From: an uncultured Parafilimonas sp.
GTDB lineage: Bacteria; Bacteroidota; Bacteroidia; Chitinophagales; Chitinophagaceae
Reading direction: 5' to 3'
Length of the DNA: 64,000 bases
Assembly: GCA_903882935.1 (NCBI GenBank)
Contig: CAIRZB010000061.1
Span: forward strand, 1 to 64,000
This document shows positions 1-64,000 of this stretch, piece by piece. The translations under genes and the position numbers were made by a program. Numbering within the stretch: position 1 is the first letter of the stretch; each line of letters starts with the position of its first letter. The notes under the pieces were generated by a model that ran no database searches, was not told the origin of the DNA, and worked only from the letters and a program-made list of their open reading frames with translations.

Positions 1-56
1 AATCAAATACAAAACGAGTTTTGGAATATTGCCAACAATAAATTTCAACTGGATAC

Positions 57-1259
57 ATGATAACCAAGATAAGCATTACCAATTTTAAGGCAATACAACA
101 CTGTTTAAACCTACCATTACAGCCTTTTACCGCTTTTATCGGCAACAATGGCAGCGGCAAAAGCAGTGTGATGGAGGCGTTGCGCACAATTTACCTTTCG
201 CTGACCGAGAATATTGAAGAGGCTTTTGGTATTTGGGGCGGCCTTGACAAGCTGAGGAACTATCATGCCCTGCAGGATAGCCCTACTATTTCGCAATTTG
301 GCTTTAAACAAAAACACCAGCCTATTGTAGTTTGGCTGCAAGCCAAACTTAACGACAATACTTATGAATACCAAGTTAGTTTTAACCTAAGCCTTGACGA
401 TGATTATTACGTGGTAGAAAACGAGGAGTTGCATTGCAACGGACAGTTACTTTTTGCAACCAATGCCATTGACAACAATGGCAATTCGTTTTGTCAGGTT
501 TACATAACATCAACGGGGGTAACGGAATTTAAACATAGGAGCAACACCCTTCTCCTTGCCTTAAAAGACGGCAACCCTTACCCGCTTAACGAAAATGTGT
601 CTGCATTTAGGGAGCATGTAAGCAACTGGCAGTTTCTTTACCTCAATGCGCACGATATGGGAAAGCCCGTATTGCAAAGCCGCCTTACAAGAGATATACG
701 CCTGGATTACGACGGCAGGAACATTGCAGAATATATTCTTTGGATAAGGGGGCAAGGGCCGGAGTATCTTGAGAGCCTTGTACAAAAAATGATTTTCGTG
801 CTTCCATATATAAAACAGGTACAGCCCAACATACAGGAAACATTTAACCGCGAAGTAGAATTGCTGGTGCATGAAACCCATGACAAGAGTAAACCCATAC
901 CCGGCTGGTTGCTTTCATCCGGTACCTTGCGAATATTGGCTTTATTGGCGATGTTTGACACACCCAAAAAACCTTCCGTATTGTTTGTTGATGAAATTGA
1001 GAACGGGCTTGACCCGAGGACAATCGGCTTATTGCTCAATGAGATACGAAATGAAACAATGGCGGGTACTATGCAAGTAGTGGTTACAACACATTCACCG
1101 TACCTATTAGACATGCTGCCTGTTGAAAGCATTATCGTAACCGAAAAAAAGGTTGATTTGTGCAAATACCATATCCCGGCAACAGAAAAAAGACTAAAAA
1201 TCTGGATTGAGAAGTTCACACCAGGCAAGTTATTCACCACAGGTAAATTCAGCAGATAG
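57..1259 (+). CDS. AAA family ATPase (OLD/AbiL-like, possible defence)
   Basis: This 400-residue ATPase has the architecture of SMC/ABC-like AAA_15/AAA_21 proteins. Walker A is GNNGSGKS at about residues 29-36, the signature-like LSSGT lies near residue 286, Walker B is FVDE with D312 and E313, and the H-loop histidine is H346 in TTHSP. Proteins of this type (OLD, PARIS AriA, AbiLi) couple ATP-dependent sensing to a partner nuclease. The next gene starts two bases after the stop codon, so the pair is almost certainly one operon. No membrane segment is visible. The ATPase assignment is firm. The defence role is inferred from the pairing. Confidence 0.85.
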   Translation: MITKISITNFKAIQHCLNLPLQPFTAFIGNNGSGKSSVMEALRTIYLSLTENIEEAFGIWGGLDKLRNYHALQDSPTISQFGFKQKHQPIVVWLQAKLNDNTYEYQVSFNLSLDDDYYVVENEELHCNGQLLFATNAIDNNGNSFCQVYITSTGVTEFKHRSNTLLLALKDGNPYPLNENVSAFREHVSNWQFLYLNAHDMGKPVLQSRLTRDIRLDYDGRNIAEYILWIRGQGPEYLESLVQKMIFVLPYIKQVQPNIQETFNREVELLVHETHDKSKPIPGWLLSSGTLRILALLAMFDTPKKPSVLFVDEIENGLDPRTIGLLLNEIRNETMAGTMQVVVTTHSPYLLDMLPVESIIVTEKKVDLCKYHIPATEKRLKIWIEKFTPGKLFTTGKFSR

Positions 1260-1261
1260 TT

Positions 1262-1861
1262 ATGAAAGTAGGCTTTGTATTTGAATGCCAGGACCAGGGG
1301 CCCGATGAGCTGGTTTATACAAAAGTTGCGAAGGATTTATGCAAACGTTTTGAGATACTGCCGGAAAATATTTCGCCGTTAGGCAACAAGCACGCGGTTA
1401 TTAACGAGAGTGCAGGAGATGTTGACGCTATGTTTGCAAACGGTTGCAGTTACGTGTTTATTGTTTGGGACCGGATGCCCAAATGGAAGCAAGGAACCGG
1501 CCGATGCGGAGATGATAAACATGCATTATCCGCCAAGCTAACCGCTTACGGCATCAACTTGAACAAAGTAATAATGTGTTGCATTGACGAAATGCTCGAA
1601 AGCTGGTTGATAGCGGACGGGAGGGGAGTAACAAATTATTTCAAAAAACTGAACCACCTGAACCCTGATTTCCCCGACCATAAGAAAAAATCACAACAGT
1701 CTGCTCCGAAAGAAAGATTATCTGTTTACAATGGCAGATACAATGAATATAAAGACAACTTGGGAATACTTGCCGGGCTAAACGGCGATTACAGCAGGGC
1801 AGCACAATGGAACACCTCATTTGGAGAGTTTGTTGCGGCTATTGAAACTATTTGCCCTTAA
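1262..1861 (+). CDS. DUF4276/TOPRIM-like partner of the upstream ATPase
   Basis: This 199-residue protein has spaced acidic elements that resemble DUF4276/TOPRIM-like proteins: an early Glu in FECQDQ, a hydrophobic strand ending in WD (VFIVWD), and an ESWLIAD motif matching the family's E-x-W-L-x-A-D. In OLD-, PARIS- and AbiL-type systems a TOPRIM-like or RloB-like subunit is the effector nuclease working with an AAA ATPase. The ATG lies two bases after the ATPase stop, which suggests translational coupling. The DxD element is not clean (WDRMP), so nuclease activity is uncertain. Family assignment is by motif only. Confidence 0.6.
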   Translation: MKVGFVFECQDQGPDELVYTKVAKDLCKRFEILPENISPLGNKHAVINESAGDVDAMFANGCSYVFIVWDRMPKWKQGTGRCGDDKHALSAKLTAYGINLNKVIMCCIDEMLESWLIADGRGVTNYFKKLNHLNPDFPDHKKKSQQSAPKERLSVYNGRYNEYKDNLGILAGLNGDYSRAAQWNTSFGEFVAAIETICP

Positions 1862-1930
1862 AAAAGACATTATTTGCTTTAGTAACTACTAAAAGGTTTA
1901 CCGGTCCACGATTGCCGTAATTTCGAGTTA

Positions 1931-2515
1931 GGGGCCAAGCCAACGCTTGGTTTTGTTACCTATGGCAACCAGGTACACGCCGCCGAAGGCGACAGAATAG
2001 CCCTTCGGAACTGGAAGTTCCTAAAGAGCGATATGCTGTAGGTATGCCGCCCTTAAGGGCTTGGGGAAAATACGGATTATTTTTTCGATGGGCTTTACCC
2101 ATCGCTGACAGATGGCCGCCCCTACAGGGCTTCGCTCCTCCGCTCTCCGCTCCCTAGGCACTTCCATTTCCGGGGCTATATTCTGTTGCGTTGGGCAACG
2201 GGTTAAAAGCCGCCGAAGGCGACAGAATAGCGCTTCGGAACTGGAAGTTCCGGAAGAGCGATATGCTTTAGGTATGCCGCCCTTAAAGGGCTTGGGGAAA
2301 ATACGGATTATTTTTTCGATGGGCTGCATCCCGCTTGAGCGGGACTGACAGATGGCCGCCCTTTCAGGGCTTCGCTCCTCCGCTCTCCGCTCCCTAGGAA
2401 CTTCCAGTTCCGGGGCCACGCCTTGGCGTGGTTCTGTTGCCTTGGGCAACGGGTTACACGCCGCCAAAGGCGACAAAATAGCGCTTCGGAACTGGAAGTT
2501 CCGATAGAGCGATAC
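1931..2515. repeat. Tandem 240-bp palindrome-rich repeat, 2.4 units
   Basis: Two nearly full units (1931-2171 and 2172-2411) and a partial third (2412-2515) repeat with a period of about 240 bp. Each unit is a string of short hairpins joined by well-conserved linkers. The hairpins include GGAACT-GGA-AGTTCC, CGCC-GAA-GGCG and GCCC-TTAA-GGGC. Hairpin arms vary between units while pairing is often kept. Reading frames through this block on both strands follow the repeat and are not genes. The block lies just downstream of the ATPase pair. Its function is unknown; such blocks occur between genes in Bacteroidota. Confidence 0.85.
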
Positions 2516-2700
2516 GATTATGCCTCCGCTTTGGGGCTAAATGTGTTGCCATGACATTAAGGCCTGAAGGGGCGATATCTGCCAGTCCCGCTAAGGTAGG
2601 ATGCTGCCCATGGGATAAACGGCATTCCCATATTCTAATGGAGGCCTGAAAGGGCCGACACACAATAACGATGAATTACGGCCATCGAACATAGGCCATT
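2516..2700. repeat. Degenerate repeat remnant with GGCCTGAA motifs
   Basis: After the third unit breaks off, the sequence keeps a related style. Two GGCCTGAA(A/G)GGGC segments occur near 2561 and 2643, and there are other short palindromes. No convincing gene is present from 1862 to 2883. This stretch is best read as decayed copies of repeat elements. Confidence 0.5.
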
Positions 2701-2883
2701 GCTCCCCATTGTTACAACCGTTGAACCGAGCGTGGCAAGTAAAGCCCTATGGCTAGGCTATAGCTGGTAACCCCAAAAAGAAACATCCATCGCAGGTGGC
2801 TTGCTCCGTTAAACATTTACTAAACAAAGCCCGTAATTATATAATAACCAATGTTTTGTGAACCGAATATGTCTGCAAGTGCA

Positions 2884-3396
2884 TCAATGCAGGTCAACGT
2901 CAAAATGGCCGTTTGTGATGGTGGCTTTTATAATGGTGGTGGTATCGCTGTAAAAAGCCAGGCCGGTAAAGCTGCCTTGCGCGTTGCCGGTGGTGAGTTT
3001 GGTAATGGTAACGCTGGGCTGGTTGGCGTTGCCGGTCAGCAGGCTGTCGTACCGGGCCAGCTTGGCAGGGGTGTACAGCAACGTAAGGGTGGTGCCCGCG
3101 CTGCTGTCAGTTTGGTAGGTGTCGGCGGTGATGGGTTTGGCCGAGACTATTTCAAACCCCAGCTGGGCCGACTCGAAGCCGCCTTTTGTAGAATCGCCAA
3201 ACGCCCCTTGGAAACCCACTACCGACAGGCGGTAGGTACCCGTGCTGCTGTCTTTTATGCCCAGCACATTGGTGTTAAACGTGTCGCGGCTATTGTTAAC
3301 GGTGGCATACAACACGCCATAACTGGGGGTAATGCCCTTGGTGCAAGCATACAGTACAATAACACTACAAACGGCCAGTACAACTATTTTTTTCAT
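2884..3396 (-). CDS. Lipoprotein, DUF6252-like
   Basis: The protein has about 170 residues and starts MKKIVVLAVCSV. A hydrophobic signal ends in the lipobox LYAC, so it should be a lipoprotein exported to the periplasm or outer membrane. The frame stays open upstream, but this ATG directly precedes the signal peptide and is preferred. The mature part is rich in Thr, Ser and Asn and predicted beta, ending with an ATITNGHFDVDL-type strand. The lipoprotein at 7726-8235 has the same layout (VxVVGF, TVTITSL, SGTFSG, ITDGKF), so the two are paralogues. No function is known; DUF6252-like is my closest guess. Confidence 0.75.
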   Translation of the reverse strand: MKKIVVLAVCSVIVLYACTKGITPSYGVLYATVNNSRDTFNTNVLGIKDSSTGTYRLSVVGFQGAFGDSTKGGFESAQLGFEIVSAKPITADTYQTDSSAGTTLTLLYTPAKLARYDSLLTGNANQPSVTITKLTTGNAQGSFTGLAFYSDTTTIIKATITNGHFDVDLH

Positions 3397-3463
3397 GCGC
3401 AATGGTATGGTGTTGTCATTTACGCGCCAAGGTAGGCATTTATTGTGTAGAAGTTTATAGTCG

Positions 3464-3567
3464 CGCCAAGACGCTAAGGCGCAAAGCGTAAAAAGAAAAT
3501 TACTGCTGCTTCCACAGGATAGCAAGTTTCGCCCCGGCTGTTCTTAGCGGCTTTGCGCCTTTGCGCG
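3464..3567. repeat. Imperfect inverted repeat, about 100 bp
   Basis: The left arm, around CGCTAAGGCGCAAAG (3472-3486), is answered by a right arm containing CTTTGCGCC (3552-3560), separated by about 65 bp. The same core (GCGCCTTTGCGC) recurs again at 3604-3615. It resembles the dispersed 'cgctaaggcgcaaag' palindromic elements found in many bacterial intergenic regions. It lies between two divergent genes and has no coding capacity. Confidence 0.55.
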
Positions 3568-3658
3568 AAACCCAACCTGCCGAAGGCAGCCCCCATGAAT
3601 ATTGCGCCTTTGCGCAAAACCGGTCGTGTACAAACCCAAAATATGCGAACTTTACCCC

Positions 3659-5398
3659 GTGAAACTTACAGCTGAACAAACGGCCATTATACAAAGCACC
3701 GGCAATATTACCATTAACGCCGTGGCAGGCAGCGGCAAAACCACCACGCTGGTGGCCTATGCGGCGGCCCGCCCCGGCAGCAGGATACTCTATTTGGCCT
3801 TTAACCGCAGCGTAAAGCTGGAGGCCGAGAAAAAATTTGCTGAAAAAGGGCTGGCCAACGTGCAGGTGGAAACGGCACATTCCCTTGCCTACAAATACAT
3901 CGTACGCGGCAGCCGCTACACCGTAAAGCCGGAGGGGGGCTACAAAACGCAGGAGGTTGCTGCCATACTGGGCTTAAACGCGGCCAGTCAAAAACACCAG
4001 GAGTATGTGCTGGCCAACCATATAAACAAATACGTTACGTATTTCTGCAACAGCAGCAAAGCCAAGGTGCAGGAACTGGATTATGCCGAGGTGGTTGCGG
4101 GTGTGCAGGCGCAGCAGTTTGTGGCCAATTTTAGTGGCGATATACTGGGTGGCACGCGCCAGTTGCTGGCCAAGATGGATGCAGCAGATATTGCGGTTAC
4201 GCATGATTTTTACCTAAAAAAATTCCAGCAACTGAAGCCTCAACTGCCCTACGACTTTATATTGTTCGATGAGGGGCAGGATGCAAGCGAGGCCATGCTG
4301 GATGTGTTTTTGCACCAGCATAGCACCAAGGTTATTGTGGGCGACACCCACCAACAAATTTACGGCTGGCGGTATGCCGTTAACAGTCTTAATAAGGCTG
4401 CGTACCCGGCGTACAACCTCAGCAGCAGCTTTAGGTTTGATAATGAGATTGCATCGCTTGCGTCGCGGGTGTTGCAATGGAAAAACCATTTTAGTGCACA
4501 GCCGCCAGTGGTAATAAACGGCTACGGCAACGGTACTGCCATAGTCACCCGGGCCGTAGTGGCACGCACCAACGCCAGCCTGCTGGTAAAAGCCATTGAG
4601 CTGCTGATTGAAAAGCAACAAGTGCAGAAAGTATATTTTGAGGGCCGCTTTGAAACCTACACCTACGCCGACGAGGGGGCCAGTATTTACGACGTGCTGA
4701 ACCTTTACCTGGGCAACCGTGCTTATATAAAAGACCCTTTGGTGGCTGCCATGGCCGATATGGCCGAGCTGGAAGAATACATTGAAAAAACCGAGGATAA
4801 CCAGCTGGGCTTGATAGCCGATGTGGTAAAAAAATATGGTGAAAAACTGCCCGCCTACATAAAAAAAATTAAGGAAAGCCATTTGGCGAACGATGGCAAG
4901 ACATCGGCCGACATGATATTTTCCACTGTGCACCGCTGCAAAGGGATGGAGTACGACGAAGTGACCCTGACCAACGATTTTACTACCGAGGAGAAGGTGA
5001 AGAAACAGGCGGCAGAGGGCGGTGGCAACCCGCTGGCCATGCAAAAGCTGGCCGAGGAAATAAACCTGCTGTACGTGGCGGTTACCCGCACCAAAAACAT
5101 ACTGAACATTCCGGCGGAGCTGCTGCCCGCGTCCAAAATAAATGCGATAGCCGCCGTAGCGGAGGAGGTGGGAGAGGAGCCGCCGCCCAAACGGAAGTTT
5201 AATGCGCTGGACGATATTAAAAACGTAAAAAGCAATGCCCGTGCCCCATGGACGGAAGAAGACGATGCGTTGCTGGTGGATTTGTTCTGCAAACGCCTAC
5301 CTTTCAGGCAAATAGCCCGTCAGCTGGGCCGCAGCGTGGGCATGGTTGCCGAGCGGGTCGAAGCATTGGAGTTAAGGGATTTGTATAATATTTATTAA
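3659..5398 (+). CDS. SF1 (UvrD/Rep-like) helicase with C-terminal Myb-like domain
   Basis: This is a superfamily 1 DNA helicase of about 579 residues. Walker A is AVAGSGKTT (21-29), motif II is DEGQDA (204-209), motif III is GDTHQQIYGWR (228-238), motif V is VHRCKGMEYD near 434, and motif VI is LYVAVTRTKN near 480. It is shorter than UvrD/PcrA. The last 50 residues begin APWTEEDDALL and contain IARQLGRSVGMVAERVEAL, a SANT/Myb-like helix-turn-helix likely to bind DNA. I prefer GTG at 3659, giving VKLTAEQ. A TTG at 3602 would add 19 unlikely residues. Its closest relatives are small ATP-dependent helicases of DNA repair. It stands alone on its strand. Confidence 0.85.
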   Translation: MKLTAEQTAIIQSTGNITINAVAGSGKTTTLVAYAAARPGSRILYLAFNRSVKLEAEKKFAEKGLANVQVETAHSLAYKYIVRGSRYTVKPEGGYKTQEVAAILGLNAASQKHQEYVLANHINKYVTYFCNSSKAKVQELDYAEVVAGVQAQQFVANFSGDILGGTRQLLAKMDAADIAVTHDFYLKKFQQLKPQLPYDFILFDEGQDASEAMLDVFLHQHSTKVIVGDTHQQIYGWRYAVNSLNKAAYPAYNLSSSFRFDNEIASLASRVLQWKNHFSAQPPVVINGYGNGTAIVTRAVVARTNASLLVKAIELLIEKQQVQKVYFEGRFETYTYADEGASIYDVLNLYLGNRAYIKDPLVAAMADMAELEEYIEKTEDNQLGLIADVVKKYGEKLPAYIKKIKESHLANDGKTSADMIFSTVHRCKGMEYDEVTLTNDFTTEEKVKKQAAEGGGNPLAMQKLAEEINLLYVAVTRTKNILNIPAELLPASKINAIAAVAEEVGEEPPPKRKFNALDDIKNVKSNARAPWTEEDDALLVDLFCKRLPFRQIARQLGRSVGMVAERVEALELRDLYNIY

Positions 5399-5499
5399 AC
5401 ACCACTATGGTGGGTTATTGGGTTAATAGGACATTAGGTTATGGGGTTGATAAGTAATTGATTATAAACAGAAAATTTAGTCACATTTAAAAAATTACT

Positions 5500-5551
5500 G
5501 TAAACAGGCCTCGAAGAAACAAAGCCTGTTTACGGTACCCCCTTTAGGGGG
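5500..5551. repeat. Two hairpins upstream of ruvX
   Basis: A perfect 10-bp inverted repeat, GTAAACAGGC...GCCTGTTTAC (5500-5509 and 5524-5533), is followed by CCCCC-TTTA-GGGGG (5538-5551), ten bases before the ruvX start. There is no T-tract, so a classical terminator is doubtful. The second hairpin belongs to the C/G-run palindromes seen elsewhere in the window. Confidence 0.5.
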
Positions 5552-5561
5552 CGGAGGGGGT

Positions 5562-5972
5562 ATGGCAAGAATACTTTGTGTAGATTATGGCGGCAAACGC
5601 ACCGGGCTGGCAGTTACCGACCCGTTTAAGATTATCGCCACCGCGCTAACCACGGTGGAGACAAAAGTACTGTTCGACTACTTGAAGCAATATTTGAAGG
5701 CGGAGGAAGTGGAACTGGTGCTGATAGGCGAACCCAAAAACTGGGACGAAAGCGATACCCATGCCACCCCGCTGGTAAAAGCGTTTGTAAAGCGGATGCA
5801 GAAGGAATTCCCGACCCTGCGGCTAAAAATGGTGGATGAGCGGTACACCTCCAAACTGGCATCGCAAGCGATGGTGCAGATGGGCATGAAGAAAAAAGAC
5901 CGGCAAAAAAAAGGCAATATAGACCAGATTGCCGCCGCCATAATGCTGCAGGAGTACTTGCAAAACTTGTAG
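5562..5972 (+). CDS. ruvX: RuvX/YqgF family Holliday junction resolvase-like protein
   Basis: At 136 residues this is the normal length for YqgF/RuvX. The RNase H-fold landmarks are present: DYGGKRTGLAVTD at the N-terminus, LVLIGEP in the centre, MVDERYTS, and DQIAAAIMLQEYL at the C-terminus. The catalytic acidic residues (D7, the Asp/Glu of VDE, and the C-terminal Asp) are retained. The family acts in 16S rRNA 5' maturation and is proposed to act on Holliday junctions. It is followed by def, which is a common neighbour in Bacteroidota. The ATG at 5562 sits right behind a G-rich palindrome. Confidence 0.93.
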   Translation: MARILCVDYGGKRTGLAVTDPFKIIATALTTVETKVLFDYLKQYLKAEEVELVLIGEPKNWDESDTHATPLVKAFVKRMQKEFPTLRLKMVDERYTSKLASQAMVQMGMKKKDRQKKGNIDQIAAAIMLQEYLQNL

Positions 5973-6073
5973 CCGCCGTGCGTTGCCCCGCAATTGGTTG
6001 CGCCGTTGCCAAAAATTCTTCGCATATTTGCAGTTTTATGTAGTACCGCCCCGGCGGAAGAAGGAGTGTTTAT

Positions 6074-6652
6074 ATGATATTACCGATAGTGGCTTATGGT
6101 GCGCCCGTGTTGCGCAAGATTGCGAAAGACATTACGCCCGATTACCCAAACCTGCAAAAGCTGGTGGCCGACATGTGGGAAACCATGTATGCCAGCAACG
6201 GCGTTGGCCTGGCGGCACCACAAATTAACAAAGACATCCGCCTGTTTGTAGTAGACAGCACCCAGATATTTGCCAACCAAGACGAGGAAGACAAAGGCAA
6301 ATACCCCGACGAACCCGGCGTAAAAAAAGTGTTTATCAACGCCGTTATTGATGAATTTGACGGAGAGGACTGGCCCTACAACGAGGGCTGCCTGAGCATA
6401 CCCAAGATACGCGAAGACGTGTTTAGGCCCGAGGAAGTTACCATTACCTACGTGGATGAAAACTTTGCCGAGCATACCGAAACCTTTACCGGCATCACCG
6501 CCAGGGTGATACAGCATGAATACGACCATATTGAAGGCAAGCTTTTTATTGACCATATAAAACCGTTCAGGCGAAAATTGCTGCAGGGCAAACTTTCCGA
6601 TATTAGCAAGGGCAAGGTTAACGTGGATTATAAAATGACTTTCGCCAAATGA
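6074..6652 (+). CDS. def: Peptide deformylase
   Basis: This 192-residue cytoplasmic enzyme removes the N-formyl group from nascent proteins. All three family motifs are present: GVGLAAPQ (43-50), EGCLS (104-108, metal-binding Cys106) and QHEYDH (147-152, with H148 and H152 as metal ligands and E149 catalytic). A small insertion of acidic residues lies between motifs 1 and 2 (about 64-82). It follows ruvX by about 100 bp, and its stop overlaps the next start (ATGA), so the two are translationally coupled. Confidence 0.97.
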   Translation: MILPIVAYGAPVLRKIAKDITPDYPNLQKLVADMWETMYASNGVGLAAPQINKDIRLFVVDSTQIFANQDEEDKGKYPDEPGVKKVFINAVIDEFDGEDWPYNEGCLSIPKIREDVFRPEEVTITYVDENFAEHTETFTGITARVIQHEYDHIEGKLFIDHIKPFRRKLLQGKLSDISKGKVNVDYKMTFAK

Positions 6653-7590
6653 CCAAGCGGTTGTTAATCTGTTGGTGCCTTGCACTGGCTGCGGTTAGCG
6701 CACCCGCACAGGACACCACCGTAACCGTTGACCACCAAAAATTTTCCCTGCCCCCGGTATTTGTGCGCAGCAACTTGGATTATGCCAGCATACTGCGCCG
6801 TATAAAAAACGATACTACTTTTTATAAAGCCTTCCGCACGTTGCGTGTTATTGAATACACCTCGTACAACGCCATACGCATACCCGCCAAAAACGGTACT
6901 GTAAAAGCTACCTACAACAGCAAAACAAGGCAGCACCGCAACAATGGCTGCCGTACCACCGAGGTGCTGGCGCAGCAAACCACCGGCGATTTTTTTGATG
7001 CCAAAGGCCATTACAACTACACCACCGGCGACATGTATGCAGGCCTGTTTTTTACCAAGGGGCAGGTTTGTGGGGAAAATAATATCATATCGGGCCATGT
7101 ACTCACTACGGATGGCAAAAGCGGCATGGAAAAGCATAAGGAACAGTTGAAGATGTTGTTTTTTAACCCCGGCAAAAAAATACCGGGCATACCCTTTATA
7201 GGCAACAAGCTTGACCTATACGACGACGATGCACACATGCTGTACGATTACCGGCTTGATTTTATCGCCTACAACGGTAGTTTTGCCTACGTGTTTACTG
7301 TTAAGCCCAAGCCAGACCTAGGTTTTTTTCACCGCAACGACATTGTGATTGACGAAATGACCACGTGGTTTGACTACAAAACGATGGAGGTATTGGCACG
7401 CAATTACAAGTTAAGCTATAAAGCAGCCGTATACGATTTTGATGTTGACATGGAGGTGGAGCTTACCCATGCCGACGGCCTACTGGTACCCAAAACCCTG
7501 CGCTACAAAGGCAACTACGGCATACTTTTTAAAAAGCGTGAGCGTGGCGAGTTTACAGCCACGTTGTTTGATTTTAAGAGGACCCCATAA
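6649..7590 (+). CDS. Secreted protein of unknown function coupled to def
   Basis: This 313-residue protein has a signal peptide (MTKRLLICWCLALAAVSAPAQ, cleavage after AQ near residue 21). The mature part is mostly predicted beta and ends in a basic stretch (KKRERGEF). It has no enzyme motif I recognise. Its start overlaps the def stop by four bases, so expression should follow def. Large secreted proteins of this general type are common in Bacteroidota and often carry a DUF label. A cell-envelope location is likely. Confidence 0.8.
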   Translation: MTKRLLICWCLALAAVSAPAQDTTVTVDHQKFSLPPVFVRSNLDYASILRRIKNDTTFYKAFRTLRVIEYTSYNAIRIPAKNGTVKATYNSKTRQHRNNGCRTTEVLAQQTTGDFFDAKGHYNYTTGDMYAGLFFTKGQVCGENNIISGHVLTTDGKSGMEKHKEQLKMLFFNPGKKIPGIPFIGNKLDLYDDDAHMLYDYRLDFIAYNGSFAYVFTVKPKPDLGFFHRNDIVIDEMTTWFDYKTMEVLARNYKLSYKAAVYDFDVDMEVELTHADGLLVPKTLRYKGNYGILFKKRERGEFTATLFDFKRTP

Positions 7591-7725
7591 ATTTTTTAGC
7601 CTTGCATACAAAGATGCCACGAAATTTGGCAGACAACGGCTGCCGATAACTTTTATGCCTGCACCTGATAATAATTACATTGAATTGTGTACTTTCACGC
7701 CTTAAAACACCTCAATAGCTTACTG

Positions 7726-8235
7726 ATGCAAAAATTCTTACTGCTAGCAACCTGCGTATTTTTTTTGTCTGTGTCCTGCAAAAAAAGTTCATCTACACCA
7801 GCTACCACACCTGATGGCATAAGCGCAACCATTGACGGTGCCAGCGTTACGTTTAACACATCTGTTACCGCCAGCGTTAGCGAGGCGGGGGGCATCCATA
7901 ACCTTACGGTGGTAGGCTTTCATGCAGCCGAGGGTAATTCAGACCTGTTATCTGTTGAAATAGATGGTGACAAAGCCGTTGGTATTGGCACATATGTTTG
8001 GCCTTTAACAGCCACTTCAACCCAGATGCCTGTGTTGACCTACAACCAATTCGTCGGAAGCAACGTGTATGTGAATGACGCTTCCGGTGCCCAGCCCGTT
8101 ACGGTTACGATAACTTCCCTTAGTGCCACCAGTGTTTCGGGCACGTTTAGCGGTACCATCTTGTTAAACTCGGGTTCTTCAACTACCACCAAAAAGCAAA
8201 TTACCGACGGCAAGTTTACCGCTACTATTCGCTAG
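7726..8235 (+). CDS. Lipoprotein, DUF6252-like, paralogue of the 2884-3396 gene
   Basis: The 169-residue protein starts MQKFLLLATCVFFLSVSC, with a lipobox cysteine at residue 18 followed by KKSSS. Its mature domain shares spacing and phrases with the minus-strand lipoprotein at 2884-3396: a TFNT strand, LTVVGF, TVTITSL, VSGTFSG and a final QITDGKFTATI strand. I infer ancient duplication within one lipoprotein family. The frame extends 13 codons upstream, but this ATG gives the proper signal peptide. Its function is unknown. Confidence 0.78.
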   Translation: MQKFLLLATCVFFLSVSCKKSSSTPATTPDGISATIDGASVTFNTSVTASVSEAGGIHNLTVVGFHAAEGNSDLLSVEIDGDKAVGIGTYVWPLTATSTQMPVLTYNQFVGSNVYVNDASGAQPVTVTITSLSATSVSGTFSGTILLNSGSSTTTKKQITDGKFTATIR

Positions 8236-8427
8236 CGGTAGGTGCAACTTGGTTGACGGCAAAACGCCTGCTATGTTTGCCAATGGGCCATTATTTTTAC
8301 CAACCACATACCTACTCGCGGGGTGTTGGTATTGAAGTGCTTTTGTATAGCTGTAAGCATCGGACGGATAGCCATTTGCATTTTTACCCATGCAGGTAAT
8401 TGGCAATTTTATAAAACCCCTCCCAAT

Positions 8428-8955
8428 ATGAAAAAATTATTGCTGCTATTGGTTGTTGTTAATTTTTTGGGGTGCCGAACAGCTTACCTGCCTGATACAA
8501 AAGATGTAAAAGAGTTTTTTGCGCAGATGGATAACGGCATTTTAAGCGAAAAAAAATTTCTTTTGATTAATAAAATAACGGGAGATGAAGGGGAGCATAA
8601 ACACTTTAAAGAATACTATGCTAGGCAAGATACGATTTTGACTGAGCTAGAAATCAAGTCAATCGTAAAGGCAATGGCTGGTTCCCACAAAGGTATTTGG
8701 ACGAATAAGTATTTTGACAGTGCTAAAATTGTTTCCAAAGCATATATCGACAGTGTTACAAAGCAAAACCAAAACTGGACACCCCCTGCACATTACACAT
8801 TTTCACTACCCTGGTTTTCAAACGACAATAAATTCGCCGTGTTAAGCTTTGAACATTACTGTGGCCGGCTTTGTGGGGAATGGTCGGTAGGTTTATACAA
8901 AAAGGTAAATGGCCGTTGGTTTTTTGTAAAATTTTACGATGTTATTTTTAGCTAG
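8428..8955 (+). CDS. Putative lipoprotein, unknown function
   Basis: This 175-residue protein has a lipoprotein signal (MKKLLLLLVVVNFLGC, Cys16). The mature part is charged and has a C-terminal section rich in aromatic residues (FSLPWFSNDNKFAVLSFEHYCGRLCGEWSVG). Two cysteines there (CGRLC) could form a disulphide. No family was recognised. An upstream in-frame start exists but is less likely. The local base composition is more AT-rich than its neighbours, which may hint at separate origin. Confidence 0.7.
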   Translation: MKKLLLLLVVVNFLGCRTAYLPDTKDVKEFFAQMDNGILSEKKFLLINKITGDEGEHKHFKEYYARQDTILTELEIKSIVKAMAGSHKGIWTNKYFDSAKIVSKAYIDSVTKQNQNWTPPAHYTFSLPWFSNDNKFAVLSFEHYCGRLCGEWSVGLYKKVNGRWFFVKFYDVIFS

Positions 8956-8975
8956 TCGGGGAAATATTACCCGTG

Positions 8976-10256
8976 CTATCTTAATATCCCCAACGAGCTC
9001 ACTGTGGTGGCTGCCACCAACTCATCAGCCCTGTCGCTAAAGCTGCGGTAATACACCAGCACGGTGTATTGGTTTTCGGTTTCTGCAAAATTGCCTTCGG
9101 TAAGGCTGTTGTCGGTTTTGGGGTCGGTGCTGCCCGCGTCTTTCGTAACGTAGGCAAAGCTATAATACCCTTGTTTTAACACCATTGTTTTTTCGTACAC
9201 GCCTCGCTCGGGGTTAAAGTCCATACGCGCATTTTCGTCATTCAAATAACTGGTAAACTCCCCAGATAGGTACACGTCCTTGCCTTCATAAGGCTGCCGG
9301 TTGTGTGGCGCAAAGGTAAAGTGTACCCTAGCGTAGTCGCCCTGCCACCAAGGGTTGCTTACCTCGGTGGAGGAAATTTGGAAAAAACCGTCCAGGTCAT
9401 TGTACACCTGTGCGGTAAACCTTGCCCTTTCTGGGTCGGGTTTTAAATATATCTCGGTCAGTTTTTGGCTGGTGTTGGCACTGTCAACACGCTCGCTTAA
9501 CAGCCGGTAACTTTCTAGGTTAACCCAGCGGTATTCTTTCCCTGCGGGAAAAAGGCAGTCCTGCTCCCCGTTGTATTCATAACTGTTGCCACGCATTATC
9601 ATGGGCTGCATGCCGGTAATGGCATTGTCCCACCGGTAGTTTTGCAACACCACCACTTTTAGCTGCTGTTGCGGGTTTTGAATGTTAAGCCGTGTAACAT
9701 CAAGGGTTAGCTGCAATTTTTGGTGGGTCAAAAAATAGTCTTGGTTAAAAGGGCGCTGCACCTGGGCGGCAACGGCAATTGTTTTGTCAACCACCATCAG
9801 CCGTTTTGTAAATGCCAGTTTGCTAGTGTCACCGTCAAGGTACACCAGCAACAGGTAGTTGCCGCTCACTTTAGGCATGGCACTGGCTTCGGGCAGCAAT
9901 GCCTGGTAATGCACATATTTGTTTTTTGCGTTTGATGAGTTGTAGTATTGGCTAAACCTGCCTTGGGTAAACCCTTTTATGTAATCAAAAGGGCTAAGGT
10001 CAACCGGCTGCCAATCGGCATCGCAAAGCAGGTAGGTGTAATTGTAGGTCTTAACCCGGCCGTCCATATCATCGAAATGTATTTCTGTTGCGGCACTGGC
10101 ACCCAGGTTAATAATGGGGTATCCGTACTGGTTGCCGGCCAAACAAAACTTAACGCCGTTAATGTTGTGCATAACTACCTTGTCAGGCTGCTGCGCTATA
10201 CACGCAAGGGCCATAAAAATAAAGGCAAGCGCAGTGGTTGTGTTTCTGGTAAGCAT
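8976..10256 (-). CDS. Type IX secretion system plug protein (DUF5103)
   Basis: The 426-residue exported protein has a signal peptide ending in ALACIAQQ. The N-terminal part carries the DUF5103 hallmarks: FPIINLG-like strands, LCDADWQPVDLSPFDYIKGF, and the later FPAGKEYRWVNLESYR and PYEGKDVYLSGEF segments. In Flavobacterium, DUF5103 proteins were shown to plug the SprA translocon of the type IX secretion system. It stands alone on the minus strand. The ATG at 10256 is preferred because the upstream extension precedes the signal peptide. The organism therefore probably has T9SS, although no other T9SS gene is in the window. Confidence 0.85.
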   Translation of the reverse strand: MLTRNTTTALAFIFMALACIAQQPDKVVMHNINGVKFCLAGNQYGYPIINLGASAATEIHFDDMDGRVKTYNYTYLLCDADWQPVDLSPFDYIKGFTQGRFSQYYNSSNAKNKYVHYQALLPEASAMPKVSGNYLLLVYLDGDTSKLAFTKRLMVVDKTIAVAAQVQRPFNQDYFLTHQKLQLTLDVTRLNIQNPQQQLKVVVLQNYRWDNAITGMQPMIMRGNSYEYNGEQDCLFPAGKEYRWVNLESYRLLSERVDSANTSQKLTEIYLKPDPERARFTAQVYNDLDGFFQISSTEVSNPWWQGDYARVHFTFAPHNRQPYEGKDVYLSGEFTSYLNDENARMDFNPERGVYEKTMVLKQGYYSFAYVTKDAGSTDPKTDNSLTEGNFAETENQYTVLVYYRSFSDRADELVAATTVSSLGILR

Positions 10257-10579
10257 ACAAATTAATAAAGCGGAAAAGTACAAATAAAATCGATAAAACC
10301 GTCGTGCCAGCCGATTAACGCTGCTGGGACATTGTACACGATACAGCCCTTGGTTGGCCAATATTGCCTAGTTATTTTTTAACAAAATATATTATTAAAA
10401 TATCGAATATGTAGTGCCTCTCGATGGATGCTGGTATAATTTTGGCACTGCTAAGCCTGCGTGCCGTAAGCGTGTTGCGGCAAATCAACAGTTTGCCTTA
10501 CTAATATCAATCCTCGTGGTATCATTCTATAGTTTCTTTGGTTGCCACTGCGATTGCCAAGTTGTAAATATTAACCTAT
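10257..10579. other. Intergenic region, no feature recognised
   Basis: About 320 bases between divergent genes. I see an AT-rich patch near 10378-10410 that could hold promoters for either side, but no clear box, RNA or repeat. Short reading frames here lack coding character. Confidence 0.4.
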
Positions 10580-11257
10580 ATGATACATGCCATAATGCTG
10601 CCCCACAAAAGCAGCCGAAAATCGTTAAAACTGGTACCCGCTGGCAACAATGCAAACCCGATGGCCTCGGATGGAGCCAGAAAGAGACATTTGCAGCAAA
10701 AGCTGGCAAAAGCAATTAAGCCCCAGCAATTGGTGGCAGGTATGGCCTTTAGGCTGTTGGGGCTGGATCCAGCGATGGTTTATGGGGACAATGCTGCAAT
10801 TTTTGCGGCCGAAGAGGGTACCGTTGGCCTGTTTGCCGGGTTGGCTGGCACCGAGCAAACCAATACCATAGCACCTGCAGCCAAATTACTAAGGGCGTTT
10901 GTGCAAAACAACGAGGTTGCCCAGCATGGCGTGCTTGGAGGGAATAAGGTAGCGGATTACTTGGGCGATTTAGTGGAAGGTGCCGGTGACGACGCTGATG
11001 TGGTGGCTTTTTCAAAAACCTACCACGGTAAGCAAGTTACCGTTCTCTACAACAGGTCCACAAACGAGGCGAAGGAGAAATTTATTCTGCTCGACCCAAT
11101 TGCAAATAAGGAAGTAAAGAACTTGGATGTTATTTACGGGTACGATACTTGCGGCCACCTGCACATATTTCATGGGTGGCACAATGGCTGCGGCATCGCT
11201 TACCTAAAGTTGTATTTAAAACCGATGCACCTCGTGGTGCTAAAAAATTACCCATAA
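10580..11257 (+). CDS. Glycoside hydrolase 13 C-terminal-like fragment
   Basis: The frame encodes 225 residues. The part from LVAGMAFRLLG through PAMVYGD resembles the last barrel strand of alpha-amylase family enzymes, and the rest resembles their C-terminal beta domain (VVAFSKTYHGKQVTVLYNRSTNEAKEKF, then YLKLYLKPMHLVVLKNY). The catalytic Asp and Glu regions of the barrel are missing, and the N-terminal 45 residues look non-native. It is therefore probably an N-terminally truncated remnant, or a stand-alone non-catalytic domain. Starts at 10580, 10595 or 10661 are possible. A strong terminator follows, so it may still be transcribed. Confidence 0.5.
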   Translation: MIHAIMLPHKSSRKSLKLVPAGNNANPMASDGARKRHLQQKLAKAIKPQQLVAGMAFRLLGLDPAMVYGDNAAIFAAEEGTVGLFAGLAGTEQTNTIAPAAKLLRAFVQNNEVAQHGVLGGNKVADYLGDLVEGAGDDADVVAFSKTYHGKQVTVLYNRSTNEAKEKFILLDPIANKEVKNLDVIYGYDTCGHLHIFHGWHNGCGIAYLKLYLKPMHLVVLKNYP

Positions 11258-11295
11258 ACCATCTTTAAAACACATACTATCTTATTTTAAATACA

Positions 11296-11334
11296 ATGGG
11301 CGAAAGGCGTTAAGTAGCTTTCGCCCATTTTTTT
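11296..11334 (+). terminator. Rho-independent terminator
   Basis: An 11-bp perfect stem (ATGGGCGAAAG / CTTTCGCCCAT) with an 11-base loop is followed by a T-run. It ends the amylase-like fragment. Confidence 0.85.
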
Positions 11335-11491
11335 GCATTGCCCTTTAACCGACTGGGCTAAATGTTTCCGCTGTTTTTTCGAATGTGTACCTTGCCATCG
11401 GTACTTTCATTTTACGCCAACTATACTCTTCCGCATACCTTGGCCGATGGCAATTAAATGTATACATTTGGGCCAAGCAACAGCACCCAAT

Positions 11492-13459
11492 ATGCACCAA
11501 CCCTTTTGTCTTTTTTTGTTTAAACGCTTGGCACCGTTGTTCTGCCTTGTTTTCATGGCCTTTTTTGTTGGTAACGCACAGCCGCAGACGGCCGACGATG
11601 AAGGAGCTACCCAAGCATCGTTGTTAAAAAAGCTGGATAAAAAGGCCAAATATGGCGCAGCCGCCATCAAAAAAACGGTAACGTTCACTACTTCAAAAGG
11701 GATTTCTGGCGAGCCTGTGGTAACGGCTGTTGAAGATGGGGTTGTGGAGATGGTTTCGTTGGAAAACAACGCGAACGTGGGCTATTTGCTGCCATACAAC
11801 CAGTTTGCCAAACTTACCGGCTACGATTTTTATATCTGGAACAACAAAAGCTTTAAAAGCCAAAAATACCCCCCTGAAAAAATATCGCTCACCAGCGATG
11901 ATATTTTTTTAGACGATAACTACGGCCTCTTGTACGGCTTTAAGGCTGCGGAAATGGGGCAACGCTGCCGTTTAAACTACCGGTACCAGTTTGCGGATGC
12001 CAAATATTTTACCCGCGAGTTTTTTAACCAAGGCATACCCATTAAGCAGCACAGCATTGCCATAAAGGTACCCAACTGGTTGGAGCTGGAGATATTGGAA
12101 GAGAATTTTGGCAGTGAATGGCACATAAAAAAAACGGTTCAGAAGGATAAGGATGAAACCACCTATACCTACACTGCGGAAAATTTGGCCGCCGTTAAAC
12201 GCGAACCTGCCTCGCTCTCCCGCCCGTATTACCTGCCGCACCTTATTTTTACCGTACGCAGCTATACCGTTAACCAAAAAAAATACAGTGGCTTTAAAAC
12301 CATTGCCGACATGTATGCCTGGTACCATTTATTGTATAAAAAAGCAGAGAACAAGCCTGATGAACTAAAAACCTTGGTAGACGGCCTTGTGAAGGGCAAA
12401 ACCACGGACGAGGAAAAAATAAAGGCCATTTATTATTGGGTGCAAGATAACATACGCTACCTGGCGTTTGAGGAAGGATATTCAGGCTTTGTGCCGCAAA
12501 CCGTGCAACTGGTGTACAAAAACAAATATGGCGATTGCAAAGGCATGGCCAACCTGGTTACGGAGATGCTAAAATTGGCCGGGTACGATGCACATTTTGC
12601 CTGGATTGGCACGCGCGACATACCATACACCCGTACCCAAGTACAAAGCATGTGTGTGGATAACCACGCTATTTGCGTGTTGTACTTTAACGGAAAAACC
12701 TATTTTGTTGATGGCACGGAGAAATACCAAACTTTTGGCAAAAATGCTTACCGCATAGCAGGCAAGCAGGTACTGGTTGAAAATGGGGAGAGCTTTAAAA
12801 CGGAAACCGTGCCGCCAACCACGATCGACGAAAACTATGTGTCAACATCAGCAAAGCTGTCGCTGGATGATGATGTGTTAACCGGCCATGTAACATTAAC
12901 GTTTAACGGTGCATCGCGGGGGCTGTTCCACTATATATACAACAATATACCCACCGATAAAAGGAAACAGTTTACACGCACCTTGGTTGAGCTGGGCAAC
13001 CCCAACGCCGAGGCCACCCATATTAAAACATCCGACTTTAATAACCGCGACATACCCATCACCATTGAGGGCGATGTAGAAATTGGCAACCATGTTACCC
13101 TGGTGGACAATGTATATTACACTGGCATTGATTTTTTTCCGGGTACGTTAACATCATTCATCCCGGATAAAGAAAGGCAAAACCCGATTGATATGGACGA
13201 GGTGTATATTGACAAAGCCGACGTAACCCTGCAGCTGCCCGCCAATGCCAAAGCAGAGGCCTTGCCCAAGCCGCTGAATGTGGCCTTTAAAAACGACAGT
13301 TTAAGTGCCAATTACACGCTAAAAGGCAACACCATTGTGCTTAGCAAAAAAATGCAACTTGCTTCGCCGGTTATATACCCTGCTGAGTTTGATGCTTGGC
13401 GGGATTATATAAACAAAATACGGTTGTTTAACCGCAGCAACGTAAGCATACACGAATAA
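11492..13459 (+). CDS. DUF3857/transglutaminase-core protein, catalytic triad intact
   Basis: This is a 655-residue secreted or periplasmic protein. After the signal peptide (ending VGNAQ) comes a DUF3857-type beta domain, then a transglutaminase-like core with Cys349 in GDCKGMA, His392 in DNHAICVLYF and Asp407 in FVDGT, and a C-terminal beta-rich domain. The Cys-His-Asp triad predicts peptidase or cross-linking activity, but the substrate is unknown. The ATG at 11492 (MHQPF) places the signal correctly; an ATG 45 bases upstream is also possible. The following gene is a paralogue 57 bases away, which suggests an operon. Confidence 0.85.
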   Translation: MHQPFCLFLFKRLAPLFCLVFMAFFVGNAQPQTADDEGATQASLLKKLDKKAKYGAAAIKKTVTFTTSKGISGEPVVTAVEDGVVEMVSLENNANVGYLLPYNQFAKLTGYDFYIWNNKSFKSQKYPPEKISLTSDDIFLDDNYGLLYGFKAAEMGQRCRLNYRYQFADAKYFTREFFNQGIPIKQHSIAIKVPNWLELEILEENFGSEWHIKKTVQKDKDETTYTYTAENLAAVKREPASLSRPYYLPHLIFTVRSYTVNQKKYSGFKTIADMYAWYHLLYKKAENKPDELKTLVDGLVKGKTTDEEKIKAIYYWVQDNIRYLAFEEGYSGFVPQTVQLVYKNKYGDCKGMANLVTEMLKLAGYDAHFAWIGTRDIPYTRTQVQSMCVDNHAICVLYFNGKTYFVDGTEKYQTFGKNAYRIAGKQVLVENGESFKTETVPPTTIDENYVSTSAKLSLDDDVLTGHVTLTFNGASRGLFHYIYNNIPTDKRKQFTRTLVELGNPNAEATHIKTSDFNNRDIPITIEGDVEIGNHVTLVDNVYYTGIDFFPGTLTSFIPDKERQNPIDMDEVYIDKADVTLQLPANAKAEALPKPLNVAFKNDSLSANYTLKGNTIVLSKKMQLASPVIYPAEFDAWRDYINKIRLFNRSNVSIHE

Positions 13460-13516
13460 GTGAGGGCGGCCACCGTAGCAGGCAGCATTACGCATAAACC
13501 CCTAACAACAAAAACA

Positions 13517-15799
13517 ATGAGAGTAACCACGTTAGTATTTTTGATAGCTTTTTCCGGCACCACGGCCTTTGCCCAGCAGCATATTACAAAAGGGGCGCTT
13601 AGTTTTTTAAACACTGGGCTTAAACTTAACAAGCTGCTGGCCGAAGATGATAAAGATTTTACCTATACGGCCCCGGCAGGCAAATGGGATGATGAAAGTG
13701 CCATTATACTCGGCCAAAAAACGAGTTTTGACTTTAATAGAAAAGGCGTAACCGTTGGGCAGCGCATAGGCCGCAATATTTTGGGGGCTATTTTTGCGCC
13801 TGTTACACTCGGCTTTTCAATATGGGGTGCCAATTCCAATAACACCACCACAATGTTGATTGAGGAGCGTGAACGCAGGAAGATATTGTTAAAAGATAAG
13901 TTTGCGGTTGACCAGTATTCCATCCTGTATTTTAGGCTGTCAGCCCAAGGTGATGCCTTTGCCGCAAGGGTTATTAAAGCAAACGGCGAAATAAAGGCCG
14001 TTGACCCGGCCGAGGCCATCACCGTGGATAATATTAATGCGGTGCCGGGCTTGTTTAAAAGCTATACCGACCAAAAGTTCGGTTCGTTTTACCGCCCCGA
14101 TTATTACAAGATAGCAGTGCCCGACTTGGAGGAAGGGGATATTATTGAATACGAATATGTAAACATGAACCCCAAAAGCTACAGCCACAACCCCAACTAT
14201 ATTGAGTTTGACCCTGTGTATTTTCTCTGTAACCGGTACCTGCCCGTGGTACACCAAGCGATAGAAGTAGTGTCGGAAGACAGGCGTTACCACGTTGGCT
14301 ATAAAAGCCTGCAGGGTGCGCCCGATTTTGTGCAAACCAACAAAGGCAGTAAAAATTTTTACCGTTGGGAGGATAACAGCCGCGACAAAATAAAAGACAC
14401 CCGTTATTTGAACGAGTACCTACAATTGCCCAGTGTTAAATTTCAAATGGTATATGCCAGCGGCAGTAACGACCGTTTTGTTTGGTTTAAGACCGATGAG
14501 GACATGAAGAAAGACGTTACGCCCGAAGATTTGAGCGAAAAGATTAAAGCGTTTTGGTTTAATTCATCCAAACTGTTGGATGCCAGCAATTATGCGCCGC
14601 CGGGCGGCAGCATAGGCGATATGGAAAAAAACCTGCTGAAGCAAATGAAGAAAAGAGGCGTGCTTGAACAGGCAGATGATGAATATGTACGCAAAGCATA
14701 CTATACCATACGGGCGCAAACGCTGTACCGTTATTGGAGCGACTATGCATTTGCCAAAGTATTTGCCGGCTTGCTGCGTGAGAAAAACATACCCTGCGAA
14801 ATAGTGGTTACAGCATCCAACCAAAAAACCAACCTTAATAAAATTGCTTTTGCCCAAGAGCTTGCATGGCTGGTAAAATACAAAAAAGACTACTTTAACA
14901 ACCCATATGACCATTTGAACCCTGGCGAACTGCCCGACGACATAGCCGGTAACAACGCCGTGCTTTTTGCAGGCGACAACCTGGAGGCTAAAACCAGCAG
15001 TGTGGTGATACCTGGGGGCGACACCCTGCAAAATAAATACAGCGAACAAATTATGGCAACGCTTGACATGGAGAAAGGCAGCATGGCCATAGACAAAACC
15101 GTTGAAGCGAACGGCCAGGTAAAACAAAACGTGATTGACGACGTGCTGGCTCTTACACCTTTTATGCAAACCGACTTTATGAACTACGACGGCAGCGATA
15201 TGTGGGAGGGGATGGACGCGCGTGCGCAGGACAAGGCCATAACGACATTTAACGACCAGAAAAAGGAATGGAAGGAGCAAAAGCCCATTATGATGAAGGC
15301 CATTGCAGAAAGCGGATACGGCAAAAGCATAGAAACCTACACTGATTTTAAACTGTTGCAAGACGGCCGCAGTTTTAAAAAGAAAGCCCTGAAATATGCG
15401 GAAACATTTACCCTTGCCGACATGGCCGCCCCTGCGGGGGACGATATTGTTGTGTCTCTCTCGGCCCTTATTGGTGGCCAGCCCAAGCTGAAAAAGGAAG
15501 AAAGACTACGCAATTACCCCGTGGATGTAAACTACCCGCGCGAACTGTTGTGGACGGTATCAATGCCAGTGCCTGCAGGCTATACCGTAAAGGGGCTGGT
15601 TGGCCTTACGCGCAATGTTGAGAATGAATGCGGCAGTTTTAAAAGCGTGGCACTGCTGAAAGAAAATTATATTGTTGTGAGCGTTAAAAAAACATACCGG
15701 CAGCAAAAGTTTGACGTGTCAAAATGGCCGCTGATGGTTAGCATATTGGATGCGGGCTACAAATTTTCGCAGTCAAAAATAATTTTAAAGAAAGGGTAG
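13517..15799 (+). CDS. DUF3857 family protein with degenerate transglutaminase core
   Basis: This 760-residue exported protein has a signal peptide MRVTTLVFLIAFSGTTAFAQ. It has the same layout as its upstream neighbour: a DUF3857-type N-terminal half, a transglutaminase-like helical core and a C-terminal beta domain. At the place of the catalytic Cys (GDCKGMA in the neighbour) it reads SDYAFAK with D409-Y410, and no matching NHA motif follows. The enzyme activity is therefore probably lost. It may work as a binding partner of the active protein upstream. A GTG at 13460 would also be in frame, but the ATG before the signal peptide is preferred. Confidence 0.82.
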   Translation: MRVTTLVFLIAFSGTTAFAQQHITKGALSFLNTGLKLNKLLAEDDKDFTYTAPAGKWDDESAIILGQKTSFDFNRKGVTVGQRIGRNILGAIFAPVTLGFSIWGANSNNTTTMLIEERERRKILLKDKFAVDQYSILYFRLSAQGDAFAARVIKANGEIKAVDPAEAITVDNINAVPGLFKSYTDQKFGSFYRPDYYKIAVPDLEEGDIIEYEYVNMNPKSYSHNPNYIEFDPVYFLCNRYLPVVHQAIEVVSEDRRYHVGYKSLQGAPDFVQTNKGSKNFYRWEDNSRDKIKDTRYLNEYLQLPSVKFQMVYASGSNDRFVWFKTDEDMKKDVTPEDLSEKIKAFWFNSSKLLDASNYAPPGGSIGDMEKNLLKQMKKRGVLEQADDEYVRKAYYTIRAQTLYRYWSDYAFAKVFAGLLREKNIPCEIVVTASNQKTNLNKIAFAQELAWLVKYKKDYFNNPYDHLNPGELPDDIAGNNAVLFAGDNLEAKTSSVVIPGGDTLQNKYSEQIMATLDMEKGSMAIDKTVEANGQVKQNVIDDVLALTPFMQTDFMNYDGSDMWEGMDARAQDKAITTFNDQKKEWKEQKPIMMKAIAESGYGKSIETYTDFKLLQDGRSFKKKALKYAETFTLADMAAPAGDDIVVSLSALIGGQPKLKKEERLRNYPVDVNYPRELLWTVSMPVPAGYTVKGLVGLTRNVENECGSFKSVALLKENYIVVSVKKTYRQQKFDVSKWPLMVSILDAGYKFSQSKIILKKG

Positions 15800-15944
15800 G
15801 GGGCAATGTCATTTGTTTGAGCCCTTGTTTAGGCAACCGGCCGGATTTGCCCCAAGGAAGTCCTATGGAGTGCCGTCACAAATCCCTTGACTTAAATTAC
15901 ATTTGGGTGGGGGCAACCCTTTAAAACGTGTGATATGCAACGCA

Positions 15945-16499
15945 TCATGGGTTTGGCTGTTCCTTATTTATTTCGCCCAACAATGCATCCATAACCCGCA
16001 ACAAAGCTTGGCGTGTAGCTTCGTCCGTTACCTCGCCTTGGTTGTTTACTTTGGTGCGTATATAGGGTACTAGTAGTGCTGCGCCGCTGGCTACACTTGC
16101 CCCCAAGGCTGTAAAAATGTGCAACAAAGCAGTATGCGCTTTTTCGCCACTGCTGGAGGCGGTAATTATTGCTGCCGGTTTTCCATGTAAACTGCCGCTG
16201 TAAACTGTCCAGTCCAACGCGTTCTTCAAGCTGCCCGGTACGCCAAAAGCATATTCGGGTGTGCAAACAATAACGCCATCGGCTTGGCTAATGGCATCCC
16301 GTAAATGTTTTACGGCCTTATCGGCATCCAATATATCCAAATCTGGGTTAAAATGGGGCAGGCAGTCAATGCCTTCAAATAATGTACACGCCACAACAGC
16401 GGGGGCATTGGCCGAAATAAATTGTATAAGTGCGTGGTTGGATGAGTTTGGGCGAAGGCTGCCGCACAAGGCCAATATTCGTATGGTATTCGCTTGCAT
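15945..16499 (-). CDS. NADPH-dependent FMN reductase family protein
   Basis: The protein has 184 residues and a flavodoxin-like fold. The N-terminal ILALCGSLRPNSSNHAL is the FMN phosphate-binding loop, and CTPEYAFGVPGSLKNALDW is the family's signature for the flavin edge. These cytoplasmic enzymes use NAD(P)H to reduce FMN, quinones or azo dyes. It lies 60 bases downstream of the DUF6132 gene on the same strand and may be the last gene of the heptose operon, though the functional link is weak. Confidence 0.9.
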   Translation of the reverse strand: MQANTIRILALCGSLRPNSSNHALIQFISANAPAVVACTLFEGIDCLPHFNPDLDILDADKAVKHLRDAISQADGVIVCTPEYAFGVPGSLKNALDWTVYSGSLHGKPAAIITASSSGEKAHTALLHIFTALGASVASGAALLVPYIRTKVNNQGEVTDEATRQALLRVMDALLGEINKEQPNP

Positions 16500-16559
16500 A
16501 CTGCAAAGCTATTGCCATAACAAACAAGCCAACATGGTGGCATTGGTTTTTGGAGAAAT

Positions 16560-16763
16560 TTAGGCTTTTGTGCCGGTTGATTGGAACATGCTAAACACCA
16601 GGCCGCCCATTACTGCCCCATAAGCCGTCATGCGGTATGGGTTGGATTGTATGGGGCAGGTGCCGCTTACACAGCCAACATACTTCCAATAAAGGAAGCC
16701 GCCAACCGCGCCTACCAAAATACCAGCAATAAGTAGTGTTTTGCCTTGTAATAGTTGTTTCAT
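16560..16763 (-). CDS. Small membrane protein, DUF6132-like
   Basis: The 67-residue protein starts MKQLLQGKTLLIAG. It has two hydrophobic helices (about 8-27 and 45-60) separated by a loop with two cysteines (VGCVSGTCPI). This GC-x-SGTCPI loop between two membrane helices is what I know from DUF6132 proteins, which often accompany rhodanese or sulphur-relay genes. The frame starts eight codons earlier, but the ATG at 16763 is better placed. It sits between hddC and the FMN reductase. Confidence 0.75.
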   Translation of the reverse strand: MKQLLQGKTLLIAGILVGAVGGFLYWKYVGCVSGTCPIQSNPYRMTAYGAVMGGLVFSMFQSTGTKA

Positions 16764-16804
16764 GTTGAATACCTCCAATTGTTGCAAGATACATACATTT
16801 CAAC

Positions 16805-17566
16805 TTACCCCAACTCCGCCTGCACCCGTTGGTAATCCTCAGGTATGCCGATATCAATAAAATATGTATCCTGCGCAATGCCAAACATGGGTCTTTTGGC
16901 ATATAGTGCTTCTAAATAGTCTTTTTCAAATGAAAACTTTTCGGGCAGGCCTTCTTGCAAAAACGCAGCAACGTTTAACACATACAAGCCGCCGTTAATC
17001 AATCCCTCTGCGTAAAACATTTTCTCTTTAAAACTTTCAACCCGGCCATTTGGCTGTAATGTTACTACGCCGTAACGGCTGAAATTTTGCATCGGTTTAA
17101 GGCTCAGGGTACAATGGGCATGGTGTATTTTGTGAAAGGCCGTTACAGCCAGTAAATCGGCCTTAAACAAAGTATCACCGTTGGTAACGACAACGGTTTC
17201 GCTTTCGGCTTTACTACAGGCCAACTGTATGGCACCGCCCGTACCCAATGGTTCCGATTCAATGGAATATATAACATCTACTGCTGGGTATTCCTTACCT
17301 ATGTAATCAATAATTACTTCGTGCATGTACCCCAGTGACAATATAAATTTATCAACACCCTGCGTTATGAAATATTCCATCACAATACCAATAAAGGGTC
17401 TGCCATTCACCGGTGCCATGCATTTGGGCAGGTGTGGCACGGCACTGCGCAGCCGGGTACCCAAGCCACCGGCAAGTATGATGGCAGTTATGCCGCCGCC
17501 CCCAATAGAATCCGTTTGGGTTAATGGGGAAAGAATTTCTTGTTGATTTGTGGTCGAATTTTCCAT
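16805..17566 (-). CDS. hddC: D-glycero-alpha-D-manno-heptose 1-phosphate guanylyltransferase-like
   Basis: This nucleotidyltransferase has ITAIILAGGLGTRL (the nucleotide-binding GGxGTRL), PKCMAPVNGRPF, and the metal-binding NGDTLF. It would transfer GMP (or another NMP) to heptose-1-phosphate. The assignment to HddC rests on its place directly after hddA and gmhA, which together make GDP-D-glycero-alpha-D-manno-heptose. An earlier ATG at 17605 abuts the gmhA stop and would add 13 residues; I prefer ATG 17566. The N-terminal 20 residues before ITAII are unusual for the family and include a Gly run. Confidence 0.8.
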   Translation of the reverse strand: MENSTTNQQEILSPLTQTDSIGGGGITAIILAGGLGTRLRSAVPHLPKCMAPVNGRPFIGIVMEYFITQGVDKFILSLGYMHEVIIDYIGKEYPAVDVIYSIESEPLGTGGAIQLACSKAESETVVVTNGDTLFKADLLAVTAFHKIHHAHCTLSLKPMQNFSRYGVVTLQPNGRVESFKEKMFYAEGLINGGLYVLNVAAFLQEGLPEKFSFEKDYLEALYAKRPMFGIAQDTYFIDIGIPEDYQRVQAELG

Positions 17567-17605
17567 ACACTTTTTACTAGAATGGCAATGTATTATTGCT
17601 CCCAT

Positions 17606-18211
17606 TTAGCCCAAGAGGACTCCGTTGGAGGGGATGGGGGCAAATATCTTTTCTTCCACCAACTCACAAATAATATGGCCGATGAGTATATGGGTTTCCT
17701 GTATGCGCGGTGTTATGGTTGACGGCACGTTGAAAAGAAAATCGCTTAATTCCTTCATTTTGCCGCCGCTGGCACCAGTAAGACCAATGGTGATGATGTT
17801 TTTTTCGCGCGCGGTCTCAAACGCTTTCACAATGTTTTTTGAATTGCCGGAGGTACTCAACCCAATAATTACATCCCCCGCAACACCAATACCTTCCAGT
17901 AGGCGGGAATAAATGACATCGTAGCTATAGTCATTGGCTACTGCCGATAGGTACGATGTGTTGCAGTGCAACGCTTCCGCTGGCAGTGCCTTTCTGTCTA
18001 TGTAAAACCTGCCGGAAAATTCGGCCGCCAGGTGCTGTGCATCTGCGGCACTGCCGCCATTGCCGCAAAACAGCACCTTGTTGCCACGGTTAAATGCGTT
18101 CGTAATAACATCTACCGCTTCGGCTATCAGCAGTTGAAAGTTATTGTCGTTAAGCACCTGTTGTTTTACCGCAATGGATTCAGCTATAATGTTGTTTATT
18201 TTTTGTTGCAT
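17606..18211 (-). CDS. gmhA: D-sedoheptulose 7-phosphate isomerase
   Basis: A 201-residue SIS-domain protein. GNGGSAADAQHLAAEFSGRF is the GmhA signature, and later TSGNSKNIVKAFE (phosphate-binding), the GLTGASGG loop and the helix with HILIGHIICELVEE complete the fold. It converts sedoheptulose-7-phosphate to D-glycero-D-manno-heptose-7-phosphate in the cytosol. The last dozen residues (after EEKIF) are encoded by a C-rich repeat-like stretch (about 17606-17645) and look like a tail acquired from it. hddA ends five bases upstream, so the two share an operon. Confidence 0.93.
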   Translation of the reverse strand: MQQKINNIIAESIAVKQQVLNDNNFQLLIAEAVDVITNAFNRGNKVLFCGNGGSAADAQHLAAEFSGRFYIDRKALPAEALHCNTSYLSAVANDYSYDVIYSRLLEGIGVAGDVIIGLSTSGNSKNIVKAFETAREKNIITIGLTGASGGKMKELSDFLFNVPSTITPRIQETHILIGHIICELVEEKIFAPIPSNGVLLG

Positions 18212-18216
18212 CGTTT

Positions 18217-19242
18217 TTATTTAATGGTCCACGTGGTTAGCCCATGGCTGGTAAACTGGTAGGGTTTTACCTCGCCTCCAAAGGTATTTAATGTTTCAAT
18301 TACTTTGTAGCGGGTGTTGCCGGGGCAATAAAACGTCATAAAGCCACCGCCGCCCGCACCGCTTATTTTGCCGCCGGTGGCACCTGCTTTTTTTGCCGCC
18401 TCATAAATGGTTTCAATATGCCCGTTGGATATGTTGTGGGCCATTTTTCTTTTTTGTTGAAAACCAAAATCAAGTACCTCGCCAAATTCATGCAGGCGGC
18501 CTTTCAACAAGGCTTCTTTCATCATTCGCGCCTGCTCCTTCAGTTGGTGCATGGCCTCTATTGATTTTTCGTTTTTATCCAACACGTTTTTTTGCTGCTC
18601 CTTAATAATCGTGGCACTTTCCCGGCTGGTGGCAGTAAAATACAGTACCAGGTTATTTTCCAGCTCGCTTAAGTATTCCTGTTTTATGCGCAGGGGGTTT
18701 ACAATTACCTTGTCGCCCCCGTAAAACTCCATAAAATTTACCCCGCCAAAAGTGGCAGCATATTGGTCTTGTTTGCCACCTGCAAGGCCAAGGTCGTGCC
18801 TTTCAATCTCAAAGGCATAATGGGCAATATCGTACTCCCTCAGCGGCAGCTTCAACATTTCGGTAAAAGCCCCCACAATGGCCACCACTAAGGTGGAGGA
18901 TGTGCCCAGGCCACTGCCAGCAGGTGCATCCACGTAGGTTGAGAGGCGGAAGTTTGTAAGCGGCAGCCCGTAGTCTTTTTGTATGCGGTTGTATACGCCT
19001 TTCAACAGGTCCAGTGTGCCGTTTATGGGCAGTTCGCTGCTCCATTCAAAACGTTGCTCTTCCTTTCTGTCAAGGGCCTGCAGAATAATGCCATTCTCTT
19101 CTATCGGTTCAATGCTCGCCAATGCGTATTTCGAAATGGTGGTGTTTAATATCGCGCCACCAAACTCATCGCTGTATGGGCTTACGTCTGTGCCTCCACC
19201 AGCAAGGCCGATGCGTAAGGGTGCTCTGCTTCGGTAAATCAT
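18217..19242 (-). CDS. hddA: D-glycero-alpha-D-manno-heptose-7-phosphate kinase
   Basis: This 341-residue GHMP-family kinase has APLRIGLAGGGTDV at the N-terminus, the ATP-binding PAGSGLGTSSTL in the middle, and GGKISGAGGGGFMTFYC near the C-terminus. These three motifs and the length match HddA, which phosphorylates heptose-7-phosphate at C1. It heads the hddA-gmhA-hddC set on the minus strand. The phosphatase GmhB needed for the next step is not in the window. Directly upstream lies a 7-bp tandem repeat. Confidence 0.92.
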   Translation of the reverse strand: MIYRSRAPLRIGLAGGGTDVSPYSDEFGGAILNTTISKYALASIEPIEENGIILQALDRKEEQRFEWSSELPINGTLDLLKGVYNRIQKDYGLPLTNFRLSTYVDAPAGSGLGTSSTLVVAIVGAFTEMLKLPLREYDIAHYAFEIERHDLGLAGGKQDQYAATFGGVNFMEFYGGDKVIVNPLRIKQEYLSELENNLVLYFTATSRESATIIKEQQKNVLDKNEKSIEAMHQLKEQARMMKEALLKGRLHEFGEVLDFGFQQKRKMAHNISNGHIETIYEAAKKAGATGGKISGAGGGGFMTFYCPGNTRYKVIETLNTFGGEVKPYQFTSHGLTTWTIK

Positions 19243-19260
19243 ATATGGGTTATTTTATTC

Positions 19261-19365
19261 GTGAATCGTGAATCGTGAAACGTGAATCGTCAAACGTGAA
19301 ACGTGAAACGTCAAACGTGAATCGTGAAACGTCAAACGTGAAACGTCAAACGAGAAACGTGAAAA
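19261..19365. repeat. 7-bp variable minisatellite upstream of hddA
   Basis: Fifteen consecutive heptamers, mixtures of GTGAATC, GTGAAAC and GTCAAAC, run without interruption and begin 18 bases upstream of the hddA start. The last two units are degenerate. The remaining 250 bases up to the next gene end (19616) hold nothing I recognise. Copy number is likely to vary between strains. Confidence 0.95.
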
Positions 19366-19615
19366 TTCAGGATGCGTTTATTTTTTCTATTTCAATTGTT
19401 TAAGGATATTATCTTATAAATGACTTTCCGCAGTTTGGTTTAAGCGTAAAAAAATTGCCGTTTATTGGATTTTTGGAGCGACAAATCCGGGCGAACGCCG
19501 CCGGTTGTGTCCCCTCAACCGCAGTATGGGCTTGAGCATATCGTTAGGCCAAACCGTTTTTTACAGCATCAACATAATGCAATGCATTAAAATGTTAAAA
19601 CATCGTTCTTTCCCT

Positions 19616-20749
19616 TTACTGCCCTAATGCCTTCACTGTTTGCACCAATACATCCCAGCTGTATTTCTTTTTCTCCTCGCGTAAAAAGGGTAAAAAATAT
19701 TCCTCGCCTAACTTATACAAATCAATAATGCCCGCCGCTATTGCTGGCGCGTCAGGCTCGCAAACAACACCCACTTTATTGTTTGGCACCAGGCTGGGTA
19801 GGCCGCCCACATTGGTTACCAGCATTGGTTTTTCAAAATGGTAGGCGAGGGGCGTAACGCCGCTTTGGGTGGCATTACGGTACGGTTGTATTACAAAATC
19901 AGCCGCGCTCAAATAGTATTTTACCTCGCTGTCTTGTATAAAGTCAGTCCGCAAAATAAGCGATGGTGCAATACCGAGTTCGGCAATTAACTCATCATAT
20001 ATCTTTTTGTCCTCATAAAATTCACCAGCCACCAGCAACTGTATATCTGCCAAGGCTGGGTCTGTGTTGGTTTTTAACAGCGCCATTGCTTGCAGCAAAA
20101 GGTCAAGCCCCTTGTATTTTCGTATAAAGCCAAAAAACAGGATGATGCGTTTTGTTTCGGGCAGGCCCAGGTGCTTCCTGGCCGAATGTTTTTCAACCTG
20201 CTCCCCAAAATTATCGTACAGCGGGTGCGTAATTTGGCGGGCGGGCTTTTGCGTAAACAGCCGTAAGTCTTGCAACACCTTTTCGCTCATGGTTATAAAA
20301 GCGTCACAGGCCCCGAGAAAGTATTTGGTAAAAGGCCTGTCGCCGGGCCTTTTTTCATGGGGCAGCACATTGTCGGTTATGGCAATAATTTTTGTGTGCG
20401 TATTTTTTTTGGCCCTTCGTAATATGGTGCCCAAGCATGGCCCCATAAAGGGCAGCCAGTAACGCACTACGATAACATCGGGTTGGTATTTTTTTAATTG
20501 GTTGCCAACCAGCAACCAATTAATAGGGTTTACTGAGTTGATGCACACCTTTATGTTAATATCAGTAGGCGCAGGCTCGGAGGAATATTGGGTGGTGCCG
20601 GGGAACAAAAAGCCGGGGTATTGCAGGGAAAAGGTATAGATAGTTACTTCATCACCTTGCTGCTGGAAGGCTCTTGCCAAACGCTCGTCAAACGACGCCA
20701 ACCCACCGCGCAAAGGGTGGGCAGGCCCTATGATAACCACTTTTTGCAT
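19616..20749 (-). CDS. Glycosyltransferase, GT4 family
   Basis: This 377-residue GT-B glycosyltransferase has the N-terminal glycine loop IGPAHPLRGGLASF and the typical GT4 donor-site region: FFGFIRKYKGLDLLLQAM, LLVAGEFYE, and DFVIQPYRNATQSGVTPLAYHFEKPMLVT with the E of the EX7E motif. It likely adds a sugar to a lipid-linked or protein-linked glycan at the inner face of the membrane. It starts 10 bases after the preceding GT2 gene, so the two are co-transcribed. Donor and acceptor are unknown. Confidence 0.9.
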   Translation of the reverse strand: MQKVVIIGPAHPLRGGLASFDERLARAFQQQGDEVTIYTFSLQYPGFLFPGTTQYSSEPAPTDINIKVCINSVNPINWLLVGNQLKKYQPDVIVVRYWLPFMGPCLGTILRRAKKNTHTKIIAITDNVLPHEKRPGDRPFTKYFLGACDAFITMSEKVLQDLRLFTQKPARQITHPLYDNFGEQVEKHSARKHLGLPETKRIILFFGFIRKYKGLDLLLQAMALLKTNTDPALADIQLLVAGEFYEDKKIYDELIAELGIAPSLILRTDFIQDSEVKYYLSAADFVIQPYRNATQSGVTPLAYHFEKPMLVTNVGGLPSLVPNNKVGVVCEPDAPAIAAGIIDLYKLGEEYFLPFLREEKKKYSWDVLVQTVKALGQ

Positions 20750-20759
20750 CAGGCTGTTG

Positions 20760-21713
20760 TTATAGTTTTTGGGTGATGCCCAGTTTTTTCTCTATCAGGT
20801 AATTGTTGCGCTCGGTAGAATTGCGCGCCACCAATTCGGCCAAAAAGCCGGTCAAAAACATTTGCATACCCACTATCATGGCCGTTAACGCCACAAAAAA
20901 GGCCGGTTTGTTGGTAATGGCATATTCGGCATCCATAATTTTTTCAATCACTATGTATAAAAACGACCCCAAACCCAACAAGAAAAAGAAGGTGCCGTAC
21001 AGGCCGAAAAAATGCATGGGCCTTTTGCCAAACTTACTTACAAAGGTGATGGTTGCCAGGTCAAGGAAACCGTTTACAAAACGGTCGAACCCAAACTTGG
21101 TAACGCCGTACTTGCGCGGCCTGTGGATGACCACCTTTTCGCCAATTTTTCTAAAGCCTGCCCATTTGGCCAGCACGGGTATGTTACGGTGCATTTCCCC
21201 ATATACCTCAATGCTTTTTACCACTTTTTTGCGGTACGATTTTAGGCCGCAGTTAAAATCGTGCAGCTTTATGCCCGATACCCTGCGGGCCAGCGCGTTA
21301 AACACCTTTGAAGGTATGTTTTTGGTAAGGGCGTTGTCGTAACGCACTTTTTTCCAGCCGCTCACCATATCAAAGCCGTCTTCAATAATCATTTTGCGCA
21401 GCTCGGGTATTTCATCGGGGGAGTCCTGCATGTCGGCATCCATGGTAATCACCACCTCGCCCAGAGCGGCTTTGAAACCTTCGTTTAATGCGGCAGACTT
21501 ACCATAGTTGCGTTGGAACTTGATGCCTTTTAAGCTGTGGTTTTTTTGGGCAATTTCTTCAATCACCTCCCAACTGTTGTCGGTGCTGCCGTCGTCAACC
21601 AAAATAACTTCGTAAGTCAGGTTGTTTTCGGTAACCACGCGCACAATCCATTCGCACAGCTCGGGCAGCGATTCGTCTTCGTTGTATAAGGGTATTACTA
21701 TGGAAAGATCCAT
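20760..21713 (-). CDS. Glycosyltransferase family 2, polyprenyl-phosphate type
   Basis: The 317-residue protein starts with a GT-A domain: IVIPLYNEDESLPEL, VDDGSTDNS, DADMQDSPDE (the DxD-type metal site) and later NIPVLAKWAGFRKIGE. Two C-terminal membrane helices follow (about 230-255 and 265-290). This is the layout of DPM1/GtrB/ArnC-like enzymes that load a sugar on a polyprenyl phosphate. It lies between the DUF4199 and GT4 genes in one minus-strand operon. Confidence 0.93.
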   Translation of the reverse strand: MDLSIVIPLYNEDESLPELCEWIVRVVTENNLTYEVILVDDGSTDNSWEVIEEIAQKNHSLKGIKFQRNYGKSAALNEGFKAALGEVVITMDADMQDSPDEIPELRKMIIEDGFDMVSGWKKVRYDNALTKNIPSKVFNALARRVSGIKLHDFNCGLKSYRKKVVKSIEVYGEMHRNIPVLAKWAGFRKIGEKVVIHRPRKYGVTKFGFDRFVNGFLDLATITFVSKFGKRPMHFFGLYGTFFFLLGLGSFLYIVIEKIMDAEYAITNKPAFFVALTAMIVGMQMFLTGFLAELVARNSTERNNYLIEKKLGITQKL

Positions 21714-21738
21714 CTGGTTATGATTATATTATTACAAA

Positions 21739-22248
21739 TTAGGCAACCGGGTTCTTTTTGGCCAAAACGGCACCGAACAGCGCTGCGAGCAGCCCCATTA
21801 TCATGGTGCCCATCACAACACCGGCCAGCAGCATAATGGCCACCACCTTGCGGGCTTGCCCCATATTTTCAGCCACCTTTTGTTGGTCAATTTTTCCGTT
21901 TTTGGCCGCCTCGGCAAGGCCCAGCTTAACCATTTCATCTAAAGAGCCGGGAAAAAAAACATATATCTCCAATAATGAAAATATAAAATACAGGCAGGTT
22001 ACCACCGCCGTCATTTTGAGGCCGTGTACCAGCAGTTGCGAAAAATTTACGTTGCCTTGCAATTGTGCGGCATAAGTTAATACGCCCGTGATGGTGCCGA
22101 TGGCCAGCAGCACTACCTTAACCCAGCCAAACCATTCGGTATGGGAGGTATGCGCAACTTCGCCAACAACTGCATAAGCAATTAATATGGCTGCTAAAAC
22201 CAAGCCCTTGATGATGTGGCTTGTGGGTGTATTACCGGTTACTTCCAT
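21739..22248 (-). CDS. DUF4199 membrane protein
   Basis: A 169-residue inner-membrane protein with four hydrophobic segments (about 14-30, 40-60, 70-93 and 137-160). The arrangement, an N-terminal helix pair, a central FFPGSLDEM loop and a final helix with MGLLAALFGAVLAKK, matches DUF4199 of Bacteroidota. These proteins often sit between a dihydroorotase-like gene and a GT2 gene, exactly as here. The spacing is 5 bases to the upstream gene and 25 to the downstream one. No function is established. Confidence 0.85.
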   Translation of the reverse strand: MEVTGNTPTSHIIKGLVLAAILIAYAVVGEVAHTSHTEWFGWVKVVLLAIGTITGVLTYAAQLQGNVNFSQLLVHGLKMTAVVTCLYFIFSLLEIYVFFPGSLDEMVKLGLAEAAKNGKIDQQKVAENMGQARKVVAIMLLAGVVMGTMIMGLLAALFGAVLAKKNPVA

Positions 22249-22253
22249 GTTGT

Positions 22254-23516
22254 TTATTTGTTCAATACCGTTGCGCCCTTTGCCGTAATGCCATGCACTT
22301 TGCCTTGCAGGGGTACATTGGTAAAGGCGCTGTTGTGCGATTTGCTTAAAATATTTTCGTTTTGCAAAACAAATGTTTCCTGTGTATTAAAGAATGTTAA
22401 TTCTGCCGCAGCCCCTTCTTGCACGGTAGGTAGGGGCAGGTTAAAGATGCGCCTGGCATTAAGGCTGAACATATTGGCTAATGCCGTATTGGTTAGGCCC
22501 GGCACTGCTGTGTTAACGGCGGCAAAAGCAGTTTGCAGGCCCAGCATGCCGTTTTTGGCGTACTCAAACTCGCAGGTTTTACCGTCCCAGTTTTGGGGTA
22601 TGTGGTGGCTGGCAATACAGTCAACCCAACCGTTTTTAACGCCTTCGCGCAGCAGCAGCATGTCTTGCCGGGTGCGCAGGGGCGGGTTTACCTTAAGGTT
22701 GGTGTCGTAGGTTTGCAAATCCTCGTCGCAAAAAAACAGGTGGTAGGGGGTAACGCTGCAGGTAATGTCAAGCCCTGCCTCTTTCGCGTTTTTAATCAGC
22801 TGCAGCCCCTTTGCGGTTGATACGCCTGTTATGTGCAGCCTGCTGCCGGCATAGGCCAGCAGTTCAATATCCCGTTGTATAATCAGCTCTTCCGCGATGG
22901 CAGGTATGCCCGGCAGGCCCAACTGGGTTGACACAACACCTTCGTTCATCAGGCCGTGCTGCCCCATGCTTTTATCTTGCGGAAGTTGTATAATTACCCC
23001 GTTGAATGCTTTAACATATTGCAGTGCTTTAACCAGCACCCCCGCGCTTTGCACGGGAAATATGCCGTCGGTAAAGGCAATGGCACCGCCTGCATACATG
23101 TCGTACATCTCGGCCAGGTCCTTGCCTTCAAGGCCCTTGGTTACGGCACCCAGCGGGTGGATGGTAAGGGGTAGTGCTGTAGATTTATGCACCACATACT
23201 CCGCCTGTGGCTTGTTTTGTATGGCGGGGCTGGTATTGGGCAGGGCAAATACCTGCGTGTAACCGCCTGCGGCTGCCGCGGCGGCGCCAGTTTCCAATGT
23301 TTCGCGGTATTCAAAGCCGGGGTCGCAAAAATGGCTGAAAATATCCACCCATCCCGGCGAAACCGTAAGGCCTGGCAACACCGTATCAACACCGTGGCTG
23401 CTGATGGCATCACTTATTTGGGCAATCACGCCATCAATAACCAACACATCCTTAACCATGCCATGGTATGGCGAATGGGGATCGGCAATGGTAACCTGCT
23501 GTAATAAAATATTCAT
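22254..23516 (-). CDS. Dihydroorotase-like protein lacking metal ligands
   Basis: The 420-residue amidohydrolase-fold protein aligns by eye with type I dihydroorotase (PyrC). The start at 23516 gives MNILLQQVTIAD. Where active enzymes have DxHxH this one reads D58-IFSH62-F, so the first metal His is Phe. The HVST ligand is ITGVST, and the catalytic Asp region (usually ATDHAPH) is ASHHIPQ. TPYHL keeps one His. Several zinc ligands are therefore missing and catalysis is doubtful. Non-catalytic dihydroorotases that support aspartate carbamoyltransferase are known. It heads an operon with DUF4199 and two glycosyltransferases. Confidence 0.85.
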   Translation of the reverse strand: MNILLQQVTIADPHSPYHGMVKDVLVIDGVIAQISDAISSHGVDTVLPGLTVSPGWVDIFSHFCDPGFEYRETLETGAAAAAAGGYTQVFALPNTSPAIQNKPQAEYVVHKSTALPLTIHPLGAVTKGLEGKDLAEMYDMYAGGAIAFTDGIFPVQSAGVLVKALQYVKAFNGVIIQLPQDKSMGQHGLMNEGVVSTQLGLPGIPAIAEELIIQRDIELLAYAGSRLHITGVSTAKGLQLIKNAKEAGLDITCSVTPYHLFFCDEDLQTYDTNLKVNPPLRTRQDMLLLREGVKNGWVDCIASHHIPQNWDGKTCEFEYAKNGMLGLQTAFAAVNTAVPGLTNTALANMFSLNARRIFNLPLPTVQEGAAAELTFFNTQETFVLQNENILSKSHNSAFTNVPLQGKVHGITAKGATVLNK

Positions 23517-23712
23517 GCGGGTGCAATAAATTTTTGCGCAAGATAGGCCGATTTTTATAAAAAGCCCCCTGCCGCCGCCGCAGGTTGTTAAATTGGCCAC
23601 AAAGGCTATGTTTTAAAAAAGTATAGCCATTTTATTGCGCAGGCAAATATTTTGAAATTAATGTTTACCCCCTTACATTTGCAGCCCGCTTAAAAAAGGT
23701 GGTATTACAGTT

Positions 23713-23789
23713 CGGGAAGTGGCGCAGCCCGGTAGCGCACTAGCATGGGGTGTTAGGGGTCGCAAGTTCGAATCTTGTCTTCCCGACCA
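23713..23789 (+). tRNA. tRNA-Pro (anticodon GGG)
   Basis: A full cloverleaf: acceptor stem CGGGAAG/CTTCCCG, D-arm GCGC...GCGC with AGCCCGGTA, anticodon stem CTAGC/GTTAG with loop ATGGGGT (anticodon GGG), a 5-base variable loop, and T-arm GCAAG-TTCGAAT-CTTGT. The CCA end is encoded. It reads CCC and CCU codons. Confidence 0.95.
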
Positions 23790-24033
23790 ACGACAAGAGC
23801 CTTACAGCAATGTAGGGCTTTTGTTATGTAATACAGTACAATAATCGCTTGCCACCGGGTGTTCCTTCACCTTTCCGTCTCCATAAACCACGCCCGATTG
23901 GAATCAAAAATTGTATTAAAAGGCACTACCCAATGCAAACAATTGGCAAGACCAAAGCATTTTGTCTTAGAGGCGGCCTAGGAAAACAAACACAGTAAAC
24001 TGCCGGCATCAGCCATGCTTGCACCAATAACGC

Positions 24034-24165
24034 TTATCGACAATCCAGTTGCCTTAGCGTATTGGTTAACCCTGCTTGCATACCCATAGCCTGCGCCAGT
24101 TGCAAAGCTTCCTCCGCCATTGGTTCGTAAAATAGCACCGCTTGCCAAACGGCGCCGGTAAAATT
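24034..24165 (-). pseudogene. Coding-like remnant, 43 codons without a start
   Basis: On the minus strand an open segment reads NFTGAVWQAVLFYEPMAEEA and continues ALQLAQAMGMQAGLTNTLRQLD before a stop. It has the amphipathic, Ala/Leu/Gln-rich look of real helical protein (TPR-like) rather than random sequence. A stop codon lies immediately upstream in frame, and no proper start or longer frame exists. I read it as the tail of a lost gene. The rest of the 23790-24248 gap shows nothing. Confidence 0.35.
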
Positions 24166-24248
24166 TTAATTTATACCTTCATTTGGCGTAGACAGCCGAT
24201 GGCGGTTTGTACGCACCAATTAAAAATGGCTACGGTTGTAAAAACAAA

Positions 24249-25775
24249 ATGAATACCATGAAGAACGCCTGTATAGCGGCGGCCTTGCTGTTAACCAGCA
24301 TTGCCTGTGTGGCGCAGAAAGCAACATGTACCGTTGTTTTTACGCCGTTAAACGGTAAGCCCCCCGTAACCATTAACGTTACAACGTTTATTAAAAACCT
24401 GTACAAGTTTAACGACCCGCATGGTTACTGGGTAATTAACCCACACAACCAGCAGCACCATGTTAACATACAGTCCGACGCGGGCTATGACAACGCTGAT
24501 GGTATTTTTCTCAACTTCAACTCCTCCGGCAACGACATTAGCTTTTTTGAACACCCGCACCCCAATGATATTGACTCCAACTCGGCCAGTTTTTTCAACA
24601 AAAAATTTGTTATTACCCAGCCCATGGAGTACGACGGGGAATGGTTGGGCGGCACCCGTAACCACAATAAGCCGATGCAGGTGCACATAACCACTTTTAC
24701 CGCGGCGGAGATAGCCTTTACCATAAGCGGTATGGCCGCTTGCGTAACCAAGGCAGGTACCGATAACTTTTATGGCTACGGCACCGTAGCGGGCAGCGGC
24801 CATTTTTACCGGGAACCGCAATACGATAAATCTGACGTGTTGCCAGGCTGCGATTGTGACCCCACCATTTATGCAACCACCTACGATGAGGAAAACAATG
24901 TACGCACAACCTCGGCCTGCGAAAATGCATTGCGTAAAAGGGTGTTTGACGCCATGCAAAAAACGTTGATGCCGCTGTTTACAAACATGGCCTACCATGG
25001 GGGGCAAACAGCAACCCCGCCGGGCCAATTGTATCTGCGTACGACGCCCGGCCATACGGATGTTACCGTACCCCGTACCGAAAGCCCTGTATGTTTCTCA
25101 GATTATTACCACAATGGGTTAACCGGCATTAATGCGCACAAAGCCATTTATGTTAATGATGACCAATACGGGGTATGGTTTACCAAGATGCCCGACGATG
25201 CCAACACCGGCAGCCAGGGCAACAATTACATGGCCGAACAAATGAAGATAGCAAGCCAAATACAGGCCTTAGGGAAATTATTGGCCGACAAAAAAATAAC
25301 CATGGAGGAGTGTACCAAACGCATAAAAGCCCTGGGGGAAAGTAAGGAAACGGTGCAGGCAAACAATGACTTTAAATGGATGGATATGAACAGCAACCTT
25401 ATTATTGAGGTTATTATTAACCCCAACCATACATTGGAATCGCTGGTACATGCGGAACACGGCTCAACCGTAACAGTGACCAATAAGGTGCCGGGTGCGG
25501 CTTTTGAAATAACTACCTCCGCTTATAAAGATGGTGACGGTGAATGGAATCCCAACAAGTGCGAGATTTATATAGGCAAATTTACAAAACCCATTTTAGG
25601 CAAATCACTTGACGGCCAGCAAGCCGAAATAACCACACCCGTTGTTAAACCCGGGGCAAATAAGCTGGGTATTTACAATGTGGTAGTAAGAATGAAGGGT
25701 GGGAAAGACCTTATTGACCAAGCCCTTACAACCATTAACTACAGTGCCATACAGGAATTGATTGCCATGCAGTAA
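24249..25775 (+). CDS. Large secreted protein, unknown function
   Basis: This 508-residue protein starts MNTMKNACIAAALLL with a signal peptide ending SIACVAQ (the second ATG at 24258 is equally plausible). The mature protein has a beta-rich N-terminal half, a CDCDPTIYATTYDEEN segment with a Cys-x-Cys pair, a helical middle (about 330-390) and a C-terminal beta domain. No enzymatic motif or sorting tail was recognised. It stands alone between the tRNA and a bidirectional terminator. Envelope or extracellular function is inferred only from the signal. Confidence 0.75.
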   Translation: MNTMKNACIAAALLLTSIACVAQKATCTVVFTPLNGKPPVTINVTTFIKNLYKFNDPHGYWVINPHNQQHHVNIQSDAGYDNADGIFLNFNSSGNDISFFEHPHPNDIDSNSASFFNKKFVITQPMEYDGEWLGGTRNHNKPMQVHITTFTAAEIAFTISGMAACVTKAGTDNFYGYGTVAGSGHFYREPQYDKSDVLPGCDCDPTIYATTYDEENNVRTTSACENALRKRVFDAMQKTLMPLFTNMAYHGGQTATPPGQLYLRTTPGHTDVTVPRTESPVCFSDYYHNGLTGINAHKAIYVNDDQYGVWFTKMPDDANTGSQGNNYMAEQMKIASQIQALGKLLADKKITMEECTKRIKALGESKETVQANNDFKWMDMNSNLIIEVIINPNHTLESLVHAEHGSTVTVTNKVPGAAFEITTSAYKDGDGEWNPNKCEIYIGKFTKPILGKSLDGQQAEITTPVVKPGANKLGIYNVVVRMKGGKDLIDQALTTINYSAIQELIAMQ

Positions 25776-25843
25776 ACACCGTAAAAGCCCGTGTATGGGG
25801 AAATAACGACCATCAACGTTGGCCAACAACTACCTATACATAC

Positions 25844-25880
25844 AAAACGCCTGTAAAGTTAAATTTACAGGCGTTTTATT
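25844..25880. terminator. Bidirectional terminator between convergent genes
   Basis: A perfect 14-bp stem AAAACGCCTGTAAA / TTTACAGGCGTTTT with a 6-base loop. Its A- and T-rich ends can terminate both the plus-strand secreted protein and the minus-strand ribBA. Confidence 0.85.
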
Positions 25881-26025
25881 TGCAAGTATCTCAAGGGCTT
25901 GTCTTCTGTAAATGGCTACATAATACCCAGTTAAAAACACAACTTAATACTACATTCAGTTTATCAACACTGGGCATTACCCAATAACTACTAACCAATA
26001 ACTTAATGCCCATTATGCTGGCTGC

Positions 26026-27225
26026 CTACTTCAAAATTTGGTGCCCCATCTTATCCCTTTTTGTTTTAAGGTAGGTTTCGTTGTGGGCATTGGGTTTTAT
26101 TTCAATGGGCACAATATCGGCTATTTCAATACCGTAACCGCTAAGGCCGGCGCGCTTTTTGGGGTTGTTGCTCATTAGCCGTAGTTTGGTGGCGCCAAGG
26201 TAACGCAGCATTTGGGCGCCAACACCGTAATCGCGCTCATCCATGCCAAAGCCTAGGTGCAGGTTGGCCTCCACGGTATCCATGCCTTCTTCCTGCAGTT
26301 TATAGGCCCTTAATTTATTCATTAAGCCAATACCCCGGCCCTCTTGGTTCATGTATAAAATAATGCCCTTGCCTTCTTTTTCAACCATCTGCATGGCCTT
26401 ATGCAACTGGTCTCCACAATCGCAGCGGAAACTGCCTAAAATATCGCCGGTAAAACAGCTGCTGTGCACACGGGTTAATACGGCTTCGCCGGGTTCCCAT
26501 TCTCCTTTAATAAGGGCTAGGTGCTCGCCATTGGTGCTTTTCTCCCTAAAGGCCACCAGCTTAAAATCACCGTATTTGGTAGGCATGTTCACCCTAACCA
26601 CTTCTTCAATCAGGGAGTCTGTTTTAAGGCGGTACTCCACCAAATCCTTTATCGATACAATTTTCAAGTCATGCTTGTCGGCAATTTCCCGCAGCTGGGG
26701 CAGCCTCGCCATGGTGCCGTCTTCATTCATCACCTCCACCAAAACACCTGCTGGTTCAAACCCTGCCAAGCGGGCAAGGTCAATGGTAGCCTCGGTATGG
26801 CCGGTCCTGCGCAATACGCCGCCATTTTTCGCCCTTAAAGGGAAGATGTGGCCGGGCCTGCCAAGGTCGGCGGGCGTTGTATTTGGGTCAATCAATGCCT
26901 GCACGGTTTTTGCCCTGTCGTGGGTGCTAATGCCGGTGGTGCACCCATGCCCCAGCAGGTCAATACTAACGGTAAAAGGGGTTGCATGTACAGCGGTGTT
27001 ATTGTCCACCATCATGGTTAATTGCAATTCTTCGGCCCTTTCCTCGGTAATGGGGGCACAAATCAAGCCCCGCCCAACCTTGCTCATAAAATTTATCACT
27101 TCTGGGGTAACATTTCTGGCGGCGGTAATAAAGTCGCCTTCGTTCTCACGGTCTTCATCGTCCACCACAATCACCATTTTGCCCAACCTTATATCTTCAA
27201 TCGCACTTTCAACCGAATTCAGCAT
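26026..27225 (-). CDS. ribBA: Bifunctional DHBP synthase / GTP cyclohydrolase II
   Basis: This 399-residue enzyme covers two early steps of riboflavin synthesis. The N-terminal RibB half (1-200) has [13 protein letters not shown], the [13 protein letters not shown] segment and GRPGHIFPL followed by RTGHTEA. The C-terminal RibA half has [21 protein letters not shown] (zinc Cys cluster), [12 protein letters not shown] and [12 protein letters not shown]. Both active sites look intact. The 200-base space to the divergent PIG-L gene contains no FMN riboswitch that I can recognise. Confidence 0.97.
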
Positions 27226-27428
27226 ATCATGTATTTGATTGGCAAAATTACGACAAATTAGTTGTTTAGTAGTTTGGTGCAGGTGGCTTTGTCGGCTGGC
27301 TGCCGTTTACCGGCGAATCTTTAACGCCGTTTTTTGATTTCATTCGGCCAACATCGTCTAACCGCACACAATACTGCCTGCAATAAAAGGTAAACCTTGC
27401 TATCTTCGCCAGCAATAAGCACTGCATT

Positions 27429-30038
27429 ATGAGAAGTAAGTCTTTATTATTAATTGTCTTTATCGTTCAGGTTTCTGTTGTTTTCAGCCAAACCCCACCC
27501 ACGTATAACAGTGCTGATATTTACTTGCAGCTAAAAAAATTAAATGTGCTGGGCAGCGTGCTGTATATAGCAGCCCACCCCGATGACGAAAATACCCGCT
27601 TGCTCGCATATTTGGCCAAGGAAAAACAATTCCGCACCGGTTATTTAAGTTTAACGCGCGGCGACGGCGGCCAAAACTTAATAGGAGATGAGCAAGGGAT
27701 TGAGCTGGGCCTGATACGCACCCAAGAATTGCTGGCGGCCCGCCGTATTGACGGTGCGGAACAGTTTTTTAGCCGCGCTTACGACTTTGGGTTTAGCAAA
27801 AACGCCACCGAGGCGCTTAAAATTTGGGGGCACGACAAAATATTGGCCGATGTGGTGCAGATAATAAGAAAATTTCAGCCAGATGTGATTATTACCCGCT
27901 TTCCAGGCGATGCAAGAGCGGGCCACGGGCACCATTGGGCGAGTAACCTTTTGGCCAACGAGGCTTTTAAAGCGGCTGCAGATACAAACAGCACCTTGTT
28001 TGGGCAACCTGAAATGCTTGTGCCTAAAGACGCTGGTGCCAACATTTTAAAAGACAGTTTAGTGAAAGAAGGCTTTGAGAGTGCGAGAAGGGATGACATA
28101 CAAACAATATACGGTACCCCTTGGCAGGCCAAAAGAATATTATGGAACACCTTTAATTTTGGCGGCAACAATACCACCAGCAACGACCAGTTTAAGATGG
28201 ATGTTGGCAGCTTTAACCCCTTGTTGGGCAAAGGCTATGGTGAAATAGCCAGTGAAAGCCGCAGCCAGCATAAAAGCCAGGGCTTTGGCATACCCCGCCA
28301 GCGCGGCCAGGCCATAGAGTTTTTTATAACCACAGGCGGCGATGCGCCAAAGGACAATTTGATGGACGGCATTAACACCAGTTGGACAAGGATTAAGGGT
28401 GGTGAAGCCATTGCGCCGATGGTAAACGATATAATTGCACATTACGACTTTGGGCGCCCTGAAAGCTCAGTGGCTGCTTTAACACAGTTATACCAAGCGA
28501 TAGGCGCATTGCCTTACAGTTACTGGCAGGCAAGAAAGCTGGAAGAGGTGAAGCAATTGATTGTTGCGTGCAGCGGGCTGTTTGCAGAAGCCACCACCAA
28601 CAGCGAATATATTGTAACAGGGGATAGTATGCGCGTGAGTTTTACCATAAATAAACAAAACGGCCCAGCCATACAATTGGCCAGTATACGGATGAATGGG
28701 TTTGACTCCACTTTTAATATTAACCTGCCAAACAACCAAAACATAGGCTTTACCAAAACGTTTGCCGTGCCTGCGGGCTTTGAGTTTACGCAGCCTTACT
28801 GGTTGGCAAAGCCTATGGAGGCAGGGAGCTTTAACATTAACGACCCCTCGCAAATAGGCAATGCCCAAACCAACCCCCTAGTAAATGTGGTGTATAACAT
28901 TACCGTAAACGGGGTGGCGTTGCAAGTGGTTAAGCCGGTGCAAGCCAAATATACTGACCCAGTTAAAGGCGAGCTTTACCAGCCCGTGGTGGTAATACCC
29001 CCCGTAATAGTATCGTTTTTGCCACCAGTGGCGTTAACCAATATAAAGCCTGGCAATGCCTTTACCGCTAACCCCGTGATAACGGTTAAATACAAAACCA
29101 ATTTTACGGCAAAAAATACAAGCGTTACCATTGATATTTTGCAAGGCACCAACACGGTGTTTGTGAAAGACACCCTTGTTGATGCCGAAGCAGGCAAGGA
29201 GTTTGAGCAACAGATACCGCTTAAAAAGATTTATTCAAACGATATAGGCACCAACCTGGTTACCGCCGAGGTGCATGTAACCCAAAACGGGCACAGCTAT
29301 AAATTTACCCACTACCTGCGCAGCATACAGTACGACCACATACCCCACATTAATTATTTTTACCGAAGCAACGTAAAAGTTATTGCCGACGAAATTAAAA
29401 CCGCCGGTAAAAAAGTAGGCTATATAGCAGGCGCAGGCGATAAGGTGCCGCAGGCGTTGGTACAAATGGGCTTTGAAGTAAAAATGCTGGGGGCCGCCGA
29501 TGTAACTGATGAAAACCTTAAACAGTTTGATGCGATAGTAACCGGGGTTAGGGCCTACGACGTGAATGCGTTTTTAACCGAGAAATACGATGTGCTGATG
29601 CGTTTTGTAAAAAACGGCGGCAACTTGGTTGTGCAGTATAACCGCAGCAACGACATAAGCTCGGGCAAAATAAAAGTGGGCCCTTACCCTTTTAGCATTA
29701 CCAGCGCCAGGGTAACCGACGAAACGGCCGACGTGCATATGCTGCTGCCCAACCACCCGGCATTGAACTACCCCAATAAAATTACCCCCAAAGATTTTGA
29801 AGGCTGGGTGCAGGAGCGTAGCATTTACCACGCGGGCAATGGCGACAGCCATTTTGAGGCACCCCTGGCCATGCACGACCCCAACGAGCAGGAGAGCAGC
29901 GGCAGCCTTATTGTGGCAAAATACGGCAAAGGCAATTTTGTGTACACGGGCATTGTGTTTTTTAGGCAATTGCCTGCCGGCGTAAGCGGCGCTTACAGGC
30001 TAATGGCCAACCTAATTGGGCTGCCAAAAAATAAATAA
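27429..30038 (+). CDS. PIG-L family deacetylase, large Bacteroidota type
   Basis: The 869-residue secreted protein has a signal peptide (cleavage near VVFSQ). The N-terminal 270 residues form a PIG-L/LmbE deacetylase domain: AAHPDDE (48-54) and HGHH near 165, which together bind the metal. A long beta-rich middle follows. The C-terminal 200 residues (KKVGYIAGAGDKVPQALVQMGF onwards, with VVQYNRSND) look like a class I glutamine-amidotransferase or ThuA-like flavodoxin fold. It probably removes N-acetyl groups from an extracytoplasmic glycan or glycoside. Its exact substrate is unknown. Confidence 0.9.
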   Translation: MRSKSLLLIVFIVQVSVVFSQTPPTYNSADIYLQLKKLNVLGSVLYIAAHPDDENTRLLAYLAKEKQFRTGYLSLTRGDGGQNLIGDEQGIELGLIRTQELLAARRIDGAEQFFSRAYDFGFSKNATEALKIWGHDKILADVVQIIRKFQPDVIITRFPGDARAGHGHHWASNLLANEAFKAAADTNSTLFGQPEMLVPKDAGANILKDSLVKEGFESARRDDIQTIYGTPWQAKRILWNTFNFGGNNTTSNDQFKMDVGSFNPLLGKGYGEIASESRSQHKSQGFGIPRQRGQAIEFFITTGGDAPKDNLMDGINTSWTRIKGGEAIAPMVNDIIAHYDFGRPESSVAALTQLYQAIGALPYSYWQARKLEEVKQLIVACSGLFAEATTNSEYIVTGDSMRVSFTINKQNGPAIQLASIRMNGFDSTFNINLPNNQNIGFTKTFAVPAGFEFTQPYWLAKPMEAGSFNINDPSQIGNAQTNPLVNVVYNITVNGVALQVVKPVQAKYTDPVKGELYQPVVVIPPVIVSFLPPVALTNIKPGNAFTANPVITVKYKTNFTAKNTSVTIDILQGTNTVFVKDTLVDAEAGKEFEQQIPLKKIYSNDIGTNLVTAEVHVTQNGHSYKFTHYLRSIQYDHIPHINYFYRSNVKVIADEIKTAGKKVGYIAGAGDKVPQALVQMGFEVKMLGAADVTDENLKQFDAIVTGVRAYDVNAFLTEKYDVLMRFVKNGGNLVVQYNRSNDISSGKIKVGPYPFSITSARVTDETADVHMLLPNHPALNYPNKITPKDFEGWVQERSIYHAGNGDSHFEAPLAMHDPNEQESSGSLIVAKYGKGNFVYTGIVFFRQLPAGVSGAYRLMANLIGLPKNK

Positions 30039-30105
30039 TGTTTGGCAAAGTGCCGAAAGCATTGAGGCCGAAGGTATTATAAGCAGAAAATAAAAGCGTT
30101 GTTAC

Positions 30106-30267
30106 ATGGAGAGCAGACGGACGATGAGCATTTGGTTATTATTGATTATTGGGCTGGCCATCGGCTTTGTAATAAAAAATGTGCGTGCGGGGTTGCTGCT
30201 CGGGCTTGTAATAGGGTTGTGTACCATAGGCCTGGTGGCAGGTAAAAAGGGCAAGCGCGAGGATTGA
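30106..30267 (+). CDS. Small two-helix membrane protein, 53 residues
   Basis: The short frame starts MESRRTMSIWLLLIIGLAIG and ends in a basic tail KKGKRED. Two hydrophobic helices (about 9-23 and 29-46) are joined by KNVRAG, giving a hairpin membrane topology. It lies 67 bases after the PIG-L gene on the same strand. Codon use matches its neighbours. The internal ATG at residue 7 is an alternative start. No family was recognised. Confidence 0.55.
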   Translation: MESRRTMSIWLLLIIGLAIGFVIKNVRAGLLLGLVIGLCTIGLVAGKKGKRED

Positions 30268-30360
30268 CATTTGTTTAACAGTTTTGGCCTCAAAACAGCC
30301 AACCCATACTGAAAGGTTTTTACCATGCAGCCGTAATAGTGTTAAAACTATATGGCTGCT

Positions 30361-31095
30361 ATGAAACACTTGTTTTTCGTTGCGATTTTATCGCTTGTTT
30401 GCGTAAACGGCATTAATGCCCAGTACAACCCCAAAAGCAAAGCCAACCGCTTTGCCGATTTTACTGCCACAGTTGGCAACCAAGAGGGGGCAGCAGCCCT
30501 GTCGTACGTGTACAATTGGCGGTTAGGTAAAAACAAGAAACTTGAAATCGGCATCGGTGCAAGGCTAACAAGTTACCTGGGTACCAAAAAGGACTTTATT
30601 ACTGCGCCAGCCCGTTTGGCAAGGTCAACCTCCGTGCCTTTTTTGGTGGTTTTTGCCGCCCAGGAGGAACAGAACTTTGATACCCTAGTGGTGCAACGGC
30701 CGCTCACGTTTTCAGCCAATGCCACGGTAAACCTGGGGTATAATTTTAACAGCCGGTTATACGGCGGCTTTAATATTGATCTTGTCGGCTTTACCGTTGG
30801 CCGTACTACCAGCGGCGTGTTTAAGAGCAATGGTACCACCACGACCGAACCGGCTGCCAAGCCATCAGCCTTCAACCTGCTGCTTACGGGCGACAATGAC
30901 TTGGGCAGCCTCAACTCCGAGTTTTTTTTAAAATACAAGATTTCTTCCCGCGTAGCCTTAAAGGCCGTTTACCAGTTTCTTTTTGTGGAGTACAAAACCA
31001 CCACCTTATCGCAAACAGCCCCCGACGGAACCTCCGTTAACCGTTTCCGCAATAAATCAAACCAGTTTGGCCTTGGGGTATCCTATGCTTTATAA
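30361..31095 (+). CDS. Outer-membrane beta-barrel-like protein
   Basis: A 244-residue exported protein with signal MKHLFFVAILSLVCVNGINAQ. Alternating hydrophobic strands separated by polar turns (for example KKLEIGIGARLTSY, FNSRLYGGFNIDLVGFTVG and FLKYKISSRVALKAVYQFLF) end in NQFGLGVSYAL, with an aromatic-poor last strand. This is the look of a small outer-membrane barrel. An ATG three codons upstream (30352) is also possible. It is followed closely by the DM13 and YceI genes, suggesting a shared envelope role. Confidence 0.75.
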   Translation: MKHLFFVAILSLVCVNGINAQYNPKSKANRFADFTATVGNQEGAAALSYVYNWRLGKNKKLEIGIGARLTSYLGTKKDFITAPARLARSTSVPFLVVFAAQEEQNFDTLVVQRPLTFSANATVNLGYNFNSRLYGGFNIDLVGFTVGRTTSGVFKSNGTTTTEPAAKPSAFNLLLTGDNDLGSLNSEFFLKYKISSRVALKAVYQFLFVEYKTTTLSQTAPDGTSVNRFRNKSNQFGLGVSYAL

Positions 31096-31114
31096 TCAAT
31101 CAAAATACAACAAC

Positions 31115-31561
31115 ATGAAAAATTTTCAATTTGTAACAGTATTGGTAACTATTGTTTTTGCAATGGCATGCCAGAAAAACAGTACAGTGGTACCCGTTAA
31201 CCCGCCCGAAGTTCAAAACCCACCAAGTGGCTCGGTTGATTCGGTGGGCAAGCTGCTTTATATGGGTACCTTTATGCAAGGTGTTGAGGGCACGGTTGCA
31301 GGCAGCGCAGGCATTTATGCAGATTCGCTGGGCCAACGGTTGGTGCTTGACAGTTTTAGTGTTACCCAAGGGCCAGACCTGCACGTTTACCTAGCCAAGG
31401 AATTGCCGCCGTTACATTTTATTGATTTGGGTAAGCTAAAGGCAACAGTCGGCAAACAGGTTTACGCCATAACTGGCATGCCAGATTACAAGAGTTATAA
31501 ATACGCAGTTGTGCATTGCCAACAGTATAACGTGGTTTTTGGCAGTGCGGTTTTAAAATAA
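31115..31561 (+). CDS. DM13 domain lipoprotein
   Basis: The 148-residue lipoprotein (signal ending VFAMAC, then a Pro-rich spacer) carries one DM13 domain. The features are YMGTFMQGVEGTVAGSAGIY, LDSFSVTQGPDLHVYL, and the conserved cysteine in VVHCQQYNVVFGSAVL. DM13 domains are proposed to take part in electron transfer through that near-invariant Cys. The gene follows the barrel protein by 19 bases and precedes the YceI gene by 6, so the three probably form an operon. Confidence 0.88.
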   Translation: MKNFQFVTVLVTIVFAMACQKNSTVVPVNPPEVQNPPSGSVDSVGKLLYMGTFMQGVEGTVAGSAGIYADSLGQRLVLDSFSVTQGPDLHVYLAKELPPLHFIDLGKLKATVGKQVYAITGMPDYKSYKYAVVHCQQYNVVFGSAVLK

Positions 31562-31567
31562 AATAAC

Positions 31568-32116
31568 ATGAAGAGATGCATAGCTGTTTTACTATCAGTA
31601 TGTTGCATTAATAGCATTGCAACAGCCCAGCGGCTTGAGATAGTTGATGCGCAATCGGAAGTGCGGTTTAGCATAAAAAATTTTGGCATACCCGTCCAAG
31701 GCAGTTTCATCGGGTTAAAGGGGGAGGTTGCATTTTACGAAAATAACCTGGCTGGTTCAAATATAAACGTTTCCGTAAGCACTGCCACGGTAAATACTGG
31801 CATTGGCGCGCGTGACGGCCATTTGCGGAAAGAAGACTATTTTGATGTTGGCAAATACCCAATAATAAGTTTCAACTCGGTTGAAATTGTTAGGGGTTCC
31901 GTTTTGGGTAGTTATATCGTAAAAGGCACCCTCTCCATTAAAGGTATTGCAAAAACGATCAATATTAATTTTAAAGCCACCAAACAAGGTAGGGGGTACT
32001 TGTTTACTGGGGAATTTACTGTAAACCGGCGTGATTTTGGGGTGGGTGGTAGCAGCTTCATTTTATCAGACAATGTTACGGTTAAACTTTCGGTACAAGC
32101 TGCAGTGCCAAATTAG
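31568..32116 (+). CDS. YceI family protein
   Basis: This 182-residue exported protein has a signal peptide ending SIATAQ and a lipocalin-like YceI domain: EVRFSIKNFGIPVQGSF, LNVSVSTATVNTG-type strands, GHLRKEDYFDVGKYPIISF (the family's signature) and GTLSIKGIAKTI. YceI proteins bind long polyisoprenoid or fatty amide ligands in the periplasm. It lies six bases after the DM13 gene. Confidence 0.93.
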   Translation: MKRCIAVLLSVCCINSIATAQRLEIVDAQSEVRFSIKNFGIPVQGSFIGLKGEVAFYENNLAGSNINVSVSTATVNTGIGARDGHLRKEDYFDVGKYPIISFNSVEIVRGSVLGSYIVKGTLSIKGIAKTININFKATKQGRGYLFTGEFTVNRRDFGVGGSSFILSDNVTVKLSVQAAVPN

Positions 32117-32405
32117 CGGCATCGGGGTACGGATGACCCCAAAAGATGGTAGTTAAAGCATTGGCTAAATGGGCAGCCTATATGATGTTTGTGGGAAGCG
32201 ATGTAAACGCAACAATAAATCCTGAAGATTTTTTCAGTGGTTTTCAATGTGTTTTTATTTATTTGCACCATTACAGGCACCCATTGTTAATAACAATGAC
32301 AGTTTTACCGTGCATGTTATGTGCAGGCGTAACGGATTACCAATTATGTTTGCAAGAGCCTTTTTAAAAAGGGCGGCCCTATTAAAAATACCAAAATATT
32401 ACTAG

Positions 32406-32525
32406 ATGCAAGCTGATGAAAAAATACCGCTGTTCAAAAAATGGAGCCACTGGTATGCTTTGGTGGTGGTGGTGCTGGTTGTTTTGATACTTTTCTTTTT
32501 TTGGTTCACCAAACGTTTTGCATGA
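32406..32525 (+). CDS. 39-residue membrane protein coupled to the symporter
   Basis: The tiny frame starts MQADEKIPLFKKWSHWY. A single long hydrophobic helix (about 18-34) ends in FTKRFA. Its stop overlaps the symporter start (ATGA, four bases), so translation is coupled. Small one-helix partners are known next to other SSF transporters (for example DUF4212 with acetate-type symporters and YhdT with PanF), which suggests an accessory subunit. No significant family was recognised, and expression is inferred from the coupling and the topology. Confidence 0.65.
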   Translation: MQADEKIPLFKKWSHWYALVVVVLVVLILFFFWFTKRFA

Positions 32526-34270
32526 GTACGCCAGACTGGATTGTTTTAATTATTACACTACTGGCTATTGTCGCTTTCGGGTTGTACAAAAGCACCACCT
32601 CCAAAAATATGGAGGGGTATTTTCTTAATAACCGAACTACGCCCTGGTACATGGTGCTGTTGGGCATTATGGGCACGCAAGCCAGCGCCATTACTTTTTT
32701 GTCGGCACCGGGCCAGGCTTTTACTGATGGTATGCGCTTTGTGCAGTATTATTTTGGCCTCCCCATAGCCATGGTTATTTTGTGCATAACGTTTGTGCCT
32801 ATTTTCAGCAAGCTAAAAGTTTTTACTGCCTACGAATATTTGGAACAGCGTTTTGATGTTAAAACGCGCACATTCACGTCAGCGCTTTTCCTGCTGTCGC
32901 GCGGGCTTTCAACAGGCATAAGTCTGTATGCCCCTTCCATAATATTATCCTCGTTGCTGGGTTGGGATATTTTTTGGGTGAACATCATCATGGGGGGCGC
33001 GCTTATTTTGTATACAGTTACCGGAGGGGCAAAAGCAGTGGCACACACACAGCAATTGCAATTTATCATCATTTTTTGCGGCATGTTTGCTACAGCTTAT
33101 TTCATCATCCACCAATTACCCGCAGGTATAGGTTTTACCGATGCGCTGGCCTTAAGCGGAGCAAGTGGAAAACTTAATGTTATTACCACTGGTTTTAATG
33201 CAAAAGGGTTTGACTGGAAAGACAGTTATAATATTTTTAGCGGTTTGATAGGTGGCTTATTTTTAGCGCTTAGTTATTTTGGTACCGACCAAAGCCAAGT
33301 GGGGCGCTATATAACCGCAAAAAATATTGCCGCCAGCCGGTTGGGTCTGCTAATGAACGGCCTGGTAAAAGTACCCATGCAGTTTTTAATACTCGTGGTT
33401 GGAGCCATGCTGTTTACTTTTTACCAATTTAACAACAGCCCCATTTTTTTTAATCCAACTGTGCCAGCAAAAGTTTTTACAGGTAAGTATGGCGATTCGC
33501 TTAATGCAGTCGACTCGGCATATAAACTTTGCCAAAAAAAACAAGCAGCCTACGCAATTAATTACATTAATGCTACCAAAAGCCAAAACGCCCATTCAGT
33601 GGCAAGGTATAAGGATAGCATAAAGGCTTTGAACTTACAAATTGGCAGCTATCGCGACAAATACAAAGCGTTACTTGCAAAAGCAGATAAATCCATAAAC
33701 TTAAAAGACGTCAATTATATTTTTCTGCAATTTGTGATTGGCAACCTTCCTAAAGGCTTGGTGGGCCTGCTGATTGCCATCATTTTCCTGGCCTCCTGGG
33801 GTTCCATTGCCGCGGCATTAAACTCATTGGCATCCAGCACTATGATTGATTTTTACTGCCGGTTTAGGCATAAGCACAGCCACCCAAACAAGCTGGACCG
33901 CGATGAAGAACGAAAATACCATCTCTCCAAATGGTTTACTTTTTTTTGGGGGGTGTTTTGCATCATCATGGCACAGTTTGCCAACCGGCTGGGTAGCTTG
34001 ATTGAAGCCGTTAACATACTTGGGTCGCTTTTTTACGGGGTTATGCTCGGTATTTTTTTGGTGGCTTTTTATATAAAGCAAGTAGCAGGCCATGCTATTT
34101 TTTGGGCAGCTGTTATAGGCGAGTTGATTGTTATTGCCTTGTTTGTGCTTGACAAAGTTGGCATAATAGGCCTGGGCTTTTTGTGGTTTAACCTTGCCGG
34201 TGCAGCGGCCGTAGTAATACTTAGCCTGGTGCTACAGTCGTTTACAAGGCAAAAAGCCAAATTGGTTTAA
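32522..34270 (+). CDS. Sodium:solute symporter (SSF family)
   Basis: The protein has 582 residues starting MSTPDWIVLIITLLAI. It has about 13-14 membrane helices, and the SSF core is visible: GYFLNNRTTPWYMVLLGIMGTQASAITFLSAPG, the Na-site helices with GGAKAVAHTQ, and the FGTDQSQVGRY signature. A hydrophilic insertion rich in Lys and Ala (about 335-395) separates later helices, as in large SSF members of Bacteroidota. The substrate cannot be told from sequence. It is translationally coupled to the 39-residue protein before it. Confidence 0.9.
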   Translation: MSTPDWIVLIITLLAIVAFGLYKSTTSKNMEGYFLNNRTTPWYMVLLGIMGTQASAITFLSAPGQAFTDGMRFVQYYFGLPIAMVILCITFVPIFSKLKVFTAYEYLEQRFDVKTRTFTSALFLLSRGLSTGISLYAPSIILSSLLGWDIFWVNIIMGGALILYTVTGGAKAVAHTQQLQFIIIFCGMFATAYFIIHQLPAGIGFTDALALSGASGKLNVITTGFNAKGFDWKDSYNIFSGLIGGLFLALSYFGTDQSQVGRYITAKNIAASRLGLLMNGLVKVPMQFLILVVGAMLFTFYQFNNSPIFFNPTVPAKVFTGKYGDSLNAVDSAYKLCQKKQAAYAINYINATKSQNAHSVARYKDSIKALNLQIGSYRDKYKALLAKADKSINLKDVNYIFLQFVIGNLPKGLVGLLIAIIFLASWGSIAAALNSLASSTMIDFYCRFRHKHSHPNKLDRDEERKYHLSKWFTFFWGVFCIIMAQFANRLGSLIEAVNILGSLFYGVMLGIFLVAFYIKQVAGHAIFWAAVIGELIVIALFVLDKVGIIGLGFLWFNLAGAAAVVILSLVLQSFTRQKAKLV

Positions 34271-34398
34271 ATGGATGCAATCGGTCATCGGAAATGTTTG
34301 ACACATTTTCAATAATCTGGCAAAATTAGTATTGTAAAGCAACCTTTTTTCTAATTTCGTTGTTTTCCCCAACATACCCCTCTCATAAACAGCCATAC

Positions 34399-35343
34399 AT
34401 GTCCACTGCGTCATTTTTACATAATTCGCAAAGAATCTATTTTGCAAAGCTGGATATATTCGGCAAGTATAGTTATGTAAACACCTATTTTGCCACCCAA
34501 TTCGCCTTTTTACAAATTGACTTGCTGGGTGCCAGCGGTACAGTTGCAGCTCATCCGCGCGATTATGATATTTTTCATGCCGCGTTAGACAAGTGCTTTG
34601 AAGAAGCAGGCAGCAGCCGCAACGTAGTGCTTAGGATGTTAAAGGAGGGTGGCGGATGCTTTTTAACTGAATGGGAGTTTTCGCCCAGTTTTAATGCAAA
34701 CGGCAAACCTGACGGGGTTTGCTGCATGGGCTTTAACACCAATGATGCTTCGCTAAACCAGTTGCGGTTGGAAATGAAGCTACAGTCTTTAAAGATGATT
34801 TCAGACAGCTCAAGTGATGGTATTTTGCTGCTTGATAAAAACTATAAAATAGTAGCCCATAACAGGCCTGCTGAAAATTTATCGCTGGAGCTTTACAAAA
34901 AGCAATATTTGCCCGGAGATGATTTTAGAAAGTACATAAGGCCCGGTGCCGAGCACCAGTTTTACCGGCAGTTTAACGCAGCCTTGCTGGGCACGGTTAG
35001 TGAAGAGGTATTTGAAATGGTTAAGCCCAACGGCAACATTGTAGCCCTTAAAGTACAAATGACGCCTGTTTATGACGACAGCGAGTCGGCCGTTTCGGGC
35101 GTGGCCATGATTACTAAAGACGTTACAGTGATCCAAGATTTGAGTAACCGCCTAAATACCATATCAGTCATGCAAAGCCACCAAATAAGGCGGCCTGTTG
35201 CCAATATGATGAGCTTGGTAAACCTTATTGACGGTACCAAACTAGACGATCGTGAAAAAGAATACCTACAGTTGCTTAAAACAAGCATTAACCAGTTGGA
35301 AGAAGAAATAAGGCAAATTGTAAACACCGCCCGCAAGGGTTAG
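34399..35343 (+). CDS. PAS-domain protein with DHp helix but no ATPase domain
   Basis: This 314-residue cytoplasmic protein has two PAS-like modules: an N-terminal one (about 10-120) and a second at 130-245 starting SDGILLLDKNYKIVAHN and ending VSGVAMITKDVT. Next comes a dimerisation/phospho-acceptor helix with His261 in SHQIRRPVANMMSLVNL. The protein stops after about 50 more residues with no HATPase domain. It may accept phosphate from another kinase or act as a dimeric sensor. Neighbours do not identify a partner. The ATG at 34399 was chosen because the upstream TTG is weak. Confidence 0.8.
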   Translation: MSTASFLHNSQRIYFAKLDIFGKYSYVNTYFATQFAFLQIDLLGASGTVAAHPRDYDIFHAALDKCFEEAGSSRNVVLRMLKEGGGCFLTEWEFSPSFNANGKPDGVCCMGFNTNDASLNQLRLEMKLQSLKMISDSSSDGILLLDKNYKIVAHNRPAENLSLELYKKQYLPGDDFRKYIRPGAEHQFYRQFNAALLGTVSEEVFEMVKPNGNIVALKVQMTPVYDDSESAVSGVAMITKDVTVIQDLSNRLNTISVMQSHQIRRPVANMMSLVNLIDGTKLDDREKEYLQLLKTSINQLEEEIRQIVNTARKG

Positions 35344-35388
35344 GCAATATTTACCCATACCTTTACCCGATAAATTACCCATATTGCC

Positions 35389-36858
35389 ATGCAACCACTG
35401 CACTACGGTACTGTTACCAACTATATTGGCGGCCAATGGACCAACGCCGCAACCGATGCACGCTACATTAATGTTGAAAGCCCTTTGGACGGCCGGGTTA
35501 TAGCCCAGCTGGTGATGGGTACCGCCAAAGATTTAGATGCTGCCGTAGCAGCCGCACATGCAGCATTTCAACACTGGGGTAAGGTTCCCGTTAAGGAACG
35601 GGTGCAGGTTTTTTTCAGGTATAAATACCTGTTGGAAAAGCACATTGACGGGCTGAGCCGTTTAATACAAACCGAGAACGGTAAAACATACGACGAGGCC
35701 AAGGCGGAGATAGAAAAAGCGATTGAACTGACCGAATTTGCCTGCAGCCTTCCGCAACTGGTGCAGGGCGAGGTGATGGAAGTAAGCAGGGGCGTGGAGT
35801 GCCGTACGGAGAAAGTACCGCTGGGGGTGGTGGCCTCCATCGTGCCGTTTAATTTTCCCGCCATGGTGCCTAACTGGACGATACCCAATGCACTGGCACT
35901 GGGCAACTGCATGATTATAAAACCGTCTGAGACGGTGCCGCTCACCTTGGTGCGTATTGCGGCATTGTTGAAGGAAGCTGGCTTGCCAGACGGCGTGTTT
36001 AACATAGTGAACGGCGACCGGGAAATAGTGGAGGCCATTTGCAGCCACCCGGGTATAGAGGCCGTGTCGTTCGTGGGCAGCACCAAAGTAGCCAAGCTGG
36101 TGTACCAGCAAAGCACGGCACACCTAAAACGGTGCCTTGCGTTAGGCGGTGCCAAAAACCATTTATTGGTAATGCCCGATGCCAACCCCGCCATGACGGC
36201 CGGCAACATAACCGCCAGCATGAGCGGTTGTGCCGGGCAGCGTTGCATGGCAGCATCTGCAATGGTGGCCGTGGGTGAAACTGACCATATAATTGCCCGT
36301 TTGGTGGAGGAAGCCAGCAAGATAGTACCCGGCAAAAACCTGGGTGCGGTTATTAGCAGCCAAGCCAAACAGCGCATTGAGGGGTACATAACTGAGGCAG
36401 AGCAACAGGGTGCCAAAATATTGTTGGACGGCCGGAATGTTGTTGTGGCTGGCCACGAGGGCGGCTATTATGTTGGCCCAACCGTGGTTGATTTTGTAAC
36501 GGCTGATATGGCCCTTGCCAAGGAAGAAATATTTGGCCCGGTACTGGCTATTTTGCGCTGCAATACGGTGGATGAGGCCTTGGCCATTGAAAATGCCAGC
36601 CCATATGGCAATGCCGCCAGTGTGTTTACCCAAAGCGGTGGTGTGGCCCGGTATGTAGCCGAAAAAGCAAGCGCAGGCATGGTGGGTGTAAATATTGGCG
36701 TGCCAGTGCCAAGGGAGCCTTTTAGTTTTGGCGGTTGGAACGACAGCCGCTTTGGCGTGGGCGACATTACCGGCAAAAGTTCCATTGAATTTTGGACGAA
36801 GCTAAAAAAGACAACTGTAAAATGGAATCCTGAGGCGGGGGTAAACTGGATGTCGTAA
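35389..36858 (+). CDS. mmsA: CoA-acylating methylmalonate-semialdehyde dehydrogenase
   Basis: A 489-residue aldehyde dehydrogenase with an N-terminal YIGGQWTNA, ESPLDGRVIAQ, NAD-binding VPFNFPAMVPNW, VSFVGSTKVAKLVY and the catalytic Cys286 in GQRCMAASA. The QRCMA motif and the length are typical of MmsA, which converts methylmalonate or malonate semialdehyde to propionyl-CoA or acetyl-CoA in valine, thymine and inositol degradation. C-terminal REPFSFGGWNDSRFG also fits. It stands as a single gene here. Confidence 0.94.
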   Translation: MQPLHYGTVTNYIGGQWTNAATDARYINVESPLDGRVIAQLVMGTAKDLDAAVAAAHAAFQHWGKVPVKERVQVFFRYKYLLEKHIDGLSRLIQTENGKTYDEAKAEIEKAIELTEFACSLPQLVQGEVMEVSRGVECRTEKVPLGVVASIVPFNFPAMVPNWTIPNALALGNCMIIKPSETVPLTLVRIAALLKEAGLPDGVFNIVNGDREIVEAICSHPGIEAVSFVGSTKVAKLVYQQSTAHLKRCLALGGAKNHLLVMPDANPAMTAGNITASMSGCAGQRCMAASAMVAVGETDHIIARLVEEASKIVPGKNLGAVISSQAKQRIEGYITEAEQQGAKILLDGRNVVVAGHEGGYYVGPTVVDFVTADMALAKEEIFGPVLAILRCNTVDEALAIENASPYGNAASVFTQSGGVARYVAEKASAGMVGVNIGVPVPREPFSFGGWNDSRFGVGDITGKSSIEFWTKLKKTTVKWNPEAGVNWMS

Positions 36859-36938
36859 TACTTGTGGGTAAGGCACGTAGCACCTAACAAAGCCAGCCTT
36901 TGAGACGGCGCAGTTGGGCTGCCTTACAAACACGCTGC

Positions 36939-37613
36939 TTACTTATTTTTACCTTGCAGCATCGGCACAAACGAAAATTGTTCAAAAGCTTCCTCATCAT
37001 AAGTGCCGTCTTCCCTTTTGGTGAGGCGTAACATGCGTTGGGCACCGCTTTCATCGTCTAAAGGCAACACCATCAGCCCACCTGGTTTTAGTTGCTCAAT
37101 AAGCTTTGGGGGTATAAAAGGGGCTGCTGCGGTTATAATTACCTTGTCAAAAGGCTGGTACATTTTAAGGCCTTCAAACCCGTCGCCGTAAAAAAACTTA
37201 ATGCCGGGGTATTTGTTTTTAAACACGTATCTGCTTTGCTGCAGGTCGTACAGTTTTTTTTGCCGCTCAATCGTAAACACCCTTGCACCCATTTCGGCCA
37301 GCACGGTGGCTTGAAAAACACTGCCTGTGCCAATTTCTAATACTTTTTCATTCTTTTTTACCTTCAACAGCTCGGTTTGGTAGGCCACTGTGTAGGGTTG
37401 CGAAATGGTTTGCCCCTCCCCAATGGGAAAGGCCCTGTCCTCGTAGGCAATTTTGTCAAATGCAGGCTCCAAAAAATAATGCCTCGGTATGTTATTAATG
37501 GCCGTTAATACTTGCTCATCTGTAATTCCCTTGGTGCGCAGTGTGTCAACAAGCTTTTTGCGCAGCCCTTTATGTTGGTAGGTATCTTCGTATAGTCTGT
37601 TATATTCTTTCAT
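36939..37613 (-). CDS. pcm: Protein-L-isoaspartate O-methyltransferase
   Basis: The 224-residue protein starts MKEYNRLYEDTYQHKGLR. It has PRHYFLEPAFDKIAYEDRAFPIGEGQTISQPYTVAYQTELL (substrate region), the SAM motif VLEIGTGSVFQATVLAEMGARV, and KVIITAAAPFIPPKLIEQLKPGG. Enzymes of this family methylate isoaspartyl residues for repair. The SAM loop reads GTGSVFQ rather than the common GTGSGYQ, a minor change. A longer upstream frame exists, but this ATG is canonical. Confidence 0.93.
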   Translation of the reverse strand: MKEYNRLYEDTYQHKGLRKKLVDTLRTKGITDEQVLTAINNIPRHYFLEPAFDKIAYEDRAFPIGEGQTISQPYTVAYQTELLKVKKNEKVLEIGTGSVFQATVLAEMGARVFTIERQKKLYDLQQSRYVFKNKYPGIKFFYGDGFEGLKMYQPFDKVIITAAAPFIPPKLIEQLKPGGLMVLPLDDESGAQRMLRLTKREDGTYDEEAFEQFSFVPMLQGKNK

Positions 37614-37717
37614 GTGCCATGGCAAATGTAATATGTAAACCTTTGCCAAAACGGTTGTGTAAAAAATGGGTAAAAACAAAGGGCCTGCGGTGGTTTTGCG
37701 TAATTTTATCCCCATGT

Positions 37718-38335
37718 ATGAAGATGAAATTATATTTACCGTTAACTCTTTTCGGTTGGTTGGCTCTGGCTGCCTGCACTTCGCCTGAAAACACCCGCCA
37801 ACCTGGTGCAAAGAGCGCTAGTAAACAAGACAGTTTACTGATGAGGGGGCAAGTTGGCAGAAATGATTCAACAATGGAAACCGGTTGCGTGTTTGACACA
37901 GCCAGCCATTCGTTTACCACAGAAAAAATTATTGCATACAACAGCAGCTTAGCGTTTACCTGGAACGATTCTACGAAAGAGGCAACGGTTCCGTTGCCCG
38001 GTGGTGACACTTTGGTATTGCATATTGGCGGTTGCGAACACTTTTCGTTTGAGGGTACGTATAGCACCGGCCCAGAAAAATTTACGGATAAGGACTACTT
38101 ATTGGGCAAAGCTAAATGGATAGCGGCCAACTTTTTCGGCCAAGGGTACGATACAAAATATGTGGAGGTAATTGAGAAAAAGCAATACCACATTTCGCGC
38201 CAGACAGATGAAGAAAAAAATTTTTACGAGGTAGTAACCACAGACAGTACGATTACCGACCATGTGTATGAAGGCTTTAGTTTTGCCAGAACCCACGGAC
38301 GAACCGTAATTTGGATTGGCGGTTATACAAATTAG
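37718..38335 (+). CDS. Putative lipoprotein, unknown function
   Basis: This 205-residue lipoprotein has a signal ending LALAACTS. The mature region starts with a polar spacer, then has a beta-rich domain with GCEHFSFEGTYSTG and a C-terminal TDHVYEGFSFARTHGR. Two cysteines (about 50 and 107) could pair. The ATG at 37718 is followed two codons later by a second ATG, and both are plausible. It is divergent from pcm. No family was recognised. Confidence 0.7.
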   Translation: MKMKLYLPLTLFGWLALAACTSPENTRQPGAKSASKQDSLLMRGQVGRNDSTMETGCVFDTASHSFTTEKIIAYNSSLAFTWNDSTKEATVPLPGGDTLVLHIGGCEHFSFEGTYSTGPEKFTDKDYLLGKAKWIAANFFGQGYDTKYVEVIEKKQYHISRQTDEEKNFYEVVTTDSTITDHVYEGFSFARTHGRTVIWIGGYTN

Positions 38336-38607
38336 TATACTAAATTGCTAATTTGCAACAGGTTAGCTTGTTTAACTAAAAAATTTAATTCGGGTAATCA
38401 TTCACCTAAAATAGCCATTTAGCCCAAGGCTATTTTTGCGCTTAGCATGGTTAGCCGTTTAGTTGCCCAACTCAATTTTCGGAATGCCGCGATGCTCATT
38501 GTAGCTTTAAGCATCATTCGGTATATTTTATCAAGCTAAAGCCCCAATATTGGCTTGTTTCACCCTAACTTAGTAGCCCTTTAAATCGGTTGCATAATAC
38601 ATACGCC

Positions 38608-39516
38608 ATGAATAAATTTATCACTTCAATTGCAATTATGTTTTCTTTCTTTTCAGTGAACGCGCAAAAAACAATGCCGCTTTACAGCGGTGCAATACCC
38701 AACGCAATACCCTGCCAGGTAAAGGAAACTTCCTCTACCAACAACGGTATTTTAATAATAGGCGGTGTTACGCAGCCCACATTAACCGCTTATTTGCCTC
38801 CCAAAAACAAGCGTAACGGCACGGCTGTATTGGTAATACCCGGCGGCGGTTATTGGATTGTGGCCGCAGGGCACGAAGGTGAAGACATTGCCAAGGCTTT
38901 TAATGAAGCGGGGGTTACTGCATTTGTGCTGAAATACCGGATACCGAACGATGCCTGTATGACCGACAAAATGTTTGTGCCATTAATGGATGCACAGCAG
39001 GCCCTATTCACCATACGCCAAAACGCCGCCGAGTATGGTATAGACACCACTAAAGTTGGCGTGATTGGCTTTTCGGCGGGGGGGCACCTTGCTGCCACGC
39101 TAAGCACCCATTTTGACAGGCCGGTGCGCAGCGAGCTGGCGGGGGCCAACCTTAGGCCCAATTTCTCCGTGTTAGTATATCCGGTTATTAGTTTTAACCC
39201 TGCCATTGCACACATGGGCAGCAGGGAAAACCTGATAGGCAAGAATGCCGATGAAAAATGGGTTCATTATTTTTCTAATGAGGAGCAGGTAACCGCACAA
39301 ACACCGCCCGCATTTTTTGTGCATGCGTCAGATGATGATGCAGTAAACCCTGCCAACAGCATTGCTTACTATACAAAGCTACAGCAGCTAAAAATACCAG
39401 CCGAGTTGCATATTTACCAACACGGCGGCCACGGTTTTGGCTTGAATAACAAAACTACCCAAGACAAATGGTTTGAGAGCTGCCTAAACTGGCTTAGGGC
39501 CAACCATTGGCTATAG
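38608..39516 (+). CDS. Alpha/beta hydrolase, secreted BD-FAE-like esterase
   Basis: The 302-residue protein has a signal (MNKFITSIAIMFSFFSVNAQ). The oxyanion region is VLVIPGGGYWIVAAGHEGED, the nucleophile is Ser in GFSAGGH, and the catalytic Asp/His lie in HASDDDAVNP and HGGHGFGL. This matches carbohydrate esterases and isoprenylcysteine-type lipases of the BD-FAE group, which remove acyl or feruloyl groups from plant polymers. It is a single gene. Confidence 0.9.
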   Translation: MNKFITSIAIMFSFFSVNAQKTMPLYSGAIPNAIPCQVKETSSTNNGILIIGGVTQPTLTAYLPPKNKRNGTAVLVIPGGGYWIVAAGHEGEDIAKAFNEAGVTAFVLKYRIPNDACMTDKMFVPLMDAQQALFTIRQNAAEYGIDTTKVGVIGFSAGGHLAATLSTHFDRPVRSELAGANLRPNFSVLVYPVISFNPAIAHMGSRENLIGKNADEKWVHYFSNEEQVTAQTPPAFFVHASDDDAVNPANSIAYYTKLQQLKIPAELHIYQHGGHGFGLNNKTTQDKWFESCLNWLRANHWL

Positions 39517-39581
39517 AAACACAACCTTATTTGCCGCTTGTAAAAAACAACGGCCACCATTAAAAATTTAACTAAAAAAAA

Positions 39582-39611
39582 TTGCTGCCCATTGTTTATT
39601 GGGCAACTTTG
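39582..39611 (+). promoter_or_regulatory. Bacteroidota-type promoter for the DUF2911 gene
   Basis: TTG (39582-39584) is followed after 19 bases by CAACTTTG (39604-39611), which is one mismatch from the TAnnTTTG -7 box. The start codon lies 18 bases further on. The boxes fit the -33/-7 consensus of this phylum but were judged by eye. Confidence 0.4.
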
Positions 39612-39629
39612 CAAAAAATTGATTGAACC

Positions 39630-40154
39630 ATGAAAAAATTACTCTCGTTTGCTGTATTGTTTGTTGTTGCTGCGGTTAGTTTGCAAGCTTGCGCCCAAGA
39701 GGACAAGTCTAAAAGACCCAGCCCACCGGCAACTGCCAGTGTAACTACTGAAAAAGGGGTTAACATCACCATTGATTACAGCCAGCCTGCCTTAAAAGGA
39801 CGTACCATTGGTAAAGACCTTGAACCTATGGCCGGTAAAGTTTGGCGCACGGGTGCAAACGAAGCAACCGTGTTTACCATTGACAAGGATGTTAAGGTAG
39901 AAGGTAAAACATTGCCCGCTGGCAAATATGGTTTGTTTACCATTGCCGGTGCAAACCAATGGACGATTATTTTTAACAAAACTTGGAAACAATGGGGTGC
40001 TTTTGGTTACAAACAGGCAGACGATGCCCTTAGGGTAACAGTAACACCAGGTAGCAGTGCCACTGCTGTGGAACGATTTACCATAACGGCCGACAAGAGT
40101 GGTAAAGTATCTTTGCTGTGGGGCAACTTTAATGTTGCGTTTGATGTGAAATAA
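39630..40154 (+). CDS. DUF2911 protein
   Basis: This 174-residue exported protein has a signal with a cysteine at ACAQ. The DUF2911 core is clear: VNITIDYSQPALKGRTIG, VWRTGANEATVFTIDKDVKVEGKTLPAGKYGLFTI, WTIIFNKTWKQWGAFGY. The family is widespread in Bacteroidota and of unknown role. It precedes a perfect bidirectional terminator. Confidence 0.93.
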   Translation: MKKLLSFAVLFVVAAVSLQACAQEDKSKRPSPPATASVTTEKGVNITIDYSQPALKGRTIGKDLEPMAGKVWRTGANEATVFTIDKDVKVEGKTLPAGKYGLFTIAGANQWTIIFNKTWKQWGAFGYKQADDALRVTVTPGSSATAVERFTITADKSGKVSLLWGNFNVAFDVK

Positions 40155-40167
40155 TATAGCAGTAAAC

Positions 40168-40216
40168 TTATGTGCAATAAAAAAGGGGCCGTCGGCCCCT
40201 TTTTTATTGCACATAA
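40168..40216. terminator. Perfect 23-bp inverted-repeat terminator
   Basis: TTATGTGCAATAAAAAAGGG at 40168-40187 continues to GGCC at 40190. Positions 40194-40216 carry the exact reverse complement, with only a 3-base loop. It has both an A-run and a T-run, so it can terminate in either direction. It ends the DUF2911 transcript. Confidence 0.9.
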
Positions 40217-40498
40217 ATATGAAAGCTGAAAAAATAAAGGCATAAAAAAAACATACTGGCTCCAATGATATTTTCATAAAGGTTCATTAATAGGATTTCA
40301 GTGTAATAAAAAAAACACCAAAGCCGCCAAACGACCAGCGGGTTGCTTCTTTCGAATATTAGCATTACTGCAGGCGCACAGGCCACCATTTTTTACAGAA
40401 CTAGGCCGCTTTTTGCCGCACATAAATAAAATTGAATCTTTTTTAAAAATATCTTTTTTTTGGTGGCAACTGCTTACATTTACAAAAATTACTATTTC

Positions 40499-40873
40499 AT
40501 GAATCTTTTCGTAGCAGGTCTTCCATATGATGTAGACAATGAGGAACTAAAAGCAATATTCGAAGAATATGGTGCTGTAACTTCCGCAAAGGTTATCTTG
40601 GATAAAGAAACACACAAAAGCAGGGGCTTTGGTTTTGTTGAAATGTCAGAAAGCGCAGACGCCAAAAAAGCCATTGACGGCCTTAACGGTGCGCAGCTTG
40701 ACGGCAAAACCCTTTCAGTAAAAGAGGCAGAAGACAGGCGCGGCAGCGGCCCAAGTGGCGGCGGCGGCGGTGGTTTCCGCCCAAGGGATAACAACCGTGG
40801 CGGCGGCGGTGGCGGCTATAAAGGCGGCAGCGGCGGCGGCGGTGGTTATAACAAAGACAGAAACAGGTATTAA
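40499..40873 (+). CDS. RNA-binding protein, RRM plus glycine-rich tail
   Basis: The 124-residue protein starts MNLFVAGLPYDVDNEEL. An RRM spans 1-80 with RNP2 LFVAGL and RNP1 RGFGFVEM. A tail after residue 85 is mainly Gly, Arg, Asn and Tyr (about 40 residues with RGGGGGG repeats). Such proteins in Bacteroidota and cyanobacteria act as RNA chaperones, often cold-induced. The start was chosen at the ATG directly before RNP2. Confidence 0.95.
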   Translation: MNLFVAGLPYDVDNEELKAIFEEYGAVTSAKVILDKETHKSRGFGFVEMSESADAKKAIDGLNGAQLDGKTLSVKEAEDRRGSGPSGGGGGGFRPRDNNRGGGGGGYKGGSGGGGGYNKDRNRY

Positions 40874-40910
40874 TACAACAAACGCCCCGCTTGTTTAAAA
40901 ATACATTGTA

Positions 40911-40950
40911 AAGCAAAAGGCAGTTTTTCTAAGCTGCCTTTTGCTTTATG
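40911..40950 (+). terminator. Rho-independent terminator after the RRM gene
   Basis: A 13-bp stem AAGCAAAAGGCAG / CTGCCTTTTGCTT with a 10-base loop, 38 bases after the stop. The stem ends in a short T-run, so termination may be moderate. Confidence 0.75.
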
Positions 40951-41216
40951 TATGCTATACATAAAGCCAGCAACTCCAACTGGTACAGGTTACTATTATT
41001 GTTACACGGTAATTTTTACGCAGCTTTTATTAGCAGTTTAACGAACAAGGCTATCTATTGCCGTATTAAAAAGCACAATAGCCAATAAACTACATTACTG
41101 GCTACTGCGCTTACGCCGTAAAATGGCTAAGGCTTTAGGGTTAAAAACTATTTACAGGCAGGTAGTTGCCCCTGTAATGGTGTGTAAAATTATACGAAGA
41201 ACTAACAATAATATCT

Positions 41217-41230
41217 ACCTGTTTACAGGT
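41217..41230. promoter_or_regulatory. 14-bp palindrome upstream of the kinase
   Basis: ACCTGTTTACAGGT is a perfect inverted repeat (6-bp arms with TT at the centre), 44 bases before the kinase start. A related half-site TTTACAGGCAGGTA lies near 41150. It could be an operator, possibly for the adjoining response regulator. The rest of the 40951-41274 gap shows no gene. Confidence 0.35.
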
Positions 41231-41274
41231 ATAAAATATTGGTGTAATTGTAAGTAATATTGTATCATCACCCC

Positions 41275-43227
41275 ATGTTGATGATTAAACCTGCGGCACT
41301 ATACAATCCGTTTATTGTTGGTAAAAAGCTGGTGGCATTGTTGTTTATGTTAACAATAGTTGTCTCGCCTTTGCGCCTTTTTGCACAACAGGTAAGGGAC
41401 ACCTTGGTAATAAACGACGGCCAAAACGGCGAGTACCCCATCAACCGTTATTTGTACATTTACAAAACAAACCTCCATGTTACCCCCAACTTTGTAAACG
41501 ACTCAGTACAAACTAACCAACTTAAGCCGCTTTTTCCGGCACGGTCTTTTAACGATGTGCAGCATTCTGCTAATTTTTATTGGTTGTTGCTTACCGAAAA
41601 AAATAACCACCCTTTCGATGAAACTTTCTACTACCAATTAAACCATCCGCAACTGTATAGTGTAACTGCTTACGCCAAAACAACTGCAGGCTTCAGTTAT
41701 TTGGGCAAAAGTGGGTATGCCTACCCCTTTAGCCAAAGGATGTACAATTATTACGACAATGTTTTTCCTATCAAGATAAAAAGTGGGCAAACAATTACAG
41801 TGTTGCTAAACATAAACATCAGTAACGGCAGTAATCCTTTTTTTGGCCCCGAGTTAAGCAATGCAAATACTTTTAAAGCCAAGGAGCAAAAGTTTTATAT
41901 AAACAACGGCATTATTGCGGGCATTATGCTTACGGCGTTTTTGCTCAATTTATTTTTAGGTGTTTCCCTAAAAGAAAAATTGCATTTTTTGTATGCTGCG
42001 TATATACTGTGTGTATTGTACGAGATACTGCTAACCCAAGGGCTTGACCGGCAATTTTTTTACAGTGGTGTAGCCGGTATTAACAACCTGGTAAGGTACA
42101 TAGTGCCATGTGCTGGGCTTGTTATGCTTGCATATATCATGCAATTGTTTCTAAACCAAAAAAGAAGCAACAGCCGTATAAAAATATTGGTTGACATAGC
42201 CAATATTACCTGTATAACCCTTACATGCGTATACATGGGGCTGTATAGTTTTTCAATGGCCAACAACACTGTAACCAACTATTACCAAACCAGCCTTGCG
42301 GTTATTGCCATTGTACAAATGCTGTTGGTTTTTGTGAGTGCGATTGAAAAAGCCTTTCAAGGCAACAAACTTGCTTGGTTTTATATTGCTGCGATACTAT
42401 GTATATTCGCAGGCATCTCTGAATACGGCCTTATATTTTTGGGTGTAACCGCCGCGGAATCATCCATCACAAAACACCCCAACGATATGCAAATTGGGCT
42501 GGTGGTTGAAACCATGGTAGTGTTTTTAGGCATAGTTTACCGGTATAACTTGTTTAAAAAGGAGAAGGAAATTTTGCTTACGGAAATAAACACCCACCAG
42601 GCCAAAATGCTAAACAGCATAGTGGCCGCCCAGGAGGAAGAACGGAAGCGCATTGCGGAAGACTTGCACGACGATGTTGGAGCCACCTTAAGTGCGTTGG
42701 CCATGCACATAAGCAATAAGCCGCAAGATTTTGAAAACACCAATTCGGTTGATAAATATTGCAGCCAGGGTCTTTTTTTAAGCAATAAGGCCGTGGCTGA
42801 TATACGCACCATTGCGCACAACTTGTTGCCAAAAGATTTTACAACAATGGGGCTTTTTCAAGTGCTTGAAAAAAGAATTGAGGAACTGAACAGCTTACGG
42901 AAAATTGATTTTTCCATAATTATCGAAGGCAGTGAAAAAAGGCTGCCCGAAGTGGTATCTATAACGGTGTACAGGGTAATAAACGAACTGCTCACCAACA
43001 TATTAAAACATTCCATGGCGTCTGAAGCGGCAATACAATTGCTGGTGGAAGAAAAAAATATACAAATAATGGCGGAGGACGACGGCGTTGGCTATAACCT
43101 GCAGGTTACTGGCCACGGCGGAATGGGCCTAAAAAACATAACCGGGCGTGTTGGGTTTTTAAAGGGCCACATAAACACCGACAGTAGCCAGAGTGGCACA
43201 ACTACTGTAATAAACATACCGTTATAA
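41275..43227 (+). CDS. Sensor histidine kinase, 7TMR-DISM type (HisKA_3)
   Basis: A 650-residue membrane kinase. After a signal (ending LRLFAQQ) there is a periplasmic 7TMR-DISM ligand domain (about 20-200), then seven membrane helices (about 205-410), a coiled coil, and a HisKA_3 helix with His465 in EDLHDDVGATLSALAMHI. The HATPase domain follows, with NELLTNILKHS (N-box), EDDGVGYN (G1) and GHGGMGLKNI. This is the NarX/DesK-like kinase class. The cognate regulator begins three bases after its stop. Confidence 0.93.
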   Translation: MLMIKPAALYNPFIVGKKLVALLFMLTIVVSPLRLFAQQVRDTLVINDGQNGEYPINRYLYIYKTNLHVTPNFVNDSVQTNQLKPLFPARSFNDVQHSANFYWLLLTEKNNHPFDETFYYQLNHPQLYSVTAYAKTTAGFSYLGKSGYAYPFSQRMYNYYDNVFPIKIKSGQTITVLLNINISNGSNPFFGPELSNANTFKAKEQKFYINNGIIAGIMLTAFLLNLFLGVSLKEKLHFLYAAYILCVLYEILLTQGLDRQFFYSGVAGINNLVRYIVPCAGLVMLAYIMQLFLNQKRSNSRIKILVDIANITCITLTCVYMGLYSFSMANNTVTNYYQTSLAVIAIVQMLLVFVSAIEKAFQGNKLAWFYIAAILCIFAGISEYGLIFLGVTAAESSITKHPNDMQIGLVVETMVVFLGIVYRYNLFKKEKEILLTEINTHQAKMLNSIVAAQEEERKRIAEDLHDDVGATLSALAMHISNKPQDFENTNSVDKYCSQGLFLSNKAVADIRTIAHNLLPKDFTTMGLFQVLEKRIEELNSLRKIDFSIIIEGSEKRLPEVVSITVYRVINELLTNILKHSMASEAAIQLLVEEKNIQIMAEDDGVGYNLQVTGHGGMGLKNITGRVGFLKGHINTDSSQSGTTTVINIPL

Positions 43228-43230
43228 GCC

Positions 43231-43881
43231 ATGGCAGAAAGAGAGGAACCGGTAAAAATAATTATTGCGGATGACCACCGGCTGTTTGCCGATGGTGTGG
43301 AACAAATTATTAACAATGTGCCAGGCTACGAAGTAATAGCAAGTGTTGACAACGGCAAACTGCTGATGCAGGTATTAAACCGGTTGGAGCCGGATATTAT
43401 TTTATTGGATATCAGTATGCCGTTTATGGACGGTTTGGAAACTGCCTTACAAATAAAAAAGAAGAAGCCTGCGGTTAAAATTGTTTTTATTAGCATGCAT
43501 TACGATGCTGGCATAAAGGCCTTTATACATGCTAACGGCATCAGCGGGTTTGTTATTAAAAATATTAGCGCCCAGGATTTAAAGCAAACAATACACAAAG
43601 TTAGCTTGGGCGAAAAAGTATTTATCGTGCCCCAAAGCACTGGTGAACAGGTGCAACAACCCACGCCAGTTAATGAATTTACCCACCAATACAAACTAAC
43701 CAAAACAGAAGTAGCCATCATTAAGCTTATTGCCGAAGGTGACAATACCAAAACCATAGCCGACAAACGCAGCCTTAGTTACCTAACCGTTGAGTCGCAC
43801 AGAAAAAACATTTTGCGCAAACTAAAAGCAAAAAACATGGCCGAAGTGGTTGCGTTTGCTGTGAAATATGGCTTGGCGTAA
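43231..43881 (+). CDS. Response regulator, NarL/LuxR family
   Basis: This 216-residue DNA-binding regulator has a receiver domain with the acidic pair DDH at the start, phospho-acceptor Asp60 in ILLDISMPFMDGL, and Lys in FVIKNISA. A LuxR-type helix-turn-helix (LTKTEVAIIKLIAEGDNTKTIA to TVESHRKNILRKLKAKN) occupies 150-216. It is co-transcribed with the kinase upstream. Its targets are unknown; the palindrome before the kinase gene is one candidate. Confidence 0.95.
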   Translation: MAEREEPVKIIIADDHRLFADGVEQIINNVPGYEVIASVDNGKLLMQVLNRLEPDIILLDISMPFMDGLETALQIKKKKPAVKIVFISMHYDAGIKAFIHANGISGFVIKNISAQDLKQTIHKVSLGEKVFIVPQSTGEQVQQPTPVNEFTHQYKLTKTEVAIIKLIAEGDNTKTIADKRSLSYLTVESHRKNILRKLKAKNMAEVVAFAVKYGLA

Positions 43882-44275
43882 TTTGGGAGTAGCCATTTAA
43901 TGATACTTCTAAATTTAAATAGGCTGGTTGCTACGGTAGCTATCCCCCATCTTGCTCCCAACGCTGGCAGCCATTTCTTAATCAAGCACACCAAATAAAT
44001 TTTATGACCATCTCAGCTGTGTTTACGTGTTAGTTGGTTGTAGATACATATTGTGCCTTTGGACAAAAAAGGTATCAAATAAGATGGACTCCCGATGCTT
44101 ATGAAGATTATGAGAGGAAATATGACAGCCTGTTGTTTAGTTGGTCAGTTGAAATAGCTGAAAATTCCGCGTAAATACAGAATTGCGTTTATTAGCCCTC
44201 TCATATCAGCAATATGTAGGTTTTATACAGGGCTCTAGTAATGCTTGTTATACTAATATTAAAACGTGTTACAAC

Positions 44276-44320
44276 CTAAAAACACGAACCCGGGATCGTA
44301 TCGCGGGTTCATGTTTTTAG
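44276..44320. terminator. Hairpin, possible terminator
   Basis: CTAAAAACACGAACCCG (44276-44292) pairs with CGGGTTCATGTTTTTAG (44304-44320), 17 bp with one mismatch. It lies nearly 400 bases after the response regulator. Positions 43882-44275 show no gene or other feature. Confidence 0.55.
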
Positions 44321-44470
44321 CGGTAGTGCAGGAGGTTTTAACAAATAACCCCTGGGGCCGTTGGTCATTTTCCAACCAAGCATATTCATTGTTGGCGAAA
44401 CCTGTTATAACGGGGCTAACGGTTAAGGTAGTTGACAGATAATCCCCAATGCAATTTGCTTCCGCCAAAA

Positions 44471-44503
44471 AAATAGCCCCACAATACTATTGCGGGGCTA
44501 TTT
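44471..44503 (-). terminator. Terminator after the cytochrome gene
   Basis: AAATAGCCCCACAATA and TATTGCGGGGCTATTT form a 16-bp stem with one mismatch and almost no loop. It lies 22 bases beyond the cytochrome stop on the minus strand. Confidence 0.7.
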
Positions 44504-44525
44504 AATAATATTAAAAATAGTTAAA

Positions 44526-45005
44526 TTATTGTTTTGCAGGTGGTGGGGGTGGGGCACCGGGACCGCCTGGGCCGTGAGGGGCTTCGGGTGCTACAGTACT
44601 CTCTGGATGCGGAGTGCCATGGTGGCAAGTAACACAGGTTACATTACGTATGGTATCTGGCTGTGTTGAATTCATCCAGTTAAAATATTTTGCATTTATT
44701 TCGCCGCTCATCATCATCATTTTACGGGCAATTTCCTTTTCTGGCTTGTCTTCGCTGGCAAAATCGGGCCACCTTTGGTTAGGGTCTTTTGATTTGGCAT
44801 GGCAAAAATCGCAATGTACACCCAATGATTTTGAGAAAAACTCCATCACATGGTGCAAGCTATCCTTGCTGATATCTTTGGGCAAAATTTTCAGGTTTTG
44901 AAAGCCCCCTTGCTTTTTTTCAGGGGTATGGGCTGCAATGCCTAGGGTAACACAGGCTGCCATAGCAACAAATACGGTGATTTTCTTTCTGTTTTGTTTA
45001 AACAT
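44526..45005 (-). CDS. Periplasmic c-type cytochrome with two CXXCH motifs
   Basis: The 159-residue protein has a signal peptide ending TLGIAAHT, and two heme sites: CDFCH near residue 65 and CVTCHHG near 123. The spacing with FFSKSLGVHCDFCH and MMMMSGEINAKYF resembles the photosynthetic-reaction-centre-type cytochrome c subunit family found in non-photosynthetic Bacteroidota. The C-terminal 25 residues are Gly/Pro/Ala-rich (GPGGPGAPPPPP). It likely carries electrons in the periplasm. No partner oxidase is in the window. Confidence 0.88.
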   Translation of the reverse strand: MFKQNRKKITVFVAMAACVTLGIAAHTPEKKQGGFQNLKILPKDISKDSLHHVMEFFSKSLGVHCDFCHAKSKDPNQRWPDFASEDKPEKEIARKMMMMSGEINAKYFNWMNSTQPDTIRNVTCVTCHHGTPHPESTVAPEAPHGPGGPGAPPPPPAKQ

Positions 45006-45242
45006 ACAGTGGTTTAATTGAAAAATCGTTAGTTAAATGGTTTATCTAAATGATGTCATGAAATTGCAATATTTTATCCAATTAAAAAAATAATTTCATC
45101 GGAAAAAATGCCCCAATCACCGGGAAAACCTGTTTTAGCCGCATTTTTGTTCGTCTTACCCTTCTTTTTTGGGTATTAGTATTTAACAATTTTTGGGTTT
45201 GTCGATAATTTTATTTGTTTGTGAGGGGGCAGCCTTTAAAGA

Positions 45243-45280
45243 CCAACAAGCCCGTTTAAGCAAATAAACGGGCTTGTTGG
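45243..45280 (-). terminator. Terminator after the YtxH gene
   Basis: A perfect 16-bp stem CCAACAAGCCCGTTTA / TAAACGGGCTTGTTGG with a 6-base loop, 23 bases downstream of the YtxH stop on the minus strand. Confidence 0.75.
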
Positions 45281-45303
45281 GTTGGCTATTTTATTGGCTA
45301 TCG

Positions 45304-45606
45304 CTAGGCATTTGCTTCGTCAGCAACCTTGTTATAGCTTTCTTTGCTGGCTGCAATCAGCTTTAAAATGCGGGCTTTCACATCCTCGCTCAAGCCCTCC
45401 GCCTGGTTTTGCACCACATCCTTTAGCTCGTCCAGTTCGTCTGCGGCTGTGCCAGCCAAGCGCAATAACTTATTTTTAAGCTTTTCCGACGTATCAACAA
45501 TCTTCTTGCGGGTTTCCGCACCAGATGCGGGTGCTGTAAGCAGGCCAATTACAGTACCAGCCACAATGCCCGATGCCACACCGATGATTAATTTTTGCAT
45601 GCTCAT
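45304..45606 (-). CDS. YtxH domain protein
   Basis: This 100-residue protein has an N-terminal membrane helix with the YtxH pattern (IIGVASGIVAGTVIGLLTAPASGAETRKKI), then a long amphipathic helical part (LKNKLLRLAGTAADEL to EDVKARILKLIAAS). YtxH proteins are membrane-tethered and often general-stress related. The next in-frame ATG two codons on is an alternative start. It is a single gene with its own terminator. Confidence 0.93.
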   Translation of the reverse strand: MSMQKLIIGVASGIVAGTVIGLLTAPASGAETRKKIVDTSEKLKNKLLRLAGTAADELDELKDVVQNQAEGLSEDVKARILKLIAASKESYNKVADEANA

Positions 45607-45804
45607 AATGTTTATCTTTTAGGTTAATGATAAACATCCTTATCCAATTATCTTGCCAAAATAAAAGTGGTAATAGTTCCGGTCATTTTTTGGTAATCCC
45701 TTAACCATTTTAGCCTACGTTTAGCCTTGAAGCAACCGCTTTGTTGATTAAAATCATATACACTTTCTAAGGTCAATAACCCAAAATGTGTACATGGGCT
45801 ATTG

Positions 45805-46797
45805 TTAGTCCCATTGGTATTGTATGCCTGCTGCCTTGCGAATTGCGTCAAGGGTTTCTATCAAATCAATCGAGTCTTGGTGGCTCATCACCGGGCTTTC
45901 TGGCAGGCCCTGCCTCAGGCAATCCCCTGCATGCCTAGCCTCGTATTGGTAGCCAAACCCACTGCTGTCTTTGTCAACCCCAATTTTTTGCGTTTCGGCG
46001 TTGCCGCCGCTGTATTCAAGGTTGGCGGTAAGGTTGTGAAAGCGGTTGGTCATCCTAATGCGGCCATCCCTGCCCGTAATGTCAGCCTCCACGGCAGTAT
46101 TGCCCGAAATGGTGGAAAATAACTGGGCCACAGCACCATTCTTGTAGGTAAACGAAACCAAGCATTGCTCATCTACGCCAGACCGGGTGGGGGTCATAGT
46201 TGCCTGTATAACATCTGGCTTGCCCAACAGGCTCAGCGCCACAAACACTGGGTAAATGCCAATATCCAGCAGCGAACCGCCGCCTAAGGCAGGGTCGTAC
46301 AGCCTTGCCGGTTCCGGTTCGGTGGTTGTAAAGCCAAAATCAGCCCTTATACTGGTAATCTGGCCAATCATACCCTCTTTTATCATTTGCTGCACCTTAA
46401 TAAATTGGGGCAAAAACTTACTCCAAAGGGCCTCCATTAAAAATAATTTTTTTTCTTGTGCCTTTGCAACCATGGCCTTTACTTGCCTTGCGTTCATGGC
46501 AAAAGGCTTTTCGCACAAAACAGCCTTGCCGTGTTCAAGGCAAAGCAAGGTGTTTTCGTAATGCAGCATGTGCGGTGTGGCAATGTAAATAATGTCAACC
46601 TCGGGGTTACTTACCAACTCCTCGTAGCTGTGGTAGCGGTTAGGGATATTAAAATCGTCAGCAAACGCGTCGCAAGTGGTTTTGTTGCGGCTGCCCACGG
46701 CTACCAACTGGGCATCGCTAACAAGGCTAAGGTCAGATGCAAATTTGCGGGCGATACGGCCGGCACCTAATATACCCCAGCGAATAATTTGTGGCAT
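45805..46797 (-). CDS. Gfo/Idh/MocA family oxidoreductase
   Basis: A 330-residue NAD(P)-dependent dehydrogenase with Rossmann loop GILGAGRIARKFASDL, the conserved ALCEKPFAMN (EKP motif) and the C-terminal domain with GGGSLLDIGIYPV. It belongs to the dihydrodiol dehydrogenase/glucose-fructose oxidoreductase type. It oxidises or reduces a sugar or sugar-like alcohol, but the substrate cannot be named. The start at 46797 (MPQIIRWGIL) replaces a longer open frame. Confidence 0.93.
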   Translation of the reverse strand: MPQIIRWGILGAGRIARKFASDLSLVSDAQLVAVGSRNKTTCDAFADDFNIPNRYHSYEELVSNPEVDIIYIATPHMLHYENTLLCLEHGKAVLCEKPFAMNARQVKAMVAKAQEKKLFLMEALWSKFLPQFIKVQQMIKEGMIGQITSIRADFGFTTTEPEPARLYDPALGGGSLLDIGIYPVFVALSLLGKPDVIQATMTPTRSGVDEQCLVSFTYKNGAVAQLFSTISGNTAVEADITGRDGRIRMTNRFHNLTANLEYSGGNAETQKIGVDKDSSGFGYQYEARHAGDCLRQGLPESPVMSHQDSIDLIETLDAIRKAAGIQYQWD

Positions 46798-46852
46798 GCA
46801 GTTTTTTGGGGTACAAGTTAAGGAAGAAAATGGCAAGCCTTGTGTACGGGGC

Positions 46853-46879
46853 AAAAAAAATCCCCGCCAGGGGCGGGGA
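46853..46879 (-). terminator. Terminator on the minus strand
   Basis: A stem of 8 bp (TCCCCGCC / GGCGGGGA) with a 3-base loop is preceded on the plus strand by eight As, that is, a T-run on the minus strand. It supports transcription of the small gene at 46895-47098. Confidence 0.8.
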
Positions 46880-46894
46880 CTTATAACTGCGGTT

Positions 46895-47098
46895 TTAGTT
46901 CCAAAAACTTGCGCGCCTTGACTGCGAGCTTCTTTTCATTTTTTGAATGTTCCAAAGGCTTGCGGCGGCGAATGTATTTTTTTGCGATGGTTTTGTTGTG
47001 TCTACACCTGTGGCCACTGTTTCATTCACTTGGTTAACTAAATTCCTCCATTCATCCTGGTCCATATCAATTATGGAACCTGTAACATTGTTGTTCAT
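46895..47098 (-). CDS. Small protein with LWNIQ motif
   Basis: The 67-residue frame starts MNNNVTGSIIDMDQDEWRNL and ends in a basic tail (SLWNIQKMKRSSQSRRASF). A C-terminal LWNIQ followed by Arg/Lys is a pattern I associate with short conserved proteins of Bacteroidota. A strong terminator lies 15 bases past the stop, which favours a real gene. Its function is unknown. Confidence 0.55.
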   Translation of the reverse strand: MNNNVTGSIIDMDQDEWRNLVNQVNETVATGVDTTKPSQKNTFAAASLWNIQKMKRSSQSRRASFWN

Positions 47099-47570
47099 AA
47101 ACGTTGTGTTTGTTCTAATTAAAAGTCTTCTGTGGCAAACAACAATTGTCTTGGCGACACGTTAGCGGGGCTTCAAATGGTAAACAACCTGTGGGGTATA
47201 ATGTAATACAGTTCCTAATTGCGTTGCAAATATACATTGTAATGCTTAATAAAAAAAATGTTGGTGGTTGCATTGTGATGACGGGGTTAAATGGATGATG
47301 GGTGGTGTATATTTTGAAACCCTTTAGCAACAACGCCTACAGCTGTTATAACAGTGCTTATGTATTTGGTTTTTGTTAACAGCTCGTTTAAAAGGGTTAT
47401 GTTGTATGGCGCTTAACCACAATTGCTGTTGAAATGGGATAGGTTTTATATTGCGTGTAGTTTTATTATATAATGGTGGTATGCAGGCACTAAAATGGAT
47501 ATGCCATTCTTTTTTTACCTAGTATTGGATGGTTTTTAAACACCATAAAATTTTACCTTTGCCTTATACC
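47099..47570. other. Intergenic region, no gene seen
   Basis: About 470 bases upstream of two divergent genes. It is AT-rich, with no recognisable RNA, repeat or long frame. A weak -7-like box may lie near 47555, but I cannot support one. Confidence 0.4.
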
Positions 47571-48200
47571 ATGGATAATAATTTTAACACCAAGCAACTT
47601 TCAGAAGACACCAAGAATATACTTGGCCTGCAATTGCCCACCGACCCTCGGTGGGTTGACTTAGCCGGTATAAGCCTAGCCGAGATTTTGACTGACCATG
47701 CTTACTGCGAGCAAAAAGCCGCGACTACTTGTATTTCGCTCATCCAAAAAAATTCGGATAAAGAAAAGCTGGTAAACGAGCTGGCACCCATAGTTACGGA
47801 GGAATGGGGGCATTTTCGTTTGGTATTGCAGGAACTGCGCAAACGCAATTTGCAGTTGGGCAAACAGCGCAAAGATGAATATGTAAACAAGTTGCTGGTT
47901 TTTCAACACAAAGGCGGCAGCAACGAGGATAGATTTTTAGACCAAATGCTTACCATGGCCCTGATTGAAGCGAGGAGCTGTGAGCGTTTTAAGCGCCTGA
48001 GTGAGGGGTTGAAAGATGCCTATTTGAGCAATTTTTACCGCCGCTTTATGGAAAGTGAAGCGGGGCATTACACCTTGTTTATCGGCTTGGCTGAAACCTA
48101 TATTGATGCCGCCAAAGTGCGTAAGCGCTGGGCGGAATGGTTGGCATATGAGGCTGAAGTAATGCAAACCCTAGAAGTTAGGGGGGATAGGATACATTAA
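47571..48200 (+). CDS. miaE: tRNA-(ms2io6A)-hydroxylase
   Basis: This 209-residue ferritin-like di-iron protein carries E/H pairs at TEEWGHFRLVLQEL, the EARSCERF helix and ESEAGHYTLFIGLAETY, which are the MiaE iron-ligand motifs. It hydroxylates the modified adenosine at position 37 of tRNA. The start at 47571 (MDNNFNTKQL) is chosen over an upstream start 14 codons earlier. Confidence 0.92.
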   Translation: MDNNFNTKQLSEDTKNILGLQLPTDPRWVDLAGISLAEILTDHAYCEQKAATTCISLIQKNSDKEKLVNELAPIVTEEWGHFRLVLQELRKRNLQLGKQRKDEYVNKLLVFQHKGGSNEDRFLDQMLTMALIEARSCERFKRLSEGLKDAYLSNFYRRFMESEAGHYTLFIGLAETYIDAAKVRKRWAEWLAYEAEVMQTLEVRGDRIH

Positions 48201-48244
48201 CCCCATCCCCCGACCGTACCGGCACGGGAGGGCCTAAATGGGGG
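48201..48244. repeat. C/G-run palindromic repeat after miaE
   Basis: CCCCATCCCCCG at the left end is answered by ATGGGGG at the right end, with GTACCGGCAC-type pairing in the middle. It follows the miaE stop at once and belongs to the same style of element as 49041-49077 and 50311-50334. Confidence 0.5.
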
Positions 48245-48480
48245 TAATTGGCGGTTGTATTTTCTTATGTTAGCACCAAAGGGGTGACATATAATAGCGA
48301 TAAGTGAAGCCCATCGGTAAATCAAAAATGCTTTGTAGTAAGCCTTATAAGACGTAAATATATTTTGGGTTGGAAAAGCTGAATTTGGCTATAATAGTAC
48401 AAGGGTGCGACGCAACTATGCTCAATAGAAATTCCTTTGATAGGTTAAAAACATGTATTTTGAATTATCCCTCTATAACA

Positions 48481-49485
48481 TTACTGCTGAAAATATTCTA
48501 ACTCCTCGTCAAAATTTAAGTAAGCGTGTTGCTCTTGCAGCACTTTTACCTTCTCCAACTGAGTTTGCAAGAACCTTTTGTGCATCGAGGACTGTGGATT
48601 AAAGGGCTTATGCTTTCTGGCAGTGACTATTTTTTTTATCTCTTCCATCAAAGCCCTTGTATCATCGCCCATGCAACTTTCGGCAAACATTTCCAACACA
48701 TATTGTGTGCCGGCATAATTGGGGTGGGCAAGGTCAATATCGTAAAAACGGTAATCGCGCAGCACGTCAATCACCAACTCATAGGCGGGAAAATAATAGA
48801 ACTTGTCAAATTTGTTCACCATGTGGTGTGCAGCCTCAATAAGGCGCGCTTTGCTGCGGTTATTATCAACCACACCGTCTCGCAAATGCCTAACTGGGCT
48901 GATGGTAAATATAATCTTCAATGTTGGGTTGAATTGAAACAATTGATGGATAGTGCCATCCAAGGCAGTAACGGTTTCCTCAATGGTGCAAAGATGTTTG
49001 ATAAATTGTTTGGCCGCCACCTTGTGGCAGTTGGCTACCTCGCGCCCTACCCCTTCGCCACCCGTGGAGAGGGGAGATTCAGTTACGAGCTTGTAAACAA
49101 ATGACGAACCCAGGGTTATTATTAGCCAGTCAGCCTGTTGAAGATAGTTGTGGGCCCTAGCCTGCGACTGGTTTATGGTGTTTAAACACGCCTGTCTATC
49201 AGGGTTGGAAAAACGGCTGTGGTGCTGCCAGCTATGCCAGCATTCGTCTGCATAAAAAAGCCCATCCTCCGTATATTGCTTGTTTTGTATGTACGACACA
49301 AGGCTTTTGCAAACACTTATAGGGTCAAACAATATGCCATTGGGGTTTTGCAGCACATTAAACTTCGCCTCCTGTAAATGGTTGCCGATATGCTCCGTAA
49401 AACAGGAACCCGTTAACAATATTTTGTCGCGGTAAGTTATGGACGGTTGCAACGGTTGTATGTTTATGGCCGTTTGTAATTGCAT
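48481..49485 (-). CDS. GSCFA domain protein with an in-frame repeat insertion
   Basis: The 334-residue protein opens with ITYRDKILLTGSCFTEHIGNHL, the GSCF motif of the family. Other features are WLIITLGSSFVYKL, FTISPVRHLRDG and DLAHPNYAGTQYVLEMFAESC. GSCFA proteins resemble GDSL-type hydrolases with Ser, Asp and His. The segment TESPLSTGGEGVGREVANCHK has a Gly-rich piece (SPLSTGGEGVGR) encoded by a palindromic repeat (49041-49077). Family members normally go almost directly from the strand to VANCHK. The start is the ATG at 49485. Confidence 0.85.
   Translation of the reverse strand: MQLQTAINIQPLQPSITYRDKILLTGSCFTEHIGNHLQEAKFNVLQNPNGILFDPISVCKSLVSYIQNKQYTEDGLFYADECWHSWQHHSRFSNPDRQACLNTINQSQARAHNYLQQADWLIITLGSSFVYKLVTESPLSTGGEGVGREVANCHKVAAKQFIKHLCTIEETVTALDGTIHQLFQFNPTLKIIFTISPVRHLRDGVVDNNRSKARLIEAAHHMVNKFDKFYYFPAYELVIDVLRDYRFYDIDLAHPNYAGTQYVLEMFAESCMGDDTRALMEEIKKIVTARKHKPFNPQSSMHKRFLQTQLEKVKVLQEQHAYLNFDEELEYFQQ
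49041..49077. repeat. Palindromic repeat inside the GSCFA gene
   Basis: CGCCCTACCCCTTCGCCACC followed by CGTGGAGAGGGG. The core CGTGGAGAGGGG also occurs at 50311-50334. Here it is read in frame as an inserted loop. Confidence 0.55.
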
Positions 49486-49608
49486 AGTTGCGTTAATTTC
49501 CAAATTAAGAAAAGTACCAAATTGCCAAAGGCATCAGGTGTTGAAAAATGACCAAATTTTGAAAAACCTAAATCAGGAAAGGCTACAATTGGGAAAATGC
49601 AGTTAACA

Positions 49609-50082
49609 CTAAAAAGCAAAATCAAGTTGCAGCGTATTGCCCACCGGCAGTGCGTGCCATTGGGCTATCAACGCACGAAGGTAGGTACGAATAGTATCAA
49701 TTTCAACAACGCCAAGTACGGGCGCTGCATATTTTGTATCAACCGTTTCGTGTGCTTGTTTAATAACGGCATTCATATCAGCAAAATTACCTTGTACCGT
49801 CTCCATTAAAAACAGGTTGGCCATGTTTTCGGCATAAACAGCCTCCTTTGTTATAAGCACGGCGTTGCGTTTATCCCTATCCTCAAAATCCTGTATGGAT
49901 ATGCCGCTGTTAAGCATGCCACAAAAAGCAGTGGTATAGCCCAATACTTTTTCCAACGCATAATGGCTTAGGTCGTGCAGGACAAAAAAATCATCACTGT
50001 ACATCCACGTTTCTGTGCCATTGCCGCGAACGTATTTAATCACGTTTTTTTTACCGCTGAATTTGGTTATTTGTAGTTGCAT
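49609..50082 (-). CDS. Conserved protein of unknown function with HDLSHYALE motif
   Basis: The 157-residue cytoplasmic protein has no signal. The motif DDFFVLHDLSHYALEKVLGY, with two His and several acidic residues, could bind a metal. A Leu-rich C-terminal helix (YLRALIAQWHALPVG) follows. I know similar short Bacteroidota proteins only as hypothetical. It starts MQLQITKFSGKK and lies alone between repeats. Confidence 0.7.
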   Translation of the reverse strand: MQLQITKFSGKKNVIKYVRGNGTETWMYSDDFFVLHDLSHYALEKVLGYTTAFCGMLNSGISIQDFEDRDKRNAVLITKEAVYAENMANLFLMETVQGNFADMNAVIKQAHETVDTKYAAPVLGVVEIDTIRTYLRALIAQWHALPVGNTLQLDFAF

Positions 50083-50310
50083 GGTAAATTAAATATCACA
50101 AAAATATTTCATCGGCAAGTTGCAAACACTTTTATACTGCATTAGGCTTAATAGTTACTGAAAGTTGTTGTTCGGTTAGTAGTTTTTATCGGAGTCTGGC
50201 TTTGCATTTGCAAGGCAAAGGTAATAAAAGACGGGATGCATAATGTTTAGTTATTCATCGTTTATACCGGGCAGGGGAAATTGTTTTTTTAAATTGATAG
50301 TTTATCTCGA

Positions 50311-50334
50311 ACCCCTCTGCGCGTGGAGAGGGGT
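50311..50334. repeat. Palindromic repeat, ACCCCTC/GAGGGGT
   Basis: The arms ACCCCTC (50311-50317) and GAGGGGT (50328-50334) enclose TGCGCGTGGA. It shares GTGGAGAGGGG with the insertion in the GSCFA gene. Confidence 0.6.
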
Positions 50335-50349
50335 TGGGTGGTGTTACAC

Positions 50350-50714
50350 CTAAAAGAAAAACCTTTCCGATATAATCTTGCCATCCTTTACCTCAAAAAC
50401 GCATACCTCTTCTTTTGCCATTCGTGGCCTGTTTTTAAAGGTTACATCCCTTTTTAAACTAGGCTAAAAAAGGTGGCGGCCACAATCGGCTGGCCGCAAT
50501 ATTGGCTGTGCGTGGTTTCAATCATGGCATCGTTTGCTTCACTCTTGGCTTTGATGGCCTCGCGGCCGGTAATGGTAACTGCCTGCCCCCATGCGGCTAC
50601 TTTTTCTGGTTCGTTGCAAATGATGTTTTCATCGTGCAATTCTTCCCTTATCTCGGCCCATTTGCCTTGTGTTGCCAATTGGTAGTAGCGGTTTGCAATG
50701 TCTTGTGTTGTCAT
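50350..50714 (-). pseudogene. SnoaL-like (NTF2-fold) gene with a frameshift
   Basis: The first 86 codons (MTTQDIANRYYQLATQGKW to IVAATFFSLV) match the start of SnoaL-like NTF2-fold proteins and then stop. Changing frame by -1 around 50455-50465, the sequence continues KRDVTFKNRPRMAKEEVCVF and on to EVKDGKIISERFFF, exactly the C-terminal strand pattern of the family. No slippery heptamer fits the site, so this looks like an indel mutation or an assembly error rather than programmed shifting. A full protein would have about 120 residues. Confidence 0.7.
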
Positions 50715-51053
50715 AAATATTCTTTTTTTTGAAATAAATTTTTAACAGTACAAAGTTGGACGTGGGCAGTGACAACCCTCTGTCAGCAGGGTTTTAGATT
50801 GAGGAAAAAATATTGATTGGCGAAATATTGTGCCAATTTGGCCCCTCTTTATACCCATAATAGGCTGGTAACTATTTTAAGCTTGCCTGTTGGTATAGTT
50901 TGTTAACACAGTGCAGAAAATTAATATGGTCAGGGCTGGTTATGGCTGCTGAAACTATTTCTACTTATTGTAAAAATAGAACGGCCACAAAATTTATTTT
51001 GGCAAATAAAAATTATTGCTATTTTTGAAAATATATAAGCACTTATATAATTT
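50715..51053. other. Intergenic region before the MarR gene
   Basis: About 340 bases, AT-rich close to the MarR start, where an operator for autoregulation would be expected. I see no clear palindrome, RNA or coding sequence. Confidence 0.35.
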
Positions 51054-51533
51054 ATGAATTTTTACCGTGACTTAGGTTTTCTTGTGTTCGGCAGCAGGCT
51101 GCGGCGGCTGAGCGAGGCCTTTTTAAGCGATGTAAACAGCATTTATAAAGCCCATAAAATACCATTTGATGCCGCTTGGTTCCCGGTGTTTTATATATTG
51201 TCAGTGGAGGGGGAGGTGTCCATCCGCAAGATTTCCGACGAGCTAAGCATTAGCCACTCAGCCGCCAGCCAGATGGTTAGCAGCCTGCAGGAAAAAGGGT
51301 TGATAAAGTCAACCGTGTCAAAAAAAGACGCACGGCATAAAGTGGTGGCCTTTACGCCTAAGGGGCAAAAACTGCTGCAAAAAATACAGCCGGTATGGAA
51401 AGGCCTGCAACAGGCCATGGAAGAACTTGCTGGCGGGGAGGCCGAAAGCAAGCTGGTATTAACCGCACTAGCACAGATAGAGGATAAACTACAGGAAAAA
51501 ACATTGTTGGAAAGGATTGAAGCATATTTATAA
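51054..51533 (+). CDS. MarR family transcriptional regulator
   Basis: The 159-residue protein has a winged helix at about 60-110 (SIRKISDELSISHSAASQMVSSLQEKGLIKSTVSKKDARHKVVAFT), preceded and followed by dimerisation helices. The -RHKVVAFTPKG wing is typical. MarR proteins repress and respond to small ligands. hutH begins 13 bases later, so this regulator probably controls histidine use, in contrast to the HutC/HutP regulators known elsewhere. The ligand is not known. Confidence 0.92.
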   Translation: MNFYRDLGFLVFGSRLRRLSEAFLSDVNSIYKAHKIPFDAAWFPVFYILSVEGEVSIRKISDELSISHSAASQMVSSLQEKGLIKSTVSKKDARHKVVAFTPKGQKLLQKIQPVWKGLQQAMEELAGGEAESKLVLTALAQIEDKLQEKTLLERIEAYL

Positions 51534-51545
51534 AGATTACTTGCC

Positions 51546-53069
51546 ATGGCTGCCAACTTTTTTAATTTAGATGACAACGAGCTGAGTTTTGAAACGTTTA
51601 AAGCACTGTTGGGGCATAACTGCAAGGTGTGTATACCCCCTGCCGCAGCAGAAAAAATCGTAAAATGCAGGCAATACCTCGACGTAAAAATTGAAGGCAG
51701 CGATAACCTGTTTTACGGCATAAACACCGGCTTTGGGTTTTTGCAGAATGTAAAAATTGATGCCGGGCAAATAGAGAAACTGCAGTACAACCTTTTGGCC
51801 AGCCATGCTTGCGGGCTGGGGGAGGAGGTACCTAAGGAAATAGTAAAACTGATGCTGGCACTTAAAATAAAGTCGCTCAGCTACGGCCACAGCGGTGTGC
51901 AGCTTGCCACCGTGCAACGCCTGGCCGATATGTATAATAATGATGTGCTGCCGGTAATTTACAACCAAGGCTCGTTAGGAGCCTCTGGCGACTTGGCACC
52001 TTTGAGCCATTTAAGCCTGCCGTTGATTGGGTTAGGTGAGGTTTACACACGATATGACACGAATGGAAAAGAATGGACACGTAAACCGTCGGCTGAAGTA
52101 TTGCAGCAGTTTGGCTGGCAGCCCATACACCTGCAAAGCAAAGAAGGGCTGGCACTTATAAACGGTACCCAGTTTATGGCGGCCTATGGTATGTGGTGCC
52201 TGAACAAAAGTGCCCATTTGTTAAAAATGGCCGATTTAATTACCGCGCTCTCCTTTGATGCGTTTGATTGTATTGCCGAGCCATTGCACCCCAACATACA
52301 CCGCATACGCCCACACAAAGGGCAGGGGCAAACGGCCAAAACCATCGCTGGTTATTTGGCTGGCAGTGAGATTAATGCCGGGGTTAAAAAGCAAGTGCAG
52401 GATCCTTACTCGTTTCGTTGTGTGCCGCAGGTACATGGTGCCACCAAGGATGTGTTTGCCAATGTACTGGAGGTGTTTTTAACCGAGATAAACTCTGTTA
52501 CGGACAACCCCAATATTTTCCCCGATGAGGATTTGATAGTGAGCGGCGGCAACTTTCACGGGCAGCCACTTGCGCTGCACCTTGATTTCTTGGCCATCGC
52601 CATGAGCGAGTTGGCCAACATAAGCGAAAGGCGTACTTACCAGTTAATCAGCGGCCAACGGGAGTTACCCATGTTTCTGGTAAAAGAGGCCGGCCTAAAC
52701 AGCGGGTTTATGATACCGCAATACACAGCGGCCGGCATTGTAAGCGAAAACAAGCAGTTGTGCACGCCTGCCTCGGTGGATTCCATCTCCTCCTCCAATA
52801 ACCAGGAAGATCATGTGAGCATGGGTGCCAACGCCGCCACAAAATGCCTGCGCGTGATAAACAACGTGGAAAAAGTGCTGGCCATCGAATTGTTAAGCGC
52901 CGCCCAGGCGCTGGATTTTAGGCGGCCGCTAAAAACATCCCCGGAGTTGGAGACATTGCATTATACCTTTAGGCAGGTGGTAAGTTTTAACGAGGCCGAC
53001 AGGGTGCTGCATGACGATATGGTAGCGGCGATTGGGTTTGTGAGGGAGTATGATTTTATGGAGTTGTAA
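51546..53069 (+). CDS. hutH: Histidine ammonia-lyase
   Basis: This 507-residue enzyme converts L-histidine to trans-urocanate and ammonia. The MIO cofactor triplet Ala146-Ser147-Gly148 sits in GSLGASGDLAPLSH. YGINTGFGFL near residue 60 and the NPxxF-type TDNPNIFPDEDL and GNFHGQPLAL segments near 320-345 support histidine rather than phenylalanine specificity. It is directly preceded by a MarR regulator. hutU follows some 900 bases later, after a toxin-antitoxin pair. Confidence 0.96.
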   Translation: MAANFFNLDDNELSFETFKALLGHNCKVCIPPAAAEKIVKCRQYLDVKIEGSDNLFYGINTGFGFLQNVKIDAGQIEKLQYNLLASHACGLGEEVPKEIVKLMLALKIKSLSYGHSGVQLATVQRLADMYNNDVLPVIYNQGSLGASGDLAPLSHLSLPLIGLGEVYTRYDTNGKEWTRKPSAEVLQQFGWQPIHLQSKEGLALINGTQFMAAYGMWCLNKSAHLLKMADLITALSFDAFDCIAEPLHPNIHRIRPHKGQGQTAKTIAGYLAGSEINAGVKKQVQDPYSFRCVPQVHGATKDVFANVLEVFLTEINSVTDNPNIFPDEDLIVSGGNFHGQPLALHLDFLAIAMSELANISERRTYQLISGQRELPMFLVKEAGLNSGFMIPQYTAAGIVSENKQLCTPASVDSISSSNNQEDHVSMGANAATKCLRVINNVEKVLAIELLSAAQALDFRRPLKTSPELETLHYTFRQVVSFNEADRVLHDDMVAAIGFVREYDFMEL

Positions 53070-53109
53070 GGGATTGGATGATTTTGTAATTTTAGGAAAA
53101 TTATGTGTT

Positions 53110-53349
53110 ATGGAAGTGAAAGAAATAATACCAACAGGAAGGTTTACAAGGGCGCAGCTTGATTTGCTAAAGATGTTCTCTAACCAGATTCCAGACAAAG
53201 ATTGGGAAGCGATAAGGGATTATGCAAAACACTACTTTGCTCAACGCGCCACTGAAGAAATGGACAAGCTTTTTGAAGAAAATGGGTGGGGTGAGGAAAA
53301 AATTGAAGAATGGGCTAATACACATATGCGAACACCTTATATAAAATGA
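53110..53349 (+). CDS. Putative antitoxin of a PIN-type pair
   Basis: The 79-residue acidic protein starts MEVKEIIPTGRFTRAQ. It is mainly helical, with charged C-terminal residues (EEMDKLFEENGWGEEKIEEW). It overlaps the PIN toxin start by four bases (ATGA), the usual order for antitoxin first. No DNA-binding motif is obvious, so its type is open. The pair sits between hutH and hutU. Confidence 0.75.
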   Translation: MEVKEIIPTGRFTRAQLDLLKMFSNQIPDKDWEAIRDYAKHYFAQRATEEMDKLFEENGWGEEKIEEWANTHMRTPYIK

Positions 53350-53756
53350 GAGTAGTCATTGACACCAATGTTTTAGTTATTTCCATTCCCGGAAAATCAA
53401 AATATAGGCCAATATTCGACGCTTATCTTTTTAACAAAATATCGCTTGTTATTACTACGTCGATTTTCTTTGAATATGTTGAAATATTGCAACAACTTTC
53501 TAAGTCAGGTATTGCAAAATATATCGAAGATTCGTTGGTTGCCGCATCAAATGTAATTACTCCTTCAATCTATTATTATTGGCAATTGGTGGACATTGAT
53601 GTGGATGATAACAAATTTACAGATGCCTATATTGCGGGAGATGCCGAATACCTTGTTACAAATGATACCCATTTTGCTGATGTAAAGCGAAAGGGTTTTC
53701 CAAACATAAATATTGTATCTGCCGATGAGTTTTTGGAGATTATAAACAACTTATGA
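53346..53756 (+). CDS. PIN domain toxin (VapC/COG1569-like)
   Basis: The 136-residue PIN-domain ribonuclease has the N-terminal VVIDTNVLV (D6), the central EYVEIL Glu, and the C-terminal DNKFTDAYIAGDAEYLVTNDTHF with acidic residues, making a metal-binding site. It belongs to the COG1569-like 'putative toxin-antitoxin system toxin component' group. Free toxin would cleave RNA, and the upstream 79-residue protein should neutralise it. The translational overlap is typical. It lies inside the hut cluster. Confidence 0.9.
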   Translation: MRVVIDTNVLVISIPGKSKYRPIFDAYLFNKISLVITTSIFFEYVEILQQLSKSGIAKYIEDSLVAASNVITPSIYYYWQLVDIDVDDNKFTDAYIAGDAEYLVTNDTHFADVKRKGFPNINIVSADEFLEIINNL

Positions 53757-53989
53757 TGAGTTATAGTTAACGCCCCTTCTTTTAGCCCAACAGCATTCCT
53801 ACAGCCGCAGTGTGCGACGCCCGTCCGATCCGGTGGCCGGCCGGGCAACAAAAGCGTCATTAATAACCAAAAGCTCAGTACAAAAATATAATTATCAAAA
53901 CGACTAGCATTAGAGGAAAGCACTATCGAATCTGAAAAATCAGTCAAATCATCAAATCCCGTAAATCGTGGTCAAAAATCCTATAAATC

Positions 53990-55651
<1,662 letters not shown>

Positions 55652-55811
55652 CTGCAGAACTACAGCGGTTTGTAAAGGTAAAATACGTTGGAGGAAACTT
55701 GTAGGCCATTTTTATACCTACGGTCCGTTAAACTGGCATTGTTAAACACGCTAACAATTTTTGGCACGGTTTTGACACCATGTGCCGTGTTCTATAACCA
55801 AAAATATTGCC

Positions 55812-56045
55812 ATGAAAGCCCAATTCATCAAACTTGAGACAGTCGTTATTACATCAGATGCCGACATCGACCATGCAGAGCGTCCAGCCGAGGACGCATT
55901 CATCACCGTTAATGCCAACAACATATCGTCCATAAGACGGATGAACTACAACGATACCGTCCAAACCATGGTGCTGATGGTGGGCGGCGAGCGTTTTGGT
56001 GTGCAAGAGCTGCCAGAAGATATTGTAGCATTGGCCGGGCATTAA
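55812..56045 (+). CDS. Small protein of unknown function
   Basis: The 77-residue acidic protein starts MKAQFIKLETVVITSDADI. Predicted beta strands include FITVNANNISSIRRM and VLMVGGERFGVQELPEDI. The pattern (a positioning strand, a short loop, a GGERFGVQE strand, a final helix) recalls small FlbD-like or DNA-binding folds, but the resemblance is weak. A good terminator follows 46 bases after its stop, which supports a real gene. Confidence 0.65.
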   Translation: MKAQFIKLETVVITSDADIDHAERPAEDAFITVNANNISSIRRMNYNDTVQTMVLMVGGERFGVQELPEDIVALAGH

Positions 56046-56090
56046 GAAGGCGTTGTAAATGCTTAGCACCACCAACAAATAATGGTGTTT

Positions 56091-56117
56091 AAAGCGCGGT
56101 TGATTCGCGCTTTTTTT
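56091..56117 (+). terminator. Rho-independent terminator
   Basis: AAAGCGCG / CGCGCTTT stem (8 bp, 7-base loop) followed by TTTTTTT. Confidence 0.85.
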
Positions 56118-56175
56118 ACTTTTACTTTTTATCACCGGGAAGCAATGGGGTTTTCAAATTACTAAACATTACGCT

Positions 56176-56511
56176 ATGCCGCAGTTTCTGATACTTGCAA
56201 ACGACTATACTGATGCCTATGCGTTGGAGAGGCGGTTGGCCATAAGGCCGCAACATCTTGAGCGCATGTCCGTTGAAAAAGCCGCCGGTAATGTTGTTTT
56301 TGCCGGGGCAAAACTGGGCGATGACGGCAACATGGTTGGCTCAATGCTGGTAATCAGTGCTGATTCTGTTGCGGCCGCACGCCAGTGGGCACAGCAAGAC
56401 CCCTATGTGACGGAGAAGGTTTGGGAATCAGTAGAAGTGCTGCCGTTTAAGGTGGCGGAAATACCAACAGCAGACGCTCCCAATCATGCCCCCACCCCTA
56501 AAGCGGGCTAA
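56176..56511 (+). CDS. YciI family protein
   Basis: A 111-residue single-domain protein with the YciI signatures: RRLAIRPQHLERM (His-containing), GAKLGDDGNMVGSMLVI, and AQQDPYVTEKVWESVEVLPF with the Asp of DPY. The family is related to muconolactone isomerase-like ferredoxin folds, and its function is unclear. The C-terminal 15 residues are a Pro-rich tail. It stands alone. Confidence 0.93.
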   Translation: MPQFLILANDYTDAYALERRLAIRPQHLERMSVEKAAGNVVFAGAKLGDDGNMVGSMLVISADSVAAARQWAQQDPYVTEKVWESVEVLPFKVAEIPTADAPNHAPTPKAG

Positions 56512-56624
56512 TAAGCCATCACCAAAGCATATTTCTAGGTTATTAAGAGGTAACCTTCCACACAACAAAAATCCTTAACGTGGTGTTATATAGCAGGTAT
56601 TTAATTTTGCAGTAACTTACACTT

Positions 56625-57722
56625 ATGTTAGGACACAGATTTGTGCAGTACGACCCCAACGCACAGGGGAAAACACGTTTTGAGCAGATGCTCGACCTTT
56701 TGATGCAATTACTTACCTACACCAACGGGGATATTACAGAGGCTTTGCAGTGGATGAACGAACTGGATAAAAAATACCAGCTTACCGATGACGAATACGG
56801 CATGGGGGATTTTATCGACGACCTTAAGCAAAACGGCTACATAAAGGAAGACCAACAATCCGGCGCCATTGAAATAACCGGTAAAAGCGAGCAAACCATC
56901 CGTAAGCGTAGCTTGGAAGAGATTTTTGGCAAGCTTAAAAAAACAAAACAAGGTAACCACAATACCTTTAAACCCGGCCAAGGCGATGAAATGAACCCCG
57001 AATCGCGCCCTTTTCAGTTTGGCGACATGTTGGAGCAGATAGATTTTACCGAAAGCATTCGCAATGCCCAAATTAACCATGGGGTGGAAAGCTTTAACAT
57101 GCAGGAGGATGATTTGCAAATACGGGAAAACGATTTTAGGGCGCAAACTTCTACGGTGCTGATGATTGACATTTCCCACTCCATGATATTATACGGGGAA
57201 GACAGGATAACCCCTGCCAAAAAAGTAGCCATGGCATTGAGTGAGCTGATAACCACCAAATATCCCAAAGATACGTTGGACATTGTGGTGTTTGGCAACG
57301 ATGCGTGGCCTGTGGAAATTAAGGACCTGCCTTACCTACAAGTTGGCCCTTACCACACCAACACGGTTGCCGGGCTTGAGCTGGCAATGGATTTGCTCCG
57401 CCGCAGGCGCAACCCCAACAAGCAGATTTTTATGATTACCGACGGTAAGCCCACCTGCTTAAAAATAGGGAAGCGCTACTATAAAAACAGCTTTGGGTTA
57501 GATAGGCGCATTACCACCCGCTGCCTTAACTTGGCCGCGCAGTGTAAAAAGCTAAAAATACCCATCACCACGTTTATGATAGCCAGCGACCCCTACCTGC
57601 AAAGGTTTGTAACAGAGTTTACCGAAACCAACAACGGTAAAGCTTTTTTTGCCAACCTGGATAAACTAGGCGCATTTATCTTCAAGGACTTTGAGAGCGG
57701 GAAAAGGAAGACAGTGTATTAG
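56625..57722 (+). CDS. VWA domain protein (MoxR-associated)
   Basis: This 365-residue protein begins MLGHRFVQYDPNAQGK. A helical N-terminal half (about 1-165) leads to a von Willebrand A domain (about 175-365) with MIDAS DISHSM (D-x-S-x-S), YHTNTVAGLELAMDLL and MITDGKPTC. Proteins like this act with MoxR-type AAA ATPases to remodel or load metal into partner complexes. The partner ATPase (58470-60020) lies downstream, separated by a toxin-antitoxin pair. Confidence 0.9.
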   Translation: MLGHRFVQYDPNAQGKTRFEQMLDLLMQLLTYTNGDITEALQWMNELDKKYQLTDDEYGMGDFIDDLKQNGYIKEDQQSGAIEITGKSEQTIRKRSLEEIFGKLKKTKQGNHNTFKPGQGDEMNPESRPFQFGDMLEQIDFTESIRNAQINHGVESFNMQEDDLQIRENDFRAQTSTVLMIDISHSMILYGEDRITPAKKVAMALSELITTKYPKDTLDIVVFGNDAWPVEIKDLPYLQVGPYHTNTVAGLELAMDLLRRRRNPNKQIFMITDGKPTCLKIGKRYYKNSFGLDRRITTRCLNLAAQCKKLKIPITTFMIASDPYLQRFVTEFTETNNGKAFFANLDKLGAFIFKDFESGKRKTVY

Positions 57723-57806
57723 TTGATAGTCGGTAAGAAGGAAAGTTGGAAAGTCAGGAAGAAGGGAAGACGGTTATTAATACAGAATAAAATAAAAATT
57801 ACAGCC

Positions 57807-58043
57807 ATGGCTGAATTTATTGTAAACATAGCGCCTGAAAAAGAGGCATTAATAAAAGAGCTAGTTGAACAGCTGGGCGGGAGTGTGGATAATGTAGCGC
57901 CGAAAAAAGTAAAGTCAAAGGCGGTTTTAGCCCCCAAGGAACTTTTAGTAAGAGAAATTAAAGATGCTGTGGAGGAGTTGAAACTTGTGCGTGCAGGTAA
58001 AAAGAAATTAAGGAACGCTGAAGATTTTTTAAATGAGCTATGA
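57807..58043 (+). CDS. Putative antitoxin of a RelE/ParE-type pair
   Basis: The 78-residue basic protein starts MAEFIVNIAPEKEALIKELV. Its C-terminal part (PKELLVREIKDAVEELKLVRAGKKKLRNAEDFLNEL) is the type of segment that inserts in a toxin. It overlaps the toxin frame by 11 bases and lies between the VWA and AAA genes. A frame open from 57723 exists, but the ATG at 57807 looks natural. Confidence 0.8.
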   Translation: MAEFIVNIAPEKEALIKELVEQLGGSVDNVAPKKVKSKAVLAPKELLVREIKDAVEELKLVRAGKKKLRNAEDFLNEL

Positions 58044-58362
58044 AATACTACCACTGGGCAGCTTTGAGCGCAAAGCCACTAGGCTAATTAAAAAATATCC
58101 TTCTCTTAAGAATGAATTGTTTGAATTAGTCGAAAAGTTGAAAATAAATCCCCAAGAAGGCACCCCAATAGGTAACAATTGCTTCAAAATCAGATTACCT
58201 ATTGCTTCGAAAGGAAAAGGCAAATCCGGTGGTGCAAGAATAATTACCAATGTAGTTGTTAAGCATCTTACTGTTTATCTTATTTCAATTTACGACAAGG
58301 CTGAGCAGGAGAGCTTAAGCAACAAAGAGTTGAGGGAGTTATTGAAAAAAGTGCCTTTATGA
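58033..58362 (+). CDS. RelE/ParE-type toxin
   Basis: The 109-residue protein starts MSYEILPLGSFERKATRLIKKYPS. It has the RelE/ParE fold pattern: two N-terminal helices, then the strands NCFKIRLPIASKGKGKSGGARIITNVVV and VYLISIYDKAEQE, ending with a helix. Basic residues (R, K) in the centre fit ribosome-dependent mRNA cleavage. The pair should be autoregulated. Confidence 0.88.
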   Translation: MSYEILPLGSFERKATRLIKKYPSLKNELFELVEKLKINPQEGTPIGNNCFKIRLPIASKGKGKSGGARIITNVVVKHLTVYLISIYDKAEQESLSNKELRELLKKVPL

Positions 58363-58469
58363 TATTGGTCGTATTTATGCCCCATTCAATTGAAATGATA
58401 TAAGAGAGCGACACAATCCATGCCCAATAATAGTACATCAGCCGGATTAAAAAATATAAATACCAACGA

Positions 58470-60020
58470 ATGAATATTGAGAAGATTAAGACATTAGGCG
58501 ATTTAAAAAAAAGTGGCTACAAGTCACTTGGCATTAAAGATGAGATACGCAGAAACCTGATTGCAAAAATACGCAGTAAAGAAAACCCGTTTCCGGGCAT
58601 TTTAGGTTATGAGGATTCTGTTATTCCCGATACAGAAAGGGCCATACTAAGTCGGCACAATATTTTGTTTCTTGGTTTGCGTGGCCAGGCCAAAACACGC
58701 ATGGCCAGGCAGATGATAAACCTTTTGGATGAATACATACCCGCCATTGCTGGCAGCGAGGTGAATGACGACCCATTGAACCCATTGAGCAAGTATGGTA
58801 AAGACCAAATTGCCGAGCATGCCGATGAAACACCCATCCACTGGATACACCGCAGTGAACGCTATGGGGAGAAACTAGCCACCCCAGATGTTAGTGTGGC
58901 TGATTTGATTGGCGATATTGACCCCATAAAGGCAGCCAACCTGCGCCTAAGCTTTGCGGATGAACGCGTGATACATTACGGCATCATACCGCGCAGCAAC
59001 AGGTGCATTTTTGTTATAAATGAGATACCCGATTTACAGGCACGTATCCAGGTGGCATTATTCAATATTTTAGAGGAAGGTGATATACAGATACGTGGCT
59101 TTAAATTGCGTATGCCGTTGGATATACTGTTTGTGTTCACGGCCAATCCCGAGGATTATACCAACCGTGGCAGCATTGTAACGCCGCTGAAAGACCGTAT
59201 ACAAAGCCAAATATTGACCCACTATCCCAAAACGATTGAAACCTCACTGGCAATTACGGAGCAGGAGGCCAATATATTACCTGAGCAAAAAGACTTGGTA
59301 AATGTAAGCGACCTTATTAAACGCTTAATTGAACAAATAGCCTTTGAAGCACGCAACAATGAATATGTTGACAAAAAGAGCGGTGTTAGTGCAAGGCTTA
59401 CCATTGCGGCTTTTGAAAACGCAGTGAGCAGTGCGGAACGTAGGGCCATTATATTTAATGAAAAGCAAACCCAAGTTTGGATTACTGACCTTATTGGGGT
59501 TATTCCATCCATAACCGGTAAAATTGAGCTGGTGTACGAGGGTGAGCAGGAAGGGCCTTTTCAAGTGGCGGTAAACCTGTTGGATAAAGCCATCCGTACA
59601 CAGTTTCTTACTTGGTTCCCTAACCCAGAGGCGTTGAAGAAAAGGAAGAACACCGGCAAAGCATCGCAGCAACAACCCGCCAAAGAGGATGAAAACCCTT
59701 ACAAAGGCATTACCAAATGGTTTGATAGCGGCAACCATGTTGACCTATTTGTGGATATGAAGGATGCCGAAAAAATTCAAGCATTGTACAAAGTTGACGG
59801 GCTATATGGTTTAGTGAAGAAATTTTTCCCTTATGCCAATGAAAAAGAAAATGCCCTGATGATGGAGTTTGTGCTGCATGGCTTGGCAGCGTACTCGTTA
59901 ATCAGCAAAAAGGTAATTGAAGGCAAAATTGAATTTAAAGACCTCATCGGCAGTATGATGAACCTGGGCAAAATGAATTTTAGTGAAGAGGACGATTTGA
60001 GCGACGAGGATTTTAGATAA
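58470..60020 (+). CDS. MoxR/magnesium-chelatase-type AAA ATPase
   Basis: The 516-residue ATPase has Walker A GLRGQAKTRMARQ near residue 70, Walker B CIFVINEIPDLQARIQ and the sensor VFTANPEDYTNRGSIVTPLKDRI, as in BchI/MoxR-like proteins. The C-terminal half contains a lid, then a helical segment. A low-complexity Lys/Gln linker (NTGKASQQQPAKEDEN) lies near 390-405. It works with the VWA protein encoded upstream; the pair is interrupted by a toxin-antitoxin module. Confidence 0.92.
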   Translation: MNIEKIKTLGDLKKSGYKSLGIKDEIRRNLIAKIRSKENPFPGILGYEDSVIPDTERAILSRHNILFLGLRGQAKTRMARQMINLLDEYIPAIAGSEVNDDPLNPLSKYGKDQIAEHADETPIHWIHRSERYGEKLATPDVSVADLIGDIDPIKAANLRLSFADERVIHYGIIPRSNRCIFVINEIPDLQARIQVALFNILEEGDIQIRGFKLRMPLDILFVFTANPEDYTNRGSIVTPLKDRIQSQILTHYPKTIETSLAITEQEANILPEQKDLVNVSDLIKRLIEQIAFEARNNEYVDKKSGVSARLTIAAFENAVSSAERRAIIFNEKQTQVWITDLIGVIPSITGKIELVYEGEQEGPFQVAVNLLDKAIRTQFLTWFPNPEALKKRKNTGKASQQQPAKEDENPYKGITKWFDSGNHVDLFVDMKDAEKIQALYKVDGLYGLVKKFFPYANEKENALMMEFVLHGLAAYSLISKKVIEGKIEFKDLIGSMMNLGKMNFSEEDDLSDEDFR

Positions 60021-60038
60021 AAACTTTCTTTTGTATTG

Positions 60039-60074
60039 CCCCTCCCTGTTTAAATGGGGAGGGGTATTTTTTTC
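60039..60074 (+). terminator. Rho-independent terminator after the AAA gene
   Basis: CCCCTCCC / GGGAGGGG stem with a 10-base loop, followed by TATTTTTTT, 19 bases after the stop. Confidence 0.85.
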
Positions 60075-60162
60075 GGGTCATAAGCCAACCTGTCAACGAG
60101 GTAAAATTAATTAACGCAAATTGCACTGCGGGTGTTTTACTAAGTGTTAGCAAGCGCTGTTT

Positions 60163-60628
60163 TTACGCGTGTGCCACTTGGTCTCGAGATGCCTTAATTT
60201 CATCGTGACAAGCCCTAAGCGCCCCTTTTTGTGTGCTGATGAGTTCTCTTAAAAAATTGAGAATGCCTGGTTCTGCCAACGCCTGCTGGTAAGCATTTTT
60301 GGTCTGCCTCCTCGCTATGTTCCAGGCTTTGTAATATTTCGTGGCCTGTGTGGCCCGAAAAATTGGCCTTAAAGTTCATCCACCCAAGGTAAATCTTGCG
60401 ACCGGCGGTGGTACCGCTTTCTATGTCGCTTTTTAGGTTTTCAACTTCGCTGCCCAGCTCCATTTTTGCTTGGCGTCTATCGTCAATCACCTGCAAAAAC
60501 AGCGGTGTTAAATCCGCGTATTCGTCCTTTGGGTGTTGCAGTGCTTGCTCGTAACCCATAATACGGTGGTTGTTAAAGGCAACAAGGTCATTTAACACCT
60601 CTGCGATATGTGCATTTGATGTTTACAT
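60163..60628 (-). pseudogene. DUF2383/PA2169-like gene broken twice
   Basis: The intact reading would begin at the ATG at 60626-60628, but codon 2 is TAA (60623-60625). From codon 3, TSNAHIAEVLNDLVAFNNHR continues in frame and matches the helical PA2169/DUF2383 proteins. Near 60285, after ...SEEADQ, an extra A in a run of five (minus strand) shifts the frame. Skipping it restores NAYQQALAEPGILNFLRELI and RACHDEIKASRDQVAHA, ending at 60163. Two defects make this a pseudogene; a truncated 127-residue product from GTG 60598 is possible. Confidence 0.7.
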
Positions 60629-60772
60629 GGTTATCATTTTTATATGTACCGTATCGTAAAAAACTATGCCAACGTAACACCGAGGGCAATGCCCGGCTCG
60701 ATTGTATGATTTTTAGTGTCATTCAAAATGTTAAAAAAATCCGCTGATTTTTTTATTTCGGATGGGCCTAAC

Positions 60773-60828
60773 AAAAAAAGCAAGGCCTCCAAAAACACGC
60801 TTTAGTAGGGTGTTTTTAAAGGCCTTGT
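60773..60828 (-). terminator. Terminator after the caspase-TPR gene
   Basis: CAAGGCC..AAAAACAC pairs with GTGTTTTT..GGCCTTG across a short loop. On the minus strand the stem is followed by CTTTTTTTG. It ends the large minus-strand gene. Confidence 0.75.
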
Positions 60829-60893
60829 TTTTAACGATTTTGTTGAATATCTCTTGGGCAATTAAACCCACGCATTCGGACTTTATTGGGCTG

Positions 60894-63800
60894 CTAAAAA
60901 TATTTGTTAAACAGGTCTTTAAACTGTTTCTCTGCTTTAAATTCAGCATAATTTTTATCACCTTTCACAATTGCCTTGGGTATCGTTTTTGTTTGGAATG
61001 CTTTTTCGAAGAGTATCATAGCCTCGGCAGTCTTTTTTTGCTCAAACAATACAGAAGCCAGCCCATAAGCACCTATAGCATTAGCGTCTGAACTGTCTTT
61101 TGTATAAGACTTATTATAAAAAATGTAGGCACTATCGTAATTGGCTAAGTTATAGAATGCGCTACCCAATTCGTTGTTAAAGGTTGGGTATGTTGTATCC
61201 TGGCCATTTTTTAAAATGGCTAGGTAATCTTTTGTAGCGTCTGCATAAGCACCTGTTTGAATTTGGCAAAACCCGCGGTAATAAACAGCGGAAGGTAATT
61301 CCTGCGATGTATCAAACTGTATCGCGGTTGAATATAACTGGATAGCTTTTGGGAAATTGCCTTTTTGCCTATACACACCAGCACTATTGTAATTCCAGAT
61401 ATAATTGTTGGGATCGTAACTAAGTGCTTTGTCAATTTTTTCAATCGCATTGTCCACATTGCCGCTTTTTTCATAACTCTTGCCTAGGTTGTAATACGCT
61501 TTCGCATAATTTTCATCAAACCTCACTGCTTTTTTCAACACCTGGATTGACTGGTCGAGCAGGTTTGTTTGGTAATAGGCGTAACCAAGGTTATTATTCA
61601 ATTTGGCTTTTACCCCGTCGCTCATATTTGCGCCTTTATTGTCGTCAATCAATTTCAAAGTCTGCTCATAGGCAGGTACGGCATTGGCATAATCTTCCAT
61701 TTCAAAATAACAATCGGCTTTTCCTTGCAGCGCGGCTATATTGCCCGGGTTCAACTTTACAATTCCGTCAAAATTTCGCAAAGCACTGTCAAACTTGGTT
61801 AAATTAAAGTAGGCGTAGCCTCTTTTGTAGAGCGCATCTATATAGTCATTCCTTAGGTAAACAGCACTGTCATAGCTTTTTATAGCCTTTTGGTACTGCT
61901 TAAGTTCGTATAAATAATTGCCTTGTTGAAACCTATATTCTGGTGAAACTGGGTTTACCAATATAGCCCTGCCTACATAAACCAAGGCTGACTCGTACAG
62001 CTTTTTGGCTGCGTCTTCAGTAGCAAGAAAGTTAATATCATCGGCAAACGTTGCAATTTTAGCCAAATAAACACTATCCAATGCTCTTGATCTTGCCGTT
62101 TTAAAATCAAAGGCCGCATCATCAATCTTATTTTGGTTAATAAAGCATGTGCCGCGGTAAAAATAATACACGGCTGGTATAGGGTCTAGCTTTAACGCCG
62201 CATTAAAATCGTCCAGTGCTTTTTGGTAATTGCTTTGGTCTAAATAAATCATGCCCCTGTCATAATACGCTTCAGTATACCTCGTATTTAGGTTTATGGC
62301 ATTGCTAAGGTCGTCTATGGCCTCGTCTTGGGAGTTAATCTCTTTTGAATGGTGCAGGGCGTACAACTTCATGTAAATTGAAATGTCGTCTTCAATTTTA
62401 AGGTAAAGTTTGTAATCGTCCATCGCCTCGCGTTTTCTGCCGTATTTTTCTTTCAGTTCAGCCCTGGCCTTTATACCCCTCAAATAAGTTGGTTCAACTG
62501 ATATAGCACTGTTCAAATCGTTTAATGCATCGCTATAGTAGCTTGATTTTGGGTCACCGGCCGCTAATGCATCGTAGCAACGCGACCTCCCCAAGAAATA
62601 CTCCTTGTCGTTAGAAGTTTTTAACATCCGGCTATATTCTTTGGCTGCATTCTTAGATTGATAAATTTTCATAAGCCCGTCCATCCGCTCCAAAAAGCCA
62701 ATCTTTTCAAACAATGCATTCCTCAGCGGACCAAGGGAATCTTTTTTCTCAGGTTTAATATCCAATGCCTTGTTGTACCATTTTAGTGCTTTAGTATGGT
62801 TGTCTTTGGCCTCGTTGTAATTTGCTGAGTCGAGGCACATGCGGTAATGGTCATCTGGCGACAGGTTTACCAGCTTGGTTACTTGGTCCAACAGGTTTTT
62901 TGCATGCGTGTTATATGGATCAGGGTTTGCAGCAACTGCCTTTTGAAATATGTTCAAAGCTTCGGCTAAGTGCTCTTTATCTTTTTCTATTTTGCCTGCG
63001 TCTAACAATGAATCGTAGATGGCTTTTTTTCGAACAAAATCAAGCTTTGCATTTTCCTCCTTCAACTTTTGCTCGGCAATTTCCTCAGGCGTTTTTACAT
63101 GGTTGGGGTCAACCATTTTTCGCTTGAAATAAAACTGCCCGCCGCTACTGTTGGATACATTTTGAAAATCCTTACATACCGGGGTTCTGCCCGATTCGTT
63201 TTGCACGGGTTTATATATGTCGTTATATAAATTACCGGTAGAGTAATAGTGGGTTGTGTTTAACTTTAAAAACTCGATGATGTTGGGTATAAACACACTT
63301 ACGCCCGGCACTGTTTCAGCAGAGCCGCTGGTAAGAAACTGCCTGCTGGGCTGGCGGTACTCCAATTTGCTGGGTACATATTCGTCGGCAATTGACCTTA
63401 GTGCACCACTAAAACAAGCATCAGCCATTACCAATATGTGTTTGGCCTGGCGGTTCTGTAACATATCGGTTATTTCCGTGTTAGATATGTAATCAAGCCT
63501 GTCAGTGGCTAACGAGGGTACCCAGTAAGCCATGTTATTTTCAAGGTAACCGTGGCCGCCGTAAAAAATAAGCACATTGTCATCCTCACCCAAACTTCCT
63601 AACTTATTGTAAACACCCCTTAAAATATCCTGCTTGGTTTTGTTATAAAGTGTAATAATGTTTTCTGGTTTAAAACTGTATTCGTCAACCAACTCCTGTT
63701 TCAAGCGCTCCGCCTCCACAATGGTTGAGTCAAGCGCAGGCCATTTGCCAGTATAGTTGGTACAGGCAATAAAAATTGCATGAAAATTTTCGTTATCACT

Positions 63801-64000
63801 AATAGGCGGTATAACTAAGTCCTCAGAGGCAGAGGCTGCTGCCTTGGTAAATAAGTGGAACATGGTATCCGTGGCAATGTTTTGCTTGTTCCATGCCTGT
63901 ATTTGCAACGTTGTGCAGGTATCGCTTATAAAAGTCTCGAAATAACCGGAGGTATCTGTGTTTTGTAGGTTTATCGTGGTTCCATTTACTTTAACTATGC
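60894..64000 (-). CDS. Caspase-family peptidase with long TPR array (partial)
   Basis: The frame is open to the right edge, so the N-terminus is missing and only about 1035 residues are seen. The visible start (VKVNGTTINLQNTDTSGYFETFISDT) looks like a carboxypeptidase-regulatory/Ig-like fold. Next is a caspase (C14) domain with catalytic His in FYGGHGYLENN (63541-63565) and Cys in MADACFSGAL (63405-63425). A long run of TPR repeats follows (about 62950 down to 60920). The protein is probably exported or envelope-facing, though its signal would lie outside the window. A role in protein processing or cell death is inferred. Confidence 0.85.
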   Translation of the reverse strand, partial: IVKVNGTTINLQNTDTSGYFETFISDTCTTLQIQAWNKQNIATDTMFHLFTKAAASASEDLVIPPISDNENFHAIFIACTNYTGKWPALDSTIVEAERLKQELVDEYSFKPENIITLYNKTKQDILRGVYNKLGSLGEDDNVLIFYGGHGYLENNMAYWVPSLATDRLDYISNTEITDMLQNRQAKHILVMADACFSGALRSIADEYVPSKLEYRQPSRQFLTSGSAETVPGVSVFIPNIIEFLKLNTTHYYSTGNLYNDIYKPVQNESGRTPVCKDFQNVSNSSGGQFYFKRKMVDPNHVKTPEEIAEQKLKEENAKLDFVRKKAIYDSLLDAGKIEKDKEHLAEALNIFQKAVAANPDPYNTHAKNLLDQVTKLVNLSPDDHYRMCLDSANYNEAKDNHTKALKWYNKALDIKPEKKDSLGPLRNALFEKIGFLERMDGLMKIYQSKNAAKEYSRMLKTSNDKEYFLGRSRCYDALAAGDPKSSYYSDALNDLNSAISVEPTYLRGIKARAELKEKYGRKREAMDDYKLYLKIEDDISIYMKLYALHHSKEINSQDEAIDDLSNAINLNTRYTEAYYDRGMIYLDQSNYQKALDDFNAALKLDPIPAVYYFYRGTCFINQNKIDDAAFDFKTARSRALDSVYLAKIATFADDINFLATEDAAKKLYESALVYVGRAILVNPVSPEYRFQQGNYLYELKQYQKAIKSYDSAVYLRNDYIDALYKRGYAYFNLTKFDSALRNFDGIVKLNPGNIAALQGKADCYFEMEDYANAVPAYEQTLKLIDDNKGANMSDGVKAKLNNNLGYAYYQTNLLDQSIQVLKKAVRFDENYAKAYYNLGKSYEKSGNVDNAIEKIDKALSYDPNNYIWNYNSAGVYRQKGNFPKAIQLYSTAIQFDTSQELPSAVYYRGFCQIQTGAYADATKDYLAILKNGQDTTYPTFNNELGSAFYNLANYDSAYIFYNKSYTKDSSDANAIGAYGLASVLFEQKKTAEAMILFEKAFQTKTIPKAIVKGDKNYAEFKAEKQFKDLFNKYF

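Follow-up and report, generated by a model that had tools for sequence, protein, structure and literature searches.

The analysed stretch of 64,000 nt from an uncultured Parafilimonas sp. (hereafter the window) begins with a gene pair at 57-1861, an AAA ATPase (AAA_21) followed by a DUF4276-like protein whose match is below the cut-off. The similarity of the ATPase to the defence ATPase MAD3 is also far below the cut-off, and the two genes may form a defence-type pair. Just downstream of them lies a block of palindromic repeats at 1931-2515, between convergent ORFs at 1262-1861 (+) and 2884-3525 (-); by codon-usage gene prediction, the nearest gene on the left is 57-1259, also on the + strand. 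Further into the window, at 19260-19364, the 7-bp sequence CGTGAAA is repeated in 15 tandem copies, and similar CGTGAAA runs adjoin a transposase gene on contig C70 of the host genome (L012).

Layout of the tandem block

The block is an imperfect tandem repeat of about 2.5 units. An earlier note, made from the window alone, had described it as a tandem with spacings of 241 and 240 bp; the tandem is real, but these spacings hold only for some landmarks, because matching blocks recur at 230 and 251 bp (D1), 240 bp (D2), and 231 bp (D3). The first tandem copy (1931-2170) and the second (2171-2410) are identical at 204 of 230 aligned bases, with 20 gap columns. Tandem Repeats Finder, at a minimum score of 40, did not report the block. 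Folding of 1931-2545 was far stronger than that of 20 dinucleotide shuffles (z -9.6). Neither a plasmid collection nor a phage collection gave a match to the block, and carriage on plasmids or phages was rejected on this ground.

The building block is a 53-nt unit composed of a small hairpin (h1), a linker close to AGAATANNN, a longer hairpin (h2; CGGAACT-GGA-AGTTCCG plus lower pairs), and the letters AGCG. Side-by-side comparison of copies gave the unit consensus [GTCGCC AAA GGCGAC] AGAATA NNN CTN [CGGAACT GGA AGTTCCG] NNG AGCG. Two units placed back to back make up an element, and the features of the block are as follows, with scores from the covariance model R1 described below.

1931..1978, - strand: left half of element 1, truncated, h2 missing (from the sequence; same place as 2387-2450)
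1935-1950: extra hairpin CCAAGC/GCTTGG in the linker of the left half of element 1 (from the sequence)
1955-1969, - strand: remnant h1 in the left half of element 1 (from the sequence)
1979..2031, + strand: unit (h1, linker, h2, AGCG), right half of element 1; R1 match, 67.3 bits
2045..2146, + strand: repeat B, copy 1, with hairpins GCCC/GGGC (2049-2060) and CGATGGG/CCCATCG (2086-2104)
2147..2199, - strand: unit, left half of element 2; R1 match, 46.5 bits
2209..2261, + strand: unit, right half of element 2, separated from its partner by 9 nt; R1 match, 69.8 bits
2275..2386, + strand: repeat B, copy 2; 86% match to 2045-2146
2330-2343: hairpin CCCGC/GCGGG, in place of the CCCATCG partner in repeat B copy 2
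2387..2450, - strand: unit, left half of element 3; R1 match, 36.3 bits
2416-2431: extra hairpin CCACGC/GCGTGG in the linker of the left half of element 3
2460..2512, + strand: unit, right half of element 3, separated from its partner by 9 nt; R1 match, 68.7 bits

The block thus holds two complete pairs (2147-2261 and 2387-2512) and one truncated pair (1931-2031), whose left half is absent among the R1 matches. The stretches of 115 and 125 nt between the pairs carry repeat B, with hairpins of its own. Repeat B has 15 matches in the genome, including itself and the copy at 2275.

Compensatory change between hairpins of the block had been proposed for two places. The hairpins CCAAGC/GCTTGG and CCACGC/GCGTGG do occupy the same place in elements 1 and 3 and differ in a compensatory way, but by a single pair (A-T to C-G), which makes a weak example; the intervening copy has no hairpin there, and 1935-1950 versus 2416-2431 is therefore one change seen in two copies. 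The other case, CGATGGG/CCCATCG against CCCGC/GCGGG, proved to be a replacement. In the second tandem copy, CGATGGG is kept at 2317-2323, its partner is lost, and a different hairpin stands in the partner's place; the original CGATGGG...CCCATCG pairing is kept in several other genomic copies.

Dispersal and pairing of the 53-nt unit

We searched the host genome (5.54 Mb, 114 contigs) with the block and obtained 59 matches, so that the block is not just a local curiosity. Copies lie beyond the block locus, as the earlier note had asked to be checked, and they are dispersed across many contigs; local duplication alone was rejected as their source. After four duplicates and four non-fitting matches had been dropped, alignment A1 was made from 44 of the 48 distinct candidate units, with four degenerate ones left out, and covariance model R1 was built from these 44 copies. 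R1 found at least 78 matches in the host genome at E<=0.01 and at least 64 at E<=1e-5; these copy numbers are lower bounds because just 150 of 2750 first-look candidates were scored. For pairing and placement we used 59 R1 matches, that is, the 64 at E<=1e-5 minus six (C3:107884, four at C41:35530-36239, and C84:26761) plus one (C43:138545).

Among these 59 units, 24 form 12 tight divergent pairs with gaps of 7-9 nt, back to back, with the h1 sides facing inward and h2 and AGCG facing outward. Some arrays, on C41 and C28, are head-to-tail instead of inverted. For the interiors of the wider pairs on C91 (184 and 224 nt), blastn-short at E<=1e-3 matched none of the other compared loci, among them the transposase locus described below. 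With genes predicted by a home-made codon-usage score, no overlap with a gene was seen for any of the 59 units. The units fall into 21 clusters: the neighbouring genes are convergent at 10, co-oriented at 7, and divergent at none, and the other 4 could not be judged. Compared with a canonical REP, which is a short single palindrome of 20-40 bp, the unit is longer and carries two hairpins. It is dispersed and, by the same home-made prediction, extragenic like a canonical REP. The GT[AG]G tag 5' of the hairpin was found in none of the 44 units at the four positions checked. A second unit family with the same layout and other h2 tips occurs at C41:35500-36250 (L075), where it is head-to-tail, and on C15 (L076).

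Covariation among the 44 aligned copies was mixed. Two h1 positions change on both sides (in 10 and 4 of 44 sequences), and the covariation score of 0.088 exceeded all 500 shuffles (mean 0.053). In contrast, the number of pairs with two-sided changes was equalled or exceeded in 258 of 500 shuffles and the number of pair types in 474 of 500, and a control with the partner slid by -3 columns scored slightly higher (0.094 versus 0.088). The share of paired cells, at 91.1%, was far above that of any slid version (at most 45.3%). RNAalifold on A1 returned just four pairs, all in h1; the h2 pairs were scored under a structure that we specified. In the lower h2 stem, counted in 39 units after the five of 44 without the AGC tail had been left out, one position was paired in 37 of 39 (28.7 expected), with 17 of 19 distinct combinations pairing against 13.6 (7 of 5000 shuffles). 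Another was paired in 19 of 39 (10.3 expected), its distinct combinations not being significant (827 of 5000), and a third gave no covariation signal. Because the copies are related, the covarying changes are not independent events. The covariation within the genome is modest, with one slid control as high.

Transposase genes and the layout around them

The genome has five PF01797 matches, and one of these genes, on contig C39, is flanked on both sides by units of the window's sequence. It encodes 181 aa and lies between units at 42978-43030(-) and 43675-43727(+), so the search for a REP-associated tyrosine transposase (RAYT) gene suggested in the earlier note was successful. The protein scored 111.1 bits against NCBIfam REP_Tyr_transpos NF047646 (curated cut-off, 80). 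It carries NHLH at residues 60-63 and YIHNNP at 143-148, corresponding to the motifs NH[LIV]H and YIH[QN]NP of TnpA-Y1 subclass 2.6 (RAYT group 5). As to the WQ motif, W122 is invariant in seven aligned proteins and is followed by T, not Q. The length and the distance of 80 from H63 to Y143 agree with the values published for subclass 2.6, that is, a median length of 179 aa and an HuH-to-Y distance of about 82 (PMC6006769). The AlphaFold model was modest (mean pLDDT 61.9, last 49 residues under 50). Among fold matches, 4er8 ranked best (E 3.9e-5; TM-score by query, 0.50); this entry is a REP-associated tyrosine transposase in complex with a REP hairpin, and phmmer gave just E 0.018 to it.

A second RAYT, on C78, is 58% identical to the C39 protein; the units that belong to it share the layout and differ in their h2 tips, and the C41 and C15 units resemble them. 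Four further Y1_Tnp genes (C58, C1, C12, and C70; L009-L012) each lie in their own array of different palindromic repeats. The transposases of C58, C12, and C70 have DH[LV]H and Y---Q--HH motifs and are subclass 1.2-like, a subclass for which no REP is entered in Table 1 of PMC6006769. A RAYT-like gene at C52:303-755 (L073:1-1100), below the NCBIfam cut-off, lies between GTTGGTGAAAACACCAACATTGGCGG-type repeats.

We scanned 400-nt flanks of 39 RAYT-homolog loci, the C39 locus among them, for two hairpins with loops 24-27 nt apart, a spacing window that was chosen after the loci had been inspected and was applied identically to the controls. The two-hairpin layout occurred at 24 of 39 loci, with 57 readings; seven of these were repeat readings of hairpins already counted on the opposite strand, and merging them left 50 places. 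Removal of duplicate records (two locus pairs) left 48 places at 23 of 37 loci. Two runs of ten dinucleotide shuffles per flank yielded mean totals of 0.3 and 0.0, and more distant regions yielded four places; a few of the layout units found look accidental. At the remaining 15 of 39 loci there was no unit under the layout criterion. The hairpin arms vary widely between loci, and the layout is constant. The 97% of cells that are paired in these units is no test, since unit selection demands pairing. Tag, orientation, and loops were not among the selection criteria: AGC follows h2 in 14 of 20 distinct units and AAC in three, and of 48 oriented units, 37 have h1 towards the gene and 11 away from it.

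In a sample of 147 genomes of the bacterial family, RAYT relatives were present in 73 and units resembling those of the window, under strict filters, in 19. A RAYT was present in 15 of the 19 genomes with units and in 58 of the 128 others (p 0.007, uncorrected for relatedness). With the host genome left out, units were found in 9 of 11 genomes with close RAYT relatives compared with 9 of 135 others (p 3.7e-8, also uncorrected), where "close" means a best E<=1e-70, a cut set after the table had been inspected. Close RAYT relatives are thus the better predictor of units. Four genomes have units and no RAYT at E<=1e-20, namely G047, G103 (29 matches), G110, and G130 (14 matches). The pattern of repeat B had 12 hits in its own genome, one in one congener, and none in the 145 others; no enzyme was identified for it.

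Six stretches of G009, from another genus of the family, contain 17 units, all but one of which form eight tight divergent pairs. For five of these eight pairs we compared the corresponding sites in the congener G109: three were shared, one was reduced to a single hairpin, and one was absent. One shared pair of 113 nt is almost unchanged, with immediate flanks that scarcely align; the two other shared pairs lie inside long alignments. The DNA around the site that lacks its pair in G109 is unalignable, and with a single hairpin at the other changed site, none of the five was a clean empty site. These sites fit discrete elements that come, go, and decay, with transposition itself unproven.

Origin of the block and its place among known systems

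Small gene-less palindromic elements like those of the block occur across the genome and on both sides of a RAYT gene, so the block most likely belongs to a known kind of mobile bacterial repeat and is not a new RNA. We consider it very probable that the block is a cluster of non-autonomous, RAYT-mobilised miniature elements of the REP/TIR type, interleaved with a second dispersed repeat. The RAYT on C39, located between units of the same sequence, is most likely the autonomous partner, and each element, with h1 inside and h2 and AGCG outside, corresponds to both ends of a RAYT locus minus the gene. The mobile palindromic element proposed in the earlier note thus gains support from context: dispersal, positions outside predicted genes, frequent inverted pairs, and the flanking of a RAYT. 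By analogy with published work on TnpA-REP and IS608, a Y1/HUH enzyme would bind the folded single strand via the hairpin tips and an unpaired AGC(G) tag that replaces GTAG, cut near the outer edge, and copy or move the pair into intergenic DNA. According to the text of PMC8266576, cleavage of single-stranded REPs by TnpA-REP takes place at CT close to the hairpin and is tag-dependent; we carry this mechanism over to the present units by inference. In the window, three pairs, the first of them truncated, alternate with repeat B, and local duplication of this composite would have produced the tandem of about 240 bp. Against this explanation count the variant with the extra hairpin and repeat B, to neither of which an enzyme was assigned, the four genomes with units and no RAYT at E<=1e-20, the 15 RAYT loci without a unit, the 11 reversed units, the modest covariation, and the head-to-tail arrays.

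The earlier note had also raised selection on structure, in RNA or in DNA, and this is supported in part. Between unit families the arms differ and the layout stays, and some covariation measures exceed shuffles; other measures do not, and one slid control scores as high. A structured RNA, or an element at mRNA 3' ends such as a terminator or stabiliser, could be the selected function, with the link to the transposase incidental. This is in line with the strong folding of the block, with the absence of the 17 judged clusters from sites between divergent genes, with some of the covarying pairs, and with the roles in termination and mRNA stabilisation that have been proposed for REPs (PMC3733652). 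We nevertheless regard it as improbable, because both orientations of the unit are seen, inverted pairs are frequent, and around RAYT genes h1 lies predominantly on the gene side. Rfam 15 gave no match at the gathering threshold over 1800-2900. An RNA gene as such was rejected: just two sub-threshold matches to miRNA families were seen, and these were taken as chance. The two roles are compatible, since a mobile element can gain a 3'-end role.

Tandem duplication of a chance palindrome, its pairing kept by template-switch repair (quasi-palindrome correction), would require no enzyme. It would account for the near identity of the first two tandem copies, the single compensatory pair could arise by template switching, and the pair cut to a single hairpin at an orthologous site fits palindrome deletion. 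As a full account, however, it is contradicted by the dispersal of the unit over many contigs, where it also flanks a RAYT, and by the recurrence of the layout, at near-fixed spacing and with different arms, around RAYTs of other genomes. We consider it very unlikely in that role, and likely for the local tandem step.

RAYT-associated elements of this kind have published relatives. Subclass 2.6 genes, mostly from Bacteroidetes, have at their flanks atypical structures that lack GT[AG]G and recur at other sites of the genome (Quentin et al., 2018; PMC6006769, main text). The C39 system shares the host group, both motifs, the length of about 180 aa, the GT[AG]G-less flanking structures, and the genomic copies, and the elements here are therefore of a known kind. 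The two-hairpin layout, the AGC tag, the orientation, and the gene-less back-to-back pairs are not described in the text of that paper, its Additional file 2 Table S1 aside. TIRtrons/TIRYT (Di Nocera et al., 2013; PMC3733652) likewise comprise RAYT-like genes between inverted repeats, some of them double palindromic, together with dispersed families that occur as dimers or clusters; the examples in its text are from other bacteria (S. maltophilia, P. putida, and Koribacter among them), and some share the motif GGGGWSAS. With the REPINs and BIMEs of GTAG-type RAYTs, as presented in PMC3116915, PMC2817692, and PMC8266576, the units have in common that they are intergenic, RAYT-associated inverted palindrome pairs, whereas they lack the GTAG tag and carry two hairpins per 53 nt. 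The detailed layout may be new; in the part of the literature covered, supplements aside, no paper describing it was found.

We tentatively propose, at somewhat less than even chances, that a bipartite recognition element, distinct from GTAG REPs, is common to the RAYTs of subclass 2.6. It would consist of two stem-loops with loops 24-27 nt apart and an unpaired AGC tag after the second; the arms could vary provided that pairing is kept, and the h2 tips would differ between two RAYTs in a single genome, as for C39 and C78. What the enzyme recognises would then be shape, spacing, tips, and tag, and each monomer of a dimer might take one hairpin. The present analysis supplies a concrete anatomy for the "atypical" repeats that accompany a sparsely characterised RAYT group, and its enzyme/repeat pairs, with many arms and one layout, are a natural data set for what a single-strand transposase reads.
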